Part shown: positions 1 through 64,000 of the stretch, in pieces
Layout: each line of letters starts with the position of its first letter
Position numbering within the stretch: position 1 is the stretch's first letter
Origin: Rhodopseudomonas pentothenatexigens
GTDB lineage: Bacteria > Pseudomonadota > Alphaproteobacteria > Rhizobiales > Xanthobacteraceae
Reading direction: 5' to 3'
DNA: 64,000 nucleotides
Assembly (NCBI RefSeq): GCF_900218015.1
Contig: NZ_UFQQ01000013.1
Span: forward strand, 62,001-126,000
Notes under the pieces: generated by a model
The model's database searches: none
What the model was told of the DNA's origin: nothing
The model's input: only the letters and a program-made list of their open reading frames with translations
Made by a program: the position numbers and the translations under genes

Positions 1-112
1 TGCGGAGATCGACCGGCGGCGGCAGCAATTCGGCGGCGCGCGCCGGTGCTGCGGCGAGCATCAGCGCGGTCGCGGCTGAGAGCAGGGCGGTGCGGTGGCG
101 AAGCTTGGTCAT
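1..112 (-). CDS. Exported protein, N-terminal fragment cut by the window edge
   Basis: Reading the minus strand from the ATG at 112 gives 37 codons that stay open to the window edge. The product starts MTKLRHRTALL, followed by an alanine-rich hydrophobic stretch and an A-R-A-A-E signal peptidase site near residue 26, then a proline-rich start of the mature protein (LLPPPVD). This is a clear Sec signal peptide, so the protein is exported. Its function cannot be told from so short a piece. It points away from the cytochrome gene at 344, so the two would be divergently transcribed from 113-343. Confidence 0.6.
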   Translation of the reverse strand, partial: MTKLRHRTALLSAATALMLAAAPARAAELLPPPVDLR

Positions 113-343
113 CGGCGGTCCGAAGGTTGCTGCGTGCCGGGCCGGCATCGCCCGCCGCGCGAGCGAATGCAAGCCTCGCCCGATGCCTCTTTGCCGCATC
201 GGTGCGTCGGTGCGTCGCCGGATACCGGCCTTGCCGCGGTGCCGATTGAATTCGGTGCGTCCAGCGCGGTACTGATTGCTGTTCGCTATGGAGTCGCGGC
301 GGTGGCGCCTGCCGTCGTCGCGCAGAACACCGAGGATGCTTCA

Positions 344-820
344 ATGAAACGGCTCTCGCTGGTTTGGTCCGCCGCCATGGTCGCGACGGTCGCGCTCGCC
401 GCCACAATTCCGCTCGCCGCCGCGCAGCAGCCGAATGGGGGCGAGAAGAACGGCACGCCGCGGCTCGCCGATCTGATGGAAGCCGCGCAAGCGCGGCACA
501 TCAAGCTGTGGTTCGCCGGCATCACCGGCAATTGGAAACTCGCCGGCTACCAGACCCGTCAGATCAAGACCCGGCTGCAAGAGGCAGCCTCGCTGTATCA
601 GAGCCTGCCGGTCGACGACGTCACCACCATGGCCAAACCGATCGCCGCGCTCACCGCCGCGATCGCCGCCGAAGACAGCAAGGCCTTCGTCAAGGCCTAT
701 GGCGACCTGACGGCGGGGTGCAATTCGTGCCACCAGGAGGTCAAGCTCGGCTTCATCGAACTGAGGGCGCCTGCGGCGAATCCGTTCAGCGATCAGGTGT
801 TCGGGAAGGGGAAGAAGTAG
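344..820 (+). CDS. Exported monoheme c-type cytochrome
   Basis: The product is 158 residues. The ATG at 344 begins a signal peptide (MKRLSLVWSAA, then a hydrophobic core ending A-A-A-Q near residue 28), which is why this start is preferred to longer upstream readings. One heme c site, C-N-S-C-H, lies near residue 128 close to the C-terminus, with mostly helical-looking sequence before it. That late position of CxxCH resembles the cytochrome c-prime/c556-like four-helix bundle arrangement rather than class I cytochromes, where it is N-terminal. The likely role is periplasmic electron transfer or ligand binding; the partner is unknown. It is transcribed alone and faces the minus-strand gene at 1024. 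Confidence 0.75.
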   Translation: MKRLSLVWSAAMVATVALAATIPLAAAQQPNGGEKNGTPRLADLMEAAQARHIKLWFAGITGNWKLAGYQTRQIKTRLQEAASLYQSLPVDDVTTMAKPIAALTAAIAAEDSKAFVKAYGDLTAGCNSCHQEVKLGFIELRAPAANPFSDQVFGKGKK

Positions 821-908
821 CTGGTCTCGTCGGCCTCGGATCCGGCGGATCGGCGCGGCGAACTCGGTTTGCTCTTGGGATGCTCGAAACGGTCAGGCGT
901 TCGACTTG

Positions 909-1013
909 GAGCGTTTTCGAGCGAAGTGGAAATCGGTTCGCGTGAAGAAAACGCGTCCGATCAAGAATCGAGAGCTCCGGTTCTGATTCTATCAGAACCG
1001 GAAAAGCTCTAGC
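909..1013. repeat. Palindromic intergenic repeat, probable bidirectional terminator
   Basis: Between two convergent genes lies an element ending in a strong stem-loop. Arms CCGGTTCTGAT (977-987) and ATCAGAACCGG (991-1001) are perfectly complementary around a 3-base loop, flanked by AGAGCT (971-976) and AGCTCT (1005-1010), which extend the stem. The upstream part (from about 909) carries the GAGCGTTTTCGAGCGAAG type sequence often seen in Bradyrhizobium and Rhodopseudomonas intergenic repeats. It could end transcription from both sides. Confidence 0.6.
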
Positions 1014-1023
1014 GGGCGTCGCC

Positions 1024-2289
1024 TCAATACTCCACGTCGAACTGTTGCTCCGCCGCATTGGCGCGGCAAGGCGTCGCGACGATCTTGGCGCCGGGACGGA
1101 TTGCCCGATTCTCGACCGTCCAGCAGCGGTTCTGGTTGCCGCGAACCTGCCCGGCCTGCGCCTGATATTGCCAGCGGTCGCGCGCCATATTGCAGGCCAT
1201 CGTGATCACGTAGTCCGGCGGTTCGGGCAGTTGGTTGATGAACACGCATTGGTCGCTTCGATCCTGCGGGCGGATCGGACTGCCCTTGGTGTCGAACAGG
1301 AAAATCTCGCCTTGCGCTTGGCCGCAACGCGACAGCACGATATCGGCGGAGTCTTCGCCTCGTCCGCCGATGTTGCGGACACACAGGTCGGGGTTGGCGC
1401 GCAGCTTGAAGATTACCTGCGAATTCGCGCCCGAATTGTTGGCGGGCGGGGGCGGGGGCGGCGGCGGCGGCGGCGGTGCAGCCGCCATCTGCTGACTGAC
1501 CGGCGGCTGCGCCGCCGACGCGGCGGGCGGAACGCCGAGGCGGCTGCGACATTCCTGCACCTTGAGGATCGCGGCGGCGATTCCGTCGAGGCGGAAGTCG
1601 TAGTCCATCTTGCCGACGCCGAGCACCGCCTGCCGGCCGTTCTTCAAGGCGTCGACCTGCCCCATGTTGAGCCAGGCGATCGTCCAGTCGTCGAAGATGG
1701 TGCCGCTGACATCCGCGCCGGCGCCGCCGGCAGGATCCTGCCCGTCGATTTCGAGGCGCCCCTGCCAGTCCTTGTTCGCCTTCACCGGGACGACCAATTG
1801 CCACTGGCTGCCGTCGCCCGGCATCGCCTGGTCGACGCCGATACGCACCTCGCGACCGTCGCGCCGGCTCACCGCCGCGCAGTACATGAACAGGCGACCG
1901 CTGAAGGCGGCCGATACGTCCCACCCCCGGGCCTGCCCGTAAGGTTGCTCCATCTGGCCGTTGCCGATGATCGAATAGCCGCCGTATTCCTCCGGCGTCA
2001 CCAGCAGGCCCGCGCAGCGGCTGCCCAGCCGGCGGATATGCACCGCAGCTCCCTGCACCTCGTCGCTGGGCGTGCGCATGCACCACGCGAAATGATTGTT
2101 GCGGTCGCCATGCACGCCTTTGCCGGGGTTGAGGCATGCCGGGTTGGACTTGATGGCGTCTTCCGATGCGGTCGCGACGGTCTCGGCATATTGCTGGCAG
2201 AACCGGGCGTCGCCGGGCGGCTGGCCCTGCGCCAGCGCGGCGCCGGGGACGAACAAGGCCGCTATCATCAGGCCGAAGACTGCACGCAT
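1024..2289 (-). CDS. Exported protein with polyproline linker and C-terminal trefoil-like domain
   Basis: The product is 421 residues, with a signal peptide (MRAVFGLMIAALF, cleavage after A-L-A near residue 20) and a GGAG ribosome site upstream of the ATG at 2289. The N-terminal domain (about 21-265) has paired cysteines and is unfamiliar to me. A run of about 12 prolines at roughly 275-290 forms a linker. The C-terminal part (about 295-421) has spaced CVRN, QCVF and CWTV motifs that recall ricin-type beta-trefoil carbohydrate-binding repeats; this is a resemblance, not a firm match. Two more exported proteins follow upstream on the same strand. No enzyme motif is visible. Confidence 0.6.
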   Translation of the reverse strand: MRAVFGLMIAALFVPGAALAQGQPPGDARFCQQYAETVATASEDAIKSNPACLNPGKGVHGDRNNHFAWCMRTPSDEVQGAAVHIRRLGSRCAGLLVTPEEYGGYSIIGNGQMEQPYGQARGWDVSAAFSGRLFMYCAAVSRRDGREVRIGVDQAMPGDGSQWQLVVPVKANKDWQGRLEIDGQDPAGGAGADVSGTIFDDWTIAWLNMGQVDALKNGRQAVLGVGKMDYDFRLDGIAAAILKVQECRSRLGVPPAASAAQPPVSQQMAAAPPPPPPPPPPPANNSGANSQVIFKLRANPDLCVRNIGGRGEDSADIVLSRCGQAQGEIFLFDTKGSPIRPQDRSDQCVFINQLPEPPDYVITMACNMARDRWQYQAQAGQVRGNQNRCWTVENRAIRPGAKIVATPCRANAAEQQFDVEY

Positions 2290-2372
2290 GAAAATTCTCC
2301 GATCATTATCTGTCAGGGATCAAAATCGCAGCGAGCGCTGCATGCGGGTCTGGCCGCGGCGCTGCGGCTGGA

Positions 2373-3041
2373 TCATTTGGCCTGGCTTTGATTTCTGGTC
2401 TTCAACTGCACAATCAGCCCGTCGATCCCGCTTTGTTGGATGATGGACGCAAACGAGTCTCGATAGATGGTCACCGCGCTGACGTTCTCGACGATCATGT
2501 CGAAGATCTTGTACGAGCCGGCGTTGGCAGCGACCCGCCAGACGATGACGATGGGTTGGGCGCCACGTCTCATGAAGCGGCTGGTGCACGTGAAGTTTCG
2601 CTGCGCTTCCGTGCAGGGATCAACGCTGACGCTGGTCGCCTTTTGATCGGCCGTCGAATTCAGAACCGATTTCGCCAGAATTTTCTCGAATTCGCGCGAC
2701 ACGGCCTGCAATTGATCCGGCGTGGCTTGGCGCGCGTAGCGGCCGAGCGCCGATTTGGTCGTGGTGTCCATGTCGAACACGCCGCGCACGAGACCGCCGA
2801 TCGTCTCCTTGTTCGCAGTCCGCGCCGCCTCGGCAAACTGTTTGACCACGGCTTCGGCGGCCTGGGCGGGAGTGGCGGCGACGCGGATGAGGGGGGCGGT
2901 TCCATCCCATCCGCGGTGCCCGACCGCGTCCTGCCGTGCCGAATCCGCGGGCGCAACAGTCTGGCCGAGGCCGGGGAAGGCGAATGCCCCCGCCGGAGCC
3001 GCAGCCAGGAAGCAAACAAGCAGAAACGTCAGCACGCGCAT
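2373..3041 (-). CDS. MlaC/Ttg2D-like periplasmic lipid-carrier protein
   Basis: The product is 222 residues with a signal peptide (MRVLTFLLVCFLAAAPAGA). The mature part has the MlaC family pattern: an N-terminal helix, an R-Y-A-R-Q segment, a helix around FEKILAKSV, a strand with VIVWRV, and the typical YKIFDMIVENVS stretch followed by a helix with SFASIIQQSGIDGL. MlaC proteins shuttle phospholipids across the periplasm between MlaA and the MlaFEDB complex. No mlaD, mlaE or mlaF is in the window, so this is an orphan carrier and may bind another hydrophobic ligand. It lies between two other exported proteins on the same strand. Confidence 0.75.
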   Translation of the reverse strand: MRVLTFLLVCFLAAAPAGAFAFPGLGQTVAPADSARQDAVGHRGWDGTAPLIRVAATPAQAAEAVVKQFAEAARTANKETIGGLVRGVFDMDTTTKSALGRYARQATPDQLQAVSREFEKILAKSVLNSTADQKATSVSVDPCTEAQRNFTCTSRFMRRGAQPIVIVWRVAANAGSYKIFDMIVENVSAVTIYRDSFASIIQQSGIDGLIVQLKTRNQSQAK

Positions 3042-3158
3042 GTTGAAGGTCCCATGGTTCGACGCAGTGTTTGCGCCACATGTCGGATGTCGGCCGGAAA
3101 CGTGGCCGGCGCAGATGTCGGCGAAGGCCGCCCGTCGGCTGCGGTGTCGCCGGGAGGA

Positions 3159-3989
3159 TTAGTTGAGGACGAACGTGCCGTCCGGACCGGTGCGTGTCCG
3201 GCTCTCTTTCCGAAACCAGAACTGCCCGCTGAGACCCCCGTTGGCGGTCCTGATCTCGTACAGCTCCGATCCGTTGGGCGACAGCTGGTAGACGCCGCTG
3301 CGCTCGGTGAAGGGTGCGTTCTTGCAGGTGTCGTTGCGCCGGAGATCGGTGCAGATATTCACCCGGTTGTTCGGCAACAGCTCGATCGACAGCCGTTGCC
3401 CCCGCGTGTCGACCGGCTTGCCGAACAGCGTCAGGGGATTGATCCAGACCCACGGGCCGGACCATTTCGCGATGGTGCGCGCCGGCGCCGGGGCTGCGGA
3501 CCCCGGCTGCGGTGCGGCGACGGTGTTCGCCTTCACACAGGCGTGCAGTTCGGCGACCGCCTTGCCGACGTCGCCGGTGAAGGACGCCGATCCCGTCAGG
3601 ATGCCGCGCGGCCCCGCGACACGCCATTGATAGCCGCGCGCGCGGGACAGGGCGGTCAGCTGGCCGTCATCGACATAGAACGCCAGGCGGCCGCCTTTTT
3701 CCGCATCGACCGGCTCGGCATTGCCGCCGATGATGATCGAGGCGCGGCCCTCGCGGTACCAGCCTTGCGGCAGGTCCGTCGGCGCAGGCACGGACAGATA
3801 GTGCTTTCCGTTGTTTCGTCGCGAGACGATGTTCTGCCCCTGTGTGGCGCGGCAATTGACGACGTTGTTGGCCTCCGCCGTCTGGGTGAACTTCCAGCCG
3901 AGCACGTTGCCGCCCCACGGCTCCTGCTGCGCCAGCACCGGTGATATCGCCATTCCCGCGAGTACTAACGCAACAAACAACCTTTTCAT
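3159..3989 (-). CDS. Exported protein of unknown function
   Basis: The product is 276 residues. The ATG at 3989 is chosen because a GGGGGCGG ribosome site sits just upstream and the signal peptide (MKRLFVALVLAG, cleavage after V-L-A) starts there; a longer reading would need a TTG start. The mature part falls in two halves joined by a Pro/Ala linker near residue 165. The first has a W-K-F-T-Q and a WYREGRASIIIGG segment that looks beta-rich. The second (WSGPWVWINPLT to the end) holds four cysteine or glycine-rich strands resembling small lipocalin-like or DUF2147-like folds, without a firm match. It is probably periplasmic. Confidence 0.55.
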   Translation of the reverse strand: MKRLFVALVLAGMAISPVLAQQEPWGGNVLGWKFTQTAEANNVVNCRATQGQNIVSRRNNGKHYLSVPAPTDLPQGWYREGRASIIIGGNAEPVDAEKGGRLAFYVDDGQLTALSRARGYQWRVAGPRGILTGSASFTGDVGKAVAELHACVKANTVAAPQPGSAAPAPARTIAKWSGPWVWINPLTLFGKPVDTRGQRLSIELLPNNRVNICTDLRRNDTCKNAPFTERSGVYQLSPNGSELYEIRTANGGLSGQFWFRKESRTRTGPDGTFVLN

Positions 3990-4181
3990 TCCGCCCCCAC
4001 CAACTACTCGCAATACCGGATAGTGGTTGGCCGCGACGAGAAAATCAATCAGGCATGCGTGTGTAGCAGCGCGCGGACGTCAAAAATCGCCTCGCGCCGT
4101 GTCGGCGAACTGGTCTCCTGACGTGCATTCCTTGCTTGGTCGGCCGGAAAGAAGTCGCCGGCTGATGCCGCCGCTGCGGAG

Positions 4182-4943
4182 TCAGCCTTTTTTCCGCATG
4201 AAGAAATTCTGAAACGCCCCGACCGCTTCCTGCGATTTCATCCGCTCGCCGAACAGTTTGCTCTCCTGATCGATCCGCGCGATCAGGTCGTCCGGTGACG
4301 GCTTGATCAGCTTGCGCGAGATCGCCACCGCTTCGGCCGGCAGCGCGCAGATGTCGCGGGCGGCCTTCATCGCGTCGGCCTCGGTCTGGCCGGGCGGCAC
4401 CACGGCATTGACGAAGCCGGCCTCGCGCGCCTGCTCGGCGCCGAGCTTCTGCCCCATCACCAGCATCGCGAAGGCGCGCTGGTGGCCCATGCTGCGCGGT
4501 GCCAGCAGGCTGGAGGCGCCTTCCGGCACCAGGCCGAGCTGGATGAACGGCGTCGAGAAAACCGCCGAGGTCGAGGCCAGCACATAGTCGCAGTGGAACA
4601 GCAGCGTGGTGCCGATGCCGATCGCCAGCCCGTCGACCGCGGCGATCAGCGGCTTAGTATTGCGCGCGAGCGCGTAGAGAAAATCCGTCGCCGCCGTCAC
4701 CCGCGGCGCACCGCTCTGGTCGGTGCCGGCTTTCAGGAAATCGTCGAGGTCGTTGCCGGCGGTGAACACGCCGGAGCCGCCGGTGATGATCAGGCAGCGG
4801 ATCGCCGGATCGTTCTGCGCAGTGTCGATCGCCGCGGTCATCGCCCGATACATGTCCTGCGTCAGGGCGTTCTTCTTCTCCGGCCGGCGCATGGTGATCA
4901 CGCGCACGCCCTCTTCATCGGCAACGATCAGATGTTCCGACAT
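4182..4943 (-). CDS. Enoyl-CoA hydratase/isomerase family protein (ECI-like)
   Basis: The product is 253 residues. The ATG at 4943 has a GGAGG site six bases upstream; a longer GTG reading is less likely. It is crotonase fold: the oxyanion-hole segment FTAGNDLDDF is near residue 60 and the second is DGLAIGIGTTLL near 105. The hydratase glutamate usually found in the GGGCEL segment is replaced by Thr, while LVPEGASS keeps the second acidic residue. That pattern fits delta3-delta2-enoyl-CoA isomerases better than classical hydratases. It lies 65 bases downstream of an acyl-CoA dehydrogenase on the same strand, so both probably act in one acyl-CoA oxidation path; the substrate is unknown. Confidence 0.8.
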   Translation of the reverse strand: MSEHLIVADEEGVRVITMRRPEKKNALTQDMYRAMTAAIDTAQNDPAIRCLIITGGSGVFTAGNDLDDFLKAGTDQSGAPRVTAATDFLYALARNTKPLIAAVDGLAIGIGTTLLFHCDYVLASTSAVFSTPFIQLGLVPEGASSLLAPRSMGHQRAFAMLVMGQKLGAEQAREAGFVNAVVPPGQTEADAMKAARDICALPAEAVAISRKLIKPSPDDLIARIDQESKLFGERMKSQEAVGAFQNFFMRKKG

Positions 4944-5008
4944 GGTTTCCTCCAAGGACCGCCCGCTCACAGTGGCGGGCTTCGGTGTGGCCGCGAGCTT
5001 GCGACGGA

Positions 5009-6790
5009 TCAGGCTGACAGCACCGCCTCGGCACCGGCCACCGCGTCGGCGCTGTCGATGACGCTGCGTTCCAGCGCCGGCGCCTGCACCGCGATGGTCT
5101 CGGCGAAGAACCGCGCCAGAGCGACGTAGCGCGACGGATCGCTGACGCCGTCGAGGTCACGTGCCGCGAGCGCTTCGGCCGCCAGCGCGCAGCCGCCCAC
5201 AGTGGCGCCGAACAGGCGCAGGTAAGGCGTCGCGCCGGCCAGCGCATCGTTGGTGGCGCTGCCGAGCTTGTCGAGCAGATAGCGGCTGGTGCGGTCGAGC
5301 GACTCCAGCGCTTCGCGTAGCCGCAGGCCGGTGAGGCCGAAGCCCGGATCGTTCGACGCCTCGACGTCCTTGACGATCAGGGTCAGCTCGTCGAGCAGCG
5401 TGAACACCGATGCGCCGCCATTGACCCCGAGCTTGCGGGTGACGAGGTCGATCGCCTGGATGCCGTTGGTGCCCTCGTAGATCGGCGCGATCCGCGCGTC
5501 GCGATAGTGCTGCGCGGCGCCGGTCTCCTCGATGAAGCCCATGCCGCCGTGGATCTGCACGCCGAGCGAAGCGACCTCGGTGCCGACGTCGGTGGAAAAC
5601 GCCTTGGCGATCGGCGTCAGCAGCGCGCCGCGGGCGGCGGCGGCGGCCTTGACCTTGGGGTCGGAGCTGCGCGCGGCGATATCCAGCGCCACCGCGGTCG
5701 AGTAGCAGATGGTGCGCGCGGCGCCGGTCAGCGCCCGCATCGTCAGCAGCGTGCGCTTGACGTCCGGGTGCTTGATGATCGGATCGGACCCGGTGCCGGT
5801 GCTGCCGATCGCGCGGCCCTGCTTGCGCTCCTGGGCATAGGCCAGCGCCTGCTGATAGGCACGGTCGGCGATGCCGACGCCTTCCAGGCCGACGGCGAGA
5901 CGCGCCTGGTTCATCATCGTGAACATGCACTGCATGCCGCGATTTTCCTCGCCGATCAGGTAGCCGATCGCGCCGCCATGGTCGCCCATCGTCATGGTGC
6001 AGGTCGGCGAGGCGTGGATGCCGAGCTTGTGCTCGACTCCGCTCGGATAGATGTCGTTGCGGGCACCCAGCGTGCCGTCGGCACCCACCAGGAATTTCGG
6101 AATCAGGAACAGCGAGATGCCCTTGGTGCCGGCCGGCGCGTCCGGCAGCCGCGCGAGCACGAAATGCACGATGTTGTCGGTCATGTCGTGGTCGCCGTAG
6201 GTGATGAAGATCTTGCTGCCGAAGATCCTGTAGCTGCCGTCCGCGGCGCGCTCGGCGCGTGTGCGCAGCGCGCCGACGTCGGAGCCGGCCTGCGGCTCGG
6301 TGAGCTGCATCGTGCCGGTCCATTCGCCCGACACCAGCTTGCCGAGGTAGATCTGCTTCAGCTCGTCGCTGCCGTGGGCGTGCAGCGCTTCGATCGCCGA
6401 CAGCGTCAGCAGCGGGCACAGCCCGAACGCCATGTTCGACGACGCCCAGATTTCGGTGCACACCGCGTTGACCGCCATCGGCAGCCCCTGGCCGCCGAAC
6501 TCCTCCGGTCCCGACACCGCGTTCCAGCCGGCGCCGATCCAGCGCTGATAGGCGTCAGGCCAGCCCGGCGCGGTGGTGACCTTGCCGTGTTCGAGCTTGA
6601 TACCGTGCTTGTCGCCGACCCGGTTCAGCGGCGCCAGAATGTCGCTGGCGAACTTGCCGGCTTCATCCAGCACCTGCGCGGTGATCTCGCTGTCGTAATC
6701 GCCGTAATGGCCGGCGGCGACCGCCGCCTGCAATCCCGCGCCGTGGTTGAGCGAAAGGAGGATGTCGTCGATCGGTGCGCGATAGGTCAT
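5009..6790 (-). CDS. Acyl-CoA dehydrogenase, DmdC-like large type
   Basis: The product is 593 residues, longer than the usual ~380 of short-chain enzymes and typical of the DmdC/AidB-like subgroup with an extra C-terminal helical domain. The ATG at 6790 (MTYRAPIDDIL) matches the family start. The FAD and substrate motifs TMQLTEPQAGSDVG and SKIFITYGDHD are present, and the catalytic base lies in IYEGTNGIQAIDL near residue 440. It oxidises an acyl-CoA to the enoyl-CoA and passes electrons to ETF. In other bacteria relatives act on 3-methylmercaptopropionyl-CoA. The neighbouring crotonase could take the next step. Substrate assignment is inference. Confidence 0.85.
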   Translation of the reverse strand: MTYRAPIDDILLSLNHGAGLQAAVAAGHYGDYDSEITAQVLDEAGKFASDILAPLNRVGDKHGIKLEHGKVTTAPGWPDAYQRWIGAGWNAVSGPEEFGGQGLPMAVNAVCTEIWASSNMAFGLCPLLTLSAIEALHAHGSDELKQIYLGKLVSGEWTGTMQLTEPQAGSDVGALRTRAERAADGSYRIFGSKIFITYGDHDMTDNIVHFVLARLPDAPAGTKGISLFLIPKFLVGADGTLGARNDIYPSGVEHKLGIHASPTCTMTMGDHGGAIGYLIGEENRGMQCMFTMMNQARLAVGLEGVGIADRAYQQALAYAQERKQGRAIGSTGTGSDPIIKHPDVKRTLLTMRALTGAARTICYSTAVALDIAARSSDPKVKAAAAARGALLTPIAKAFSTDVGTEVASLGVQIHGGMGFIEETGAAQHYRDARIAPIYEGTNGIQAIDLVTRKLGVNGGASVFTLLDELTLIVKDVEASNDPGFGLTGLRLREALESLDRTSRYLLDKLGSATNDALAGATPYLRLFGATVGGCALAAEALAARDLDGVSDPSRYVALARFFAETIAVQAPALERSVIDSADAVAGAEAVLSA

Positions 6791-7027
6791 GACAGTGTCC
6801 CGGCTGACGGAAGGATGCTGGCCTTCTTCCATGAAAAGCCGTTCCCCTCAACCGTCCGTGGGGTCGCGTTTGCCGCGGGAGCCGGTCGGCCGGGCGATGT
6901 TGCGGCCCTGGCTGCGCAGTCGGGCCGGATTCCAGGCTCTCGGCGGTTGAAAACCCGCCCTTGTCTCGATAGACCGGCGGAGCCGAGGCGAATCCGCCGC
7001 CCGGCCGCGCGGGCCGGAACCGGCCGT

Positions 7028-7102
7028 TGGGGCGTAGCCAAGCGGTAAGGCAGGGGATTTTGATTCCCCCATGCGGAGGTTCGATCCCTCCCGCCCCAGC
7101 CA
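7028..7102 (+). tRNA. tRNA-Gln (anticodon TTG)
   Basis: The full cloverleaf can be drawn. Acceptor arms are TGGGGCG (7028-7034) and CGCCCCA (7092-7098). The D arm is GCC...GGC. The anticodon stem is GGGGA/TCCCC around the 7-base loop TTTTGAT, giving anticodon TTG. The T arm is GGAGG-TTCGATC-CCTCC. Discriminator G is at 7099 and an encoded CCA at 7100-7102. It stands alone between two minus-strand genes. Confidence 0.95.
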
Positions 7103-7120
7103 CGCTCAGCCTGCGAGGTT

Positions 7121-7152
7121 CAAGTCTCTGATTGGACAAGTCTCTGATTGGA
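7121..7152. repeat. Perfect 16-bp tandem duplication beside the tRNA
   Basis: The 16-base unit CAAGTCTCTGATTGGA occurs twice, head to tail, at 7121-7136 and 7137-7152, starting 18 bases after the tRNA 3' end. It may be a replication slip or a trace of an insertion at the tRNA. No integrase is nearby. Confidence 0.8.
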
Positions 7153-7182
7153 GATGGGTTTCCAGTCTTGAGGCTGGCCGCC

Positions 7183-9006
7183 TCAGCTCGCCAGACTCTT
7201 CATATAGGCGCGCCATCCGCCGAACGACGAAATGTCGGTCGCGCCTTTCAGGCCCTCGGCCTCGACGATGAAGCCCTTCGGCGTCGTGCCGTCGGCCAGC
7301 CGCGTGGTGCCGATGCCGAGCGGCGCGGGGATGCCGGCGACGAAGCTGCCGAAGCCTTCGGCGGAGATTGCCCAGACCTCGGTGGCGATCGGGGTGCCTT
7401 CGTCCGGTGCGACGCGCAGCAGGCCCGGCCGGAACGGCGGGCCGCCTTGCAGCGCGAACAGCTTGTAGTCGGGCGTGGTGGAGACCGCGCGCAGGAAACG
7501 CCCGCCGCGGCTGGTCAGCTCGTGGTTCAGCGGCATGCCGGACAAATGCGCGCCGACCACCACCAGCTCGATCTCGTTCGCACCGGCAGTGGACGACGCC
7601 TCGACTGGAGCCGGCACCTTGGTGCTGCTGGCGCCCACGGACACCTCGCTTGCGGCGTGAAGGCGCTCGCCCAGCGCGGCGAGCAGACCGTCGCGGCCGG
7701 ACGGCGCGATCAGCGTGACGCCGGACGGAAAACCAGGGGCGCGGAATCGGCCGGGTACGGCCAGCGCGCAAAGGTCGAGCAGGTTGACGAAATTGGTGTA
7801 GGTGCCGAGCTCGCTGTTGGGGCCGATCGGATCGGTCTGCAAATCCGCGATCGTGCGCGGGCGCGGATAGGTCGGCACCATCAGCACGTCGATGCTGCTC
7901 CAGATCGCATCGGCGGCGCGGCGCAGCTCGGCCAGCCGGTACAGCCCGCCAAATGCATCGGCCGCGCTGAACGCCGAAGCCGAGCCGATGATCTTCCGCG
8001 TCACCGGATGCAGCAGCTCGGGCGTGGTCTCGATCACCTGCCGGATCGCCTGATAGCGCTCTGCGACCCACGGCCCGCTGTAGAGCAGGCTGGCGACGTC
8101 GAACAACGGCGACAGATCAACTGCACGAGCGGGTGCAGACACCACCGTCGCAAGGTCCGTCAACGCAAGATCGAACGCGCGTTCGGACTGCAGCTCGCCG
8201 GCGAATTTGCGGCTCGCCGTGTCCGGCACACCGACGCGCAGACCGGGCGGCAAAGCAGCGGGCTTGGTAGCTGCACTGGGATGCGGCCGCGACCAGGGAT
8301 CGGCGCGGTCGAACGTCGCCATGACGCGATAGATCGCGTAGGCGTCGGCGACGGTGCCGGCGAACACCGAGATCGTATCCAGCGTCCGGCACGCCGGCAC
8401 CATGCCGCGCGACGACACGCTGCCGAGTGACGGCTTCAGCCCGACGATATTGTTGAGCGCAGCCGGGACGCGGCCGGAGCCTGCAGTGTCGGTGCCGAGC
8501 GCGAATGTCACCAGGCCATGCGCCACCGCGACCGCCGAGCCGCTGCTCGACCCGCCAGGCACGTAGCGCGGATCGATCGCATTGCGTGGCACCGGATAAG
8601 GCGTGCGGACGCCGACCAGCCCGGTCGCGAACTGATCGAGGTTGGTCTTGCCGATCAGGATCGCGCCGGCATCGAGCAGACGCTGGACCGCAAACGCGGT
8701 TTCGCTCGGCGTGTAGGCGAAGCCCGGGCAGGCGGCCGTGGTCGGAAGACCCGCGACATCGATGTTGTCCTTCACCGCAAACGGGATGCCCCAAAGCGGC
8801 TGCGCATCGGGATCGAACGGGCCGAGCGCTTCGGCGTCGGCGAGAACATCGTGCTCGGGTCGCAGCGTGATGAAGATGCCGGGATCGGCCACTGCTGCGA
8901 TCCGGCGATATGCCACAGCGATGATCTCGGCCGGAGACGCGCCGGCCGCATATGCGGCGTGTAAGGTTGCGATCGTCGGGAAGGTGGTGAGTTCAGCAGC
9001 CGACAT
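7183..9006 (-). CDS. atzF: Allophanate hydrolase
   Basis: The product is 607 residues, the usual length of two-domain allophanate hydrolases (AtzF/DUR1 C-half). The N-terminal amidase-signature domain (about 1-440) shows the Lys of VKDNIDVAGLP, the Ser-rich GGSSSGSAVAVA and the nucleophile region GTDTAGSGRVPA. The C-terminal domain (about 480-607) contains VVVGAHLSGMPLNHEL, as in AtzF. It splits allophanate into two CO2 and two ammonia. Its ATG overlaps the stop of the carboxylase gene by one base (TGATG), so the two are translationally coupled. Allophanate is made by the upstream enzymes of this operon. Confidence 0.92.
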   Translation of the reverse strand: MSAAELTTFPTIATLHAAYAAGASPAEIIAVAYRRIAAVADPGIFITLRPEHDVLADAEALGPFDPDAQPLWGIPFAVKDNIDVAGLPTTAACPGFAYTPSETAFAVQRLLDAGAILIGKTNLDQFATGLVGVRTPYPVPRNAIDPRYVPGGSSSGSAVAVAHGLVTFALGTDTAGSGRVPAALNNIVGLKPSLGSVSSRGMVPACRTLDTISVFAGTVADAYAIYRVMATFDRADPWSRPHPSAATKPAALPPGLRVGVPDTASRKFAGELQSERAFDLALTDLATVVSAPARAVDLSPLFDVASLLYSGPWVAERYQAIRQVIETTPELLHPVTRKIIGSASAFSAADAFGGLYRLAELRRAADAIWSSIDVLMVPTYPRPRTIADLQTDPIGPNSELGTYTNFVNLLDLCALAVPGRFRAPGFPSGVTLIAPSGRDGLLAALGERLHAASEVSVGASSTKVPAPVEASSTAGANEIELVVVGAHLSGMPLNHELTSRGGRFLRAVSTTPDYKLFALQGGPPFRPGLLRVAPDEGTPIATEVWAISAEGFGSFVAGIPAPLGIGTTRLADGTTPKGFIVEAEGLKGATDISSFGGWRAYMKSLAS

Positions 9007-12000
9007 CACACTTCCTCCAGCGCGCAGATCAGGTCGCCGGCGCGCAGCGTTTGCCCCGGCTTGGCATTGAGGGCTCGGACGATGCCGCGCGCGGTCGCCG
9101 GAATCGCGATCTCCATCTTCATCGATTCGATCACTGCCAGCGTCTGGCCGATCTCGACATGTTGGCCGGGTTCGACGGTGAGCTTCCAGACGTTGCCGGG
9201 CGCTTCGGTGAACTGGCCGATGCAGCCGTCCGGCACGTCGCCGCCGGAGCCGAGCGCGGCCGCGGTGTCGTCCTCGACGACCTCGTCGAGCTTGGCGTCG
9301 CGCCAGCGCTGGCGTTCGGCCTCGAACGCGGTCTGCTGGCGGGTCTTGAACGCCGAGATGCCTTCGGCCTCGCGCGCCAGGAACGCTTTGTAGTCGGCGT
9401 AGGAGAACGTCGTCTCCTCGATCTGGAGCGGATAGCCGCCGTGCGGAAACGCGGCGCGGGCGTCGAGCAGTTGTTCCGGCGTTACCGGGAAGAACCGGAT
9501 CTGGTCGAAGAACCGCAGCAGCCAGGGATGGCCGGGCTTGAACACTTCGGTGCTGCGCCAGGTGTTCCAGACCTGGATGGTGCGGCCGAATAGCTGATAA
9601 CCGCCGGGGCCTTCCATGCCGTAGATGCACATATAGGCGCCGCCAATGCCGACGGCGTTTTCCGGCGTCCAGGTGCGGGCCGGATTGTATTTGGTGGTGA
9701 CCAGGCGATGCCGCGGATCGACCGGGGTGGCGACCGGCGCGCCGAGATAGACGTCGCCGAGGCCGAGCACCAGATAGCTGGCGCCGAACACGATGCGCTT
9801 GACGTCGTCCTCGCTGGAAAGACCGTTGATGCGGCGGATGAACTCGATGTTGGACGGACACCACGGCGCATCGGGACGCACCAGCTCTTGATACTTGCGC
9901 ATCGCCAGCACCGCCTGTGGATCGTTCCACGACAGCGGCAGGTGTATGATGCGGCTCGGCACCGCCATCGCTTCGACCGACGGCAGTTCGCGCTCGATCC
10001 TCGCCAGTGCGTCGAGCAGCTTGCGGCGTGACATCACCGCGCTGTCGTAGTGGATCTGCAACGAGCGGATTCCCGGCGTGAGATCGATGATCCCAGGCAG
10101 TCTGGCTTTCTCCACCGCCTCGGCGAGCACGTGCACCCGCAAGCGCAGCGCGATGTCGAGCTCCATCGGGCCGTATTCGACCAGCAGATTGTCGTCGCCG
10201 GCGCGGCGATACACCACCGGGATCTCGCCATCGTCATGGCGGCCGACGATCGCCGAGCCGAGCTCGGCAGGCGCGGCGATCACGGTCGGCCCTGCGACCG
10301 GATCATCGGCCCGCGCCACCGGCACGAAGCGAAGTTTGTCGCCGGGCTTGAGCTGGCCGACCTTCCACAGTTCGTCGCGCGCCACCACGGCCGGGCAGAC
10401 GAAGCCGCCGAGGCTCGGGCCGTCGGGCCCGAGGATGATCGGCATGTCGCCGGTGAAGTCGATCGCACCGACCGCATAGGCGTTGTCGTGGATGTTGGAG
10501 GGATGCAGCCCGGCTTCGCCGCCGTCGGCACGTGCCCATTGCGGCTTCGGTCCGATCAGCCGCACGCCGGTGCGGGCGCTGTTGAAGTGCACTTCGTAGT
10601 CCGAGGAAAACAGCGTCGCGATGTCGTCGTCCCGGAAGAAATCGGGCGCACCGTGGGGGCCGTAGATCACGCCGATCTGCCACGCGCGCGTCAGCGCTGG
10701 CCGTTCGTCATCGGTGAGCGCGCGCGGCTCCGCGACAGGAGCGATCGAGCCGAAATGCAGCACGTCGCCGGCTTTCAGCGCGCCGGTGGCGTGGCCGCCG
10801 AACGCGCCGAGCGTGAACACCGCGCGGGAGCCGAACACTTCGGGCGCATCGAAGCCGCCGCGGATGGCGAGATAACAACGCTGGCCTGGTCCCTCGATCT
10901 TGCCGATCGCCAGCATTTGGCCGGCGCGTACCGCGATCGGCGCGTCATTGCTGACCGCTGTGCCGTCGAGCTTTGCCGCCATGCCGGCGCCGCACAGCGC
11001 CACGACGGCGTCGGCGTTGAAGCGCAGCGTCGGGCCGCTGACGGTGAGTTCGAATGCTGCGGTGGTCTCGGGATTGCCGACGATCCGGTTGGCGAGGCGG
11101 AACGAGCGCTCGTCCATCGGTCCGCTCGGCGGCACGCCGACGTGCCACAGATGCAACCGGCCCGGCAGCTCCTGCAGGCCGGATTGCGCGCCGGGCGCCA
11201 CCACGTCGATGGTGCGCGCCGCGAAGCTGAAGTCCGCCAGCACCTTGGTGGCGACCTTGCCGCTGCGGAACAGATCGGATGCGGCGATCGCGCGCAAGTA
11301 ATCAAGATTGGTCTCGATCCCGGCGACGGTGGTGGCGGCGAGCGCCCCGATCATCTTGTCGATCGCGGCGTCGCGGTCGGCCGCGTGCACGATCAGCTTC
11401 GCCAGCATCGGGTCATAGAACGGCGTTACCTCGTCGCCGGTTTCGATCCAGCCGTCGACGCGCGCGTCGTCCGGAAACGCCACCTGGGTCAGCCGGCCGG
11501 CCGAGGGCCGGAAGCCGGCGCCGGGGTTTTCGGCATAGAGGCGCACTTCGATCGCCGCGCCTTGCGGCGGACGCGGTGTATAGGTCGCAAGCGGGCTGTC
11601 GCCGGCAGCCTGGCGCACCATCCATTCGACCAGATCGACGCCGAACACTGCTTCGGTGACGGGATGCTCGACCTGCAGGCGGGTGTTGACCTCGAGGAAG
11701 TAGAATTCGTCGCGGGCGACGTCGTAGATGAATTCGACGGTGCCGGCGGATTCGTAGGCGACGTTCCGGCCGAGCGCGACCGCGGCCTGGTGCAGCCGGA
11801 TGCGCATCTCATCCGAGATGCCGGGCGCCGGGGTTTCCTCGACGACTTTCTGGTTGCGCCGCTGCAGCGAGCAGTCGCGCTCGCCGAGCGCGATCACGTT
11901 GCCCTGGCCGTCGCCGAAGATCTGCACTTCGATATGGCGGGCGTTGGCGACGAAGCGCTCAAGATATACCCGCGCGTCCCCGAAGCTGGCGCGCGCGGTG

Positions 12001-12554
12001 CGCTGCACCGTGGCGAAGCGTTCGCGCAGCGTCGCTTCGTCGTGACAAAGCTGCATGCCGATGCCGCCGCCGCCCGCGGTGCTCTTCAGCATCAGCGGAA
12101 AGCCGATCCGTGCCGAGGCCTCCAGAGCTTCCTCGATGCTGTCGATCAGTCCGGTGCCGGGCAGCAGCGGCACGTTGCTGGCCTGCGCCAGTTCGCGGGC
12201 GCGGTGCTTCAGGCCGAACGCCTCGAGATGCTCGGGGCGCGGCCCGATGAAGGCGATGCCGTGCTGCTTCAGCCGCTCGGCGAAGCCGCGGTTCTCCGAG
12301 AGAAAGCCGTAGCCGGGATGCACCGCCTGCGCGCCGGTTGAGAGGCAGGCGGCGATCACGGCGTCGACATTGAGATAGCTGTCACTGGCGGCGTCGCCGC
12401 CGACCCGCACCGCCTCGTCGGCCTCGCGCACCGGGCGGGTGAAGCGGTCGGCGTCCGAATAGATCGCGACCGATGCGATCCCCATCCGGCGCAAGGTGCG
12501 GCCGATCCGCCCGGCGATTTCGCCGCGGTTGGCAATCAGAACTTTGCTGAACAT
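9006..12554 (-). CDS. Biotin-dependent carboxylase: guanidine carboxylase (urea carboxylase family)
   Basis: The product is 1182 residues. Domains in order: biotin carboxylase (about 1-450, MFSKVLIANRGEIA start, ATP-grasp glycines KSTAGGGGIGMQ); a KipA/AHS2-like carboxyltransferase part (about 475-770, with LHLWHVGVPPSGPMDERS); a KipI/AHS1-like part (about 790-1040); and a biotinyl domain with the biotin lysine at about 1146 in ESMKMEI. Family members carboxylate urea or guanidine using ATP and bicarbonate. The guanidine-I riboswitch and the DUF1989 pair in this operon argue for guanidine. The residue that separates the two substrates was not resolved here. Only two bases separate it from the upstream gene. 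Confidence 0.88.
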   Translation of the reverse strand: MFSKVLIANRGEIAGRIGRTLRRMGIASVAIYSDADRFTRPVREADEAVRVGGDAASDSYLNVDAVIAACLSTGAQAVHPGYGFLSENRGFAERLKQHGIAFIGPRPEHLEAFGLKHRARELAQASNVPLLPGTGLIDSIEEALEASARIGFPLMLKSTAGGGGIGMQLCHDEATLRERFATVQRTARASFGDARVYLERFVANARHIEVQIFGDGQGNVIALGERDCSLQRRNQKVVEETPAPGISDEMRIRLHQAAVALGRNVAYESAGTVEFIYDVARDEFYFLEVNTRLQVEHPVTEAVFGVDLVEWMVRQAAGDSPLATYTPRPPQGAAIEVRLYAENPGAGFRPSAGRLTQVAFPDDARVDGWIETGDEVTPFYDPMLAKLIVHAADRDAAIDKMIGALAATTVAGIETNLDYLRAIAASDLFRSGKVATKVLADFSFAARTIDVVAPGAQSGLQELPGRLHLWHVGVPPSGPMDERSFRLANRIVGNPETTAAFELTVSGPTLRFNADAVVALCGAGMAAKLDGTAVSNDAPIAVRAGQMLAIGKIEGPGQRCYLAIRGGFDAPEVFGSRAVFTLGAFGGHATGALKAGDVLHFGSIAPVAEPRALTDDERPALTRAWQIGVIYGPHGAPDFFRDDDIATLFSSDYEVHFNSARTGVRLIGPKPQWARADGGEAGLHPSNIHDNAYAVGAIDFTGDMPIILGPDGPSLGGFVCPAVVARDELWKVGQLKPGDKLRFVPVARADDPVAGPTVIAAPAELGSAIVGRHDDGEIPVVYRRAGDDNLLVEYGPMELDIALRLRVHVLAEAVEKARLPGIIDLTPGIRSLQIHYDSAVMSRRKLLDALARIERELPSVEAMAVPSRIIHLPLSWNDPQAVLAMRKYQELVRPDAPWCPSNIEFIRRINGLSSEDDVKRIVFGASYLVLGLGDVYLGAPVATPVDPRHRLVTTKYNPARTWTPENAVGIGGAYMCIYGMEGPGGYQLFGRTIQVWNTWRSTEVFKPGHPWLLRFFDQIRFFPVTPEQLLDARAAFPHGGYPLQIEETTFSYADYKAFLAREAEGISAFKTRQQTAFEAERQRWRDAKLDEVVEDDTAAALGSGGDVPDGCIGQFTEAPGNVWKLTVEPGQHVEIGQTLAVIESMKMEIAIPATARGIVRALNAKPGQTLRAGDLICALEEV

Positions 12555-12556
12555 GA

Positions 12557-13192
12557 TCAGTCCTCGCCTGCCTCGTAGATCACCACCTGGATCGGCGTCG
12601 GGAAGAAGCCGTTGCAGGGATTGTTGACCTGCGGACAGTTCGAGATCAGGCACAGCACGTCCATCTCGGCGACCATCTCGACGTAGTCGCCGGGCTTGGA
12701 GACGCCGTCGACCACGGTGAAATTGCCGGACGTGTCGAGCGGCACGTTCATGAAGAAGTTGAGGTTCGGCACGATGTCGCGCTTCGACAGACCGTGCTTG
12801 GCGGCCTCCAGCACGAAGTTCTCGCGGCAGGCATGCAGATATTTGGTCTGGTGCCCGAACCGCACGGTGTTGCTCTCGCAGGAGCAGGCGCCGGCCGAGG
12901 TGTCGTGCAGGCCGCAGCTATCGGCGACCATGCGCAGCATGGTGCGGCCCTCGGTGGACATGATCCGCGTGCCGGTGGTGACGTAGGCCGAACCCTGAGC
13001 GCGTAGTGTGTCCTGGCCGCTATAGCGTTCGCCATGATCGTCGGCGGCGTAGAACAGGGTGTCGACCGCCTGCTGGCCGTGGCTGTCGACGATGCGCAGC
13101 GTCTGGCCCTTGCGGATGATCGCCGACCACGGCACGCGCGCCGGGATCTCGGTGTCGAGCACGATGCGGGCGGAAGCGGGAATCGCGGTCAT
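12557..13192 (-). CDS. Carboxyguanidine deiminase subunit (DUF1989, urea carboxylase-associated protein)
   Basis: The product is 211 residues. DUF1989 proteins of this type were first named urea carboxylase-associated proteins; work on guanidine operons showed that the pair (CgdA/CgdB) forms a carboxyguanidine deiminase that yields allophanate. Visible family features are the IRKGQTLRIVDSHGQQ strand pair near residue 25, a cysteine-rich metal-site region GLHDTSAGACSCES near 95, and SNCPQVNNPCNG near 185. These cysteines and histidines probably bind zinc. It is separated by two bases from both the preceding paralogue and the carboxylase, so the three are one translational unit. Which of the two is CgdA was not decided. 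Confidence 0.85.
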   Translation of the reverse strand: MTAIPASARIVLDTEIPARVPWSAIIRKGQTLRIVDSHGQQAVDTLFYAADDHGERYSGQDTLRAQGSAYVTTGTRIMSTEGRTMLRMVADSCGLHDTSAGACSCESNTVRFGHQTKYLHACRENFVLEAAKHGLSKRDIVPNLNFFMNVPLDTSGNFTVVDGVSKPGDYVEMVAEMDVLCLISNCPQVNNPCNGFFPTPIQVVIYEAGED

Positions 13193-13194
13193 GC

Positions 13195-14034
13195 TCAGGC
13201 CCTCCCTGCGACGCCGGCGAGATAGAAGGCGTTGTTCTCGAACGCGCGTTTGGCTTCGAGCGACACGGTGCGGCAAAGGTCGTCGGCGGCGGGCTGAGGC
13301 GCCTGATAGCGGATGATGTCGATGTCGCCCGGCGCGTAGCTGGGGGATGGGTCGAGCGGGTGCGGACAGTTCGACACCGCGACGAGCAGGTCGAGCTCGG
13401 CGCGCAGATCGACGAAGTCGCCCTTGTTGCGACGCTCGCCGTGCCATTCGAACCGGCCCTGCGAGTCGACGGCGACCGGAGCGAAGAATCCGATCGACGG
13501 GTGCAGGTCGCGGCGATCGAGCCCGAGCTTGCCGGCGGCGAGCACAAAATTGTCGCGGGTGTTGCGGAAACTGCCGGCGCCGTAGCGCGCCGCATTGGTC
13601 GCCGCGGTGGAGCCGCCGACCATGGTGTCGTGCGCGCCGCTGGTGTCCTCGATGATCGACAGCAGCGCACGGCCCATGTCGGACAGGATCACCCGGCCTT
13701 TGCGCAAGGACGCCGCCCACTGCACCTTGATGGTGTCGGCATGGTTCAGCCGCTCGCTCGGGTCGAGCGCATTCCAGGCCTGGATGCTGACGCAGGACGT
13801 GCCGCTGGTGTTGACGAGGCGCAGCGCTTCGCCGCGGCCGAGCTTGGTCACGTAGTACCAGCCACCCGGCACGGTCTCGCGATGGATGATCGCGTCCGCT
13901 GCGATCGGCGCGCCGTCGCGCGGCGTCGGCGGCGGCAAGGCCTTCGGTGCCTGTTGCTGGCCCAGTGCCTTGTGCTGTTCGTAGCGCTGGCGGTTGGCCT
14001 CGACTTCGGCCTTCTCTTGCTCGGTCAGGATCAT
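13195..14034 (-). CDS. Carboxyguanidine deiminase subunit (DUF1989 paralogue)
   Basis: The product is 279 residues and is a paralogue of the gene at 12557, with an N-terminal extension (TEQEKAEVEANRQRYEQH, helical, then a proline-rich stretch) of about 60 residues. Shared features are the ALRLVNTSGTSCVSIQ strands, SGAHDTMVGGST in place of the partner's cysteine-rich segment, and SNCPHPLDPS near residue 230. The loss of the AGACSCES cysteines here, against their presence in the partner, suggests that only one subunit carries the full metal site and this one has a structural role; that is inference. The ATG at 14034 has a GAGGA ribosome site. Confidence 0.82.
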   Translation of the reverse strand: MILTEQEKAEVEANRQRYEQHKALGQQQAPKALPPPTPRDGAPIAADAIIHRETVPGGWYYVTKLGRGEALRLVNTSGTSCVSIQAWNALDPSERLNHADTIKVQWAASLRKGRVILSDMGRALLSIIEDTSGAHDTMVGGSTAATNAARYGAGSFRNTRDNFVLAAGKLGLDRRDLHPSIGFFAPVAVDSQGRFEWHGERRNKGDFVDLRAELDLLVAVSNCPHPLDPSPSYAPGDIDIIRYQAPQPAADDLCRTVSLEAKRAFENNAFYLAGVAGRA

Positions 14035-14072
14035 GCTGTCCTCACGGTGAACAAACGCCGGGTCGTCCCGGC

Positions 14073-14864
14073 TCATGCTCCCTGTGCGGCCGGGTCGTCC
14101 CGGCCGGAGCGGATTGGATGGTCGGTGCGCGGCTGCGCGATGCGCCGCGGAAAGATTTCGAGATCGCGCGAGATCGTGGCGCCGTAGCGCTCGCGCTCCT
14201 CGGGACGGTTGCGATTGCGCTCGAACGCGATCACGCGGGTCGCCAGGCTGAACGCTTCGGACAGATCGTGCGTGACCATCACCACCGTCAGCTCGGTCTC
14301 GTTCCACAGCCGCTTCATCAGCACGTGGATGTCGGCGCGGATGCCCGGGTCGAGCGCGCCGAACGGCTCGTCGAGCAGCAGGATCTTGGGGCCGCGCATG
14401 ATCGCCTGCGCCAGCGCCAGCCGCTGCTGCATGCCGCCGGACAGCGACGCGGGATATTTGTGCTCGTGGCCCTTCAGCCCGACCTCGTCGAGCAGCGCCA
14501 GCGCCTGCTCGGTCGCCTCGCGCCGCGCCCGGCCGAACAGCCGGCCGAGCAGCCGCGACTGTTGCAGCTCGCGGCCGAACAGCACGTTGTCGAGCACGGT
14601 GAGATGCGGAAACACCGAATAGCGCTGGAATACCACGCCGCGATCGGCGTCGGGTTCGCTCGGCATCGGCCGGCCGTCGATCAGGATCCGGCCGCGGGTC
14701 GGCGTCTCCTCGCCGAGCAGCATGCGCAGGAAGGTGGTCTTGCCGCAGCCGGAGGGGCCGACCAGGGCGACGAAGGCGCGCGGCGCGACGTCGAGCGTGA
14801 TCCGCTCCAGCACGATGTGGTCGCCGTATTCCTTCCAGACGTTGTCGAATCGGATCGCGCTCAT
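14073..14864 (-). CDS. ABC transporter ATP-binding protein, guanidine operon
   Basis: The product is 263 residues. Walker A GPSGCGKTT (near 37), Q-loop FQRYSVFPHL, signature LSGGMQQR and Walker B ILLLDEPFGALD, followed by the H-loop VTHD, mark a complete NitT/TauT-type ATPase. Its ATG overlaps the permease stop by four bases (ATGA at 14861-14864), so the permease is translated first. It powers uptake of the substrate bound by the product of 15715. A short tail rich in Arg and Pro follows the core domain. Coupling with guanidine-degrading enzymes makes guanidine the likely cargo; family annotations often say urea. Confidence 0.88.
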   Translation of the reverse strand: MSAIRFDNVWKEYGDHIVLERITLDVAPRAFVALVGPSGCGKTTFLRMLLGEETPTRGRILIDGRPMPSEPDADRGVVFQRYSVFPHLTVLDNVLFGRELQQSRLLGRLFGRARREATEQALALLDEVGLKGHEHKYPASLSGGMQQRLALAQAIMRGPKILLLDEPFGALDPGIRADIHVLMKRLWNETELTVVMVTHDLSEAFSLATRVIAFERNRNRPEERERYGATISRDLEIFPRRIAQPRTDHPIRSGRDDPAAQGA

Positions 14865-15679
14865 TCCGCCCTCACCGCGGCGAACCAGGGGAAGGCCTTG
14901 CGCTGGATCAGTCGCAACGCCAGGTCCATCAGGAAGGCGAGCAACGTGATCCACACCACGTAGGGAATGATCACGTCCATCGCCAAATAACGTCGCACCA
15001 GGAAGATGCGATAGCCGAGCCCGGAGTCGGAGGCGATCGCTTCGGCGGCGATCAGGAACAGCCAGGCGGGGCCGAGCTGCAGCCGCAGCGAGTCGATCAA
15101 TCGCGGCAGGATCTGCGGCAGCACCACGCGGAGCGCGATCTGCCAGGTCGAGGCGCCGAGCGTCTGCGCCTTGATCAATTGCTCGCGTGGCAGCTCCATC
15201 ACCCGCATCGCCAGGTCCCGGATCATCGCCGGCAGCGTGCCGATCACGATCAGCGCGATCTTGGAGTTTTCGCCGAGCCCCATCACGATGAACAGGATCG
15301 GCAGCAGCGCCAGCGGCGGCACCATCGACGTCACCGACACGAACGAGCCGAGCAGCGCGTTCGCGGCCGGCAGCAGTCCGATCACGATGCCGAACACGAG
15401 AGCCAGCGAGGTCGAGATCGCCAACGCAGCGCCGAGCCGTTCCAGGCTCGCCAGCGTGTCCGTCCACAACAGATAGTTGCCGGTGCGGGCGTCGACCTGA
15501 AACGCCATCTGCTTGACTGCCTGGCCCATGCTGGTCAGGGCCGGCAGCAGCTTGTCGTTCGGATTCTCAGCGAGCCTGGCGCCGGAGCCCAGCAGATACG
15601 CAATGATCACCAGCACGAACGGCAGCGCCGCCATGTAGATGGCGAGTTGCCGTCCAGGCCTGATGTTCACCCATCGCAT
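14861..15679 (-). CDS. ABC transporter permease, guanidine operon
   Basis: The product is 272 residues, with about six hydrophobic helices. The first follows RPGRQLAIYMAALPFV; the permease coupling segment is around LGASTWQIALRVVLPQILP (residues ~170-190), matching the EAA loop of NitT/TauT-type permeases (BPD_transp_1). It works as a dimer with the ATPase whose start overlaps its stop. The 35-base gap to the upstream binding protein and the shared strand put it in the same operon. Confidence 0.88.
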   Translation of the reverse strand: MRWVNIRPGRQLAIYMAALPFVLVIIAYLLGSGARLAENPNDKLLPALTSMGQAVKQMAFQVDARTGNYLLWTDTLASLERLGAALAISTSLALVFGIVIGLLPAANALLGSFVSVTSMVPPLALLPILFIVMGLGENSKIALIVIGTLPAMIRDLAMRVMELPREQLIKAQTLGASTWQIALRVVLPQILPRLIDSLRLQLGPAWLFLIAAEAIASDSGLGYRIFLVRRYLAMDVIIPYVVWITLLAFLMDLALRLIQRKAFPWFAAVRAE

Positions 15680-15714
15680 CGTCGTGCTCCGGCTTGGCTT
15701 GTGGAGGTGATCGC

Positions 15715-16785
15715 TTACAGCTTGCCGGCCGCGGCCATGTCCATGAAGCTCGGGTCGAACCGCAGCTTCACGTTGGACTTGTCGCCGAGCACGCTCTTGT
15801 CTGCGAGCTCGATGCCGACGGCGTCGGCCGACTTCGCGCCCTTGCCGAGCAGGTCCTTGTCGAACAGGAACTTGCGGACGCGGTCCATGGTGCTGCCGAT
15901 CGCCGCGCTCTTGGTGAAGGCTTCGGCGTCCGCGGCCTTGCTGAACAGCCTGGTCGAGGCGAGCTGGCTTTCGAAGCCGGCCAGATCAGTACCCGACGCC
16001 TTCGCCATCGCTTCCTTGGCGGCCTTGGCCTCGGCGCCTTCCGCCGTCATCTTCGCCATGGTCTCGTACCAGATCCCGACCAGCGCCTTGGCGAAGTTCG
16101 GATTGTCCTTCACCACCGCGGTGTTGGCGACCATCAGATCCATGATTTCGCCGGGGATCTGCGAGGAGTCGAATACCTTGTGGGCGTCGGGCGAAGAGAG
16201 GATTTCGGAGACGATCGGATTCCACGTCACCACCGCGGTGACGTCGGCGGTCTTGTAGGCGGCGGCGAGGTCGGCGTCGGAAGTGTTGACGACCTTGATG
16301 TCCTTCTCGGTCAGCTTGTTGGATTCGAGCGCCCGCGCCAGCAGATAGTGCGACACCGAGAACTCGACCAGATTGACCTTCTGGCCCTTGATCGCGGTCA
16401 GGTCCTTCTTGTCCTTCAGGATCACCGCGTCGTTGCCGTTGGAGAAGTCGCCGACGATCACCGCGGTGGTGTCGACGCCGCCGGCGGCGGGAATCGACAG
16501 TGCGTCCATATTGGTGATCGTCACCGCGTCGAAAGAGCCGGCGGTGTACTGGTTGATCGACTCGACGTAGTCGTTGAACTGCTTCACCTCGATGGTGATG
16601 CCGTATTTGTCGGCCCACTTCTTCACGATGCCGGTGTCGGCGGCGTAGCCCCACGGCATCCAGCCGACATAGATCGACCAGGCGACCTTGAAGTCTTTCT
16701 TGGGGGCGGCGGAGGCTCCGGCGACGCTCAGCGCGACGATCGAACCGGCGAGGATCAGAGAAGACAGCAAACGTGTTTTCCGCAT
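15715..16785 (-). CDS. ABC transporter substrate-binding protein, guanidine operon
   Basis: The product is 356 residues. The ATG at 16785 is preferred because GAGGAATG lies just upstream and a signal peptide begins there (MRKTRLLSSLIL, cleavage after G-A-S-A-A). The mature protein has the NMT1/TauA-like start FKVAWSIYVGWMPWGYA, with several aromatics suited to cation binding, and ends FDPSFMDMAAAGKL. Related proteins are annotated as urea-carboxylase-associated (ABC_peri_uca type). It is the first gene after the guanidine-I riboswitch. The probable ligand is the guanidinium ion, by context. It is soluble in the periplasm and not lipidated. Confidence 0.87.
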   Translation of the reverse strand: MRKTRLLSSLILAGSIVALSVAGASAAPKKDFKVAWSIYVGWMPWGYAADTGIVKKWADKYGITIEVKQFNDYVESINQYTAGSFDAVTITNMDALSIPAAGGVDTTAVIVGDFSNGNDAVILKDKKDLTAIKGQKVNLVEFSVSHYLLARALESNKLTEKDIKVVNTSDADLAAAYKTADVTAVVTWNPIVSEILSSPDAHKVFDSSQIPGEIMDLMVANTAVVKDNPNFAKALVGIWYETMAKMTAEGAEAKAAKEAMAKASGTDLAGFESQLASTRLFSKAADAEAFTKSAAIGSTMDRVRKFLFDKDLLGKGAKSADAVGIELADKSVLGDKSNVKLRFDPSFMDMAAAGKL

Positions 16786-16857
16786 CGGATCATTCCTCAG
16801 AATCTGGTCACGATGAGGAATTGACATGGACCATCGTTTGCCAATTCCTCGGCTTAC

Positions 16858-16960
16858 GAGGTCTCCCGGGCTTTTGTCCCGCCGTGCGTCCGAAGGATTT
16901 CTCCCTTCGGGGGGCAGCTCTCGGACCAGCGTCTGAAACAGACCGGAACCCTAGCCGCCA
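16858..16960 (-). promoter_or_regulatory. Guanidine-I riboswitch (ykkC type)
   Basis: Read on the minus strand, the leader of the ABC binding protein contains the conserved blocks of the guanidine-I aptamer in order: CTAGGGTTCCGG (16954-16943), TGGTCCGAGAG (about 16928-16918), the stem with ACG/GCACGGC, and GGGACAAAAGCCCGGGAGA (about 16880-16862). These are near-identical to the ykkC consensus. It sits about 70 bases before the first start codon. No run of U after a hairpin is evident, so control may be translational or act through a small CCTCG/CGAGG hairpin just downstream (about 16844-16857). Guanidine is expected to turn the operon on. Confidence 0.92.
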
Positions 16961-17386
16961 ACTCTGGGAAGATTGTTGCCTCAACTCACCGGCGTTTGGA
17001 AGCATCGCACCGCACAAACAATGTGCAGGCGGCGATACTTGTTTGTTCAGATTGGCGAACGATCCGGCGGGTTAGGTATCATTATGAGGTGGGAGCCGCT
17101 TTCGACTGCGCACAGCAGGCCCCGCATGCAGTCCGCAGCGCCGTCGGTGCGACGGGACGCAGTGAAACCGAACGGCGACTCCTCCACCGAAAGGATGGAA
17201 TTCGGTCTGGGGGCCGATCCATGATCATCCTGGAGGGTAAGTAATAGCCCCGGCCTTCGCCGAGATCGATTCGCGATTGATTTCGCTCAATGCAACTGCG
17301 CCAGCGTCGGCTCAGCCTTGCAAAGAATGTGGGGGGATAGGCCCTCATTGAACCTGACGTGAGCCGGACGGCCGAAAGGGCTGATC
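16961..17386. other. Intergenic region without a recognised gene
   Basis: This 426-base stretch separates the riboswitch (minus) from the cysteine-rich gene at 17387 (plus), so it must hold two divergent promoters. I see short GC-rich hairpins around 17100-17240 but no convincing coding sequence or named RNA. The ribosome site GAAAGGG of the next gene is at about 17374-17380. Confidence 0.5.
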
Positions 17387-18568
17387 ATGGCACGTTCAAT
17401 GGTTTGGCGAGCTGCGTATGCAGCCGTTGTTGCGGCGACCTTGCTCGTGTCGCCGGCGCGTGCCGGATGCAGTCCTGAAGACATGGCCGACGCCTTGGCT
17501 GGGACGCTGTCCGCCGGCTGGGCCTGTAAGTCAGTCTATCAAGACGACACCAGCCGATACGCAGCCATCGCGTTGACCGCAGTCCTCACCGGTGTCGCCG
17601 CGCAGGGATCGGACACCGGCAAAGGACAAGCCCTGGTCGATCAGTTCTGCGCGGAAGCCCAAGGCAGCGCCGATCAGATCGTCAGCAAGCTCAATACGAT
17701 CTTTGGAAACGCCGTCGCCGAAGCGGTGCTCGGCGATCTTTCGAAGCAGCTCGCCGCAGTCGGCGCGGCTGCGGACGTGGTGAAGTGCTCCTGCAAGAGT
17801 GAACAGACCACCATCGGGCTGGGTTCGGAGGCCGGCAACTGCCTCGAAGAGGCGTTGTGCTGGGGGCAGGAGCAGTTGGGGTGGCAGTCTTGCGGGAAGT
17901 GCGAGGTTCGTCCGCCCGTCCGCGCCGTCTGCGCGGCCATCCCAGAAAGCTGCAGGAAGATCCACTTCAAGGACTGGTCGAAGCATGCGGAATGTCAGGG
18001 CATCGGCGGTGCCGGTTCGATCTTCAGCCCTTCGAGCAAGGGGAGCTACAAGGACACCTATGATCGTTATGGCGTGTCCGTCGTCGAAACAGGCGATGGA
18101 ACGCTGGTCGTCACCGATCCAGGCCAATATGCCTGTCATAGCGGCATCACCTATTGCAGCTGTCCGAAGCCGATGGTGCCGAAGTGGTCGCAGGTCGCCA
18201 ATCCCGGGTCGGGCGACAACAAATACGTGTTCTCTTGCGACTGTCCGAAAGGCACCCACCCGGGAAAATTGACCGCCGACAACATCTCCGAATGCCTGTG
18301 CGACGAAACCAATCAGGTGGCGAGTTTCGGCTTTGCACCGTTCGGCATGTGTCCGCCGCCGGCTTGCCCCGCCGGACAAACGAGGCTCGGCGGTGACAAG
18401 AACAGCCCGTGCGTGACGCCATGCTCCGACAAGAGCCAGGGCATGGCCTTCGACGGGAGCTGCTGCGATCCCGTGCAGATGTCGAATTGCGGCGAATGCT
18501 GCGCGCCCGACACCGTGCCCAACGTCAAGACCGGCTCATGTGAGCCGCGGCCCAAGCCTCCCAAATGA
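17387..18568 (+). CDS. Cysteine-rich exported protein of unknown function
   Basis: The product is 393 residues, with a signal peptide (MARSMVWRAAYAAVV to A-R-A|G). The mature part has an alpha-helical N-terminal half (about 30-150, few cysteines, helical heptads such as ADQIVSKLNTIFGNAV). From about 150 on it has more than 25 cysteines, with motifs CSCKSE, CGKCEV, YCSCPKP, FSCDCPKG, SCCDP and ECCAP. The C-terminal CC-pair modules are the same kind as those in the next gene. Its stop overlaps the start of the next gene (ATGA at 18565-18568), so the two are made together. No catalytic motif is seen. A disulfide-rich surface or periplasmic protein is likely. Confidence 0.7.
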   Translation: MARSMVWRAAYAAVVAATLLVSPARAGCSPEDMADALAGTLSAGWACKSVYQDDTSRYAAIALTAVLTGVAAQGSDTGKGQALVDQFCAEAQGSADQIVSKLNTIFGNAVAEAVLGDLSKQLAAVGAAADVVKCSCKSEQTTIGLGSEAGNCLEEALCWGQEQLGWQSCGKCEVRPPVRAVCAAIPESCRKIHFKDWSKHAECQGIGGAGSIFSPSSKGSYKDTYDRYGVSVVETGDGTLVVTDPGQYACHSGITYCSCPKPMVPKWSQVANPGSGDNKYVFSCDCPKGTHPGKLTADNISECLCDETNQVASFGFAPFGMCPPPACPAGQTRLGGDKNSPCVTPCSDKSQGMAFDGSCCDPVQMSNCGECCAPDTVPNVKTGSCEPRPKPPK

Positions 18569-21162
18569 GGCGTACAACCATGATCGTCTCCGGCCGCCCC
18601 GCTTTCCTCGCAGTCCTCGTCCGAGCGATACGAGGCTCGGCCTGCGCACTGGTCCTGACGCTCGCAGGCGGTGCCGCCGCAATCGCGCAATCATCGCCGG
18701 GTGTATACGCGCCGGGCTACGCCGCCGTGACCGGCTTCTCGGGTGCGGTTCGGCCGTTTCAGATCGAGCCTGGTCAGGACCCGAACCTGCGGACGTTCAT
18801 CGATCCCGATGGGCCATCGCTCCGCGTCATCGATCTGAGGCGGATGGACGGGCCGCCGTCGGCGCAGCCGGTCGGCGCGCCGAAACCGTTCACCGTCAGC
18901 GCCAAGATGATCGGCCAGGTGTTCGGCGTCGCGGTGGACGACAAGTTCAACATCTACGTCGCGGCGAGCTCCGCCTATGGCATCGCGATCGTTGCTTCTG
19001 GCCCCGACGGACAGCCTCAACGCATCAGGCAAGGGAGCAGGGACGCGACCTTCATGGCGGCGCAATGGGGACCGGGCGGAGGGCCGGGATCAATCTGGAA
19101 GATCAACGGTGCGACGGGCGCCGTCACGCTGTTCGCGAATGTCGCCACCGGCGGCAAGCCCAACAGCGCCGCCGCACTCGGTGGATTGGCTTTCGATCCG
19201 ATCAGCGCCTCCTTGTTCGTCGCCGATCGGGAAACCGGCCTGATCCATCGCTTCGGCGCCCGCGGCTCCGGCCTCGGCGCTTATGATCATGGCATCGTCG
19301 GCACCGCCGCTGCAGGGCTTCCTTCGGCTCCGCCCCCGCCCGCAGCCGGCGCGGACATCTCGAGCCCGCAATTCGACAGCGCTCGTCCGGAAACCTGGGG
19401 TTATGCCGCACCGGCACGGCGGGTGTTCGGCTTGGCGGTGCACGGTCGTCGGCTTTACTACGCGATAGCCGAGGGGCTGCAGGTGTACTCGGTCGGTCTG
19501 CGCGACGACGGGTCTTTCGGCACCGATGCGCGGCTCGAAGTGGCAGTACCCGCAGCTGCCGCTCCCTCCGAGATTTCCCGCATTGCGTTCGACGACGCGG
19601 GACGAATGTATCTCGCCGAGCGGCCCGCGCCGACCGGCGCGCAGGATTTCGAGGCGTTATCGGTCCCGTCGATCGGTCGCGTGCTGCGCTATGCGGTGAT
19701 TGGTAGGATCGAAGGCGGCAAACCGATCTGGCAGCCTCTGCCGGACGAGTATGCCATCGGTCTGGCTGCAGATTTCCGCAACGGCAACGGTGGCGTCGCG
19801 ATCGGCTACAGCTACGATGCCGATGGTAAGCTGAATCCGGAGTCCTGCGGCGGCTTCGTCTGGAGCACAGGCGAACAGTTGCGTCGGACGGCCGATGCCG
19901 GGCTGATAGCTCGACTCGGCCGAGCCGATGCGCTCGCGATCAATGGGTTGCAGGGAAACCCGGTGTGGCGCGTCCGTCGCGGCGAGCAGCCCCCGCTGCT
20001 GAGTTACTTCATCGACTATGCAGATGCGCCGTTCGATTCCTCTGCGCGGGGGCACCTCGGAGATATCGCCATCTTGCGGCTGTGCACGCGGCCGGCCGCC
20101 GAGCTGCGCATGGCGCCTGCCCCGGCCGGCGCGCCGCCGTTCGTCGGCAGTCCGATCCCGCCCGGTCTGCAGATCTGCAAGACCCACGTTTGCGGTCCGG
20201 ATGGCTCGGTTTGCCCGCCCAGCCAGATATGGATCATCAAGACCAATCAGTGTGGAACCGGTTGCCCGCCGCCGGACATCGTTATCAACGGCCAATGCTG
20301 CTCGCCGATCGATCTTGAGCCCGGTGGCGCCTGCTCCAGCCGGACTCCGTCGACCGATATCGGCAAGCCGATGTGCGGTGCCGCCCAGACCGCGATCGGT
20401 GCGGACAAGCAATGCTGTGACAACAGCCAGATCTACTCCGGCCCGAACGGGGAGCAGCAGTGTTGCGCAGGGGCTCTGGTGAACGGCAAATGTGATCCGC
20501 TCAAGCCGAAGATCCCAGACTGGGCTTGTCCCGGCTGCTGTGCGCCCGGCTACACCAAGACCGGCGGCAAGTGTTGTCTGACGAGTCAGATGACCTCGAC
20601 GGGTCAATGCTGCGCGTCCGGGCAGACGCCGAGCGCCGATGGCGCGATGTGTGTCCCGCGTTTTTGGCTGCCAAAGCTGTCGCTGTGCTGTGCGCCGGGC
20701 TTCGTGCCGACCGGCAAGGCCAAGTGCTGTGCTGCTGCCAATCTGACGACCAGCGGCGAATGCTGCGCGGTCGCGGTCGATCCTCAGGATCGCAAGCAAT
20801 GTCCCACTCAAGCCTCGCCGCCCCAGCCTTGCAAACGTGGCGAAATCCGCAACAGCAAAGGCGCGTGCGTGTCCGCGACGCTGCAGCCCACGCCCGCTCC
20901 ACGCGAAATGCTCCGTCCCAAGTGCCGGCCCAACGAGCGGCGTGACGCCCGCGGCGGCTGCGTCGCGCGCAAGTCACGGCCGATGCCGGACACGCCACCG
21001 GCGGTGATCCGGCGGCCGACCGGGTGTCCGCCCGGATTCGTCCTTGGCCCGCTCGGCCAGCGCTGCTTGCCGGCGAGAGGCGGCCGGATCATTGGACCGC
21101 CGGTTCTCGGAGGAGGGCGGGATGGTCATCTTCGAGGCGGCCCGCCTGACGGACGCAGATAG
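18565..21162 (+). CDS. Large exported protein: propeller-like domain plus CC-pair cysteine repeats
   Basis: The product is 865 residues. The ATG at 18565 is chosen for its four-base overlap with the preceding gene. A signal sequence ends near A-I-A-Q-S (residue ~42). Residues ~60-510 resemble a beta-propeller of the major-royal-jelly/NHL sort: repeated blade-like stretches such as VFGVAVDDKFNIYVAASS, LGGLAFDPISASLFVAD, VFGLAVHGRRLYYA and ISRIAFDDAGRMYLAE. Residues ~545-770 hold nine CC dipeptides spaced about 15-30 residues (QCCS, QCCD, QCCAG, GCCAP, KCCL, QCCAS, LCCAP, KCCAA, ECCAV). The tail is basic and Pro/Gly-rich. Function unknown; perhaps a secreted or surface scaffold. Confidence 0.7.
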   Translation: MRRTTMIVSGRPAFLAVLVRAIRGSACALVLTLAGGAAAIAQSSPGVYAPGYAAVTGFSGAVRPFQIEPGQDPNLRTFIDPDGPSLRVIDLRRMDGPPSAQPVGAPKPFTVSAKMIGQVFGVAVDDKFNIYVAASSAYGIAIVASGPDGQPQRIRQGSRDATFMAAQWGPGGGPGSIWKINGATGAVTLFANVATGGKPNSAAALGGLAFDPISASLFVADRETGLIHRFGARGSGLGAYDHGIVGTAAAGLPSAPPPPAAGADISSPQFDSARPETWGYAAPARRVFGLAVHGRRLYYAIAEGLQVYSVGLRDDGSFGTDARLEVAVPAAAAPSEISRIAFDDAGRMYLAERPAPTGAQDFEALSVPSIGRVLRYAVIGRIEGGKPIWQPLPDEYAIGLAADFRNGNGGVAIGYSYDADGKLNPESCGGFVWSTGEQLRRTADAGLIARLGRADALAINGLQGNPVWRVRRGEQPPLLSYFIDYADAPFDSSARGHLGDIAILRLCTRPAAELRMAPAPAGAPPFVGSPIPPGLQICKTHVCGPDGSVCPPSQIWIIKTNQCGTGCPPPDIVINGQCCSPIDLEPGGACSSRTPSTDIGKPMCGAAQTAIGADKQCCDNSQIYSGPNGEQQCCAGALVNGKCDPLKPKIPDWACPGCCAPGYTKTGGKCCLTSQMTSTGQCCASGQTPSADGAMCVPRFWLPKLSLCCAPGFVPTGKAKCCAAANLTTSGECCAVAVDPQDRKQCPTQASPPQPCKRGEIRNSKGACVSATLQPTPAPREMLRPKCRPNERRDARGGCVARKSRPMPDTPPAVIRRPTGCPPGFVLGPLGQRCLPARGGRIIGPPVLGGGRDGHLRGGPPDGRR

Positions 21163-21426
21163 CGTCCGGGTCTGAAGACGACGCCGACGATCGTTCCGCG
21201 CCAGAATAGGTCGCCGGGGGGCCCGCTGCGGTGCTGCTTGTCACAACCGTCGCAGCCCCTTCAGCACCGACCCGGCCGCCGATGTTGCCGGGTGGAGAGA
21301 GCGCACCAGCACCAGCGCTTGCGCCCCGCGGAACCCTGACGATGTCGCTTCCCTGCTCGCTCTCGCGTCGACTCCTGGCGGGCGGTTGCGCTAGATTCGG
21401 TTTGCACAAGCCCAGCAGAGGCGAAA

Positions 21427-23817
21427 GTGAACGACACGCTGTCCGCGTCCGAGCAGGCGCTCGTCGATCGGGAAAGGGAACTCGCAGAGGTTCAGCGCAT
21501 CGCCAAAGTGGGCGGTGTGGTGGTGGATCTGACCGCGGGGTTCCGTAATCACCGATCCCCGGAATATCTGGCGATCCATGGCCTGCCGCCCGAGGCGGTG
21601 AACGAGACTCATGAGGACTGGGTGCGCCGGCTGCACCCCGAGGACCGCGAACGCGCCGAGCGGCAGTTTCTCGACCTCATCAAGGGCACCTCCGACCGCT
21701 ACTCCGCCGAATATCGCATCATCCGCCCGAACGACGGGGAAGTGCGCTGGATCGCAGCGGAAGGGCGGATCGAGCGCGATGCGTCGGGGCGCGCGGTGCG
21801 GATGGTCGGCGCGCATATCGACATCACCGATCGCGCCGTCGCCCGCGAGATGCTGCGCGAGAGCGAGCAGCGCTTCAAGCTGATCGCCGACAGCGCGCCG
21901 GTGCCGATCTGGGTCACGCGCCTCGACCGAACCCGCAGCTTCGTCAACCGCGCCTATTGCGACTTCATCGGGCTTTCCTACGACGAGGCGCTGGTGTTCG
22001 ACTGGCGCAGCATCATCCATCCCGACGATGTCGCCGAGGTGGTCCGCAACAGCGTCGCCGGCGAGGCCTCGCTGCAGCCGTTCGTGCTTGAAGGCCGCTA
22101 CCGCCGCGCCGACGGGCAATGGCGGTGGATCAGGTCGGAGTCGCAGCCGCGATGGGATCCCGCCGGGCGCCACATCGGCTTCATCGGTGTCGCCCACGAC
22201 ATCACCACCGCCAAGCAGGCGGAGATCGATCTGCGCAATGTCAACGACGTGCTGGAGCGGCTGATCGCGCAGCGCACCGCGCAACTGCATTCCAGCGAGT
22301 CACAGCTTCGCGCGATCCTCGAAACCACCAATCAGTATCAGGGGTTGCTCGATCTCAAGGGCCGGCTGCTCTACGTCAACGGCACCGCGCTGGCCGGCAT
22401 CGCGGCCGAGCCGGCGCAAGTACTGGGCGCGCTCTTCTGGAAGACGCCGTGGTTCGAGGCGACGCCCGCGGCGGAGAGTGCGATCGAACGCGCGTTCCAC
22501 GCGGCGCGAGCGGGCGAGATCGCCAAGCTCGATCTGGAACTGCAACTCCCCGCCGGGCAGCGCCACATTGATTTCTCGCTGCGGCCGGTGGCGGATGCGC
22601 AGGGCGGCGTCATGGCGGTGCTGGCTGAAGGCATCGATTCCACCGAGCGCCGCCGCAACGAGGAGGCGCTGCGGCAGGCGCAGAAGATGGAAGCGGTCGG
22701 ACAGCTCACCGGCGGCGTCGCGCACGACTTCAACAATCTGCTCACCATCATCCGCTCCGCGGTGGATTTCCTGCGCCGGCGCGACCTGCCGGAGGAGCGC
22801 CGCCGGCGCTACGTCGATGCGATTTCGGACACGGCCGATCGTGCCTCCAAACTCACCGGGCAACTCCTGGCGTTCGCGCGGCGGCAGCCGCTGTCGCCGG
22901 TGGTGTTCGACGTCGCGGCCCAGATCCAGAGCATCGCCAATCTGATCCGCCCGCTGGTCGGCAGCAGGGTCGAGATCGACGTCGACACCGGACGGGAGCC
23001 GAACTACGCGATCGCCGATGTGGGCCAGTTCGAGACCGCTCTGGTCAATCTCGCCGTCAACGGCCGTGACGCGATGAACGGCGAGGGCCGGCTGTCGATA
23101 TCACTTCGCCGCGTCGACGAAATCCCGCCGGCGCGGTCGCAGCCGGCGCGCCAGGGCGCGTTCGTAGCGATCTCGGTCACCGACAGCGGCAGCGGCATCG
23201 CGCCGGGCAATCTCGACGTGATCTTCGAGCCGTTTTTTACCACCAAGGAGGTCGGCCGCGGTACCGGCCTCGGTCTCAGCCAGGCGTTCGGTTTCGCCAA
23301 GCAGTCCGGCGGTGAGATCATCGTGCACAGCGCGCTGGGCGAGGGGGCGACCTTCACCATCTATCTGCCCCAGGCGCAGGCCCCGGAGCAGACCGAGGCG
23401 GCGACGCTGTCGCGCGCCGACCCGGCCGGCGGGCTCGGTCACCGCATCCTGGTGGTGGAGGACAATGTCGAGGTCGGCAAGTTTTCGACCGAACTGCTGC
23501 AGGATCTCGGCTACACCATCAAATGGGCGAAGTCCGCCGACGAAGCGCTGGCGGCGCTGGCCGAGGACGAGTTCGCGTTCGATCTGGTGTTTTCCGACGT
23601 GATCATGCCCGGCAAGAACGGTGTCGAACTCGCCACCATCGTTCGCGAGCGCTATCCCGGCCTGCCGGTGGTGCTGACCAGCGGCTACAGCAGCGTGCTG
23701 GCCGAGAACGCGCATCAAGGCTTCGAGCTGATTCAGAAGCCATATTCGGTAGAAGCGCTGTCCCGGGTGTTGCGGCGGGCGATCTCCGAACGCCGGACGC
23801 GGCCGACCGGAGGATGA
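21427..23817 (+). CDS. Hybrid PAS-domain sensor histidine kinase with receiver
   Basis: The product is 796 residues. A GTG start with AGAGGCG upstream is used. Three PAS domains are seen (about 20-130, 145-255 and 290-405), the first two ending in typical PAC motifs (VGAHIDITD; GVAHDITTAK). A HisKA phosphoacceptor follows in GGVAHDFNNLL (His433), then HATPase_c with NLAVNGRDAM and GTGLGLSQ, and a receiver domain (VVEDNVEVG, Asp724 in FSDVIMPGKNG). There is no transmembrane segment or signal peptide, so it senses a cytosolic cue. No dedicated response regulator lies next to it. Confidence 0.88.
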   Translation: MNDTLSASEQALVDRERELAEVQRIAKVGGVVVDLTAGFRNHRSPEYLAIHGLPPEAVNETHEDWVRRLHPEDRERAERQFLDLIKGTSDRYSAEYRIIRPNDGEVRWIAAEGRIERDASGRAVRMVGAHIDITDRAVAREMLRESEQRFKLIADSAPVPIWVTRLDRTRSFVNRAYCDFIGLSYDEALVFDWRSIIHPDDVAEVVRNSVAGEASLQPFVLEGRYRRADGQWRWIRSESQPRWDPAGRHIGFIGVAHDITTAKQAEIDLRNVNDVLERLIAQRTAQLHSSESQLRAILETTNQYQGLLDLKGRLLYVNGTALAGIAAEPAQVLGALFWKTPWFEATPAAESAIERAFHAARAGEIAKLDLELQLPAGQRHIDFSLRPVADAQGGVMAVLAEGIDSTERRRNEEALRQAQKMEAVGQLTGGVAHDFNNLLTIIRSAVDFLRRRDLPEERRRRYVDAISDTADRASKLTGQLLAFARRQPLSPVVFDVAAQIQSIANLIRPLVGSRVEIDVDTGREPNYAIADVGQFETALVNLAVNGRDAMNGEGRLSISLRRVDEIPPARSQPARQGAFVAISVTDSGSGIAPGNLDVIFEPFFTTKEVGRGTGLGLSQAFGFAKQSGGEIIVHSALGEGATFTIYLPQAQAPEQTEAATLSRADPAGGLGHRILVVEDNVEVGKFSTELLQDLGYTIKWAKSADEALAALAEDEFAFDLVFSDVIMPGKNGVELATIVRERYPGLPVVLTSGYSSVLAENAHQGFELIQKPYSVEALSRVLRRAISERRTRPTGG

Positions 23818-23838
23818 GGTCGCGGGCCGCGGACGAAC

Positions 23839-24630
23839 TCACATCATCAGCGGCTTGGCTTCCTCCGCCATCGCCTGCAGCAGCGGCAGGAAGCGGTCGA
23901 TCATCTCGCCGGTGGTGATCCGGTCGACATGGGCACCGATATTGGCGGCGGCGACGATCGTGTCGTCATAGCGGCGGATCGGCACCGCGACCGAGCGGAA
24001 GCCGGGCTCGGCTTCGCGGTCGACCAGCGAGTAGCCCTTGGTACGATCGGCGATGATGGTGGCGATCACCGTTTGCTTGTCGACGATGGTCTCTTCGGTC
24101 TGCTTGGCCAGCGTCATGCCGTTGATGGTCGCGGTCAGCTCGTTGTTGTCGAGCCGGCTGAGCAGTACGCGACCGACCGAGGTGCAGAACAGCGGCAATC
24201 GATAGCCGAGATCGATCCCGGCCGAGAACACCCGCGCCGGGCTGGCCCGCGCCACAAACACCGCGTCTTCGCCGTCGAGAATGGCCAGCGAGCAGACTTC
24301 CTTGGCATTGGCCGACACCCGGTCCATCAGCGGCTGCAGCACCGCGCTGATCTGGTTTGAGGCCAGATAGGCAGAGGCGAGTCCGAGCACGCGCGGCGTC
24401 AGCGCGAACAGCCGGTCGTCGCTGCTGACATAGCCGGCGCTCTGCAGCGTCAGCAGGATACGCCGTGCCGTCGCGCGCGGCAGATCGCAGGCCTTGGCGA
24501 CATCGCTCAGCGTCATCGGCCGCTGTTCGGCGCCGAAGGCTTCGATCACCCGCAATCCCCGCGACAGGCTTTCGATGAACTCGGCACTCTCGGTCGGTGC
24601 GTCGTCGGCGGTTCGTTTCAGTTTGGGCAT
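23839..24630 (-). CDS. IclR-family transcriptional regulator
   Basis: The product is 263 residues. The ATG at 24630 (MPKLKRT) is chosen over a longer reading because it gives the usual family length. An N-terminal winged helix (about 25-85, LSDVAKACDLPRATARRILLTL) is followed by the IclR effector domain (about 95-263, GYRLPLFCTSVGRVLLS, then GYSLVDREAEPGFRSVAVPIR). PcaR and PobR relatives control aromatic catabolism. It is divergent from the Rieske oxygenase at 24988; the shared region carries two GTTCG/CGAAC palindromes suited to an IclR dimer. It probably controls its own gene and the 24988-32724 genes. Confidence 0.88.
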   Translation of the reverse strand: MPKLKRTADDAPTESAEFIESLSRGLRVIEAFGAEQRPMTLSDVAKACDLPRATARRILLTLQSAGYVSSDDRLFALTPRVLGLASAYLASNQISAVLQPLMDRVSANAKEVCSLAILDGEDAVFVARASPARVFSAGIDLGYRLPLFCTSVGRVLLSRLDNNELTATINGMTLAKQTEETIVDKQTVIATIIADRTKGYSLVDREAEPGFRSVAVPIRRYDDTIVAAANIGAHVDRITTGEMIDRFLPLLQAMAEEAKPLMM

Positions 24631-24704
24631 GCGGGTACTTTGTATGGGGACGAGGCGGAGCGCCGACGGCACGCGCCGCGACTTTTGAGCGCGAGCTATA
24701 CGAT

Positions 24705-24721
24705 TGTTCGATCAACGAACA
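24705..24721. promoter_or_regulatory. Palindromic operator candidate A (IclR type)
   Basis: TGTTCG and CGAACA form a perfect 6-base inverted repeat with the 5-base spacer ATCAA. It lies 75 bases upstream of the IclR-type gene start. It shares the GTTCG/CGAAC half-site with candidate B, and both lie in the same divergent region. Confidence 0.55.
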
Positions 24722-24821
24722 CAAGTTCGCCAGCGACTTAGGCGGCTGCCATCCTCATAGGCACGGAACGCGGAGAATTTGTTCTTGCACGAGATGCTCT
24801 TTAGAGGCAGTTTCATTCTAA

Positions 24822-24837
24822 ACGAACGAATGTTCGT
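24822..24837. promoter_or_regulatory. Palindromic operator candidate B (IclR type)
   Basis: ACGAAC and GTTCGT form a perfect 6-base inverted repeat around GAAT. A further CGAACGTT half-site follows at 24842-24849. It lies 150 bases upstream of the Rieske oxygenase start, where a regulator could act on its promoter. The surrounding sequence is more AT-rich than the genes. Confidence 0.55.
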
Positions 24838-24987
24838 CTATCGAACGTTTTGCTGTGCAGGGCGAATGATGGTCAGGATCAATGTCAGCGGCTATGGCAC
24901 CCACAAGCTGCTGCGCGCGCTGACCGCGGTCGCTCCTGCGCTCACAACAAGGCAGCCGCCCGAGGCTGCGCCAAGGAGGCCGACGCC

Positions 24988-26346
24988 ATGATGAGCCAGG
25001 AACAGAATGATCTGATCACCCGGGTCGGGCCGGGGACGCCCTGCGGCAAGCTGATGCGCGCCTATTGGCAGCCGGCCGCGCTGGTCGACGAACTCGAAGG
25101 CGAGCGGCCGATCAAGCCGGTGCGGCTGCTCGGCGAAGACTTCGTGCTGTTCAAGGACGAGACCGGCCGCTACGGCCTGATCGATCGCGACTGCCCGCAT
25201 CGCGGCGCCGACCTCGCGTTCGGGCGGCTGGAGAACGGCGGCCTGCGCTGCGCCTTCCACGGCTGGCTGTTCGACGTCGACGGCAATTGCATCGACACCC
25301 CCGCCGAGCCGGCCGGCTCCCCGCTGTGCAAGAACATCAAGCAGCGCGCGTTTCCGGTGGTGGCCAAGGGCGGCATCCTGTGGGCCTATCTCGGCGCGGG
25401 CGAGCCGCCGGCGTTTCCGGAGATCGATTGCTTCATCGCCCCCGATACCCATGTGTTCGCGTTCAAGGGGCTGATGGAATGCAACTGGCTGCAGGCGCTG
25501 GAGGTCGGCATCGACCCGGCGCACGCCTCGTTCCTGCACCGCTTCTTCGAGGATGAGGACACCTCGCAGGCCTACGGCAAGCAATTCCGCGGCGCCTCGG
25601 CGGGCAGCGATCTGCCGATGACCAAGGTGCTGCGCGAATACGATCGCCCGATCATCAATGTCGAGCACACCGAATACGGCCTGCGGCTGATCGCGCTGCG
25701 CGAGATCGACGACGAACGCACCCACGTCCGCGTCACCAATCAGCTGTTCCCGCACGGCTTCGTCATCCCGATGAGCACCGAGATGACGATCACGCAGTGG
25801 CACGTCCCGGTCGACGACACCCACTGTTACTGGTACGCGATCTTCACCAGCTACGCTGCGCCGGTCGACAAGTTGAAGATGCGCGATCAGCGCCTCGAGC
25901 TGTACGAGCTGCCGGACTACAAGTCGCGCAAGAACAAGACCAACGATTACGGCTTCGATCCGCACGAGCAGGCGACCGCGACCTACACCGGCATGGGACT
26001 GGACATCAACGTGCACGACCAGTGGGCGGTGGAGTCGATGGGCGCGATCCAGGATCGCACTCGCGAGCATCTCGGCCAGAGCGACAAGGCGATCATCCAG
26101 TATCGCAGGCTGCTGCGCCAGGAGATCGAAAAGGCCGCCTCCGGCGCCAGGCCGTTGCTCGCGCTCGACGAGGCTGCGGCCCGCGCGATCCAGGGGCCGG
26201 CCACGATGGACGGCATCGGCCCGAGCCGCGGCTGGGAGACCTATTGGATGGAGGTCGACGTCAAGCGTCGCCGCGGCGCGCCGTGGGCCGCGCCGGTGCC
26301 GTCCGAGATCGCCGCCAAGGTCCCGCATCTGACGGCCGCAGAATGA
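24988..26346 (+). CDS. Rieske non-heme iron oxygenase, large subunit
   Basis: The product is 452 residues. The ATG at 24988 follows AAGGAGG by eight bases. The Rieske cluster ligands are CPHRGADLAF (C-x-H, near residue 70) and CAFHGW (C-x2-H, near 90). The mononuclear iron site is in GIDPAHASFLHRFF (near 180), with a carboxylate further on. Length and motifs resemble phthalate 4,5-dioxygenase-type alpha3 oxygenases, which need a separate reductase; none is encoded nearby. The stop overlaps the start of the next gene (ATGA at 26343-26346). It probably hydroxylates or dealkylates an aromatic or amine substrate; the substrate is unknown. Confidence 0.88.
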   Translation: MMSQEQNDLITRVGPGTPCGKLMRAYWQPAALVDELEGERPIKPVRLLGEDFVLFKDETGRYGLIDRDCPHRGADLAFGRLENGGLRCAFHGWLFDVDGNCIDTPAEPAGSPLCKNIKQRAFPVVAKGGILWAYLGAGEPPAFPEIDCFIAPDTHVFAFKGLMECNWLQALEVGIDPAHASFLHRFFEDEDTSQAYGKQFRGASAGSDLPMTKVLREYDRPIINVEHTEYGLRLIALREIDDERTHVRVTNQLFPHGFVIPMSTEMTITQWHVPVDDTHCYWYAIFTSYAAPVDKLKMRDQRLELYELPDYKSRKNKTNDYGFDPHEQATATYTGMGLDINVHDQWAVESMGAIQDRTREHLGQSDKAIIQYRRLLRQEIEKAASGARPLLALDEAAARAIQGPATMDGIGPSRGWETYWMEVDVKRRRGAPWAAPVPSEIAAKVPHLTAAE

Positions 26347-27803
26347 ACGTGCACCAGCGATACGCAACGGGCGACAGCCTGGCGGCCCGGCACGGCCTGT
26401 GGTCCGAGGAGCAGATCGATGCGGCGGCGCGGGTCCGCCGCATCGCCGAAGAGCAGGGGCTCGAAACCATCCGGTTCTCGTTCCCCGATCAGCACGGCAT
26501 CCTGCGCGGCAAGACGCTGGTGGCGTCCGAAGCGCTGAACTGCCTCGACAGCGGCGCCACCATCACCACCACGATGCTGGCGAAAGACACCTCGCACAAG
26601 ACGGTGTTTCCGGTGTTTCAGGCCGGCGGGGGCTTCGGCATGTCGGAGATGCAGGGCGGCGCCGACGTCGTCATGCTGCCCGATCCGACCACGTTCCGCG
26701 TCCTGCCCTGGGCACCGACCACCGGCTGGGTATTGTGCGATCTGTACTTCGCCGATGGCCGCCCGGTGCAGTTCGCGACCCGCGGCATCTATCGCTCGGT
26801 GCTGCAGAAGCTCGCCGACCGCGGTTACGACTACAAGGCGGGACTCGAGGTCGAATTCCACGTCTTCAAGGTCGAAGATTCCAAGATGCGGCCGGAGCAT
26901 GCCGGCCAGCCCGGCGAACCGCCGAGCGTGAGTCTCTTGTCGCACGGCTATCAGTATCTCACCGAGCAGCGCTACGACCAGATGGAGCCGGTGCTCGAAC
27001 TGATCCGCCGCGACATTCTCGCGCTCGGCTTGCCGCTGCGTTCGATCGAGGTCGAGTTCGGCCCGAGCCAGTGCGAGTTCACCTTCCAGCCGACGGTGGG
27101 GCTGCTGCCGGCCGATCTGATGGTGCTGTTCCGCGCCGCGGTGAAGCAGATCTGTCGCCGCCACGGTTATCACGCCACCTTCATGTGCCGGCCGCGGATT
27201 CCGAACGTGGTGTCGTCGGGCTGGCATCTGCACCAGTCGCTGGTGGCGCGCGACGGCGGCCGCAACGCGTTCATGTCGGATAGCGACGTGCTGTCGGATT
27301 TCGGCAGGCACTATCTGGCCGGGCTGATGACGCACGCCCGCGCCGCGACCGTGTTCACCACGCCGACCATCAACGGCTACAAGCGTTATCGTTCCTATTC
27401 GCTGGCGCCAGATCGTGCGATCTGGGGCCGCGACAATCGCGGCGTGATGCTGCGCGTAATCGGTGGGCCGGGCGACAAGGCGACGCGGATCGAGAACCGC
27501 GTCGGCGAGCCGGCCGCCAATCCGTATCTGTACATGGCGTCGCAGATCCTGTCGGGCCTCGACGGCGTCGACCGCAAGCTCGATCCGGGCCCGTCGGCGG
27601 ATACGCCTTACGAGACCAAGGCGGATCTGTTGCCGAAATCGCTGCGCGAGGCGATCTTCGCGCTGCGCGACGATCCGTTCTTCCGTACCGCGCTGGGCGA
27701 CGAATTCGTCGACTATTATACGTTCATCAAGAATGCCGAGATCGAGCGCTTCCAGGCGGAAGTCACCGAGTGGGAGCAGCGCGAGTATTTCGAGATGTTC
27801 TGA
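26343..27803 (+). CDS. Glutamine-synthetase-like gamma-glutamyl ligase
   Basis: The product is 486 residues. Glutamine synthetase signatures appear in order: GLEVEFHVF (near 165), EVEFGPSQCEF (near 235), GWHLHQSL (near 295), NGYKRYRSYSLAPDR (near 345) and RIENRVGEPAANPYL (near 385). The N-terminal half has FSFPDQHGILRGK, as in PuuA-type and aniline-type enzymes. These ligases join glutamate to an amine using ATP: PuuA acts on putrescine and AtdA1 on aniline. Coupling by ATGA overlap to a Rieske oxygenase recalls aniline catabolism, where gamma-glutamylation precedes ring oxidation. A role in amine catabolism is more likely than ammonia assimilation. Confidence 0.82.
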   Translation: MNVHQRYATGDSLAARHGLWSEEQIDAAARVRRIAEEQGLETIRFSFPDQHGILRGKTLVASEALNCLDSGATITTTMLAKDTSHKTVFPVFQAGGGFGMSEMQGGADVVMLPDPTTFRVLPWAPTTGWVLCDLYFADGRPVQFATRGIYRSVLQKLADRGYDYKAGLEVEFHVFKVEDSKMRPEHAGQPGEPPSVSLLSHGYQYLTEQRYDQMEPVLELIRRDILALGLPLRSIEVEFGPSQCEFTFQPTVGLLPADLMVLFRAAVKQICRRHGYHATFMCRPRIPNVVSSGWHLHQSLVARDGGRNAFMSDSDVLSDFGRHYLAGLMTHARAATVFTTPTINGYKRYRSYSLAPDRAIWGRDNRGVMLRVIGGPGDKATRIENRVGEPAANPYLYMASQILSGLDGVDRKLDPGPSADTPYETKADLLPKSLREAIFALRDDPFFRTALGDEFVDYYTFIKNAEIERFQAEVTEWEQREYFEMF

Positions 27804-27851
27804 GCATAACTAAACGCAAATAACAGGATCAGGCAGAGGAGAGCGAGACGG

Positions 27852-29027
27852 ATGGTGAAAAAGTTTGGGTGGCTGTGCGCAGCCGCGGCGATTTCGTTCA
27901 GTGTCGGCGCCGCGCAGGCCGACACCATCAAGGTCGGCGTGATCGGCACCATGTCGGGGCCGTACGCGCTGTTCGGCCAGAATTATAAAATGGGCATCGA
28001 CGCCTGGGTCGCCGAGCACGGCAACAAGGTCGGCGGCCACACCGTCGAGTTCGTCTATCGCGACGAGGTCTCGCCCAATCCGGCGCAGTCCAAGGCGCTG
28101 GCGCAGGAACTGATCGTCAAGGAGAAGGTGCAGTACATCGCCGGCCTGTACTTCACGCCGAACGCGATGGCGGTGGCGCCGCTGCTGCAGGAAGCCAAGG
28201 TGCCGATGGTGGTGATGAACGCCGCCACTTCGTCGATCACCGAGAAAAGCCCCTACATCGTCCGCACCTCGTTCACGATGTACCAAAACACAGTGCCGGC
28301 CGCGAAGGTCGCCAAGCAGAAGGGCGCCAAGAAGGTCGCGATCGCGGTCAGCGATTACGGTCCGGGCATCGACGCCGAGACCGCGTTCAAGAAGACCTTC
28401 GAGGCCGAAGGCGGCAGCGTGGTCGAATCCGTGCGAATGCCGCTGGCGACCACCGATTTCGGCCCGATCATGCAGCGGATCAAGGATTCGGGCGCCGACA
28501 TGATCTTCACCTTCCTGCCCGCCGGCCCGCCGACCCTCGGCTTCGTCAAGGCCTATATCGACAACGGCCTGAAGGCATCCGGCGTCAAGCTGATGTCGAC
28601 CGGCGACGTCGTCACCGAGCCCGATCTGCCGAATATCGGCGATTCCGGCATCGGCATCCTGTCGACCTATCACTATGCGGTGTCGCACGACTCGCCCGAG
28701 AACAAGGCGTTTCTGGCTCAGCTCGAAAAGGGCGGCGCCAAGCTCAGCGACGTCACCATGACGTCGGTCGCCGCCTATGACGGCGCCCGCCTGATCTACA
28801 AGATGATCGAGGCGACCGGCGGCAAGCAGGATCCCGAGAAGGCGATCGCGGCGGTCAAGGGCATGAAGTGGACCAGCCCGCGCGGCCCGGTGTCGATCGA
28901 TCCGACCACCCGCCACATCACCCAGAACGTCTATCTGCGCGAAGTGGTGAAGCAGGACGGCAAGCTGATCAACAAGGAGATCGAGACCTTCAAGGATCAG
29001 CCGGACTGGGGACTGGTTAAGCAGTAA
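27852..29027 (+). CDS. LIV-type ABC transporter substrate-binding protein
   Basis: The product is 391 residues. The signal peptide (MVKKFGWLCAAAA) is cleaved after A-Q-A near residue 23. The mature start DTIKVGVIGTMSGPYALFG is typical of the Peripla_BP_6 group. A strong AGAGGAGAG ribosome site precedes the ATG. It lies 48 bases after the ligase gene and is followed, after a repeat-bearing gap, by two permeases and two ATPases. By position it should bind the compound handled by the Rieske oxygenase and ligase. The periplasmic protein is released, with no lipobox. Confidence 0.88.
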   Translation: MVKKFGWLCAAAAISFSVGAAQADTIKVGVIGTMSGPYALFGQNYKMGIDAWVAEHGNKVGGHTVEFVYRDEVSPNPAQSKALAQELIVKEKVQYIAGLYFTPNAMAVAPLLQEAKVPMVVMNAATSSITEKSPYIVRTSFTMYQNTVPAAKVAKQKGAKKVAIAVSDYGPGIDAETAFKKTFEAEGGSVVESVRMPLATTDFGPIMQRIKDSGADMIFTFLPAGPPTLGFVKAYIDNGLKASGVKLMSTGDVVTEPDLPNIGDSGIGILSTYHYAVSHDSPENKAFLAQLEKGGAKLSDVTMTSVAAYDGARLIYKMIEATGGKQDPEKAIAAVKGMKWTSPRGPVSIDPTTRHITQNVYLREVVKQDGKLINKEIETFKDQPDWGLVKQ

Positions 29028-29148
29028 GCCGAAACTTTGGGCCCTTCGCGCTTGGTTCGTGACTTGGCGCGGAGGGCTGTTGTCGACTAGATCGGTTCAG
29101 TTCGTCGTAGAATCAGGCTGGCTGTCGGGATGGTTGCCGCGACCACCA

Positions 29149-29254
29149 CCTCATGGTGAGGAGGCGCGAAGCGCCGTCTCGAACCATGGGCCGCAAGGAA
29201 CGCGTGGCCCCATCCTTCGAGACGCCCGGCTTCGCCGGGCTCCTCAGGATGAGG
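29149..29254. repeat. Palindromic repeat, family A, copy 1
   Basis: This element lies in the 374-base gap (29028-29401) inside the transporter operon. Outer arms CCTCATGGTGAGGAG (29149-29163) and CTCCTCAGGATGAGG (29240-29254) pair with two mismatches. Inner arms CGTCTCGAACCATGG and CATCCTTCGAGACG also pair. A second copy lies at 58912. Such elements are common in Bradyrhizobium-type genomes and could form an mRNA stem that sets the ratio of binding protein to permease. The rest of the gap shows no gene. Confidence 0.75.
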
Positions 29255-29401
29255 ACACAGTGCAATGTGGAATGGGCGATAGCGCCTCGATCAATCGGTG
29301 AGGCGCTCTGGGAAAACGGCGTGAAGTCGAGTCGGGAGTGAGGTTGTGAACGCTGAATTGAATCGAACCAGATCGGCGACGTCCGCGTGGGCGGCTCTGT
29401 G

Positions 29402-30268
29402 ATGCGGACGATTCTCGGAATCCTGCCGGACGCTCTCGCCTACGGCATGGTGCTGTTCACGATCTCGATCGGCCTGTCGATCATGATGGGCCTGATGCGC
29501 GTGGTCAATCTCGCCCACGGCGCGTTCGCGATGATCGGCGGCTACTTTGCCTCGTTCGCGCTGACCTCGCTCGGCGTGTCCTACCCGATCGCGATCCTGA
29601 TCGCGGTGATCGGCGCGGTCGTGATCTCGGTGCCGTTCGAGTTTCTGCTGTATCGGCGGATCTATCGCCGCTCCGACGAACTGACCCAGATCCTGCTGAC
29701 GATCGGCATCACCTTCTTCATCGTCGGCATCGCCAACTACATCTTCGGCCCGACCTCGAAGCCGATCCCGCTCCCGGAGATGCTGAAAGGGCCGTTCGAT
29801 CTCGGCTTCCGCATGATTCCGGCGCACCGGCTGTTCGTGATCGGCTGCGGCGTCGTCACCGCGGTGGCGCTGTGGCTGATGATCGAGAAGACCGAGTTCG
29901 GCGTGCGGCTGCGCGCGGCGGTCGACAACGGCGACATGGCCGAGGCGCTCGGCATCCGCACCCAGATCGTCTATTCGGCGACCTTCGCGCTCGCGGTCGG
30001 GCTCGCCGCATTCGGCGGCGTGGTCGGTGCCGAGCTGTTGCCGGTCGAGCCGTTCTACGCGCTGCGCTACATGGTGACGTTCCTGGTCGTGGTCTCGGTC
30101 GGCGGCGCGGGTTCGGTGACCGGCGCGATGGCGGCGTCGCTGCTGCTCGGCCTCGCCGACACCACCGGCAAATATCTGGCGCCGGAGTTCGGCGAGTTCT
30201 TCTTCTATGTCGCGGTGATCGTGATCGTCTACGTGTTCCCCCACGGCCTGTTCGGAAAGGCGCACTAA
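29402..30268 (+). CDS. LIV-type ABC transporter permease (LivH-like)
   Basis: The product is 288 residues. The ATG at 29402 is preferred to a GTG 15 bases upstream, since the family begins at MRTILGILPDA-type sequence; neither has a strong ribosome site. About eight hydrophobic helices are seen, with the LivH signature MMGLMRVVNLAHGAFAMIGG near residue 25 and the coupling region ALGIRTQIVYSATFALAVG. It pairs with the LivM-like permease, whose start lies two bases after its stop. Confidence 0.87.
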   Translation: MRTILGILPDALAYGMVLFTISIGLSIMMGLMRVVNLAHGAFAMIGGYFASFALTSLGVSYPIAILIAVIGAVVISVPFEFLLYRRIYRRSDELTQILLTIGITFFIVGIANYIFGPTSKPIPLPEMLKGPFDLGFRMIPAHRLFVIGCGVVTAVALWLMIEKTEFGVRLRAAVDNGDMAEALGIRTQIVYSATFALAVGLAAFGGVVGAELLPVEPFYALRYMVTFLVVVSVGGAGSVTGAMAASLLLGLADTTGKYLAPEFGEFFFYVAVIVIVYVFPHGLFGKAH

Positions 30269-30270
30269 AG

Positions 30271-31269
30271 ATGGCGACCTTGTCCGTCACCGCAGCGCCC
30301 TCGGCCTGGGCCGGTCTCCGCAACGACCTGATCGCCGCCGCGGTGATCGCCGTGCTCGGGGCGATCGGGTATTTCGTCTATCCCGACGATCTCGCCTTTC
30401 TGATCCGCGTGATCGGTCTGGCATTCCTGGTGATCTCGCTCGATCTCGTCACCGGCTATTGTGGTGTAGCCACCCTCGGCCATGCGGCGCTGTTCGGAGT
30501 CGGTGCCTATGCGGCCGGCAATTTCTGTCTCGCAGGCGTCACCGATCCGATCCTGATGCTGCTGATCGGCGCGCTCGCCGGCACCGCGACCGGGCTCGTC
30601 TCCGGCCTGTTGGTGACGCGCTTCCGCGGCCTGCCGCAACTGGTGCTGTCGATCGCGTTCGGACAGCTCGTCGCCGCGCTCGCCAACAAATTGTCGTCGA
30701 TCACCGGTGGCAGCGACGGCCTGGCCGGCATCTCCCCGGGGCCGGTGTTCGGCATCTTCAACTTCGATATGTTCGGCCGCACCGGCTACGTGTTCTCGGT
30801 GATCGTTCTGCTGATCACGATGGTGACGCTGCTCCGGTTCGGCCGTTCGCCGTTCGCGTTGATGTGCCGCGCCATCAAGGACGACACGCTGCGGACGCGG
30901 ATGATCGGCGTCTCGGTGTACCCGCGGCTGGTGGTGATGTACTGCGCGGCCGGCGCGGTCGCCGGGCTCGGCGGGGCGCTGACCGCCATCAACACCGGCG
31001 TGGTCGGGCTCGACAGCGTCAGCTTCGAGCGCTCGGCCGAAGCGCTGATCATGCTGATCCTCGGCGGCGCCGGCAATCTGTGGGGGGCGCTGATCGGTGC
31101 CATCCTGTTCGAGCTGTTCCACCACTACGTCTCGACCGCCAGCCCGTTCCACTGGATGATCCTGGTCGGCGTACTGCTGATCGTGGTGGTGCTGTTCTTC
31201 CCCAAGGGGCTGGTCAACGAGGTGACCCGGCGGATCGGCGATTTCAGGCAGGCGAGGGCCGCGCGATGA
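30271..31269 (+). CDS. LIV-type ABC transporter permease (LivM-like)
   Basis: The product is 332 residues, with about nine to ten hydrophobic helices. The LivM motif [20 protein letters not shown] is near residue 60. A conserved cytoplasmic loop has [19 protein letters not shown], which docks on the ATPases. It starts two bases after the LivH-like stop and its own stop overlaps the next start (ATGA at 31266-31269), so the membrane and ATPase parts are coupled in translation. Confidence 0.87.
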
Positions 31270-32030
31270 CCACCCTGCTCGAAGTCCAGCGCCTGTCGAA
31301 ATCGTTCGGCGGCCTGCGCGTCACCGACGACGTCTCTTTCACGCTGTCGAGCGGTGACCGGGTCGCGCTGATCGGCCCGAACGGCGCCGGCAAGACCACG
31401 CTGGTCAATCAGCTTTCCGGAGATCTGGCGCCGTCGGACGGCCGCATCCTGCTGGCGGGCGAGGACGTCACCACCGCGTCGATCCCCGAGCGTGTCCGCG
31501 GCGGCTTGGTCCGCACCTTCCAGGTGACGCGGCTGTTCACAAGCCTCACGGTGGCCGAGAACGTCGCGCTCGCCGTGATGCAACGCCGCGGCCTGACCAG
31601 GCGGATGTTCTCCTCGGTGATGGACAAGGCCGACGTCCGCGACGAGTGGCAGAGCGTGCTCAGCCTGCTCGGCATCGGCCATCTGGCGGCGACGCCGGTG
31701 ACCAAGCTGGCTTACGGCCAGCAGCGGCTGCTCGATCTGGCGATCGGTCTCGCCATGAAGCCGCGTGTGCTGGTGCTCGACGAGCCTGCCGCCGGCGTGC
31801 CGCACGACGAGTCGCCGCGGATTCTCGAAGCGATCGGCCGGATGTCGCCGGAGATCGCGATCCTGATGATCGAGCACGACATGGATCTGGTGTTCAAATT
31901 CGCAAAGCGCGTGCTGGTGCTGGCGAACGGCGCGCTGATCTTCGAAGGCACCCCCGCCGAGGTGAAGGAAAACGACGCCGTCCGTGCGGCCTATCTGGGA
32001 AACTATGCCGATGCCCGCCGCGCGTCTTGA
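31266..32030 (+). CDS. LIV-type ABC transporter ATP-binding protein (LivG-like)
   Basis: The product is 254 residues. Walker A is GPNGAGKTT near 38 and the Q-loop is in [17 protein letters not shown]. The signature region reads KLAYGQQR, the usual LivG variant of LSGG. Walker B is [12 protein letters not shown], with H-loop IEHDMD. It pairs with the LivF-like subunit, whose start lies inside its 3' end. Confidence 0.88.
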
Positions 32031-32724
32031 CGTCGAAGGCCTCAGCGCCGGCTACGGCTCGGTGAGCATTCTGAGCGACATCGGCTTTTCGGTGCCGGCC
32101 GGTGGACGGCTCACCGTGCTCGGCCGCAATGGCGTCGGCAAGACCACGCTGCTGGCGACGCTGATGGGACTGACCACCCACAAGGGCGGCTCGGTGCGCG
32201 TCGGCGAGCGCGACGTCACCGGGCTGAAGACCTTCGCCCGCGCCGCCGCCGGGCTCGGCTACGTGCCGCAGACCCGCGACATCTTCCGCTCGCTCACTGT
32301 CGAAGAGAATCTGTTCACCGGCCTCAAAGGCCGGCCGCGAACCGAACTCGAGTCGGTGTACGCGATGTTCCCGCGCCTCGCCGAGCGGCGCAACCACGGC
32401 GGCATGCAGCTCTCGGGCGGCGAGCAGCAGATGCTGTCGCTGGCGCGCACGCTGCTCGGCAAGCCGAGCGTGCTGCTGCTCGACGAGCCGCTCGAAGGCC
32501 TCGCGCCGGTGATCTGCGATCAACTGATGGAAACCATCGTCAAGCTGGCACAGTCCGGGGAGATGACGGTGGTGCTGGTCGAACAGCAGATCGAGCGCGC
32601 GCTCGATTTTGCTGACGATGTGCTGGTGGTCGAGCGCGGCCGTATCGTCTGGCGCGGCCGGGCGGCCGAGTTCAGGGCCGATCGCGAATTGGCCGACCGG
32701 CTGCTCGGTGTCGGCATCGGCTGA
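32005..32724 (+). CDS. LIV-type ABC transporter ATP-binding protein (LivF-like)
   Basis: The product is 239 residues. Two ATGs, at 32005 and 32011, are possible; the first is six bases after GGGA and overlaps the LivG-like gene by 26 bases. Walker A is GRNGVGKTT, signature LSGGEQQM, Walker B VLLLDEPLEGLAP and H-loop VEQQ, the usual LivF form. It ends the catabolic operon. The bacteriophytochrome gene converges on it, only 19 bases away. Confidence 0.87.
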   Translation: MPMPAARLDVEGLSAGYGSVSILSDIGFSVPAGGRLTVLGRNGVGKTTLLATLMGLTTHKGGSVRVGERDVTGLKTFARAAAGLGYVPQTRDIFRSLTVEENLFTGLKGRPRTELESVYAMFPRLAERRNHGGMQLSGGEQQMLSLARTLLGKPSVLLLDEPLEGLAPVICDQLMETIVKLAQSGEMTVVLVEQQIERALDFADDVLVVERGRIVWRGRAAEFRADRELADRLLGVGIG

Positions 32725-32743
32725 GGACGCGGCGGGAAGCCCG

Positions 32744-35281
32744 TCAGCCGCGGTCGTCGAGCATCGCCGCCAGGGCGCCGCGCAGCGACTCGATCGAATA
32801 TGGCTTGCGCACGATCGGCAGGTCGCGCATGCGCTCCGGAATCATCGCGGTGTCGCCGTAGCCGGTTGCAAACATGAACGGGATGCCGAGCCGTTCGAGT
32901 TCGTCGGCGACGGGCAGTGAGCTGCCGCTGCCGAGATTGACGTCGAGGATCGCCAGAGTCGGCGGCTGCTGCATGATCGTCAGCAGCGCCTCTTCGGCGG
33001 ACGCCACCGAGATCACCGACCTGGCCCCGATAGCCCCGAGCATTTCCTCGGCATCGAGCGCGATCACGAGCTGATCTTCGACCAGCAGGATCGCCGCGTT
33101 GGCGATGTTCAGCGTGCTGCTGTCGCCGCTTGCACTGTTCGGCTGCGGACTCGAGGGCCGCTGCAGCGACTCGGTGACGAACTGACCGGGAATACCGAGT
33201 CTCGCGACGACGCCGCCTGGCGCGTAGTCGATCTCGCTCCAGCCGCCGAGGTCGAACGGAATGCTGCGGCTGAGCAGCACGGTGCCGAAGCCCTGCCGGG
33301 TCGGCGGCCGGACCGGCGGGCCGCCTGTCTCGGCCCATTCGACGTCGCAGCGGCCATCGGCGCGCGCCGTCCATGTCACCTTCAGCCGGCCCGACGAGCG
33401 CGACAGTGCGCCGTACTTCGCCGCGTTGGTCGCCAGTTCGTGCAGCACCAGCGCCATCACCGAATAGGCGCGGGAATCCAGACCGACGTCGGGACCGTCC
33501 AGCACGATCTGGGCGGCGGGGTAAGGCGACAGCTCGGCGCGGATCAGATCGAGTAGCGCGCCGCCGCCGTCGGATCGCACCACCTGATCGTGCGCGAAAG
33601 ACAGCGCCATGATCCGCCCGCGCAGCGCCGAAGCGAATTCCTCCAACGACTTGCCTTCGCCGGCAGGCTGGTTCACCAGCGACTTGATCAGCGCCAGGAT
33701 GTTCTTGACGCGGTGGTTCAGTTCCTCGTTGAGGACGCGCTGGCGCACCTCGGCCTTCTTGCGCTCCGCCGAGAGAATTTCGCTTTGCCGCAGCAGCACT
33801 TCGCGCAAGCCGACCTGGATGGTCGCCGCGGTGTCGCGATCATCCGCGTTCCACGGGATCGACTGACCCTCGACCTGCTCCTTCCAGATCGCAAAGCTCT
33901 TGCGAGGCGTCAGACGGTCGCCGAGCGGCCCGGCCTCGTAGGTCTTGTTTGGATCGCCTGCCCAGTTCAGCGTCTGCACCTGCTCCTTGCGGAAGAACAG
34001 CAAGTAATCACCGGCGGTCTGCGACAGCGGGATTGCCAGCATGCCGGCGGCCGCCCCCGCATAGTCGCTCGCCGCCACGATCCTGTCGGCCAAAGCGTGG
34101 GTGGCGACGATCTCGTTTCCGGCACGGCCGGTGAGCAGATACATGATCGACGGCAGCGCGTTGGCCGGCGGCGTCGAACCGTGCGCGGTCCAAACGCCGT
34201 TCATCCACAGGCCGACGCCGTCGCTCGGAATCAGGTCGGCGATACGCGTGAGGTTGGCGCGCAGAAAGTCGTCGACCGAGGCATCGAACGACATCTGGCT
34301 GGTCAGCGCGTCGAGCGTCCGGCGGGTGCGCAGCGAGGCCTGGAAGCGGCGCTGGTGATGGACGGCGGTGAAATGCAGCGAGAAGAAGTCGGCGAACATT
34401 TCGGCCGCGACACGCTGCGCCATCGGCACCACGCGCGGTTCGTAGTGATGGCAGGCGATCAGGCCCCACAGCGTGCCGTCGATGATGATCGACAGCGACA
34501 TCGAGGCGCTGACGCCCATGTTGCGCAGATATTCGAGGTGGATCGGCGACACGCTGCGCAGATGCGCGAACGACAGATCGAGCGCGGCGCCGGAGGCATC
34601 GCGCTCCGGCACGATCCGGCTGCTGTCGCCGCGGGAATCCGAGATCACGCGGATCGCATTCTTCAGATACAGTAGCCGCGCCTGCTGCGGGATGTCGGAA
34701 GCCGGAAAATGCTGCCCGAGGAAGCTCTCGAGGTCGCCGCGCTTGGCCTCGCCGATCACCTCGCCGGAGCCGTCGGCGGCAAAGCGATACATCATCACCC
34801 GGTGATAGCCGAGCATGGCCTGCAGATAGCGCGGCACCCGCGCCGCCATCTCGTCCAGCGACTTCAGCTCCTTGGTACGCGCGATGATCTGCCGCGTCAG
34901 CCGCAGCGGGTTGTCGGCATGGTCGGCGGCCGCGGGCTCGAATTCGATGATCGAGGTGCCGTCGTGATGATGCAGAGAGATGTCGAAGGCGCGGCCGGTG
35001 CCGCCGTCCCGCCAGCCGAAGATCAGCGCCGGTCGTTTCGGGTCGGATGCCTGCGCCAGAGCGTTGCGCAGCGTGTGAGCCTCGGTCTCGCCGAAGTAGT
35101 CGGCCAGCAGCTCGCCGACCCGCGGCGTCTCGCGGCCCAGAATGGCGCCGGCGTTTTCCGAGATGCGCGTGATCCGCACCGCTTGCGAGTCGCACGCCAG
35201 CAGGCAGCCGCGCGGCTGAATGCTTCCGGGAATGTGGATCGGTTCGCGATCGCAGGAGGTGAGATCGACCTTATGCGGCAC
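32744..35281 (-). CDS. bphP: Bacteriophytochrome: PAS-GAF-PHY, HWE histidine kinase, receiver
   Basis: The product is 845 residues. The N-terminal Cys10 in TSCDREPIHIPGSIQPRG matches the biliverdin-binding cysteine of bacterial phytochromes. PAS (about 15-115) is followed by GAF (about 135-300) with PASDIP (Asp196), His248 and ACHHY (His279), then PHY (about 310-500) with the tongue PRKSFAIWKE. The kinase is HWE type (LNHRVKN, His523; HELATNAAKYGALS), and a C-terminal receiver follows (Asp780 in LAILDVNLG). It should be a red/far-red light-switched kinase. No heme oxygenase is next to it. Two Crp/Fnr-like genes lie beyond its start. Confidence 0.93.
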   Translation of the reverse strand: MPHKVDLTSCDREPIHIPGSIQPRGCLLACDSQAVRITRISENAGAILGRETPRVGELLADYFGETEAHTLRNALAQASDPKRPALIFGWRDGGTGRAFDISLHHHDGTSIIEFEPAAADHADNPLRLTRQIIARTKELKSLDEMAARVPRYLQAMLGYHRVMMYRFAADGSGEVIGEAKRGDLESFLGQHFPASDIPQQARLLYLKNAIRVISDSRGDSSRIVPERDASGAALDLSFAHLRSVSPIHLEYLRNMGVSASMSLSIIIDGTLWGLIACHHYEPRVVPMAQRVAAEMFADFFSLHFTAVHHQRRFQASLRTRRTLDALTSQMSFDASVDDFLRANLTRIADLIPSDGVGLWMNGVWTAHGSTPPANALPSIMYLLTGRAGNEIVATHALADRIVAASDYAGAAAGMLAIPLSQTAGDYLLFFRKEQVQTLNWAGDPNKTYEAGPLGDRLTPRKSFAIWKEQVEGQSIPWNADDRDTAATIQVGLREVLLRQSEILSAERKKAEVRQRVLNEELNHRVKNILALIKSLVNQPAGEGKSLEEFASALRGRIMALSFAHDQVVRSDGGGALLDLIRAELSPYPAAQIVLDGPDVGLDSRAYSVMALVLHELATNAAKYGALSRSSGRLKVTWTARADGRCDVEWAETGGPPVRPPTRQGFGTVLLSRSIPFDLGGWSEIDYAPGGVVARLGIPGQFVTESLQRPSSPQPNSASGDSSTLNIANAAILLVEDQLVIALDAEEMLGAIGARSVISVASAEEALLTIMQQPPTLAILDVNLGSGSSLPVADELERLGIPFMFATGYGDTAMIPERMRDLPIVRKPYSIESLRGALAAMLDDRG

Positions 35282-35536
35282 GTCGTGCCCCCCGCGAAGC
35301 CGCGGCGCACGCTGCTACACGCCCGATCTCTCGGGAGCGATGAGCAGAGACGGTCGTCGATAGGATCGTTGCACCTGCAGCCAATGGAAACCTTACGGGT
35401 GGGGGGAAGCGAGCCGACGACAAGCCGTCCACCCGGCTAGAGGCTGAGACACTCGCAACGTGCCTCGCTGGACGCTGGAACCAATCTAGCCCCGGTAGGT
35501 TATTTGTTCCGTTCACTAGTAGACAGAGGAACAGCC

Positions 35537-36277
35537 GTGATCGCCGGTTCTGAAAGGCCGAACAACAATTTGTTGCGAGCATTGAGCCTGAGCGATTTCG
35601 AGCTCCTGCGTCCGCATCTGAGGTGCGAGACCCGCGCGGCCGGAGATCTTTTGTATCGCCCCGGCGATCACGTCGGCAGCGCGTTCTTTCCGTGCGGGCC
35701 AAGCCTGGTCTCCTATGAAGTGACCGATGGCGACGGCCGCGGCGTCGAGACCGTGCTGGTCGGGCGCGAGGGCGCGGTCGGCGGCATCGTCAGTTCCGGT
35801 TTCCTGCCGGCGTACTGCCTGATCGTCGTCAAGTTCGAGGGGCCGTTCGTCCGCGTGCCGATCCTCAACATCCAGGCCGCCAAGGATCGTTCGCCGAGCT
35901 TCAAGGCGATGTTCGCACGCTACGCCGACTGCCTGATGGCGCAGATGTTCCAATCGACCGCGTGCAACGCGATCCATTCGATCGAGCAGCGCACAGCGAA
36001 ATGGATCGCTGCAGCGATGGACCGGACCGGCGACACGACGGTGCCGCTCACTCACGAACAGCTCGCGGCGATGATGGGGGTCGGCCGCAGCTACACCAGC
36101 CGCGTGCTGCAGGCATTTCGCCAGGAGGGCATCCTCACCACGCGGCGCGGCGCGCTGATCGTCGACGATGCCGACAAGCTGCGGATGCGTGCCTGCCGCT
36201 GCAACGACGCGGTGAAGGAGCATTTCGACGTGGTGCTGCGCGGCGTCTATCCGGAGCCGGACGACGCCGCCGCGTAA
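35537..36277 (+). CDS. Crp/Fnr-family regulator A
   Basis: The product is 246 residues. The GTG at 35537 is chosen because AGAGGA lies six bases upstream; a TTG reading further up lacks a ribosome site. The N-terminal cyclic-nucleotide-like barrel (about 20-130) has GDLLYRPGDHVGSAFFPCGP. The C-terminal winged helix (about 150-225) has LTHEQLAAMMGVGRSYTSRVL. The four FNR iron-sulfur cysteines are absent, so it does not sense oxygen that way. The C-terminus has a CRCND motif. It is divergent from the bacteriophytochrome and converges with regulator B. Relatives act in stress or light responses; the target is unknown. Confidence 0.85.
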   Translation: MIAGSERPNNNLLRALSLSDFELLRPHLRCETRAAGDLLYRPGDHVGSAFFPCGPSLVSYEVTDGDGRGVETVLVGREGAVGGIVSSGFLPAYCLIVVKFEGPFVRVPILNIQAAKDRSPSFKAMFARYADCLMAQMFQSTACNAIHSIEQRTAKWIAAAMDRTGDTTVPLTHEQLAAMMGVGRSYTSRVLQAFRQEGILTTRRGALIVDDADKLRMRACRCNDAVKEHFDVVLRGVYPEPDDAAA

Positions 36278-36293
36278 CTTTTGCCGGATGACG

Positions 36294-37046
36294 TCAGCGC
36301 GCCGGTGCGCGCTTGAGGTGCAGATAGCCGGGATCGAATTCGCCGATCTTGGCGAGGCCTTGCCAGTTTCGGATGGTCAGAATCCCATAGCGGAAGTCCA
36401 TCGTCTTCGATGCCCGCAGCGACGAGATGGTCCGATTGACGGTGGCGATCGCCATGCCCAGGGTGTCGCCCAGTTGGGCGAGGCTGATCGGGAGCTGCAT
36501 TGAATTGCCGTCGGTGAGCTTGGAGACTTCGGCGCGGTAGAACAGCTCGCAGAACAGATGCGCCATCCGGGCCTTCATCGTCCGGGCGCTGTTGTTGGTG
36601 ATCGCTTCACGAAAAATCGCAGCGTCGACAAGGGTTTCGCGCCAGATCGCAAAGCCGAGACCGGGCCGGGCTTCGAACATCCGCAGGATCTCCCGATGTG
36701 GAATGATCGCCGCGACCGCTTGTCCGATTGCGCAGAGCGAGTGATCCATCCGCTCGAGGAAGATGCCCTGGGAGTCGGGCAAGTCGCCGACCATGTGAAA
36801 CGACAGGAATTGGCGCCGCCCATTTCGCTGCAGGTGATAACGCCCGACCATGCCGTCGACCACCAATGCGGCTCCTTTCGGGGATTCGCCCTGCTGGACC
36901 AGATCTTCGCCGCCTTGCAGCTCACGCAAGGTGAAGCTGAGACCGCGGATCGCCGCCAGATCGTCGCTCGACAGGCGGGAATGCTCACGGAGTTTGTCGA
37001 TCAAGACACGATGCACGTCCTTCATGAAGCCGAGGGCCTTTCGCAT
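36294..37046 (-). CDS. Crp/Fnr-family regulator B
   Basis: The product is about 250 residues. The ATG at 37046 is used; an internal ATG at 37025 and an upstream TTG are possible and none has a strong ribosome site. The effector barrel (about 15-130) has GEDLVQQGESPKGAALVVDG. The winged helix (about 165-225) contains ISLAQLGDTLGMAIATVNRTISSLR. No iron-sulfur cysteine cluster is seen. It converges with regulator A, 16 bases apart, but the two differ in sequence and are not a recent duplication. Confidence 0.85.
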   Translation of the reverse strand: MRKALGFMKDVHRVLIDKLREHSRLSSDDLAAIRGLSFTLRELQGGEDLVQQGESPKGAALVVDGMVGRYHLQRNGRRQFLSFHMVGDLPDSQGIFLERMDHSLCAIGQAVAAIIPHREILRMFEARPGLGFAIWRETLVDAAIFREAITNNSARTMKARMAHLFCELFYRAEVSKLTDGNSMQLPISLAQLGDTLGMAIATVNRTISSLRASKTMDFRYGILTIRNWQGLAKIGEFDPGYLHLKRAPAR

Positions 37047-37197
37047 ATCATCTGATACGGAGATCTGTGCCGGCTTCAACGCGGCGACGGAGGGTCGGTT
37101 TCAATTCCGCCGAGGAGGACCGGCGAAGCTGCGCTCGCTTGCGGATTGCGCTTCTGGCGTGCTCTGTCTGCTCGATGAGTCGTGCGAGGATCGATCG

Positions 37198-37773
37198 ATG
37201 AGTGATGTCAGCCGGCTGTGGCTGGTCCGGCATGCCCCGGTGGACGGGCCGAAGGGTGTCATCCATTCGCCCGACGCACCGGTCGATCTCGGCGATGCGG
37301 CGCGGCTGAGCCGGCTGCGCGAAGCGCTGCCGCGCGAGGCCGCGGCGGTCGCCAGTCCGAGTCGGCGCACGCGCGAGACCGCTGCGGCGATCGGTTTCGA
37401 GCCGGTGCTCGAGCCGGATTTCCGCGAGCAGGATTTCGGTGCCTGGACCGGGCGTCGCCACGATGATCTGGCGCGCGAGCTCGGCCCGGCCTACGAGGCG
37501 TTCTGGCAGGATGCCGCGCGGCTGGCGCCGCCGGGCGGCGAGAGTTTCGTCGACCAGATTGCACGGGTTCGTCGCGGTCTGGCGGCCCTGGCCGACGGCG
37601 ACGTCGTCATGGTGGTGCATTCCGGGACGATTCGCGCGGTGCTGGCGATCGCGCTGGGGATGTCGCCGGAAGCGGCCTTTAGCTTCGTGATCGATCCGCT
37701 GTCGCTGACGCTGATCGATCGGCTCGGCTCCTCCGGCTGGCGCATCGTCTGCGTCAATCGCATCGCCGGCTAA
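37198..37773 (+). CDS. cobC: Alpha-ribazole phosphatase, histidine phosphatase family
   Basis: The product is 191 residues. The ATG at 37198 follows GCGAGGA by seven bases. The phosphatase start LWLVRHAPVDG has the catalytic His, with Ala in place of the usual Gly of RHG. SRRTRETA supplies the second Arg, EQDFGAWTGRR the acid, and VVHSGTIRAVL the second His. These features and the size match CobC, which removes phosphate from alpha-ribazole phosphate or adenosylcobalamin phosphate late in B12 synthesis. A cobalamin riboswitch follows 70 bases downstream, which supports a B12 role. Confidence 0.8.
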   Translation: MSDVSRLWLVRHAPVDGPKGVIHSPDAPVDLGDAARLSRLREALPREAAAVASPSRRTRETAAAIGFEPVLEPDFREQDFGAWTGRRHDDLARELGPAYEAFWQDAARLAPPGGESFVDQIARVRRGLAALADGDVVMVVHSGTIRAVLAIALGMSPEAAFSFVIDPLSLTLIDRLGSSGWRIVCVNRIAG

Positions 37774-37840
37774 ATCGCCTGCTGCGGTGCACCGCGGCCA
37801 TTTTTACTTGCACGCACACCGGGCGCGTGCTCTGGTTTCG

Positions 37841-38014
37841 ACGTCTTCGGTGCCTCGCATGCGAGGTGAAACTGGGAATACGGTGCGGTGACTTTCACCA
37901 AATCCGTAGCTGCCCCCGCAACTGTAAGCGGATCTGTCCGGATCAGACGGCCACTGACGCCATCGGCGTCGGGAAGGCGATCCGGGCGACATCCGTGAGC
38001 CAGGAGACCGGCCG
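37841..38014 (+). promoter_or_regulatory. Cobalamin (B12) riboswitch
   Basis: The aptamer blocks appear in order: GGTGCCTCGCATGCGAGG with GAAACTGGGAA near the start, the core GCTGCCCCCGCAACTGTAAG (B12 box, about 37911-37930), the GCCACTG region, GGGAAGG, and the closing GAGCCAGGAGACCGGCC (37998-38014). It is oriented toward the small cysteine-rich gene at 38224. The 210-base distance leaves room for an expression platform; a GC-rich hairpin is possible at about 38085-38110. Adenosylcobalamin should repress the downstream gene. Confidence 0.93.
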
Positions 38015-38223
38015 GAGACGGAAGCATCTAACCGATCGACGGCGGGTCGAGAGCGGAGCAGCGATGACCGAATTCTCTTAGCAGGCGAAGCCGCGCGCAG
38101 CCGCGATCGCAGCGTCACGCGACGCTCGGCATCGCCTTGCGTTCATTCCCCTTCAATCAGAACCCGCCACAGCGCCGTTGCGATCAAGCCGGCGGTCCAC
38201 TGCTGCGGCGCGAGGGAACGGTT

Positions 38224-38559
38224 ATGGAGCCGAAAGACACCACCACCAACGAAGCCTTCAAGGGCTTCACCAACGAGGCTTGCCCGTTTCTGCCGTGTCA
38301 TCCCGGCGTCGAACGGGAGTTCAACTGCCTGTTCTGCTACTGCCCGCTGAGCGCGTATCAGTGCCCGGGCCCGTACAAGACGTTCGCCGATCGAAACGGG
38401 TTGACGCGCAAGGATTGTTCGGACTGCACCCTGCCGCACAACGGTTATCGGCGATCGTGGAATTTCATCCAGCGCTGGCTGGAGCGGCCGGTGCCCTGGG
38501 ACGGCCAGCCCCAGGATCCGCGTCGCCTCAAGCGTGAAGTCTCGGAGAGCGGCGACTGA
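38224..38559 (+). CDS. Small cysteine-rich metal-binding protein, B12-regulated
   Basis: The product is 111 residues. The ATG at 38224 follows GAGGGAACGG. It matches the cysteine-rich small domain family (PF04071 type): conserved CPFLPCHPG, FNCLFCYCPL, YQCPG, RKDCSDCTLPH and a tryptophan-rich end. The eight or so cysteines plus His suggest one or two metal sites. This family is often found next to cobalamin genes; its role is not established and could concern cobalt handling or B12 assembly. The riboswitch upstream gives direct evidence of B12 control. Confidence 0.85.
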   Translation: MEPKDTTTNEAFKGFTNEACPFLPCHPGVEREFNCLFCYCPLSAYQCPGPYKTFADRNGLTRKDCSDCTLPHNGYRRSWNFIQRWLERPVPWDGQPQDPRRLKREVSESGD

Positions 38560-38620
38560 CCGCCGCGGGCGCCTCCTTGTTGCCCTCGCAGAGCAGCACC
38601 AGGAGGCGCCTGAACGCTCT

Positions 38621-39766
38621 TTACAGCGAGCGGGCGATCAGCAGCTTCATCACCTCGTTGGTGCCGCCGTAGATCTTCTGGATCCGCGAGTCGATGAACA
38701 TCCGGCCGATCGGGTATTCCTGCATGTAGCCGTAGCCGCCGTGAAGCTGCAGGCATTCGTCGACGGTCTCGACCTGCTTCTGGGTGGTCCACCATTTCGC
38801 CATCGAGGCGGTGACGGCGTCGAGGTTGCCGGCGATCAGTTGCACCAGACAGAAGTCGACGAACACCCGTGCGATGAACGCCTCGGTCTTGCGCTCGGCG
38901 AGCGTGAAGGCGGTGTTCTGGAATTCGATGATCGGCTGGCCGAAGGCTTTGCGTTCCTTGGTGTAGTCCGAGGTCAGCGCCACGGCGCGCTCCATCGCCG
39001 CCACGGCGCCGATCGCGATGATCAGCCGCTCCTGCGGCAGTTGCTGCATCAGCTGCACGAAGCCTTTGCCCTCTTCGCCGCCGAGCAGGTTTTCCTTCGG
39101 CGTGCGGGCGTTCTCGAAGAACAGCTCGGAGGTGTCGGAGGCGTGCAGGCCGATCTTGTCGAGGTTGCGGCCGCGCTTGAAGCCGGGGTTGTCCTTGGTC
39201 TCCAGCACGATCAGCGACAGCCCCTTGGCGCCGGCGCCGCCGGTGCGGGCGACCACGATGATCAGGTCGCAATTCTGGCCGTTGGTGATGAAGGTCTTCT
39301 GGCCGTTGATGACGTAGTCGTCGCCGTCGAGCTTGGCGGTGGTGCGCACGCTCTGCAGGTCCGAGCCGGTGCCGGGCTCGGTCATCGCGATCGCGCCGAT
39401 CAGCTCGCCGCGGGCCATGCCGGGCAGCCAACGCCGCTTCTGCTCTTCCGAGCCGTAGTTGAGGATGTAGTGCGCCACGATGCCGCTCGAGACGGTGACG
39501 CCGCTCAGTGCGTCCGGGACGATCTTCTCCATGTCCTCATAGACCGCGGCGTCGTAAGCGAAGCTGGCGCCGAGTCCGCCGTATTCTTCCGGAACGCTGG
39601 GCAGCAGCGCGCCCATCTCGCCGAGCTTCAGCCAGGCCGAGCGGTCGACCATTTTCTGCTTGCGCCACTTTTCGCCGTGAGGAGCGAGGTCCTTGGCGAG
39701 GAATTTACGAAACTGGTCGCGGAACGTGTCCAGCTCTTCGGTCATCCAGGGCGATCGGTATTGCAT
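38621..39766 (-). CDS. Acyl-CoA dehydrogenase, long-chain/isovaleryl type
   Basis: The product is 381 residues, the standard length. The ATG at 39766 follows GAGGAAA. FAD and substrate motifs are AIAMTEPGTGSDLQ and GQKTFITNG. The C-terminal motif reads IYGGTNEVMKLLIAR, with Gly where medium-chain enzymes carry the catalytic Glu. In long-chain and isovaleryl types that Glu sits instead in a helix, matched here by LPQERLIIA near residue 240. Substrate specificity is unknown. A MarR regulator lies 164 bases upstream on the same strand and may control it. Confidence 0.87.
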   Translation of the reverse strand: MQYRSPWMTEELDTFRDQFRKFLAKDLAPHGEKWRKQKMVDRSAWLKLGEMGALLPSVPEEYGGLGASFAYDAAVYEDMEKIVPDALSGVTVSSGIVAHYILNYGSEEQKRRWLPGMARGELIGAIAMTEPGTGSDLQSVRTTAKLDGDDYVINGQKTFITNGQNCDLIIVVARTGGAGAKGLSLIVLETKDNPGFKRGRNLDKIGLHASDTSELFFENARTPKENLLGGEEGKGFVQLMQQLPQERLIIAIGAVAAMERAVALTSDYTKERKAFGQPIIEFQNTAFTLAERKTEAFIARVFVDFCLVQLIAGNLDAVTASMAKWWTTQKQVETVDECLQLHGGYGYMQEYPIGRMFIDSRIQKIYGGTNEVMKLLIARSL

Positions 39767-39882
39767 GTTTCCTCACTCGAATGGGCGGCCGCTTGGCACG
39801 GCGCATCGCCCGCTGATCTAGGCCAGTTCGGCGGTGCAGGATAGTCGTTGCGATCGCCGCATCTTGCGGCGTGTCGCTGCAG

Positions 39883-39905
39883 GCGGCTGCGCCGTTCGCA
39901 GCCGC
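39883..39905 (-). terminator. Stem-loop downstream of the MarR gene
   Basis: GCGGCTGC (39883-39890) and GCAGCCGC (39898-39905) form a perfect 8-base stem with a 7-base loop, 25 bases after the MarR stop. There is no clear U run, so it may be a weak terminator or processing signal. Confidence 0.4.
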
Positions 39906-39930
39906 AGCATGCGCAATGCTGGAAGGTCGC

Positions 39931-40374
39931 TCAGGTCGCGCTGTCGATCAGGCTTTCAAGCAGCCGCTTCAGCTCGGCGGTGGCCTTGTCGCCGTAGCTC
40001 TCGGCGATATGCGCCTCCTGGCTCAGCGCCAGCGCATTCAGCCGCTGGGTCAGCGCCTTGCCGCGATCGGAGATGTGCATCAGCACCTTGCGGCGGTCCT
40101 CCGGGTCCTGGACGCGGTACACCAGCGAATCCGACACCATCCGGTCGATGATCTTGGTCAGGGTCGGATGATTGAGCAGCACCGCCTCGGCGAGTTCGCC
40201 CATCGAATGACCCTTGCCGTCGGACAGCACCTTGAGGATGCGCCACTGCTCCACCGGCACCCCTTCGCTGCGTAGCCGTGCTTCGAGCTGGCGGTTGATC
40301 TCCCGATTGGCCTGCGCCAGCAGATAGGCGAGGTGTTCGGTGATCGGCGGATTGCGGGTCGGCGATTTGGCCAC
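39931..40374 (-). CDS. MarR-family transcriptional regulator
   Basis: The product is 147 residues with a GTG start at 40374. A winged helix (about 40-105) shows QWRILKVLSDGKGHSMGEL, NHPTLTKIIDRMVSDSL and the wing DPEDRRKVLMHIS, all typical of MarR. Length is normal. It is divergent from the AmiC-like gene at 40533; the 158-base gap holds palindromes that could bind its dimer. It may therefore control the amide locus, or the acyl-CoA dehydrogenase downstream, or both. Confidence 0.87.
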   Translation of the reverse strand: MAKSPTRNPPITEHLAYLLAQANREINRQLEARLRSEGVPVEQWRILKVLSDGKGHSMGELAEAVLLNHPTLTKIIDRMVSDSLVYRVQDPEDRRKVLMHISDRGKALTQRLNALALSQEAHIAESYGDKATAELKRLLESLIDSAT

Positions 40375-40417
40375 GATGAGACTTTATCGTTCCGTCTGAG
40401 TGAATCGGATGCGCAGT

Positions 40418-40456
40418 TTGCTGCATCTATATGCACAGCAATCCTTGAAGATTCAA
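40418..40456. promoter_or_regulatory. Operator candidates between MarR and amide genes
   Basis: Two dyads lie in the divergent region. TTGCTGCAT (40418-40426) faces ATGCACAGCAA (40431-40441), an imperfect inverted repeat. TTGAA-GA-TTCAA (40445-40456) is a perfect 12-base palindrome. The tract is AT-rich and sits 75-115 bases before the AmiC-like gene. Both are fit for a MarR dimer; which is used cannot be told. Confidence 0.5.
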
Positions 40457-40532
40457 TATTTTCGAATAGCATCGATCGTCGAACCCGGGGAGGGGACTTC
40501 GGCGGGATCACCCGCACTAGGCAGGAGAGGGC

Positions 40533-41717
40533 GTGCTTTCGGCTGTCGATCTCGGACATCGTGGCTTCTATGGAGGGCCGCCGCTCGGCTTGCTGGAGCG
40601 CGGCTCGCTTCCCGACGCGCGTTGGGTGGAAGGGCCGGGAGACGGCGGCGGTGCGGCTTCGCGCCGTGCCCGCAACAAGCTCCGCGTCGCGAACTTCGTC
40701 ACCTTCCAGGGCTCGCCCGGACTGTGGGGACCGGCCTCGACCAATGCGGCGCTGCTGGCGGCGGCGGAGATCAACAAGCGCGGCGGCATCCTCGGTCGCG
40801 AGATCGAGCTGGTGTTCAGCGACGCCGGCGGTCCGATCGAGGATGTCATCCACCGTGTCTCGCTGGCGGTGGATTACGACGACGTCGATATCGTGATGGG
40901 CTCGCATATCAGCGCCGTGCGGGTCGCCTTGCGCAAAGCCATTCGCGGCCGTGTGCCGTACATCTACACGCCGGTCTATGAAGGCGGCGAGCGGACCCCC
41001 GGGGTGATGGCGATCGGCGAAACGCCGCGCTGGCAGAGCCGGCCGGCGATCGACTGGCTGGCGCGGGAAAAGAAGGCGCAGCGCTGGTATCTGATCGGCA
41101 GCGACTACGTCTGGCCGTGGCTGTCGCACCGTGCGGTCAAGAAATACATCAAGGATGCCGGCGGCCAAGTGGTCGGCGAGGAGTTCGTGCCGCTCGGCGA
41201 GGACGATCACGAACGCCATCTCGACCGGATCCGGGCCGCCCAGCCCGACGTGGTGCTGATCTCTCTGATCGGCAACGACAGCGTCACCTTCAATCGTGCC
41301 TTCGCCGAAGCCGGGCTGTCGCGCCACATCCTGCGGCTTGCCGGCGCGATGGACGAGACCGTGCTGCTCGGGATCGGCGCCGACAACACCGAGAATCTGT
41401 TCTGCGCCTCGGGCTATTTCGGCTGCCACGACAGCGCCGCCAACGACGCGTTCCGCGATTCCTATCGGCGGATGTTCGGACCGACCGCGCCGCCGATCGG
41501 CTCGGTCGGGCAGTCGAACTACGAAGGCCTGCGATTTCTGGCGACGATCGCCGAGAAGGCGCAAACGCTGCAGGCCCGCTCGCTGCTGCAGGTAGCGCGC
41601 AATGTCGTGTATCAGGGTGGACGCGGCGAGGTGACGATCCGCGACGGCCGAGCCCGGATGACGATGCATCTCGCCGAAGCCGACGGCCTGGATTTCAAGC
41701 TGCTCCGCACGTTCTGA
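40533..41717 (+). CDS. AmiC-like cytosolic ligand-binding protein (Peripla_BP_5 type)
   Basis: The product is 394 residues. A GTG start at 40533 follows CAGGAGAGG closely. The fold is that of urea/amide-binding proteins: KLRVANFVTFQGSPGLWGP at the domain start, DVDIVMGSHISAVRVAL, YIYTPVYEGGE, IGSDYVWPW and GSVGQSNYEGLRFLA. There is no signal peptide; the N-terminus (MLSAVDLGHRGFYGG) is polar, so it stays in the cytosol. That matches AmiC, the amide sensor of the Pseudomonas amidase operon, which works with the antiterminator AmiR. No AmiR is seen here. It heads the amidase and transporter genes. Confidence 0.8.
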   Translation: MLSAVDLGHRGFYGGPPLGLLERGSLPDARWVEGPGDGGGAASRRARNKLRVANFVTFQGSPGLWGPASTNAALLAAAEINKRGGILGREIELVFSDAGGPIEDVIHRVSLAVDYDDVDIVMGSHISAVRVALRKAIRGRVPYIYTPVYEGGERTPGVMAIGETPRWQSRPAIDWLAREKKAQRWYLIGSDYVWPWLSHRAVKKYIKDAGGQVVGEEFVPLGEDDHERHLDRIRAAQPDVVLISLIGNDSVTFNRAFAEAGLSRHILRLAGAMDETVLLGIGADNTENLFCASGYFGCHDSAANDAFRDSYRRMFGPTAPPIGSVGQSNYEGLRFLATIAEKAQTLQARSLLQVARNVVYQGGRGEVTIRDGRARMTMHLAEADGLDFKLLRTF

Positions 41718-41880
41718 ATCGGATCAGTCCGTCAGGGTCGGCTCGTTGAAAAATTATACTTGAAAAGGAAAATATTTCCCTGTGTATTAACGCCTGACGC
41801 GGCGGCGCTTCTGCAGAGCCGCCGCCGGCGTCCCTCCCCGGGTCGCCATTCCCGATCCGCCTACGCGCAGGAGAACCAAC

Positions 41881-43395
41881 TTGGCCGTTTCGCTTCCCAC
41901 CCCCACGCAGATTCTCGAAGTCGCCGATCAGTGCGGCCTGTCGCTCACCGACGAGGATATCGTCTCGTTCCGCGGGCTGATGCAGCCGTCGATCGACGCC
42001 TACAACGTGGTCGCGGCGCTGCCCGATGAAGTGCCGCTGGTGAAGTATCCGCGCACGCCCGGCTATACGCCCGGTGCCGAGGACAACCCGCGCAACGCCT
42101 GGTATCGGAAGTCGAGCGTGAAGGGCGCGGCGTCGGGCAAGCTGAAGGGCAAGACCGTCGCGCTGAAGGACAACATCATGCTGGCCGGCGTGCCGATGAT
42201 GAACGGCTCGTCGACTCTCGAAGGCTACGTGCCGGACTTCGACGCCACTGTCGTCACCCGCATTCTCGATGCCGGCGGCGAGATCGTCGGCAAAACCCAT
42301 TGCGAGCATTTCTGCATGTCCGGCGGCAGCCACACCGGCTCCAATGGTCCGGTGCACAATCCGCACAAGATGGGCTACTCGGCCGGCGGCTCGTCGTCGG
42401 GCAGCGCCGTGGTGGTCGCGCTCGGCGAGGCCGATATGGCGATGGGCGGCGACCAGGGCGGCTCGATCCGGATGCCGTCGTCGTTCAGCGGCACCTACGG
42501 CATGAAGCCGACCTGGGGGCTGGTGCCCTACACCGGCATCATGCCGATCGAGATCTATGTCGATCACACCGGGCCGATGACCGCGAATGTCGAAGACAAC
42601 GCGCTGCTGCTCGAAGTCATCGCCGGCGACGACGGTTACGATCCGCGCATCCGCGCTCCCAAGGTGCACGAGTACACCAAGGCGCTCGGCCAGGGCATCA
42701 AGGGCATGAAGATCGGCATCGTCCGGGAAGGCTTCGAACAGCCCGGCGCCGAGCCTGCGGTGAATGAAAGCGTCCGCGAAGCAGCCAAGAAGCTTGCGAG
42801 CCTCGGCGCCACCGTGGAGGAGATCTCGATCCCGGCTCACAATCTCGCCGGCGCGGTGTGGATGCCGATCGGCACCGAGGGCATGACCCAGACCATGATG
42901 TTCGGCGACGGCTACGGCCTCAGCCGTCCGGACCTTTACTCGACCACGTTGATGAAGGCGCATCGCGGCTGGCGCGGCCAGGCGGACTCGCTGTCCGAGA
43001 CCACCAAGATGATGCTGCTGCTCGGCACCTACATCAACAACACCTTCGGGCCGCGCTACTACGGCAAGGCTCTCAACATCTCGCGCCGCATCGCCGCGGC
43101 CTACGACGCCGCGCTGGCGAACTTCGACCTACTGCTGATGCCGACCACGCCGATGAAGGCCACGCCGCTGCCGGCGCCGGGCGCGCCGCGCGAGGAGGTG
43201 ATCGGCCGTGCCTTCGAGATGATCACCAACACCGCGCCGTTCGACATCACCCACCATCCGGCGATGTCGATCCCCTGCGGCATGGTCGATGGTCTGCCGG
43301 TCGGGCTGATGCTGGTCGGCAAGCACTTCGATGAGCCGACCATCTACCGCGCCGCCCACGCCTTCGAGCAGTCGGGCGACTGGAAGAAGATGTGA
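41881..43395 (+). CDS. Amidase (amidase signature family)
   Basis: The product is 504 residues. A TTG start at 41881 lies seven bases after AGGAGA, which supports it. The catalytic set is visible: Lys in TVALKDNIMLAG, the Ser pair region GGSSSGSAVVVA, and the nucleophile Ser in GGDQGGSIRMPSS. The sequence and length resemble nitrile-hydratase-associated amidases that convert aliphatic or aromatic amides to acids and ammonia. It lies between a cytosolic amide-type sensor and an amide/urea-type transporter, so imported amides are the probable substrate. A 163-base AT-richer leader precedes it. Confidence 0.9.
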   Translation: MAVSLPTPTQILEVADQCGLSLTDEDIVSFRGLMQPSIDAYNVVAALPDEVPLVKYPRTPGYTPGAEDNPRNAWYRKSSVKGAASGKLKGKTVALKDNIMLAGVPMMNGSSTLEGYVPDFDATVVTRILDAGGEIVGKTHCEHFCMSGGSHTGSNGPVHNPHKMGYSAGGSSSGSAVVVALGEADMAMGGDQGGSIRMPSSFSGTYGMKPTWGLVPYTGIMPIEIYVDHTGPMTANVEDNALLLEVIAGDDGYDPRIRAPKVHEYTKALGQGIKGMKIGIVREGFEQPGAEPAVNESVREAAKKLASLGATVEEISIPAHNLAGAVWMPIGTEGMTQTMMFGDGYGLSRPDLYSTTLMKAHRGWRGQADSLSETTKMMLLLGTYINNTFGPRYYGKALNISRRIAAAYDAALANFDLLLMPTTPMKATPLPAPGAPREEVIGRAFEMITNTAPFDITHHPAMSIPCGMVDGLPVGLMLVGKHFDEPTIYRAAHAFEQSGDWKKM

Positions 43396-43431
43396 TCGCG
43401 GTCCGGTCGTCCGTCAGCCGGTAAGGTCCGA

Positions 43432-44289
43432 ATGGAAAACCTGTTCGCTGCCCTGTTCGAAATCCTGAGCTTCGGTTCCATCGTCGTGCTGGTGGTGCTG
43501 GGGCTCGGGATCATCGCCAGCATGATGGGCATCTTCAACTTCGCGCAGGGCGAGTTCGTCCTGCTCGGCGCCTACATCACCTATCTGGCGCACACCGCCG
43601 GCCTGCCGGTGTGGACCGGCATGGTCGCAGCGCCATTCCTGGTCGGTGCGTTCGGCCTGGTGCTCGAACGCCTCATCGTGCGGCGTTTCTACGCCGCGCC
43701 GATCGTGGCGATGCTCGGGACCTATGCGCTCGGTCTGATCATCCGCGAGATCGTCCGCGGCCTGATCGGCGGCCTCTATATCTCGGTGCCGGAGCCGATC
43801 GGCGGTTCGATCACCGTCGGCGACGTGCATCTGTCGACCTGGCGGCTGGTGATCATCGTCGTCACCGCGCTGGTGATGATCGGCAGCTATCTGTTGCTGT
43901 CGCGAACCTCGTTCGGATTGAGGGTGCGGGCGTCGCTGGAAAATCCGGCGCTGGCGCGGGCCTCCGGCATCTCCACCAACGCGATCTACGGTGCCACCTT
44001 CGCGTTCGGTGCGGCGCTCGCCGGACTCGCCGGCGCGCTGATCGTGCCGGTGTTCTCGCTGTTCGCCGATCTCGGCCTGCGCTTCCTGATCCAGGGCTTC
44101 ATCGCCGTGATGGTCGGCGGCGTCGGCTCGTTCGCCGGTCCGGTCGCCGGCGCCGGCATCATCGGCACCCTGTCGGCGGCGCTGCCCTGGGTGATCCAGC
44201 CGGTGATCGCCGACGTGCTCGTGTTCGTGCTCGCCATCATCTTCATCAAATTCCGGCCGCAGGGCCTCGTTTCGGGAAAAGGAATCTAG
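43432..44289 (+). CDS. Urea/amide-type ABC transporter permease (UrtB-like)
   Basis: The product is 285 residues, with about eight hydrophobic helices. It carries the UrtB/LivH signature MMGIFNFAQGEFVLLGAYI near residue 30, and the coupling segment ASLENPALARASGISTNA. It lies 36 bases after the amidase gene and four bases before the binding-protein gene. The transporter order here (B-A-C-D-E) differs from the usual urtABCDE order. Confidence 0.87.
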   Translation: MENLFAALFEILSFGSIVVLVVLGLGIIASMMGIFNFAQGEFVLLGAYITYLAHTAGLPVWTGMVAAPFLVGAFGLVLERLIVRRFYAAPIVAMLGTYALGLIIREIVRGLIGGLYISVPEPIGGSITVGDVHLSTWRLVIIVVTALVMIGSYLLLSRTSFGLRVRASLENPALARASGISTNAIYGATFAFGAALAGLAGALIVPVFSLFADLGLRFLIQGFIAVMVGGVGSFAGPVAGAGIIGTLSAALPWVIQPVIADVLVFVLAIIFIKFRPQGLVSGKGI

Positions 44290-44293
44290 CCTG

Positions 44294-45517
44294 ATGTCCA
44301 GCGACTCCAACTTCGAGATCAATCGCCGCCGGTTCCTGTCCAATTTCGCCTTTGCCAGCACCGCGATCGCCACCGGGGTCGGAAGCTGGGTGATCCCGGC
44401 GGACTGGGCCAATGCGGCTGCCGGCCCGATCAAGGTCGGCATCGCCACCGATCTCACCGGCCCGATCGGCTATGCCGGCAATGCGGACGCCAACGTCGCC
44501 AAGATGGTGGTGAAGCAGATCAACGACGCCGGCGGCCTGCTCGGCCGGCCGCTGGAGCTGCATATCGAGGATACCGCGTCGAACGAGGCGGTCGCGGTCG
44601 GCAACGTCCGCAAGCTGATCCAGCGCGACAAGGTCGACGTCGTGCTCGGCGGTGTCACCTCGTCGATGCGCAACGCCATCAAGGACGTCATCGTCGCCCG
44701 TGGCAAGACGCTGTACATCTATCCGCAGCTCTATGAAGGCAAGGAGTGCACGCCGTATCTGTTCTGCACCGGCCCGACGCCGGCGCAGCAGTGCGACGAA
44801 TTCATTCCGTGGCTGATCAAGAACGGCGGCAAGAAGTTCGCGCTGCCGAGCGCCAACTACGTGTGGCCGCACACCCTCAACGTCTATGCCCGCAAGGTGA
44901 TCGAGGCCAATGGCGGCGAGGTGGTGCTGGAAGAGTACTATCCGCTCGACCAGATCGACTTCTCCTCGACCGTCAACCGCATCATCTCCAACAAGGTCGA
45001 CGTGGTGTTCAATACCGTGATCCCGCCCGGTGTCGGTCCGTTCTTCAAGCAGCTCTACGAGGCGGGATTCCTCAAGAACGGCGGTCGTCTGTCCTGCGTG
45101 TATTACGACGAGAACACGCTCGGCATCAATCAGCCGAACGAGATCGAAGGGCTGGCGAGCTGCCTCGATTATTTCAAGGCGGTCGCCAAGGACGATCCGG
45201 TCAGCGCCAAGATCCAGGCCGAGTACGACAAGGAATTCCCCGGCACCTTCCTGTTCGCCGCCGGCAGCGCCGCCACCGGCACCTATCGCGGCCTCAAGTT
45301 GTGGGAAGCCGCGGTGAAGGAAGCCGGCAAGATCGACCGCGACGGCGTCGCCGCGGCGCTCGACCACGCCAAGATCGCCGACGGCCCGGGTGGCCCCGCC
45401 GAGATGGTCCCCGGCAAGCGCCACTGCAAGATGAACATGTACACGGCGGTCGCCAAGAACGGCAGCTACGAGATCGTCGAACGCAGCAAGGGTCTTGTCG
45501 ACCCGAAGGAATGCTGA
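44294..45517 (+). CDS. Urea/amide-type ABC transporter substrate-binding protein, Tat-exported
   Basis: The product is 407 residues. A twin-arginine signal is present: NRRRFLSNFAF near residue 12, a weak hydrophobic region, and cleavage after W-A-N-A-A near 43. The mature start GPIKVGIATDLTGPIGYAG and LPSANYVWPHTLNVYARK are typical of the UrtA/FmdD group (Peripla_BP_5). Tat export means it folds in the cytosol first. It is distinct from the cytosolic AmiC-like protein in the same locus, so the locus has one sensor and one receptor of the same fold. Confidence 0.88.
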   Translation: MSSDSNFEINRRRFLSNFAFASTAIATGVGSWVIPADWANAAAGPIKVGIATDLTGPIGYAGNADANVAKMVVKQINDAGGLLGRPLELHIEDTASNEAVAVGNVRKLIQRDKVDVVLGGVTSSMRNAIKDVIVARGKTLYIYPQLYEGKECTPYLFCTGPTPAQQCDEFIPWLIKNGGKKFALPSANYVWPHTLNVYARKVIEANGGEVVLEEYYPLDQIDFSSTVNRIISNKVDVVFNTVIPPGVGPFFKQLYEAGFLKNGGRLSCVYYDENTLGINQPNEIEGLASCLDYFKAVAKDDPVSAKIQAEYDKEFPGTFLFAAGSAATGTYRGLKLWEAAVKEAGKIDRDGVAAALDHAKIADGPGGPAEMVPGKRHCKMNMYTAVAKNGSYEIVERSKGLVDPKEC

Positions 45518-45581
45518 TGCGGTCGCCAACGTCTTGCCCTGGCAGAACCTCACATGCTGCGCCGCGTCGGCTCGCGCGGAC

Positions 45582-45730
45582 TTCACCTCTGCCCGCACGC
45601 GGGGAGAGGTCGACCGGCGTCGCGAAGCGAGGCCGGTCGGGTGAGGGGGCGTCTCCGCATCACCGAGCGTCTGCGACTGGCGGAGGCGCCCCCTCACCCC
45701 AGCCCTCTCCCCGCAGGCGGGGAGAGGGAG
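45582..45730. repeat. Palindromic repeat, family B, copy 1
   Basis: This lies in the 274-base gap inside the amide transporter operon. It contains GCGGGGAGAGG, GTGAGGGGGCG with its partner CGCCCCCTCAC, and CCTCTCCCCGC-AGGC-GGGGAGAGG as a tight hairpin (about 45703-45729). A related copy is at 54461-54610. It may act as an mRNA stabilising or attenuating structure between the binding-protein and permease genes. Confidence 0.7.
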
Positions 45731-45791
45731 ACGTCGCAGCCGCGCCGCGTTCGAACGCGACCTTCTGGTTCGCGGCCAGCCGGGCCCCTCG

Positions 45792-46835
45792 ATGACGGAA
45801 GTCTCGTCGACCCTTTCGGAGGTCTCTCCGCCACGCGCCAAGCGGCGCCCTGCCGTGCTGCCGATCATCGAGATCGCGATGCTGGCGGTCTTCCTGCTGC
45901 TGCCGCTGGTGCTGCAGGATTATCTCACCGTGTTCATGACGCGGGTGCTGATCCTGTGCCTGTTCGCGCTGTCGTTCGATCTGGTGTGGGGCTATGCCGG
46001 GATCATGAGCTTCGGCCAGGCGGTGTTCTTCGGCGGCGCCGGCTACGGCGTGGCGCTGCTCGGGCGTGACCTCGGTATTTCTTCGATGCTGCTGGTGGTG
46101 CCGGCCGGCGTGCTGATCGGCTTCGCGGTGGCGCTGATGATCGGTGGCTTTCTGCTGCTCGGCCGCAATCCGTCCAGCGTGATCTTCGTGTCGCTCGGCA
46201 CCTTGACGGCGTCTTACGCGTTCGATCGGCTGGCGCGGGGCTGGTACTATCTCGGCGGCCAGAACGGTATTCCCTCGATCCCGCAGATGACGATCGGAAG
46301 TTACGAACTCGGCGAGGGGCCGGTGTTCTATTATCTGGCGCTGGTGATCCTGGTCTTGGTCTACGCCGTGTGCCGTTATCTGGTGCGCTCGCAGTTTGGC
46401 CTCGCGCTCGCAGGCCTGCGCGAGAACGAGCAGCGTATCGCCTTCTTCGGCTACAAGGTGCAGCATCTGAAGGCGATCATCTTCTCGCTCGGAGGCGCGA
46501 TCGCCGGGCTCGCCGGCAGCCTCTACGCCTTCCACGAAGGGTTCGTCTGGCCGAACATGCTCGGCGTGGTGATGTCGACCCAGGTGGTGCTTTACGTTCT
46601 GTTCGGCGGCTCGGGCACGCTGATCGGCGCGGTGATCGGCACGGTGGTGATCGAGATCGTGTCGTTCTGGCTGTCGAATTCCTACCAGGACATCTGGCCG
46701 ATCATTCTCGGCGCGCTGATGCTGCTGGTGATCCTGTTTCGGCCCGCCGGGCTGATCAGCCTGATCGTCAGCCACAGTGAGCGGATCGGCAGCTTCGGCC
46801 GGCCGCCGAAGGGGAGCGATCATGGCTCTGCTTGA
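45792..46835 (+). CDS. Urea/amide-type ABC transporter permease (UrtC-like)
   Basis: The product is 347 residues, with about nine hydrophobic helices after a polar N-terminal tail of about 22 residues. The UrtC/LivM motif DLVWGYAGIMSFGQAVFFGG is near residue 65. The coupling loop is ALAGLRENEQRIAFFGYK. Its 3' end overlaps the next gene by 14 bases. The gap before it holds a palindromic repeat, but order and orientation place it in the same operon as the amidase. Confidence 0.87.
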   Translation: MTEVSSTLSEVSPPRAKRRPAVLPIIEIAMLAVFLLLPLVLQDYLTVFMTRVLILCLFALSFDLVWGYAGIMSFGQAVFFGGAGYGVALLGRDLGISSMLLVVPAGVLIGFAVALMIGGFLLLGRNPSSVIFVSLGTLTASYAFDRLARGWYYLGGQNGIPSIPQMTIGSYELGEGPVFYYLALVILVLVYAVCRYLVRSQFGLALAGLRENEQRIAFFGYKVQHLKAIIFSLGGAIAGLAGSLYAFHEGFVWPNMLGVVMSTQVVLYVLFGGSGTLIGAVIGTVVIEIVSFWLSNSYQDIWPIILGALMLLVILFRPAGLISLIVSHSERIGSFGRPPKGSDHGSA

Positions 46836-47556
46836 AGCGCGCGGCATGAAGAAGGTGTTCGGCAAGCTCACCGCGCTGAACGGCGCTGAACTGACCGTGC
46901 AGCCGAACGAATTTCACGGCCTGATCGGCCCGAACGGTTCCGGCAAGAGCACGATGATGAAGTGCATCGCCGGCGCCGAAGTGCCGACCGAGGGGCGGGT
47001 CGGCTTTGACGGCGCCGACATCACGTCGGCGTCCCCGGCCGAGCGCGCCCGTGCCGGCATGAGCCTGAAGTTTCAGATCACCTCGGTGCTGCCGGCGCTG
47101 ACGCTGTACGACAACGTGCTGCTGGCGCTGCAGGGCCAGACCGCGCTCTCCAAGCTGATGTTCTCGCGTACGCGCGGCCTGTTGCACGACAAAGTGATGG
47201 CGATACTGGAGCAGTTCCGCCTGGTCGACCGCGCCGGCGAGCACGCCTCCGCGCTGTCGCATGGTCAGCAGCAATGGCTCGAGATCGCGATGGCGCTGGC
47301 GCCCGAGCCGAAACTGCTGCTGCTCGACGAGCCGACCGGCGGCATGAGCCTGGAAGAACGCCGAGTCACCGGCGAATTGCTGGCGCCGATCAAATCGCGC
47401 TGCTCGCTGGTGATCGTCGAGCACGATCTCGATTTTATCCGCGACATCTGCGATCGCCTCACCGTGCTCGATCAGGGCGCGGTGCTCGACACCGGAACGG
47501 TCGAGCAGATTCAGGCGAGCCCGAAGGTCCAGGAGGTGTATCTGCGCCGTGCTTGA
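46822..47556 (+). CDS. Urea/amide-type ABC transporter ATP-binding protein (UrtD-like)
   Basis: The product is 244 residues. The ATG at 46822 follows GAAGGGGAGCG and overlaps the permease gene. Walker A is GPNGSGKST, the signature is ALSHGQQQW (the UrtD variant), Walker B LLLLDEPTGGMS and H-loop VEHD. It overlaps the next gene by eight bases. Confidence 0.88.
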   Translation: MALLEARGMKKVFGKLTALNGAELTVQPNEFHGLIGPNGSGKSTMMKCIAGAEVPTEGRVGFDGADITSASPAERARAGMSLKFQITSVLPALTLYDNVLLALQGQTALSKLMFSRTRGLLHDKVMAILEQFRLVDRAGEHASALSHGQQQWLEIAMALAPEPKLLLLDEPTGGMSLEERRVTGELLAPIKSRCSLVIVEHDLDFIRDICDRLTVLDQGAVLDTGTVEQIQASPKVQEVYLRRA

Positions 47557-48250
47557 GGATCATTATCTCGACATTCGCGACCTCGACGCCGGCTACGGCC
47601 GCAGCCAGGTGCTGTTCGGCGTGACGCTGTCAGCGCCGTGGCGCGGCGGTGTCGCCATTCTCGGCCGTAACGGTGCCGGCAAGACCACGCTGATGAAGGC
47701 GATCATGGGCGAACTGCCTGCCAAGCGTGGCAGCGTTTCGCTGGATTCGCGCGACGTCACGAAATTGCCGACCGAGCAGCGCGTCCGCGCCGGCTTCGGC
47801 TATGTGCCGCAGGACCATCCGGTGTTCGCGCGGCTGACGATCCGCGACAATCTCGCGGTGGGGGCGCTGACGAACAAGGACAGCCGTGCCGTCGATCGCG
47901 TGCTGGAGATGTTTCCCAAGCTCGGTCAGCGGCTCGACCAGATCGCCGGAACGCTGTCCGGCGGCGAACGCAAGATGCTGGCGATCGGCCGCGCGCTGCT
48001 GTCGGAGCCGAGCGTTCTGCTGCTCGACGAGCCGACCGAGGGGGTGTGGATCGGCGTGATCGAGGAGATCACCGACCGGCTGATCTTGCTGGCCAAGGAG
48101 ATCGCGGTGGTGATCGTCGAGCAGCATCTCGATCTGGCGCTGCGCGTTGCCGATCGCGCCTTCGTGCTCGACCGTGGCCGCGTCGCGCTCACCGGCACCG
48201 CTGACGAAGTCCGCAACGACCCGCGACTGCTGCAATATCTGGCGCCGTAG
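47549..48250 (+). CDS. Urea/amide-type ABC transporter ATP-binding protein (UrtE-like)
   Basis: The product is 233 residues with a GTG start; AGGAGG lies upstream inside the previous gene. Walker A is GRNGAGKTT, signature LSGGERKM, Walker B VLLLDEPTEGVW and H-loop VEQH. The N-terminal Walker-B tail EGVW (usually EGIQP) and the short length fit UrtE. It ends the amide operon; a palindromic repeat follows. Confidence 0.87.
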   Translation: MLEDHYLDIRDLDAGYGRSQVLFGVTLSAPWRGGVAILGRNGAGKTTLMKAIMGELPAKRGSVSLDSRDVTKLPTEQRVRAGFGYVPQDHPVFARLTIRDNLAVGALTNKDSRAVDRVLEMFPKLGQRLDQIAGTLSGGERKMLAIGRALLSEPSVLLLDEPTEGVWIGVIEEITDRLILLAKEIAVVIVEQHLDLALRVADRAFVLDRGRVALTGTADEVRNDPRLLQYLAP

Positions 48251-48269
48251 CGGCGCTAAGATCCTCTCG

Positions 48270-48350
48270 GTCATTGCGAGCGCAGCGAAGCAATCCAGAC
48301 ATTGTGCACTGAGCTGGATTGCTTCGTTGGCTTCGCCTCCTTGTAATGAC
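48270..48350. repeat. Palindromic repeat, family C, probable terminator
   Basis: TCATTGCGAGCG and GAAGCAATCCAG on the left pair with CTGGATTGCTTC and a CCTTGTAATGA end on the right, forming a long interrupted hairpin. It sits between the convergent amide operon and alpha/beta hydrolase gene. This is a common alphaproteobacterial intergenic repeat type and probably ends both transcripts. Confidence 0.7.
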
Positions 48351-48370
48351 GAGGAGGAGATGTTCGTAGT

Positions 48371-49240
48371 TCAAGACGCGGATGGAAGCTCGACGAATTC
48401 AGCAATCAGCCGCAGCACCTCGTCCGGCCGGTCGTGCTGCAGCCAATGGCCGGCCTCAGCGACGATCTCGGCACGGGCGTTCTTGAAATAGCTTGAGGCT
48501 TCTGCGGCCCGAGCCGGCTCGAGAAAGCTTTCACCGGCGAACAGCAGCAGCGTCGGGCAGGCGATCCGTGCCCACAGCTCGGCATATTCGGACGGCGCCA
48601 GCCGGTGCGGCGCCGTTACCCGCTGATACGGATCGAACTTCCACGAATAGCTGCCGTCGTCGTTGCGGCGTGCGCCATGGGTGGCGAGGTGCAGCGACAG
48701 TTCGTGGCCGAGACGCTTGTTATGGGTGCGCATCTGCGCCGCGGCGTCGGCCACCGTTGCGTAGCGGCGCGGCTCGCGGCCCTCCAGCCGATCGAGTTGC
48801 CCGAGCCATTTGATCATCCGCTCGTGCACCGGAGCCATCCGGGCGTCGGGGCGGACCGTCACGCCGTCGAGCACCACCAGCCGTTCGACCCGTTCCGGAA
48901 ACGTCCCGGCATACAGCATCGCGATCATGCCCCCCATCGAATGGCCGATGACGGTTGCGGGCGGAGCAGCGGCCAGCGCGGGCAGGCGCGTCAGGTCGTA
49001 GACGTATTCCGGCAGCGCGTAACTGCCGCCGCGCGCCCAATCGGAATCGCCATGGCCGCGCAGATCCGGGGCGATCACGTGAAAGTGCGGCTGCAGTGCG
49101 CCGGCGAGGTGATCCCAGCTTCGGCCGTGGTCCTGGCCGCCGTGGATCAGCAGCAGCGGCGGAGCGGTCGGGTTGCCCCAGTCCCAATAGTGCAGGCGCA
49201 GGCCGTGGGATTGGAAGAAGTCGCTTTGTGGTTGTTGCAT
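48371..49240 (-). CDS. Alpha/beta-fold hydrolase
   Basis: The product is 289 residues, from the ATG at 49240. The oxyanion motif is LLIHGGQDHG near 30, the nucleophile elbow is GHSMGG (Ser near 112) and the catalytic His is in AEAGHWLQHD near the end. RGHGDSDWARGG is typical of soluble epoxide hydrolase or esterase-like members. It converges with the amide operon and may be unrelated to it. The substrate is unknown. Confidence 0.82.
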   Translation of the reverse strand: MQQPQSDFFQSHGLRLHYWDWGNPTAPPLLLIHGGQDHGRSWDHLAGALQPHFHVIAPDLRGHGDSDWARGGSYALPEYVYDLTRLPALAAAPPATVIGHSMGGMIAMLYAGTFPERVERLVVLDGVTVRPDARMAPVHERMIKWLGQLDRLEGREPRRYATVADAAAQMRTHNKRLGHELSLHLATHGARRNDDGSYSWKFDPYQRVTAPHRLAPSEYAELWARIACPTLLLFAGESFLEPARAAEASSYFKNARAEIVAEAGHWLQHDRPDEVLRLIAEFVELPSAS

Positions 49241-49403
49241 CGTTGTTGTCGAGCGTTTCCGTCGCTGCAATAGCCGGGGCCGGGCCGAGCTTCAATGGTC
49301 CGGCGGACGCCGCGGACGGATGCCGCCGTGGTTGCGGTTGCACAGCCGATGCGCGGCGGGCTGACAATCCTTTGCAACAAGGGTAAGCATATCGGCTCGA
49401 GCA

Positions 49404-49423
49404 GCGCGATATTTCGATCGCGC
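49404..49423. promoter_or_regulatory. Palindromic operator candidate upstream of the ArsR/BigR-like gene
   Basis: GCGCGAT (49404-49410) and ATCGCGC (49417-49423) form a perfect 7-base inverted repeat around ATTTCG. It is about 70 bases before the regulator start, where autorepression would act. Confidence 0.5.
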
Positions 49424-49492
49424 GACAAGCCGCGGCGTGTCCGCGCGGGGGGGCCGGTGAACGCTCCTCGTCAACCGTGCGGAGGCCCATCG

Positions 49493-49930
49493 ATGCCTGC
49501 GTCCAGCGCAGTCCGGAAGACCATTCCGGCGCTGAAACGCGTCGACACCAGCGAACTGCGCGAGAATGCCGCGGTCGCGGCCGAGTTCCTGAAGACGCTG
49601 TCCAACGTGTCGCGGCTGATCATGCTGTGTCAGCTCGCGGAAGGCGAGAAATCGGTGTCTGAACTCACCGGGCTGCTCGACGAACGGCAGCCGACGGTGT
49701 CGCAGCAGCTCGCGCGGCTGCGCAGCGAAAAACTGGTGCAGGCGCGGCGCGACGGTCAGCAGGTGTTCTATTCGCTCGCCAGCGAGGAGGTGCGCAGCCT
49801 GATCGTGGCGCTGCACGCCACCTTCTGCCGCAAGGATCGCGGCAAGGACAAGCCGACGAACGGAGCGGGGGCGCGAGCGACCCGGAACGGCGCGGGGCCG
49901 CGTCGTCAGCGCCAGCCGGTCGACGCTTGA
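49493..49930 (+). CDS. ArsR-family regulator, BigR/SqrR-like persulfide sensor
   Basis: The product is 145 residues. The ATG at 49493 follows GGAGG by seven bases. The winged helix (about 50-100) has SVSELTGLLDERQPTVSQQLARLR. Cys46 (LIMLCQLAEG) and Cys112 (HATFCRKD) are 66 residues apart, the same spacing as the two cysteines that SqrR and BigR use to sense sulfane sulfur by forming a tetrasulfide bridge. The neighbours, a rhodanese and an SQR-like enzyme, suit a sulfide response. It converges on the rhodanese rather than facing the SQR promoter. The C-terminus is a basic tail. Confidence 0.82.
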   Translation: MPASSAVRKTIPALKRVDTSELRENAAVAAEFLKTLSNVSRLIMLCQLAEGEKSVSELTGLLDERQPTVSQQLARLRSEKLVQARRDGQQVFYSLASEEVRSLIVALHATFCRKDRGKDKPTNGAGARATRNGAGPRRQRQPVDA

Positions 49931-49942
49931 GACGATCCTGAC

Positions 49943-50317
49943 CTACGGCTCCGAGCCACCACCGAACAGCCGTTTGAACATCGATGGTGGCTTCGGACCC
50001 TGCACTGTCGGGAAGCCGGCTCGGCGCCAGGCGAGAATGCCGCCGCCGAGCACATAGGGGTCGCACACCCCGGCCGCCTTGGCTTCGATCTGGCCGCCGT
50101 ACATCCGCGTCCGTCCGCCGGAATGGCAGAAGAAGATCGCCTTGCGGCCCTTCGCCCCCGTCAGGTCGCCGTGCCTGAGGCCGGTCAGCGGCAGTTCGAT
50201 CGCGCCCTCGATGTGTTCGCGCGTAATCTCGTGCCGCTCGCGCACGTCGACCAGGACAGCGCCGTCCTCGGTCATCATGCGATGGGCCTCGATCGCCGAA
50301 ATCGTCTTCACGCTCAT
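49943..50317 (-). CDS. Rhodanese-domain sulfurtransferase
   Basis: The product is 124 residues, a single rhodanese domain. The active-site loop is FFCHSGGRTRM (Cys near 64), followed by GGGILAWRRAGFP, typical of GlpE-like enzymes. It has no signal peptide, so it is cytosolic. It lies 60 bases downstream of the SQR-like gene on the same strand and could move sulfane sulfur from the persulfide that SQR forms. The C-terminal Lys/Arg-rich tail is short. Confidence 0.87.
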   Translation of the reverse strand: MSVKTISAIEAHRMMTEDGAVLVDVRERHEITREHIEGAIELPLTGLRHGDLTGAKGRKAIFFCHSGGRTRMYGGQIEAKAAGVCDPYVLGGGILAWRRAGFPTVQGPKPPSMFKRLFGGGSEP

Positions 50318-50377
50318 GTTGCAGTCCGCTCCGTCTGGCGAAATCGAAATCGGCTCACCGCTTCCGTGACCCGGATG

Positions 50378-51505
50378 TCAGCGGAACGTGGTCAGATAGT
50401 GACGTTCGAACATCCGCTTCAGCCAGTGAAACAACTTCATCTTCGGTCCGACGAAGTTGAAGCGCTCGTTGCGAAACACCAGCATGCCGGAATCCAGCGT
50501 GTCGACGATGCACACCAGTTCGGGCTTGAAGCGGGTGCCCGGCTGCTGCCCGGTTTCCACCGCGGCGATATTGGCCGCCAAGGCGATCGCCTGCAGGTCG
50601 GCCTGGTGGGCCTGCTTCGGCATCCAGTCCGGTCCGGGGAACGAGCCGGCGTCGCCGGCGACCCAGACATTGGGCAGCCCTTCGACGCGGCACAGCTCGT
50701 CGGCCTTGATCATGCCGCCGGGCGACAGCGGCAGCTCGGTGTTCTCCAGCCATGCCGGTCCTGTCAGTCCCGGCATGAACAGGATCAGGTCGGCGTCGAT
50801 CTCGCCGTCTTCGAGCACGACCTTGCGTTGTTCGAGCCGCAGGATCTTGCGGCCGAGCCGGGTGACGATGCCACGGTTCTTCATCTCCTGCAGCAGGCCG
50901 TCGACCGCGCGCTCGCCGAGCCGTGCGCCGGGGCGCGGCGCCGGGCTGAAGAACACGATCTGAAAGCCGGGACGCTTGCCCTGCTGACGCAGCAGCGTGT
51001 CGATGATGAACAGGAATTCGAACATCGGCCCGCCGCGCATCGCGCCCGGCTCGTTCGGATTGGTGGCGAAGCCGACCGCAATGGTGCCGCCCTTCAGCGC
51101 GTCGAGCCGGCGTCCGATCTCTTCGCCGACCTTGATGCCTTCGCACGGAATCAGCGCGTGCTCGATGCCCGGCAGCTTGCGGATGAATCGGCCGCCGGTG
51201 GCGACGACCAAGTGATCGTTGCGGAGTTCGCCCTGGTCGGTGACGGTGATTCGGCCACCGTCCTTCAGGCCGGTGACCGAGGCTTCGACGAAGTCGATGC
51301 GATGCTTGTTCAGGAAATGGTCGAGCGGCACTTTCAGCCGCTCGCCCTGGCGGATGCCGGCGGGAAGCCAGATCGAGCTGGGCAGGAAGTGCAATTCGCG
51401 CCGCGGCGAGATCATCGTGATCGTGGCGTCGACCTTGCGCTTGCGCAGCTCGCGGGCGGCGGTGAGACCGGCGAAGCCGGAGCCGACGATGGTGATATTT
51501 CGCAT
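50378..51505 (-). CDS. SQR-like FAD-dependent oxidoreductase (sulfide:quinone oxidoreductase family)
   Basis: The product is 375 residues. The ATG at 51505 follows GAGGG; a longer reading would add unrelated residues. The dinucleotide fold is MRNITIVGSGFAGLTAA. ATGGRFIRKLPG near 105 and VWVAGDAGSF near 285 mark the flavin site. Two cysteines, IPCEG (near 120) and LVCIVDT (near 330), fit the redox pair used by SQR. It should oxidise sulfide and pass electrons to quinone at the membrane, since no export signal is seen. A downstream rhodanese completes the set. It is divergent from the methyltransferase. Confidence 0.8.
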   Translation of the reverse strand: MRNITIVGSGFAGLTAARELRKRKVDATITMISPRRELHFLPSSIWLPAGIRQGERLKVPLDHFLNKHRIDFVEASVTGLKDGGRITVTDQGELRNDHLVVATGGRFIRKLPGIEHALIPCEGIKVGEEIGRRLDALKGGTIAVGFATNPNEPGAMRGGPMFEFLFIIDTLLRQQGKRPGFQIVFFSPAPRPGARLGERAVDGLLQEMKNRGIVTRLGRKILRLEQRKVVLEDGEIDADLILFMPGLTGPAWLENTELPLSPGGMIKADELCRVEGLPNVWVAGDAGSFPGPDWMPKQAHQADLQAIALAANIAAVETGQQPGTRFKPELVCIVDTLDSGMLVFRNERFNFVGPKMKLFHWLKRMFERHYLTTFR

Positions 51506-51709
51506 CCCTCGAGGTTCCTGTTGGCACGGCACATGCGGCCTGCATCTCCCTGGTCGCACGGCCGCCATCGGCGGTCTGTGACGATGTCACCGCGGCGTCG
51601 CCGCAGGGCGGGCATCACCCGATTGGGAATTGCGCAGTTCCCGCGCAGCCGCCAAGCTCGCGCCGCCGCGTGCTGCGGCGCAGGCGAGTGAGAAGGAAAT
51701 CGGACGCTC

Positions 51710-52324
51710 ATGGCATCCCAGCACTTCGAGATGTGGGAAAACCGCTTCGGCGGCGAGGACTATCTGTTCGGCACGGCGCCGAATGCGTTCCTGGCGTCAT
51801 GCCGCGAATTGCTGCCGAAGCAGGGACGGGCGCTGGCGATCGCCGACGGCGAGGGACGCAACGGGGTATTTCTCGCCGAATGCGGGCTGTCGGTGCTGTC
51901 GGTGGACTTCTCGCCGACCGCCCAGGCCAAGGCGCACAAGCTGGCGGCGGCGCGCGGCGTGACGATCGAGACCCGGACCGCGGACCTGCTGAGTTGGCAG
52001 TGGCCGGACGGCTTCGACGTAATCGTCGGCATCTTCTTCCAGTTCGTCGAATCGGAGCAGCGCCCGGCGGTGTTCCAGAACATCCGCGACGCGCTGAAGC
52101 CCGGTGGGCTGCTGCTGATCCAAGGCTATCGGCCGAAGCAACTGGTCTACAAGACCGGCGGCCCGAGCTGTGCCGAGAACCTGTACACCCGCGAATTGCT
52201 GGAGGACGCGTTCGGAGATTTCGACAACCTCAGCATTCGCGAGCACGACAGCGAAGTCGCCGAAGGCGCCGCTCACGCCGGACTATCTGCGCTGATCGAT
52301 TTGATCGGGTGGAAGCCGAAATAG
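51710..52324 (+). CDS. Class I SAM-dependent methyltransferase (TehB/thiol-methyltransferase-like)
   Basis: The product is 204 residues. Motif I is ALAIADGEGRNGVFLAE, with Asp-Gly-Glu-Gly in place of the usual DxGCG. VLSVDFSPTA supplies the ribose-binding acid and GFDVIVGIFFQF the catalytic face. The N-terminus (MWENRFGGEDYLFG) resembles TehB or thiopurine-type methyltransferases. It is divergent from the SQR-like gene, so a role in methylating thiols or chalcogen compounds is possible but unproved. Confidence 0.8.
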   Translation: MASQHFEMWENRFGGEDYLFGTAPNAFLASCRELLPKQGRALAIADGEGRNGVFLAECGLSVLSVDFSPTAQAKAHKLAAARGVTIETRTADLLSWQWPDGFDVIVGIFFQFVESEQRPAVFQNIRDALKPGGLLLIQGYRPKQLVYKTGGPSCAENLYTRELLEDAFGDFDNLSIREHDSEVAEGAAHAGLSALIDLIGWKPK

Positions 52325-52333
52325 CCGGAGGTT

Positions 52334-52729
52334 TCAGTCGTCCATCGCGCAGCCGTCGAATACGCGCGGGGCTCCGGTCCGCAGTCCGAGCCAGGCGTCG
52401 ACGACGGCCTGATCGAAGCCGACCTCGCAGCGGTCGCCCGATTGCATCAGCGGGCGGCGGATCAGCAGCGGATCGTCGATCATCAGATCGAGCGCTGCGT
52501 CCTCGCTGAGCGCGGCGAAGTCGATCGCGCCCGCCTTCACTTTCGGTGACGACTGATTGAACCACTGCGCGAGCGGCTTGTCGCCGAAGAACGGCCGCAG
52601 CGTCTCCCGCGTCCACGGCTCGGCGAGCAGGTTGCGGACCTCCAGCTGGTGGCCCGAAGCGGCGAGCAGCGCCTTCTGCCGCGCGTTGCCGACGCAGCCG
52701 GGCTTCTCATAGAACACGACGTTGGCCAT
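52334..52729 (-). CDS. ArsC/Spx-like nitrogenase-associated protein (NifO type)
   Basis: The product is 131 residues, from the ATG at 52729. It is a thioredoxin-fold protein of the ArsC group: VVFYEKPGCVGNARQK near the start holds a single cysteine, and PLLIRRPLMQSGDRCEVGFD near 95 matches the ArsC RP motif. CxxN rather than CX5R is typical of the nitrogenase-associated subgroup. Its start overlaps the stop of the DUF2478 gene by one base (TGATG). With DUF2478 and ModD beside it, a molybdenum or nitrogenase role is likely. Confidence 0.78.
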   Translation of the reverse strand: MANVVFYEKPGCVGNARQKALLAASGHQLEVRNLLAEPWTRETLRPFFGDKPLAQWFNQSSPKVKAGAIDFAALSEDAALDLMIDDPLLIRRPLMQSGDRCEVGFDQAVVDAWLGLRTGAPRVFDGCAMDD

Positions 52730-53334
52730 CACCGCGTCTCCTTCAGCAGATCGTCTTCCACAGCCAGTCGTCGTCGCTGCCATTGCCCATCGCGGGGGGG
52801 CAACAGCCGCGGCGCAGTGACGGCCCACCAGGCTTCGATCGCCTCACGGTGGCACGGCAGCATCGCGCCTTCGTCGCCGATAAACGCGCGCCAGGCGTCG
52901 GCGCATTTCTCCGGCACCGCGGTCAGCAGCGGCCGGCCGGCCACGATCGCTTCGGCAAATTCGTTGCGCAGCCCGTGGCCGGTCGCTTCCTGCTTGGAGA
53001 ATTTGTTGATCACCACCAGCGCGGCGCCGTTCGCCACCGCCCGCGTCACCGCCTGCGCGGAGGCCGCCAGGCCGCTGGCGTCGAGCTTGCACGATCCCGC
53101 GCCGCTGCCGAGTGTCTGCGAAATTCCGATCGCCTCGCCCGTCATCAGATCGATCAGCTGCATGTCGATCTTCTTGCCGGCGGCGTCCTTGACGTTTCGC
53201 TGCACGATGCCGCCGAGCCGGTCTCCGGCCGCGATCCGCCCGAACGCGAAATCCGCCAGCAAGGTGTCGACGTCGTCCTCGGCGCGATAGACGATCGCCG
53301 CGATCCGCGGAGCCTCGACGCTGCTGTACGTCAT
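52729..53334 (-). CDS. DUF2478 protein, molybdenum-associated
   Basis: The product is 201 residues; the ATG at 53334 follows GGAGAG. The sequence (IAAIVYRAEDDVDTLLADFA, then GSCKLDASGLA and LVVINKFSKQEATGHGLRNE) matches the DUF2478 family, which is found with molybdate transport or nitrogenase genes and looks like a nucleotide-binding fold. Its biochemical function is not known. It is divergent from ModD, with a candidate operator between them. A 242-base gap precedes it. Confidence 0.78.
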   Translation of the reverse strand: MTYSSVEAPRIAAIVYRAEDDVDTLLADFAFGRIAAGDRLGGIVQRNVKDAAGKKIDMQLIDLMTGEAIGISQTLGSGAGSCKLDASGLAASAQAVTRAVANGAALVVINKFSKQEATGHGLRNEFAEAIVAGRPLLTAVPEKCADAWRAFIGDEGAMLPCHREAIEAWWAVTAPRLLPPRDGQWQRRRLAVEDDLLKETR

Positions 53335-53479
53335 CTTTGCACTCTCCGATCGGTGCCTCGTGTTGAGTTAGCAAGCGCCGTGCCGGTTCACGATTCCCGC
53401 TCGCATCGGCTAGGCGGTTGATTCTTTGAACGTTTCGCTGCGCGTCACGGCCCGCGAGGGTTCGTCGCAAACCTGACGG

Positions 53480-53503
53480 CGTTGTATAGTCATAGACATA
53501 ACG
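53480..53503. promoter_or_regulatory. Inverted repeat between DUF2478 and modD genes
   Basis: CGTTGTAT (53480-53487) and ACATAACG (53496-53503) form an inverted repeat, imperfect at two positions, with an 8-base spacer. Molybdenum-box operators bound by ModE-type proteins have a comparable CG-TTAT shape, so this may be one; no other evidence. Confidence 0.35.
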
Positions 53504-53576
53504 GTGGGAAATGGGGATGTTGCGTCGGACCCCCCGCGCATCCCGAGCGCTAACCGCCACACCGAGGACCTGCTCT

Positions 53577-54419
53577 ATGCCTGCCGCCACCCTTGCCGAA
53601 CTGGAGCGCCTGCTCGACGACGATGTGCCTTGCGGCGATCTGACCACCGAGGCGCTGGGCATCGGCGCTGCGCCCGGCGTGATGCAATTCGCCGCCCGCG
53701 ACCCGATGGTGCTGGCGCTCGCCGAAGACGCCGCCGCGATCATCCGGCTGTGCGGATGCGAGGTCGAACTGGCCGCCTCGTCGGGCAGCCGGCTGGCGGC
53801 GGGCGCGCCGATCCTGACCGCTCATGGCAGCGCCTCCGGACTGCTGCGCAGCTGGAAGGTGGCGCAGACGCTGATCGAGATCTGGTCCGGCGTCGCCACC
53901 GCGGCGCGCGACATCGTCGATGCGGCGCGCGCGGTGTCGCCGACCATCGCGGTGGCCTGCACCCGTAAGAACTCGCCGGGCACCAAGCGGTTCGCGGTCG
54001 CCGCCGTGAAAGCCGGTGGCGCCACCATGCACCGGCTCGGCCTGTCCGAGACCGTCCTTGTGTTCGGCGAGCACCGCGGCTTTCTCGACGAGCCGTTGGC
54101 GGGCACGGTGGCGCGGCTGCGTGCCACGCTGCCCGAGAAGAAGCTGATCACCGAAGTGTCGTCGGTCGACGCCGCACTCGCCGCGACCGAAGCCGGCTTC
54201 GATGTGCTGCAGCTCGAGAAGTTCGCCCCCGCCGACGTCGCGACGCTGGTGCAGCAACTCGCTGCGCGGCCGGCTCGCCCGGTGATCGCGGTGGCCGGCG
54301 GCGTCAACGCCGGCAACGCGGCAGCCTACGCAGAGGCCGGCGCACAGGTGCTCGTCACCTCGGCGCCATACACCGCCAAGCCGCGCGACGTGCAGGTGCG
54401 GATCACGCCGGCGAAGTAA
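53577..54419 (+). CDS. modD: ModD, quinolinate phosphoribosyltransferase-like molybdenum protein
   Basis: The product is 280 residues. The ATG at 53577 follows GAGG; a longer reading adds nonfamily sequence. The fold is that of NadC: LLDDDVPCGDLTTEALG at the start, WSGVATAARDIV near 100, TRKNSPGTKRFAV near 130 (PRPP region, matching NadC TRKTTPG), then VSSVDAALAATEAGFDVLQLEKF. ModD proteins are NadC-like but are placed with molybdate transport. Whether it has phosphoribosyltransferase activity is not established. The neighbours DUF2478 and ArsC/NifO-like fit ModD better than NadC. Confidence 0.85.
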   Translation: MPAATLAELERLLDDDVPCGDLTTEALGIGAAPGVMQFAARDPMVLALAEDAAAIIRLCGCEVELAASSGSRLAAGAPILTAHGSASGLLRSWKVAQTLIEIWSGVATAARDIVDAARAVSPTIAVACTRKNSPGTKRFAVAAVKAGGATMHRLGLSETVLVFGEHRGFLDEPLAGTVARLRATLPEKKLITEVSSVDAALAATEAGFDVLQLEKFAPADVATLVQQLAARPARPVIAVAGGVNAGNAAAYAEAGAQVLVTSAPYTAKPRDVQVRITPAK

Positions 54420-54460
54420 TAATTAGCTGCAGGGTCGCGCCGTTCCACAGGCGAGGCGCG

Positions 54461-54610
54461 CTCCCTCTCCCGCTTGCGGGAGAGGGCTGGGGCGAGGGCC
54501 TCCCGGGCAGTGAGTTGCCACTCGCGGAGAGGGGTGCCTTCACCCGCCGCGCTTCGCGCGTCGACCTCTCCCGCAAGCGGGAGAGGTTGCGCTGCCGCCG
54601 GGGCGAGGGT
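54461..54610. repeat. Palindromic repeat, family B, copy 2
   Basis: Two tight hairpins are seen: CCTCTCCCGC-TTGC-GGGAGAGG (about 54463-54486) and CCTCTCCCGC-AAGC-GGGAGAGG (about 54565-54587), with GGGGCGAGGG after each. It lies between the convergent modD and acyl-CoA synthetase genes and could end both transcripts. Related to 45582-45730. Confidence 0.75.
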
Positions 54611-54671
54611 GTGCTAACTCCACGCATGACGGTCCCTATTTACGCGACGCCTTGCTTTTTGGCTTCGTGGA

Positions 54672-56306
54672 CTACGTCCCGCTGTAACTCGCCGCCCGGT
54701 CCGCGATCGTCTCGCGCAGCACCGTCTTCTGGATCTTGCCGTTGGCGTTGCGCGGCAGCGGGTCGGTGCGGATGATGATGCTTTCCGGCACCTTGTAGTC
54801 CGACATCCGTGCCGCGCACCAGTCGGCGACGTCGCGCTCGCTTAAGCTGGCATCTGCGCTGGTCACCACGATGGCGTTGACGCGTTCGCCGAGCACCGGG
54901 TCGGGCGTGCCGATGATCGCGGTCTCGACCACGCCGTCGAGGCCGCAGATCACATTCTCGACCTCGGCCGAGAAGATCTTGAAGCCGCCGCGGTTGATCA
55001 TGTCCTTCTTGCGGTCGAACACCCGGACGAAGCCGTCCTTGTCGATCGAGCCGATGTCGCCGCTGCGCCAATAGCCGTTCACAAATTCCCTGGCGTTGGC
55101 GTCGGGCCGCTGCCAATAGCGCGGCACCACCATCGGGCCGGAGATCAGCAATTCGCCGGGGTCGCCGGGGGCGACCTCGTTGTCGTACGCGTCGAGCACG
55201 CGCACATGCGAGTAAGGAACCACTTGGCCGACGCTGTCCATGTGATCGCGCCAGTAGGCCTGCGGCATGATCGTGGTCGGCGAGGTGGTCTCGGTCGCCC
55301 CGTATGCGTTGCGGAGTTGCAGGTTCGGCAGCCGCTTCGCCAGCATCTCGATGGTCGGCACCGGCATCGGCGCGCCGCCGAAGCAGCCGATCCGCCACGC
55401 CGACAGATCGTGCTTGTCGAAGCCGGGATGCATCACTGCCAGCGTGTAGATCGCCGGCACCAGGATCGACCAGGTGATCTTCTCCCGGCTCGCCAGCGCG
55501 AGGAAGTCCGCGGTCTTGAACGCCTGCCGCATCAGCACCACGCAGCCGCCGGCCGCGATCGTCGCGTAGGATACGCCGACGAGCCCGGTCACATGCGACA
55601 GCGGCACCGCGACCAGCCCGCGGTCGTGCTCAGTCAGCTCGTGAGCGCGGGCGAACGCGTAGGACGAATGCAGGATGCTGAGATGGGTCAGCTCGGCGCC
55701 CTTGGGCTTGCCGGTGGTGCCCGAGGTGTAGAGGATCACCGCGGTGTCGTCTTCGTGCATCGCCGCGAGCGATGCGGCCGCCGGATCGCCAGCGAGCAGA
55801 TCCTCGAACGGCCGCGCGCCATCGGCCGGGCCGTGCGCCGCGAAGCGATGCGCGAGCTGCGGCACCTCGGCGGCTGCCGGGATCTCGCCCGCCAGCTCGG
55901 CCTCGAACACCACCACCTTGGCGCCGCTGTTGTTCAGCAGGAATTCCAGCTCGGCGCGGCGCTGCCGGATGCCGATCGGCACCACCAGGACGCCGAGCCG
56001 ATTGCAGGCGAGCGTCACCGCCAGGAACTCCCAGCAATTGCCGAGGAACAGCGCGACCCGGTCGCCTTTGCCGATGCCCAGCGCGGTCAGCGAGGCCGCG
56101 ATGCTGCGGACCAGGCGATCGAGCTCACGATAGCTGAGCGCACGGTCGTCGACGATTGCCGGACGGTCGCCGAACCGCGCGACCAGATCATCGAACATCG
56201 CAGCCAGATGGACGGGGCGCTCGGAGAAGCACAACATCGACCGGCCGTCGTAGTGAGTTTCGCGGCGCAGCGCGCCGCCGATGCCGGCCTCGGGCCAGAA
56301 CCTCAT
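54672..56306 (-). CDS. Acyl-CoA synthetase (AMP-dependent ligase, class I)
   Basis: The product is 544 residues. The ATG at 56306 follows GAGGAA. Motifs are in order: P-loop YTSGTTGKPKGAELTH (near 185), YGATETTSP (near 315), GDIGSIDKDGFVRVFDRKK (near 405, hinge and ribose site), and NANGKIQKTVLR with the catalytic Lys near the C-terminus. It makes an acyl-AMP and then the CoA ester of a carboxylic acid. The substrate is unknown. Its promoter region is shared with the small zinc-finger gene and carries an FNR/FixK-like box, and LigAB lies downstream of the same segment. Confidence 0.88.
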   Translation of the reverse strand: MRFWPEAGIGGALRRETHYDGRSMLCFSERPVHLAAMFDDLVARFGDRPAIVDDRALSYRELDRLVRSIAASLTALGIGKGDRVALFLGNCWEFLAVTLACNRLGVLVVPIGIRQRRAELEFLLNNSGAKVVVFEAELAGEIPAAAEVPQLAHRFAAHGPADGARPFEDLLAGDPAAASLAAMHEDDTAVILYTSGTTGKPKGAELTHLSILHSSYAFARAHELTEHDRGLVAVPLSHVTGLVGVSYATIAAGGCVVLMRQAFKTADFLALASREKITWSILVPAIYTLAVMHPGFDKHDLSAWRIGCFGGAPMPVPTIEMLAKRLPNLQLRNAYGATETTSPTTIMPQAYWRDHMDSVGQVVPYSHVRVLDAYDNEVAPGDPGELLISGPMVVPRYWQRPDANAREFVNGYWRSGDIGSIDKDGFVRVFDRKKDMINRGGFKIFSAEVENVICGLDGVVETAIIGTPDPVLGERVNAIVVTSADASLSERDVADWCAARMSDYKVPESIIIRTDPLPRNANGKIQKTVLRETIADRAASYSGT

Positions 56307-56445
56307 GGGTGTTTCCTCGTTGATCGTGGGGACGTCGCGGTTGCGATCCGCGATCGTCCGGCGGCTGTTCTCAGCGCCGCGGTAATTATATCCCGTTGAT
56401 GTCGTCGACCGCCAGTCGGCGAGGGAACTGCCGGCAGGCAACGAT

Positions 56446-56485
56446 TTGACTCGAGTCAGCGACGCGCTGACATCGTCGCGTCAGC
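56446..56485. promoter_or_regulatory. FNR/FixK-like box and adjacent dyad
   Basis: TTGAC-TCGA-GTCAG (56446-56459) matches the FNR/FixK pattern TTGAY-N4-RTCAA except for the last base; inside it TGACTCGAGTCA is a perfect palindrome. Just after it GCTGAC (56466-56471) and GTCAGC (56480-56485) form another perfect 6-base dyad. It lies in the divergent region between the acyl-CoA synthetase and the zinc-finger gene. Confidence 0.5.
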
Positions 56486-56549
56486 ATCGCAGCCTAGACT
56501 CAAGCCGCGACGGCGGGAACCGCCGCTGACGAATACCAGGGAAGAAGCG

Positions 56550-56756
56550 ATGAGATTGTCCGACGTGGAATGTGAGTGTGGCGCACTCTACCGCTGCGCC
56601 GAATCCGAAACGCTCGAAGGTGAGCCAGGCAATCTGCAGTGCGCCAGTTGCGGCCGGATCGTGGAGGCTTGGCAGACCCGCAACAGGCGCGTGTATCGCT
56701 GCATGCTGACGCCGGATCGCAGCTATCCGGTGGTGACGCCGCCGCCGGCGCCGTAA
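56550..56756 (+). CDS. Small zinc-finger-like protein
   Basis: The product is 68 residues, with a GAAGAAGCG site before the ATG at 56550. It contains ECECGALYRC (cysteines near 8, 10 and 16) and QCASCGRIVE (CxxC near 31-34), a likely zinc ribbon. The tail is Pro-rich. It may be a regulator or metal carrier; function unknown. It lies 22 bases upstream of the NUDIX gene on the same strand. Confidence 0.6.
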   Translation: MRLSDVECECGALYRCAESETLEGEPGNLQCASCGRIVEAWQTRNRRVYRCMLTPDRSYPVVTPPPAP

Positions 56757-56778
56757 TCCGGCTCCCGGCGCAGTCCGG

Positions 56779-57498
56779 GTGAATTCTGAGGCGACGTGGC
56801 TCGGCGCGTCTCGCTTGACGCCTGCCCGATCCTATATTGTGGAGGTTGATTTCCCCACGACGAAGGGCGGTAGATTGCGAACTCCGGTGCTGGCAGCAGG
56901 CGGAATTGTTTTGCGGCGCGGCAATGAACCGCTGTTTGCGGTCGTCAGAATGCGCAAGCGCAATGATTGGGTGTTGCCCAAGGGCAAACTCGACCACGGC
57001 GAGACGCCGCGCGTGGCCGCCGAGCGCGAGGTGCTCGAAGAAACTGGCCACGTCGTCGCGGTGCATGAGTTCATCGGCACCCTGGTTTACGACTCCGGCG
57101 GCCGCTCCAAGGTGGTGCATTTCTGGCGGATGGAAGCGGAGGCGGAGCAGACGCTGCCGCTGATGAAGGACATCCGCGCGGTCGATTGGCTGCGGCTCGA
57201 CGAGGCGATCGCGCGGCTGTCGCGCGGCTATGAGCAAGCCTTCCTGACGCAGGTGGGACCACTGGTGCTGGAAGCGGCCGGGCACGTCGCGTTCGGGGGC
57301 ACGGCTGCGACGGCGCCGGCGCCGCATCCTCCGCGCTGTCCCACCAGCCCGCTGCCGACCGAGGGCGAGACCGTCACCGACCTCGCCGAGGCGCCGTCGC
57401 TGGCGCTGGAGCTGCCCTCCGAGGTGCTCGAAACCGAGCCGCCGCTGTCGATGCTGCAGCGGTTGCGGCGATGGCTGCGCGGCGCACCGCGCTCCTGA
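56779..57498 (+). CDS. NUDIX hydrolase
   Basis: The product is up to 239 residues, from a GTG at 56779 without a strong ribosome site; a GTG at 56839 is also possible. The Nudix box is complete, G-x5-E-x7-REVLEETGH, at about 75-97 (starting GKLDHGE). The domain ends near 165 and is followed by an unusual Pro/Ala/Glu-rich tail of about 70 residues ending in a basic helix (LQRLRRWLRG). It cleaves nucleoside diphosphate derivatives; the substrate is unknown. It lies 22 bases after the zinc-finger gene. Confidence 0.8.
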   Translation: MNSEATWLGASRLTPARSYIVEVDFPTTKGGRLRTPVLAAGGIVLRRGNEPLFAVVRMRKRNDWVLPKGKLDHGETPRVAAEREVLEETGHVVAVHEFIGTLVYDSGGRSKVVHFWRMEAEAEQTLPLMKDIRAVDWLRLDEAIARLSRGYEQAFLTQVGPLVLEAAGHVAFGGTAATAPAPHPPRCPTSPLPTEGETVTDLAEAPSLALELPSEVLETEPPLSMLQRLRRWLRGAPRS

Positions 57499-57544
57499 CC
57501 GCCTTCCGCCGAGCGGATCGCGGCTGTCAGGAGTTTCCTGACAT

Positions 57545-57558
57545 TTGATTCAAGTCAA
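57545..57558 (+). promoter_or_regulatory. FNR/FixK-like box upstream of ligA
   Basis: TTGAT-TCAA-GTCAA fits the FNR/FixK pattern TTGAY-N4-RTCAA at every conserved position. It is centred about 87 bases before the LigA start, a plausible activator position. The wider sequence ATTTGATTCAAGTCA resembles ATTTGACTCGAGTCA at 56444, differing at two bases. Confidence 0.6.
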
Positions 57559-57637
57559 TCAAGCGCTCCTGCCGCCGCCTATCGTTCGCGAAATTTGGCC
57601 GCAAGGCCGTAGGCAGGAAACGTCATCAGGGGATGCC

Positions 57638-58012
57638 ATGAGTGAGGCATTGGCGGCTGGCGCCGGACGCGCCAAGCGCGAGATTTTCGGGACGCCGATC
57701 TTCGGGCCCGAAGCGGCGCAGAAGGGCTACGCTCTCAACAAGATGTGCTTCTCGTTCAACGACGCCGGCGCGCGCGCCGAGTTCGTCGAGGACGAGGCTG
57801 CATACTGCGCGCGCTACGGGCTCACCGCGGCGCAGACCGAAGCGATCCTCGAGCGCGATCTGCTCAAGCTGCTCGACGAGGGCGGCAACGCCTACTACCT
57901 CGCCAAATTCGCCGGCATCCTCGGCCTCAACATGCAGGACATCGGCGCGCTGCAGACCGGGATGACGGTCGAGCAGTTCAAGGCGAAACTTCTGGCGGCG
58001 CGGGACAATTGA
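57638..58012 (+). CDS. ligA: Protocatechuate 4,5-dioxygenase, alpha subunit
   Basis: The product is 124 residues. The ATG at 57638 follows CAGGGGAT; an upstream TTG reading would overlap the regulator box. It is a small helical LigA-type protein: GTPIFGPEAAQKGYALNKM, FSFNDAGARAEF, then a helix with TEAILERDLLKLL and NAYYLAKFAGI, matching the alpha subunit that caps the active site in LigAB. It lies 15 bases before ligB. LigAB cleaves protocatechuate at the 4,5 bond using Fe(II) and O2. No other pathway gene (ligC, ligI or ligJ) is in the window. Confidence 0.87.
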   Translation: MSEALAAGAGRAKREIFGTPIFGPEAAQKGYALNKMCFSFNDAGARAEFVEDEAAYCARYGLTAAQTEAILERDLLKLLDEGGNAYYLAKFAGILGLNMQDIGALQTGMTVEQFKAKLLAARDN

Positions 58013-58027
58013 GCGGGGGGACCTGAC

Positions 58028-58885
58028 ATGGCGACGATCATCGGCGGCCTCGCCGCATCTCACGTCCCGGCGATCGGCGGGGCGATGGCCAAGGGCCTGC
58101 AGAAGGATCCGTACTGGGCGCCGTTCTTCGACGGCTTCGAGGCGCCGTGCCGCTGGCTCGAGGCGGCCAAGCCCGATGCCGCGGTGGTGATCTACAACGA
58201 TCACGGGCTCAATTTCTTCCTCGACAAGATGCCGACCTTCGCGGTCGGCGCCGCGCCTGAGTATCGCAACGACGACGAAGGCTGGGGCATCCCTGTGATG
58301 GCGCCGTTCAAGGGCGACACCAAACTGTCGTGGCACATCATCGAGACGCTGGTGGAATCCGAATTCGACCCCGTCACCTGTCAGGAGATGCTGGTCGACC
58401 ACGCCTACAGCCTGCCGATGGAGCTGTTCCTGCGTGGCCGCGCGCACGACATTCCGACCGTGCCGGTGGTGGTGAACACCGTGCAGCATCCGCTGCCGTC
58501 GCTGCGGCGCTGCTTCAAGCTCGGCCAGGCGATCGGCCGCGCGATCGAGAGCTATCCGGAAGATCTGAAAGTGGTGGTGATCGGCACCGGCGGGCTGTCG
58601 CATCAGCTCGAAGGCCAGCGTGCCGGTTTCATCAACACCGCGTTCGACCGCCGCTGCATGGACGCGATGACCGGCGACATCGAGAGCCTGCTCGGCATCG
58701 ACCCGCACGAACTGGTCGAGCTCGCCGGCAGCCAGGGCGTCGAGGTGATGAACTGGGTCGCGATGCGCGGCGCGCTGCTCGGCGACGTCCACGAGCTGCA
58801 CCGTAACTATCATTTGCCGATCTCCAACACCGCGTCGGGCATCATGCTGATCGAGAACCGGCCGAGGCTGGCGCAGGCGGCGTAG
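58028..58885 (+). CDS. ligB: Protocatechuate 4,5-dioxygenase, beta subunit
   Basis: The product is 285 residues, with GGGGGGA before the ATG. It is the catalytic extradiol (LigB) fold. The iron ligands are His12 (ASHVPAI), His59 (YNDHGLN) and a later Glu in the GSQGVEVMNW segment. The acid/base His is in GTGGLSHQLEG near 195. These match LigB at the expected spacing. It adds both oxygen atoms to protocatechuate, giving 4-carboxy-2-hydroxymuconate-6-semialdehyde. A palindromic repeat lies 27 bases downstream. Confidence 0.9.
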   Translation: MATIIGGLAASHVPAIGGAMAKGLQKDPYWAPFFDGFEAPCRWLEAAKPDAAVVIYNDHGLNFFLDKMPTFAVGAAPEYRNDDEGWGIPVMAPFKGDTKLSWHIIETLVESEFDPVTCQEMLVDHAYSLPMELFLRGRAHDIPTVPVVVNTVQHPLPSLRRCFKLGQAIGRAIESYPEDLKVVVIGTGGLSHQLEGQRAGFINTAFDRRCMDAMTGDIESLLGIDPHELVELAGSQGVEVMNWVAMRGALLGDVHELHRNYHLPISNTASGIMLIENRPRLAQAA

Positions 58886-58911
58886 GGCCTTTGTGCGTCC
58901 GAGGCCTTAGT

Positions 58912-59052
58912 CCCTCATGGTGAGGAGCCGCGGCGAAGCCCGTAGGGCGAAGCCGGGGCGTCTCGAACCACGAGGCCGATGCGCTGCTACGCGTGTGCTC
59001 GGAGCCCATCCTTCGAGACGCCCCGGCTTCGCCGGGGCTCCTCAGGATGAGG
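58912..59052. repeat. Palindromic repeat, family A, copy 2
   Basis: Outer arms CCTCATGGTGAGGAG (58913-58927) and CTCCTCAGGATGAGG (59038-59052) are the same as in the copy at 29149. The inner parts CCGGGGCGTCTCGAA and TTCGAGACGCCCCGG are perfect inverted repeats. With the family D element it fills most of the 379-base gap between ligB and the AraC gene (58886-59264), which holds no gene. Confidence 0.8.
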
Positions 59053-59115
59053 TTGGTGCAGGTGGCGACTACAGTGCGAAGTGATGTTGGGCCGCGGCGC
59101 CGCTACACAAAAATC

Positions 59116-59205
59116 GTCATGCCCGGGCTCGACCCGGGCATCCACGAATTCACGCAAGGCGGTGGTTATGGCCGTGGATGGCCGGGTCAAGCCCGGCCAT
59201 GACGG
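59116..59205. repeat. Palindromic repeat, family D
   Basis: GTCATGCCCGGGC and GCCCGGCCATGAC at the ends pair with one mismatch. GCCCGGGCTCGACCCGGGC and GCCGGGTCAAGCCCGGC form inner hairpins. It is a typical intergenic element of this group of bacteria and probably ends the ligAB transcript. Confidence 0.7.
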
Positions 59206-59264
59206 AGTGTGAGAGGAAGCGTCGGAGGCTCACTACTCAAGCCTGTAGCTCACCGCCTCGTCGT

Positions 59265-60155
59265 TCACGCCTCCTCACTCACCATCCGCCGATAATCTCG
59301 CGGATTATGTCCGGTCCGCCGTTTGAAGAAACGGCAGAAATACGCCGGGTCCTCGAAGCCGAGTTCGAACGAGAGCTTGGAGATCGGCGCCGCGATATAC
59401 GTCAGCCGGCGGCAGGCCTCTCGGGTCAGACGCGCATGCACCACGTCAAGCGCGCTCTGACCGGTCTCCGCTTTCGCCAGCCGGTTGAGGCGTTCCGGCG
59501 TCATGCCGAGTTCGCCCGCATAGCGCGCGATCGGCCAGTGCTCGCAATGATGCGCCTCCACCAGCAGTAGGAAGCGGGTGAACTGATCGGCGCCGCGCGC
59601 GGCATAGCGCGCCTGCCGCTCGCTCTGCTGCGCCAGCCGCCAGACGATGGCGCGGCCGAGCCATAGCGGCACCGGGGAATTGCCGGCATCCGGCGAGGCA
59701 AATTCGTCGGCAAGCTCGGCGAATAATCTGTCGATCCGCGCAGTTGCGGCACCGTCCGGCTCGAACTCCAGGATACGCGCCGCGGCGAACAGGTCGCGGA
59801 GCGCCTGGCCGGTCGCCGGCACGTCGCCCTCGATCATCGCATGCGGATTGAAGGTGAAGACCTGACCTTCGGTGTGCGGCGAGAACTTGAAGCCGTGAAC
59901 GACGCCGGGCGGCACGATCACCGCGACCGGCCCGTCGCGTTGCACGCGCTGCTCATCGAGCGCGATCGTCGCCGTCCCGGAGCCGATCCAGAGGATCTGG
60001 TGCAGGCTGCGGTGGGTGTGGACGTCGATCTGCCACTGATACAACCGGCTGCGCGACTGGATTGCTTCGACATGCAGCATGTCGACCGGCGCCGGCGGTG
60101 TCTCGCCGTACAGCGCGAAGATCGGAATTGCTGCTTTGCGGCGTGCGCGAGCCAT
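59265..60155 (-). CDS. AraC-family regulator (PobR-like)
   Basis: The product is 296 residues. The ATG at 60155 (MARARRKAAIP) gives the usual family length; a GTG 45 bases upstream is possible. The N-terminal cupin (about 15-130) has QWQIDVHTHRSLHQILWI and VPPGVVHGFKF. The C-terminal double helix-turn-helix (about 190-290) ends SKLSFELGFEDPAYFCRFF, then GHNPRDYRR. It is divergent from the cytochrome P450, so it probably controls that gene. PobR-type members respond to 4-hydroxybenzoate, a precursor of protocatechuate, which would tie the P450 to LigAB; that link is inference. Confidence 0.85.
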   Translation of the reverse strand: MARARRKAAIPIFALYGETPPAPVDMLHVEAIQSRSRLYQWQIDVHTHRSLHQILWIGSGTATIALDEQRVQRDGPVAVIVPPGVVHGFKFSPHTEGQVFTFNPHAMIEGDVPATGQALRDLFAAARILEFEPDGAATARIDRLFAELADEFASPDAGNSPVPLWLGRAIVWRLAQQSERQARYAARGADQFTRFLLLVEAHHCEHWPIARYAGELGMTPERLNRLAKAETGQSALDVVHARLTREACRRLTYIAAPISKLSFELGFEDPAYFCRFFKRRTGHNPRDYRRMVSEEA

Positions 60156-60306
60156 TCCGCAGCTAAGACCGAACGTCGGAAAAGTGCAAGTTTTTGTCAC
60201 CGCGGCGTCTCACGGGGAGAGGTGGTGGCAACTACACTCCGACGATTGCCGCAACTAACAGACCACCAACGAACCGGGCGGCCGCAACAAGAGAGGAAAT
60301 CAGCTC

Positions 60307-61494
60307 ATGTTCAGCTTCGATCCGTATTCGCCCGTCGTCGATGCCGACCCGTTCCCGCTCTACAAGACGCTGCGTGACGAACATCCGGTGTACTGGAGCG
60401 AGCCGGCGCAGATGTGGATTCTGTCGCGCTATCTCGACGTCGCCGGCGCCGGCAGCAACTGGCAGGTGTTCTCCTCGGCCAAGGGCAATTTGATGACCGA
60501 GCTGCCGAACCGCGCCGGCGCCACGCTCGGCACCACCGACCCACCGCGCCACGACCGGCTGCGCGGGCTGGTGCAGCACGCCTTCATGAAGCGCAATCTC
60601 GAAGCGCTCGCCGAACCGATGCGTGAAATCGCCCGCGATGCCGCCGAAGCCTTGCGCGGCCGCGACCAGTTCGACTTCATCGGCGACTTTTCGTCCAAGT
60701 TCACCGTGCGGGTGCTGTTCGCGGCGCTCGGCCTGCCGATGGGCGATGAGCAGACCGTGCGCGACAAGGCGGTGCTGATGGTGCAGAGCGATCCGGTCAC
60801 CCGCGCCAAGGGGCCGGAGCATCTGGCTGCCTACGCCTGGATGCAGGACTACGCGTCGAGCGTGATCGCACAGCGCCGTTCCGAGCCGAAGAACGATCTG
60901 ATCTCGCATTTCAGCATGGCGGAGATCGACGGCGATAAGCTCGACGAACGCGAGGTGCTGCTCACCACCACCACGCTGATCATGGCCGGCATCGAATCGC
61001 TCGGCGGATTCATGAGCATGCTGGCGCTGAATCTGGCCGATTTCGCCGACGCGCGCCGCGCCGCGGTGGCCGATCCGGCGCTGCTGCCGGATGCGGTCGA
61101 AGAATCGCTGCGCTACAACACTTCGGCGCAGCGGTTCAAACGCTGCCTGCAGAGCGACCTGACGCTGCACGGCGTCACCATGAAGGCCGGCGACTTCGTC
61201 TGCCTCGCCTATGGCTCGGCCAATCGCGACGAACGGCAATTCCCGAATCCGGACGTCTACGACATCACGCGCAAGCCCAAGGGCCATCTCGGTTTCGGCG
61301 GCGGCGTGCACGGCTGCCTCGGTTCGGCGATCGCCCGGATGGCGATCAGGATCGCATTCGATGAGTTCCACAGGGTGGTGCCGGACTACACACGCACCGA
61401 GCAGCAGCTCAACTGGATGCCGTCGTCGACTTTCCGCAGCCCGCTGCGGCTGGAGTTTGCGGTCGACCAAGCATCGGCGCGGTCCGCGGCTTGA
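60307..61494 (+). CDS. Cytochrome P450
   Basis: The product is 395 residues. AGAGGAAA precedes the ATG. The heme loop FGGGVHGCLG has the ligand Cys337. The EXXR and ERR-triad regions are EESLRYN and the PNPDVYDITRK stretch. The I-helix reads MAGIESLGG, with Glu-Ser where most have Asp/Glu-Thr. It is soluble and bacterial, of the kind that needs a ferredoxin; none is adjacent. It may be a CYP199- or CYP203-like enzyme acting on small aromatic acids, but I do not assign a family. It is divergent from the AraC regulator. Confidence 0.88.
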   Translation: MFSFDPYSPVVDADPFPLYKTLRDEHPVYWSEPAQMWILSRYLDVAGAGSNWQVFSSAKGNLMTELPNRAGATLGTTDPPRHDRLRGLVQHAFMKRNLEALAEPMREIARDAAEALRGRDQFDFIGDFSSKFTVRVLFAALGLPMGDEQTVRDKAVLMVQSDPVTRAKGPEHLAAYAWMQDYASSVIAQRRSEPKNDLISHFSMAEIDGDKLDEREVLLTTTTLIMAGIESLGGFMSMLALNLADFADARRAAVADPALLPDAVEESLRYNTSAQRFKRCLQSDLTLHGVTMKAGDFVCLAYGSANRDERQFPNPDVYDITRKPKGHLGFGGGVHGCLGSAIARMAIRIAFDEFHRVVPDYTRTEQQLNWMPSSTFRSPLRLEFAVDQASARSAA

Positions 61495-61497
61495 AGC

Positions 61498-61788
61498 TCA
61501 GCTTTCTTCGGCGTCGCCCATTGCGAGGCCAGTGAGCGTCGCAACGATCGCGAAACCGACCGCCGAGGTCAGGGCGAAATCGAACAGCCGGAACGCGGGC
61601 AGGCCGAGCAGTGCCGGCGTCACGCCGAAGTGCGGGGACCGCGTCGCCACGAATGCGAAGCCGAGCCCGATCGCGGCGCCCATCATTGCGTGGCTGGCGG
61701 TCGCCGCCAGCCGCGACAGCATGCGGCCTGTCGGGGTGAGTTTCCTGATGGTCTCGAACGCTCGAGCTGGCGGTTTCTTTCCACGCAT
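61498..61788 (-). CDS. Small membrane protein of unknown function
   Basis: The product is 96 residues. GAGGGATT precedes the ATG at 61788. A basic N-terminal segment of about 30 residues is followed by two hydrophobic helices (about 35-50 and 70-90) with a short loop. It converges with the P450 gene, four bases apart. I do not recognise a family. Confidence 0.5.
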   Translation of the reverse strand: MRGKKPPARAFETIRKLTPTGRMLSRLAATASHAMMGAAIGLGFAFVATRSPHFGVTPALLGLPAFRLFDFALTSAVGFAIVATLTGLAMGDAEES

Positions 61789-61886
61789 GGCGAATCCCTC
61801 GCTGGCTGAGGCGCCAACGCGGCTCCGCTTGCGCCGTTCCTAATCGGCGCTCATCGACCATTGGGGGCTGGCAAAGGGGCGCTGGC

Positions 61887-63833
61887 TCAACTGACCGGAT
61901 TGCGCCGCGGTTCGACGATCTCGAACATGCGCGGGAATTCGTCCATCAGGCCCATCAGTTCGGCGAGCTTCATCGGATTGCCGCTGACCTTGATCTTGCC
62001 GGCCATCACCGCCTCCGGAAACGAGGTCTGCTTGGCGATCACCTCGTCGAGCAGGCTGCGCGGCAACGCGAAGCCGGCGTCTGCTGTGGCCGATTGGACG
62101 CCCGCCACATAGGTCAACGCGCAGTTCTCCAGCGTCAGCACCCAGTCTTCGCCGGTGTCGGTGAACTGCCAGTTCAGCACGATGGTCTTGCCTTCCGCCT
62201 TCGGCCCGTTGAGCCGGACGCCGAGCACATCCCAGATCTGCGAGGTCTTGAGCGCCGACAGCGTCTCGCGCGGCATCCCCGGCCGGGCCGGCATCTTCGG
62301 CATGCCGTGGCGCAGTTCCTGGGCGCCGAACAGATAGGCGTTGCGCCAGGTGGCACTCTCGGACTGGTAGCCGAGCTGCTCGAACGTGTCGGCGAGAAGA
62401 TGCCGGCCTTCCTGGTTGTCGGGATCGGCGAACACCAGATGGCTGAGCGCCTGCGCGATGAAGCGGAATTCGCCGCGGTCGAAGTCGGCGCGCGCCTTCG
62501 CCAGCAGCGCGTCCGCGCCGCCCATGTACTCGACGTACTTTTTCCCGGCGTCGACCGGCGGCAGCGGATCGAGATTGGCCGGGTTGGCATCGTACCAGCC
62601 GAGATACTTCTGGTAGATCGCCTTCACGTTGTGGCGGATGTGGCCGTAATAGCCGCGGGCGTGCCAGGCGCCATCGAGGCTCTTCGGCAGACGGATGGTT
62701 TCGGCGATCTCGGCGGCGTTGAGGCCGTGGTTCATCAGCCGCAACGTCTGGTCGTGGGCGAATTTGTAGATGTCGCGCTGCTGCCGGATCATCAGGTCGA
62801 TCCGTTCGGTGCCCCACACCGGCCAATGGTGCTGCCCGCACATCACCTCGGCCTTGCCGCCCCAGAGCTGCAGCGCTTCCCCGAGATAGCCCGACCACGC
62901 CAGCGCATCGCGCACGTCGGCGCCGCGGAACGGCAGCAGATTGTGGAAGTTGTGGGTGCAGTTTTCGGCGAGGTTGAGCAGCTTGTAGCGCGGAATGTAG
63001 AAGTGCATCTCCGCTGGCGCCTCGGAGTTCGGCGCCATCTGGAATTCAAAATCGACGCCGTCGATGCGGCGGGTATCGCCGGTCGCCTTGATCAGGTCGG
63101 TCGGCCGCAACAGCGCCGTGCTGCCGGCGGCCATTGTCTTGCCGAGGCCGCAATCGACATGGCCGCGCGGCCCCTTGGCGAGCAGCGGCCCGAACTGATA
63201 CTGCGCGCGCCGCAGCATCGCCGGTCCGGCGATGATGTTCTCGGAGACGGCGTGCTCCATGAACAGATCGGGTGCGATGATCGGCACCCGTCCGTTGGCG
63301 AGTGCGTCGTCGTCGAGCACGCCGCGGGCGCCGCCCCAATGATCCGCATGGGTGTGGGTGAAGATCACCGCCACCACCGGCCTGTCGCCGCGGTGGCGGG
63401 CGTAGAGCTGCATCGCCGCGCGGGCGCCTTCGATCGAGGTCAGGGTGTCGACCACGATCACGCCGCTGTCGCTCTCGATCAGCGTCATGTTGGCGATGTC
63501 GAAGCCGCGGACCTGGTACACGCCCGGCACGACCTCGAACAGCCCGTGCTGCATGTTGAGCCGGGACTGCCGCCACAGGCTCGGATCGACGCTCGGCGGC
63601 GCGGTATCGTCTAGCAGGAAACCATAGGGTTCGAGACTCCACACCGTGCGGCCCTGGGCGGATTCGACCGCGGCGTGATCGATGCTGCCGATAAACCCGC
63701 GCGCGGCATCGTCGAAATCGGTGGTGTCGGAGAATGGCAGCTCGTTCAGCACTGCGGCGTGGCGGGCGATCACAGGTGCGGAGGCATCTTTTGGTGCAAG
63801 CGCATCGTCTGCGATTGTGGCGGTCTCGCTCAT
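61887..63833 (-). CDS. Linear alkylsulfatase, SdsA1-type metallo-beta-lactamase fold
   Basis: The product is 648 residues, as for SdsA1 (about 658). The ATG at 63833 follows GGAGGAG. The metallo-beta-lactamase domain has the zinc motif FTHTHADHWGG (near 155), MEHAVSENI and ENCTHNF. A dimerisation domain and an SCP2-like C-terminal domain (about 520-648) follow, ending DEFPRMFEIV. It splits primary alkyl sulfates such as dodecyl sulfate, giving the alcohol and sulfate. SdsA1 is exported; no clear Sec signal peptide is visible here, so it may act in the cytosol. Confidence 0.88.
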   Translation of the reverse strand: MSETATIADDALAPKDASAPVIARHAAVLNELPFSDTTDFDDAARGFIGSIDHAAVESAQGRTVWSLEPYGFLLDDTAPPSVDPSLWRQSRLNMQHGLFEVVPGVYQVRGFDIANMTLIESDSGVIVVDTLTSIEGARAAMQLYARHRGDRPVVAVIFTHTHADHWGGARGVLDDDALANGRVPIIAPDLFMEHAVSENIIAGPAMLRRAQYQFGPLLAKGPRGHVDCGLGKTMAAGSTALLRPTDLIKATGDTRRIDGVDFEFQMAPNSEAPAEMHFYIPRYKLLNLAENCTHNFHNLLPFRGADVRDALAWSGYLGEALQLWGGKAEVMCGQHHWPVWGTERIDLMIRQQRDIYKFAHDQTLRLMNHGLNAAEIAETIRLPKSLDGAWHARGYYGHIRHNVKAIYQKYLGWYDANPANLDPLPPVDAGKKYVEYMGGADALLAKARADFDRGEFRFIAQALSHLVFADPDNQEGRHLLADTFEQLGYQSESATWRNAYLFGAQELRHGMPKMPARPGMPRETLSALKTSQIWDVLGVRLNGPKAEGKTIVLNWQFTDTGEDWVLTLENCALTYVAGVQSATADAGFALPRSLLDEVIAKQTSFPEAVMAGKIKVSGNPMKLAELMGLMDEFPRMFEIVEPRRNPVS

Positions 63834-63981
63834 CCTCGGTCTCCTCCGGTCTTCGTCGTCTGTCCGCGACGGCGGCATCTCAACCGATGCAGAAACGGAT
63901 TGCAATCGCAGGTCCGCACCTTACGATTAGTTCATGAAACGATAGACGCCCGAAGCGGCGCGGCAGGCGAGGGAGATATTC

Positions 63982-64000
63982 ATGAAACTAATCACGGCTG
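63982..64000 (+). CDS. Start of a gene cut by the window edge, possibly a PII protein
   Basis: After GAGGGAGA, an ATG at 63982 gives MKLITA before the window ends. This exact start is common in PII nitrogen-regulatory proteins (GlnB/GlnK), but six residues cannot prove it. The 148-base gap before it holds the divergent promoter for the alkylsulfatase. Confidence 0.35.

Follow-up and report, generated by a model that had tools for sequence, protein, structure and literature searches.

Does a gene cluster whose protein families carry urea names serve urea, or is it set up for guanidine, and where is its expression controlled? The question arises from seven minus-strand genes in a 64,000-nucleotide stretch of Rhodopseudomonas pentothenatexigens DNA, here called the window. 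A preliminary description had placed a Guanidine-I (Gd-I) leader at 16858-16960 on the minus strand with these genes behind it and had read the whole as a guanidine pathway. The leader is real. A cmscan search returned RF00442 over the full model (1-107) at 86.1 bits (gathering 63; E 5.5e-14), well above the cut-off, and placed the aptamer at 16965-16861. Gene context and the model name predict guanidine as its ligand (ykkC subtype 1, not the subtype 2 ligands). Domain and family matches agreed with the described genes and their order (Table 1). The allophanate hydrolase scored 835.1 bits against the TIGR02713 cut-off of 511 and contains the AH_C domain, while D1 and D2 are adjacent DUF1989 paralogues beside the carboxylase, with TIGR03425 and TIGR03424 both above cut-off.

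Table 1. Features of the predicted guanidine operon, in window coordinates.
Feature	Position	Strand	Basis or detail
Gd-I riboswitch aptamer	16861..16965	(-)	cmscan RF00442
Predicted translational expression platform	16788..16863	(-)	covariation in 38 leaders
Platform x1; A hairpin; x3	16863-16856; 16853-16840; 16837-16829	(-)
Platform anti-SD B; SD strand C	16825-16814; 16799-16788	(-)
ABC substrate-binding protein	15715..16785	(-)	TIGR03427 (named putative urea binding); start inferred
ABC permease	14861..15679	(-)	PF00528
ABC ATPase	14073..14864	(-)	PF00005; stop TGA 14075-14073
Guanidine-II (Gd-II) riboswitch	14058..14106	(-)	cmscan RF01068
Gd-II P1; linker; P2	14105-14088; 14087-14073; 14072-14057	(-)	linker contains ATPase stop
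DUF1989 protein D1 (UAAP1), predicted carboxyguanidine deiminase subunit	13195..14034	(-)	PF09347, TIGR03425
DUF1989 protein D2 (UAAP2), predicted carboxyguanidine deiminase subunit	12557..13192	(-)	PF09347, TIGR03424
Guanidine carboxylase	9006..12554	(-)	TIGR02712; Asp699 (codon 10460-10458), Asp934
Allophanate hydrolase (amidase + AH_C)	7183..9006	(-)	TIGR02713; PF01425, PF21986

For the binding protein, the start at 16785 is more likely than the longest-ORF start at 16827, given the SD-like TGAGGAAT upstream and a signal-peptide-like N-terminus (judged by eye); the longer frame would begin within the Gd-I platform. From this gene to the hydrolase gene, successive junctions measure 35, -4, 38, 2, 2, and -1 bases (gaps positive, overlaps negative), as first described, and D1 has an alternative in-frame start at 14076 that overlaps the ATPase stop (ATGA). 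Such spacing does not support the proposal of one translational unit: two riboswitches divide the operon. The second, absent from the preliminary description, lies between the transport and catabolic genes and matches RF01068 at 48.3 bits (gathering 32; E 1.7e-6). It has two hairpins, both with ACGA loops (ACGR in the model), and is predicted to bind guanidine. The last ATPase codons encode P1, and the ATPase stop falls in the linker. Pairs 4-7 of P1 each occur as 3-4 standard types in relatives and vary in concert, as counted without a shuffle control.

We favor, with a probability of about 0.72, a guanidine-assimilation operon gated twice, by Gd-I acting on translation of the importer and by Gd-II as a second lock on the catabolic genes. 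Guanidine would enter through the importer and be carboxylated; the DUF1989 pair would deiminate the product to allophanate, whose hydrolysis would yield ammonia and CO2. These steps are published for homologues and would apply here by analogy. Gd-I, at the 5' end, would act on the importer genes, with translation the likeliest level of control. In the absence of guanidine, the aptamer 3' end (x1) would pair with x3, A would fold on itself, and the anti-SD strand B would pair with the SD. With guanidine bound, the aptamer would retain x1, A would pair with B, and the SD would be freed. Gd-II, ahead of the deiminase genes, would gate the catabolic genes. As its hairpins are partly (window) or wholly (most named relatives examined) ATPase-coding, ribosomes finishing the ATPase would have to melt it. 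Gd-II may thus act mainly under low upstream ribosome traffic, as a lock against translating the catabolic genes without guanidine.

The overlap between Gd-II and the ATPase gene recurs in relatives. Gd-I was found in 64 genomes of the family, and 41 were examined: 35 with linked riboswitch pairs (chosen by eye; on one contig and strand, no more than 6 kb apart), five without Gd-II, and the window. G098, G130, and G183, whose two riboswitches are on separate contigs, were not used. Of the 35 relatives with linked pairs, 34 have the order Gd-I, transporter genes, Gd-II, D1, D2, carboxylase; the D1 match of G074 and G096 begins within or before Gd-II. A further set of named loci was chosen by D1 protein (best 80 of 538), with both riboswitches located by short sequence patterns; 77 of the 80 fit the Gd-II pattern (not L152, L204, or L205). 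In the Alphaproteobacteria sampled, Gd-II comes ahead of cgd and in most cases shares sequence with the ATPase ORF. That ORF terminates in or beyond Gd-II at 32 of 35 loci with an ATPase (window included), at 5 of 6 further alphaproteobacterial loci, and at 60 of the 80 named loci, 53 of which hold Gd-II wholly inside the ORF; these three sets partly overlap. Titles of the loci with the overlap name Rhodopseudomonas, Bradyrhizobium, Xanthobacter, Kaistia, and Rhizobium. Fifteen of the best 80 named loci have the stop before Gd-II, and 14 of these are Methylobacterium or Methylorubrum loci whose ATPase match lies >2 kb upstream with an unrelated C-terminus and is probably another gene.

The hairpin cores of Gd-II are translated in all three frames across loci. 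Together with the few genomes in which the ATPase stops before Gd-II, this places selection on the RNA rather than on the peptide. It leaves a strong alternative, to which we give slightly less than even odds: both riboswitches work, and the overlap came about neutrally as the operon was compacted, the stop of the ATPase gene having drifted downstream while Gd-II behaves as it would in an intergenic region. The ATPase tail appears dispensable, with the stop before Gd-II in G180, G192, G201, G606, and named locus L151, and a reading frame that is not conserved through the element also fits neutral drift. Against this, the overlap spans several genera, whereas the upstream gene ends before Gd-II in every one of 21 loci of the other layout, with Gd-II between cgd and gca, a contrast that is suggestive but not decisive. 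Our more specific idea is that the aptamer is selected within the alphaproteobacterial importer-ATPase ORF, in any frame, and that exiting ribosomes melt and reset the sensor. We advance it tentatively and consider it rather doubtful; if true, synthesis of the catabolic enzymes would be tied to importer translation as well as to guanidine.

Folding of 56 distinct named sequences revealed no common SD-sequestering partner for D1. Its SD paired mainly downstream (18), with the linker (14), with the P2-SD spacer (7), or with P2 (2); in the remaining 15 it stayed largely unpaired. A pairing in the window between linker GGGAGCA and UGUUCACC beyond P2 is possible but, by eye, fails in G125, G207, and G046.

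For Gd-I, control at translation is suggested by a covarying element whose anti-SD has two alternative partners, an upstream strand and the SD. This comparison used 38 of 47 fetched alphaproteobacterial leaders, which are related sequences. Four were left out for differing platforms, seen before the count (G044, G074, G096, and G606), and five for having no binding-protein gene after Gd-I (G139, G279, G022, G084, and G136). The A:B pairing was formed in 89.6% of cells, with 17 double-change cells against 6.2 in shuffles, and the A hairpin plus B:C in 87.3%, with 25 against 7.3. Control helices slid along the leaders reached at most 57.7% paired. Some covariation measures were less distinctive: pairs changed on both sides were matched by 16 and 8 of 500 shuffles (A:B and A hairpin plus B:C, respectively), further pair types by 123/500 and 93/500, and the slid helices had up to 11 and 19 double-change cells. 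The x1:x3 helix, computed without a control, is less regular, its longest unbroken run being just 4 pairs in 12 of the 38 leaders, the window among them. The window platform folds at a modestly low energy (-32.0 versus -26.4 +/- 3.3 shuffled; 16 of 300 shuffles as low), with the OFF form as its MFE structure. Covariation supports the competing helices; their coupling to the ligand is what we infer.

The alternative that Gd-I is mainly transcriptional, through Rho or a weak terminator, with the A/B/C pairing secondary, seems unlikely. It draws on the usual behavior of Gd-I as a transcriptional ON switch, as given in the available parts of PMC12186494, and Rho action would leave no terminator hairpin to see. 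However, a consensus scan found no terminator-like site between Gd-I (16861) and the start at 16785, on which ground an intrinsic terminator was rejected, and covariation with B extends to the SD strand itself. The same scan found two terminator-like sites upstream of Gd-I, at 17265-17173.

That the cluster uses urea, with the enzyme a urea carboxylase as annotated, we regard as highly improbable. The names do point that way, as the preliminary description had foreseen: NCBIfam gives urea carboxylase, urea amidolyase associated proteins, and a putative urea ABC binding protein. The discriminating residue it had proposed for checking is nevertheless of the guanidine type. By the rule in the available text of PMC11410670, guanidine carboxylases have Asp at Kluyveromyces lactis position 1330 (Asn in urea enzymes) and Asp at 1584; in our alignment Asp699 and Asp934 occupy these positions. 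Asp at 1584 does not discriminate, as an Asn-type control enzyme has it too. Asp at 1330 was present in all 62 scorable loci of 67 (the other five had no carboxylase match) and in all 77 scorable among the best 80 of 538 named loci. In a class-level control (8 matches above the TIGR02712 cut-off, 7 loci fetched), six were Asp type, each with a DUF1989 pair next door, and one was Asn type, with no DUF1989 match within its ~1.5 kb flanks. The DUF1989 pair in the operon, the two guanidine riboswitches, and a separate urease-alpha match elsewhere in the genome also argue against urea. As far as sequence can tell, neither refuting outcome named in the preliminary description came about: Gd-I matches its model, and the carboxylase residue is not of the urea type. 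Both support a 'urea' cluster set up for guanidine use.

Equally hard to credit is a functional peptide in the doubled RDDP tail with an incidental Gd-II match: the RDDP...GRDDPA repeat is common among aligned alphaproteobacterial ATPases, but as a conserved unit it is largely refuted by frame changes, since at other loci this RNA is translated as GTTR or GRPG, or the ORF ends ahead of it. The P1 pairs also vary in concert, and the cores spell Asp 128 times as GAC and 0 times as GAT (519 and 224 in the remainder of those genes), an excess partly built in by a search pattern that demands core GAC in the RDDP frame, although 77 of the 80 loci chosen by D1 protein fit that pattern.

The guanidine pathway and operons of this kind are already published, and with pathway and riboswitch classes known the operon alone is ordinary. 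What appears new, among the literature matches listed, is the sharing of sequence between a riboswitch and a coding region, often with the riboswitch contained in it, across several genera; the frame changes show the element to be conserved as RNA. None of those matches, as far as their available text goes, describes Gd-II within an upstream ORF or its alphaproteobacterial position, which does not prove absence from print; a search for Rhodopseudomonas palustris with guanidine and riboswitch gave no match. Pipelines that compare intergenic regions, such as the motif-discovery pipeline described in PMC2864571, could miss ORF-embedded elements of this kind, and protein alignments could take them for a peptide repeat. 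The overlap provides a natural experiment on how a translational riboswitch and translating ribosomes share one RNA, and the leaders suggest that Gd-I works at translation in many Alphaproteobacteria.

Among known systems, Gd-II before SMR (gdx/sugE-type) exporter genes is the same riboswitch class in a different position, and a second Gd-II in this genome (L002) precedes such a gene (named by eye). The available parts of PMC9481103 report no tandem arrangement for any guanidine riboswitch class. The guanidine carboxylase loci of ammonia oxidizers and P. syringae share with the window the carboxylase signature residues, guanidine-I control, and enzymes; an internal Gd-II is not mentioned in the parts of PMC11410670 consulted. 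In Vreelandella boliviensis (PMC12508155, available text), Gd-I and Gd-II of the guanidine carboxylase operon were both shown to bind guanidine, and the operon has in common with ours Gd-I at the start, an internal Gd-II, an ABC transporter, cgdA/B, gca, and atzF. Its Gd-II occupies the intergenic region from cgdB to gca, whereas ours lies ahead of the two deiminase genes and shares sequence with the ATPase ORF, so that the window operon falls outside a type defined by Gd-II between the deiminase genes and gca. V. boliviensis also has mgdH/mgdL between gca and atzF; in the window the genes for carboxylase and hydrolase share a single base. Raoultella, Klebsiella, and Erwinia, as presented in the available parts of PMC12186494, resemble the window in having Gd-I over the importer and Gd-II over the carboxylase and hydrolase, but place the deiminase with the importer under Gd-I, whereas in the window it lies downstream of Gd-II.

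Behind a guanidine-I riboswitch (Gd-I, RF00442) on the minus strand stand seven genes, identified by family matches: a binding protein (TIGR03427), a permease, an importer ATPase, two DUF1989 proteins (TIGR03425 and TIGR03424; D1 and D2), a carboxylase (TIGR02712) and an allophanate hydrolase (TIGR02713). Intergenic distances in operon order are 35, -4, 38, 2, 2 and -1. This gene set and order agree with the preliminary description, from which the guanidine-II riboswitch (Gd-II, RF01068) was absent.

Features of the operon and of the surrounding window, in window coordinates
Feature	Position	Strand	Detail
Gd-I	16965-16861	-	cmscan 86.1 bits, E 5.5e-14
Gd-II	14106-14058	-	cmscan 48.3 bits, E 1.7e-6
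Inverted repeat GCACA-TTGTT-TGTGC	17026-17012	-	upstream of Gd-I; possible regulator site (by eye)
tRNA-Gln (TTG)	7028-7102	+	directly adjoins operon 3' end
Cobalamin riboswitch	37831-38030	+	126.8 bits

By the rule published in PMC11410670, a guanidine carboxylase is recognised by two Asp residues (K. lactis numbering): one at 1584, and one at 1330 where Asn would otherwise stand. Alignment to 5i8i with position counting placed Asp699 of the window carboxylase at Asn1330 and Asp934 at 1584. Both positions were Asp in all 62 loci with a carboxylase match (of the 67 loci L062-L128) and in all 77 such loci among the named set (the best 80 of 538 by D1 similarity). Eight class-level matches exceeded the family cut-off, and the seven that were fetched, the window's own included, served as controls. 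Because all seven have Asp at 1584, only 1330 discriminates: six, including the window's own, combine Asp at 1330 with the DUF1989 pair, and one has Asn, with no DUF1989 match within its ~1.5 kb flanks. The window's genome also holds a urease-alpha match, and in the same genome another Gd-II (L002; 38.1 bits) precedes a small gene named by eye as an SMR-type exporter. Given the residue rule, the control loci and the urease-alpha match, the operon is therefore best read as a guanidine pathway, and the earlier claim to that effect stands (Gd-I at 86.1 bits, Asp699 at 1330). Two full-length allophanate hydrolases occur in this genome (G000:C26:116728-118398 and window 7183-9006); relatives such as G108, G125 and G207 have a single one over the cut-off, at another place in the genome, with no match beside the carboxylase.

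Among 248 family genomes, Gd-I was present in 64 and Gd-II in 110, and 35 relatives with a linked pair were picked from these by eye. In 34 of the 35, the binding protein, permease and ATPase lie between the riboswitches, and D1, D2 and the carboxylase follow Gd-II; G139 is the single linked relative lacking the transporter. The D1 match begins within or before Gd-II in G074 and G096. With the window counted, 35 of 36 loci have the ATPase. Among these, the ATPase stop falls downstream of Gd-II in 22, within Gd-II in 10 (one being the window) and upstream of it in 3. Across the phylum, 398 surveyed genomes yielded 27 further linked pairs. Six came from the window's order or class, with Gd-II before D1 and, in five, inside the ATPase ORF. 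The other 21, from elsewhere in the phylum, carry Gd-II after the second DUF1989 gene and ahead of the carboxylase, and without exception the DUF1989 stop precedes it (-19 to -285).

A Gd-II pattern precedes D1 in 77 of the 80 named loci (again the best of 538): 53 wholly within the ATPase ORF, 7 with the ATPase stop inside the pattern, and 17 in which the ATPase ends upstream of the pattern or is not linked. The named and genome sets are not independent, because some strains occur in both (L129 is the same strain as G170, L143 the same as G139). The closest D1 proteins among these best 80 are from Rhodopseudomonas (L129, 98%; L153, 94%). Fourteen Methylobacterium or Methylorubrum loci (among L163-L189) have the Gd-II pattern before D1 without a Gd-I pattern; their nearest ATPase match is >2 kb upstream and has a different C-terminus. 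A single Gd-II-like hairpin core lies just before D1 in Rhizobium phaseoli JHI366 (L205:4861-5000).

The conserved unit in the ATPase tail is RNA, not peptide. Depending on the locus, alphaproteobacterial tails read RDDP...GRDDPA, GTTR...GRPG or RDDP...GRPG. In the 60 overlapping named loci the reading frames of the first and second core were (2,2) in 31, (1,0) in 18, (2,stop) in 7 and (2,0) in 4, so all three frames occur. The ATPase ends before Gd-II in four surveyed genomes (G180, G192, G201 and G606). Across 29 distinct sequences, pairs 4 to 7 of the first hairpin, P1, each show 3-4 standard pair types (raw count), with standard pairing in 23-29 of the 29. Asp codons in the cores were 128 GAC and 0 GAT, versus 519 GAC and 224 GAT elsewhere in the same genes (Fisher p ~1e-18, a naive value given the relatedness of the loci and a search pattern biased towards GAC).

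Both P1 and the second hairpin, P2, are predicted to fold in the window. The linker between them contains AGGGAGCATGA, which comprises an SD-like stretch and an ATG overlapping the ATPase stop. This ATG and D1 share a reading frame in G000 (the window's genome), G108, G156, G190, G215 and G095, and do not in G125, G207, G170 and G046. Ribosome-coupled resetting of Gd-II is a proposed role for its overlap with the ATPase gene, but neutral compaction is no less probable an explanation of that overlap. A common pairing partner for the D1 SD, sought across 56 distinct folded sequences, was not found.

We read the Gd-I expression platform as an anti-anti-SD (strand A), anti-SD (B) and SD (C) switch, which would be coupled to ligand. 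Of 47 alphaproteobacterial leaders fetched, 38 share these strands and were aligned from Gd-I to the binding-protein start; four with another platform and five without a binding-protein gene there were left out. The four (L075, L082, L087 and L105; G044, G074, G096 and G606) lack strands A, B and C by eye. A:B pairing held in 89.6% of alignment cells (slid versions <=56.6%), with 17 double-change cells versus 6.2 in shuffles (0/500; slid <=11), 4 pairs changed on both sides versus 2.3 (16/500) and 10 further types versus 9.1 (123/500). The alternative, an A-hairpin plus B:C, was 87.3% paired (slid <=57.7%), with 25 double-change cells versus 7.3 (0/500; slid <=19), 6 both-side-changed pairs versus 3.5 (8/500) and 15 further types versus 13.3 (93/500). 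Runs of 4-8 pairs between x1, the aptamer 3' end, and strand x3 are possible in 38/38 leaders, being just 4 in 12 (raw count). The minimum-energy fold of the window platform combines a bulged x1:x3 with the A-hairpin and B:C, i.e. the OFF form; its energy is below most shuffles (16/300 as low). No terminator-like site was found in the window's Gd-I leader.

In L089:574-938 (G139, the same strain as L143) and L132, Gd-I lies near Gd-II with no transporter genes between. The two are 206 nt apart in G139, and the Gd-I pattern lies 378 nt (L143) and 385 nt (L132) before D1. This near-tandem arrangement contrasts with PMC9481103, which reports that no tandem guanidine riboswitches were observed. 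The operon itself is of a known kind, such a guanidine pathway being established biology (PMC12186494, PMC12508155). Within the limits of the literature surveyed, two elements set it apart as a variant: a Gd-II embedded in coding sequence, and an alphaproteobacterial Gd-I platform predicted to act at translation.
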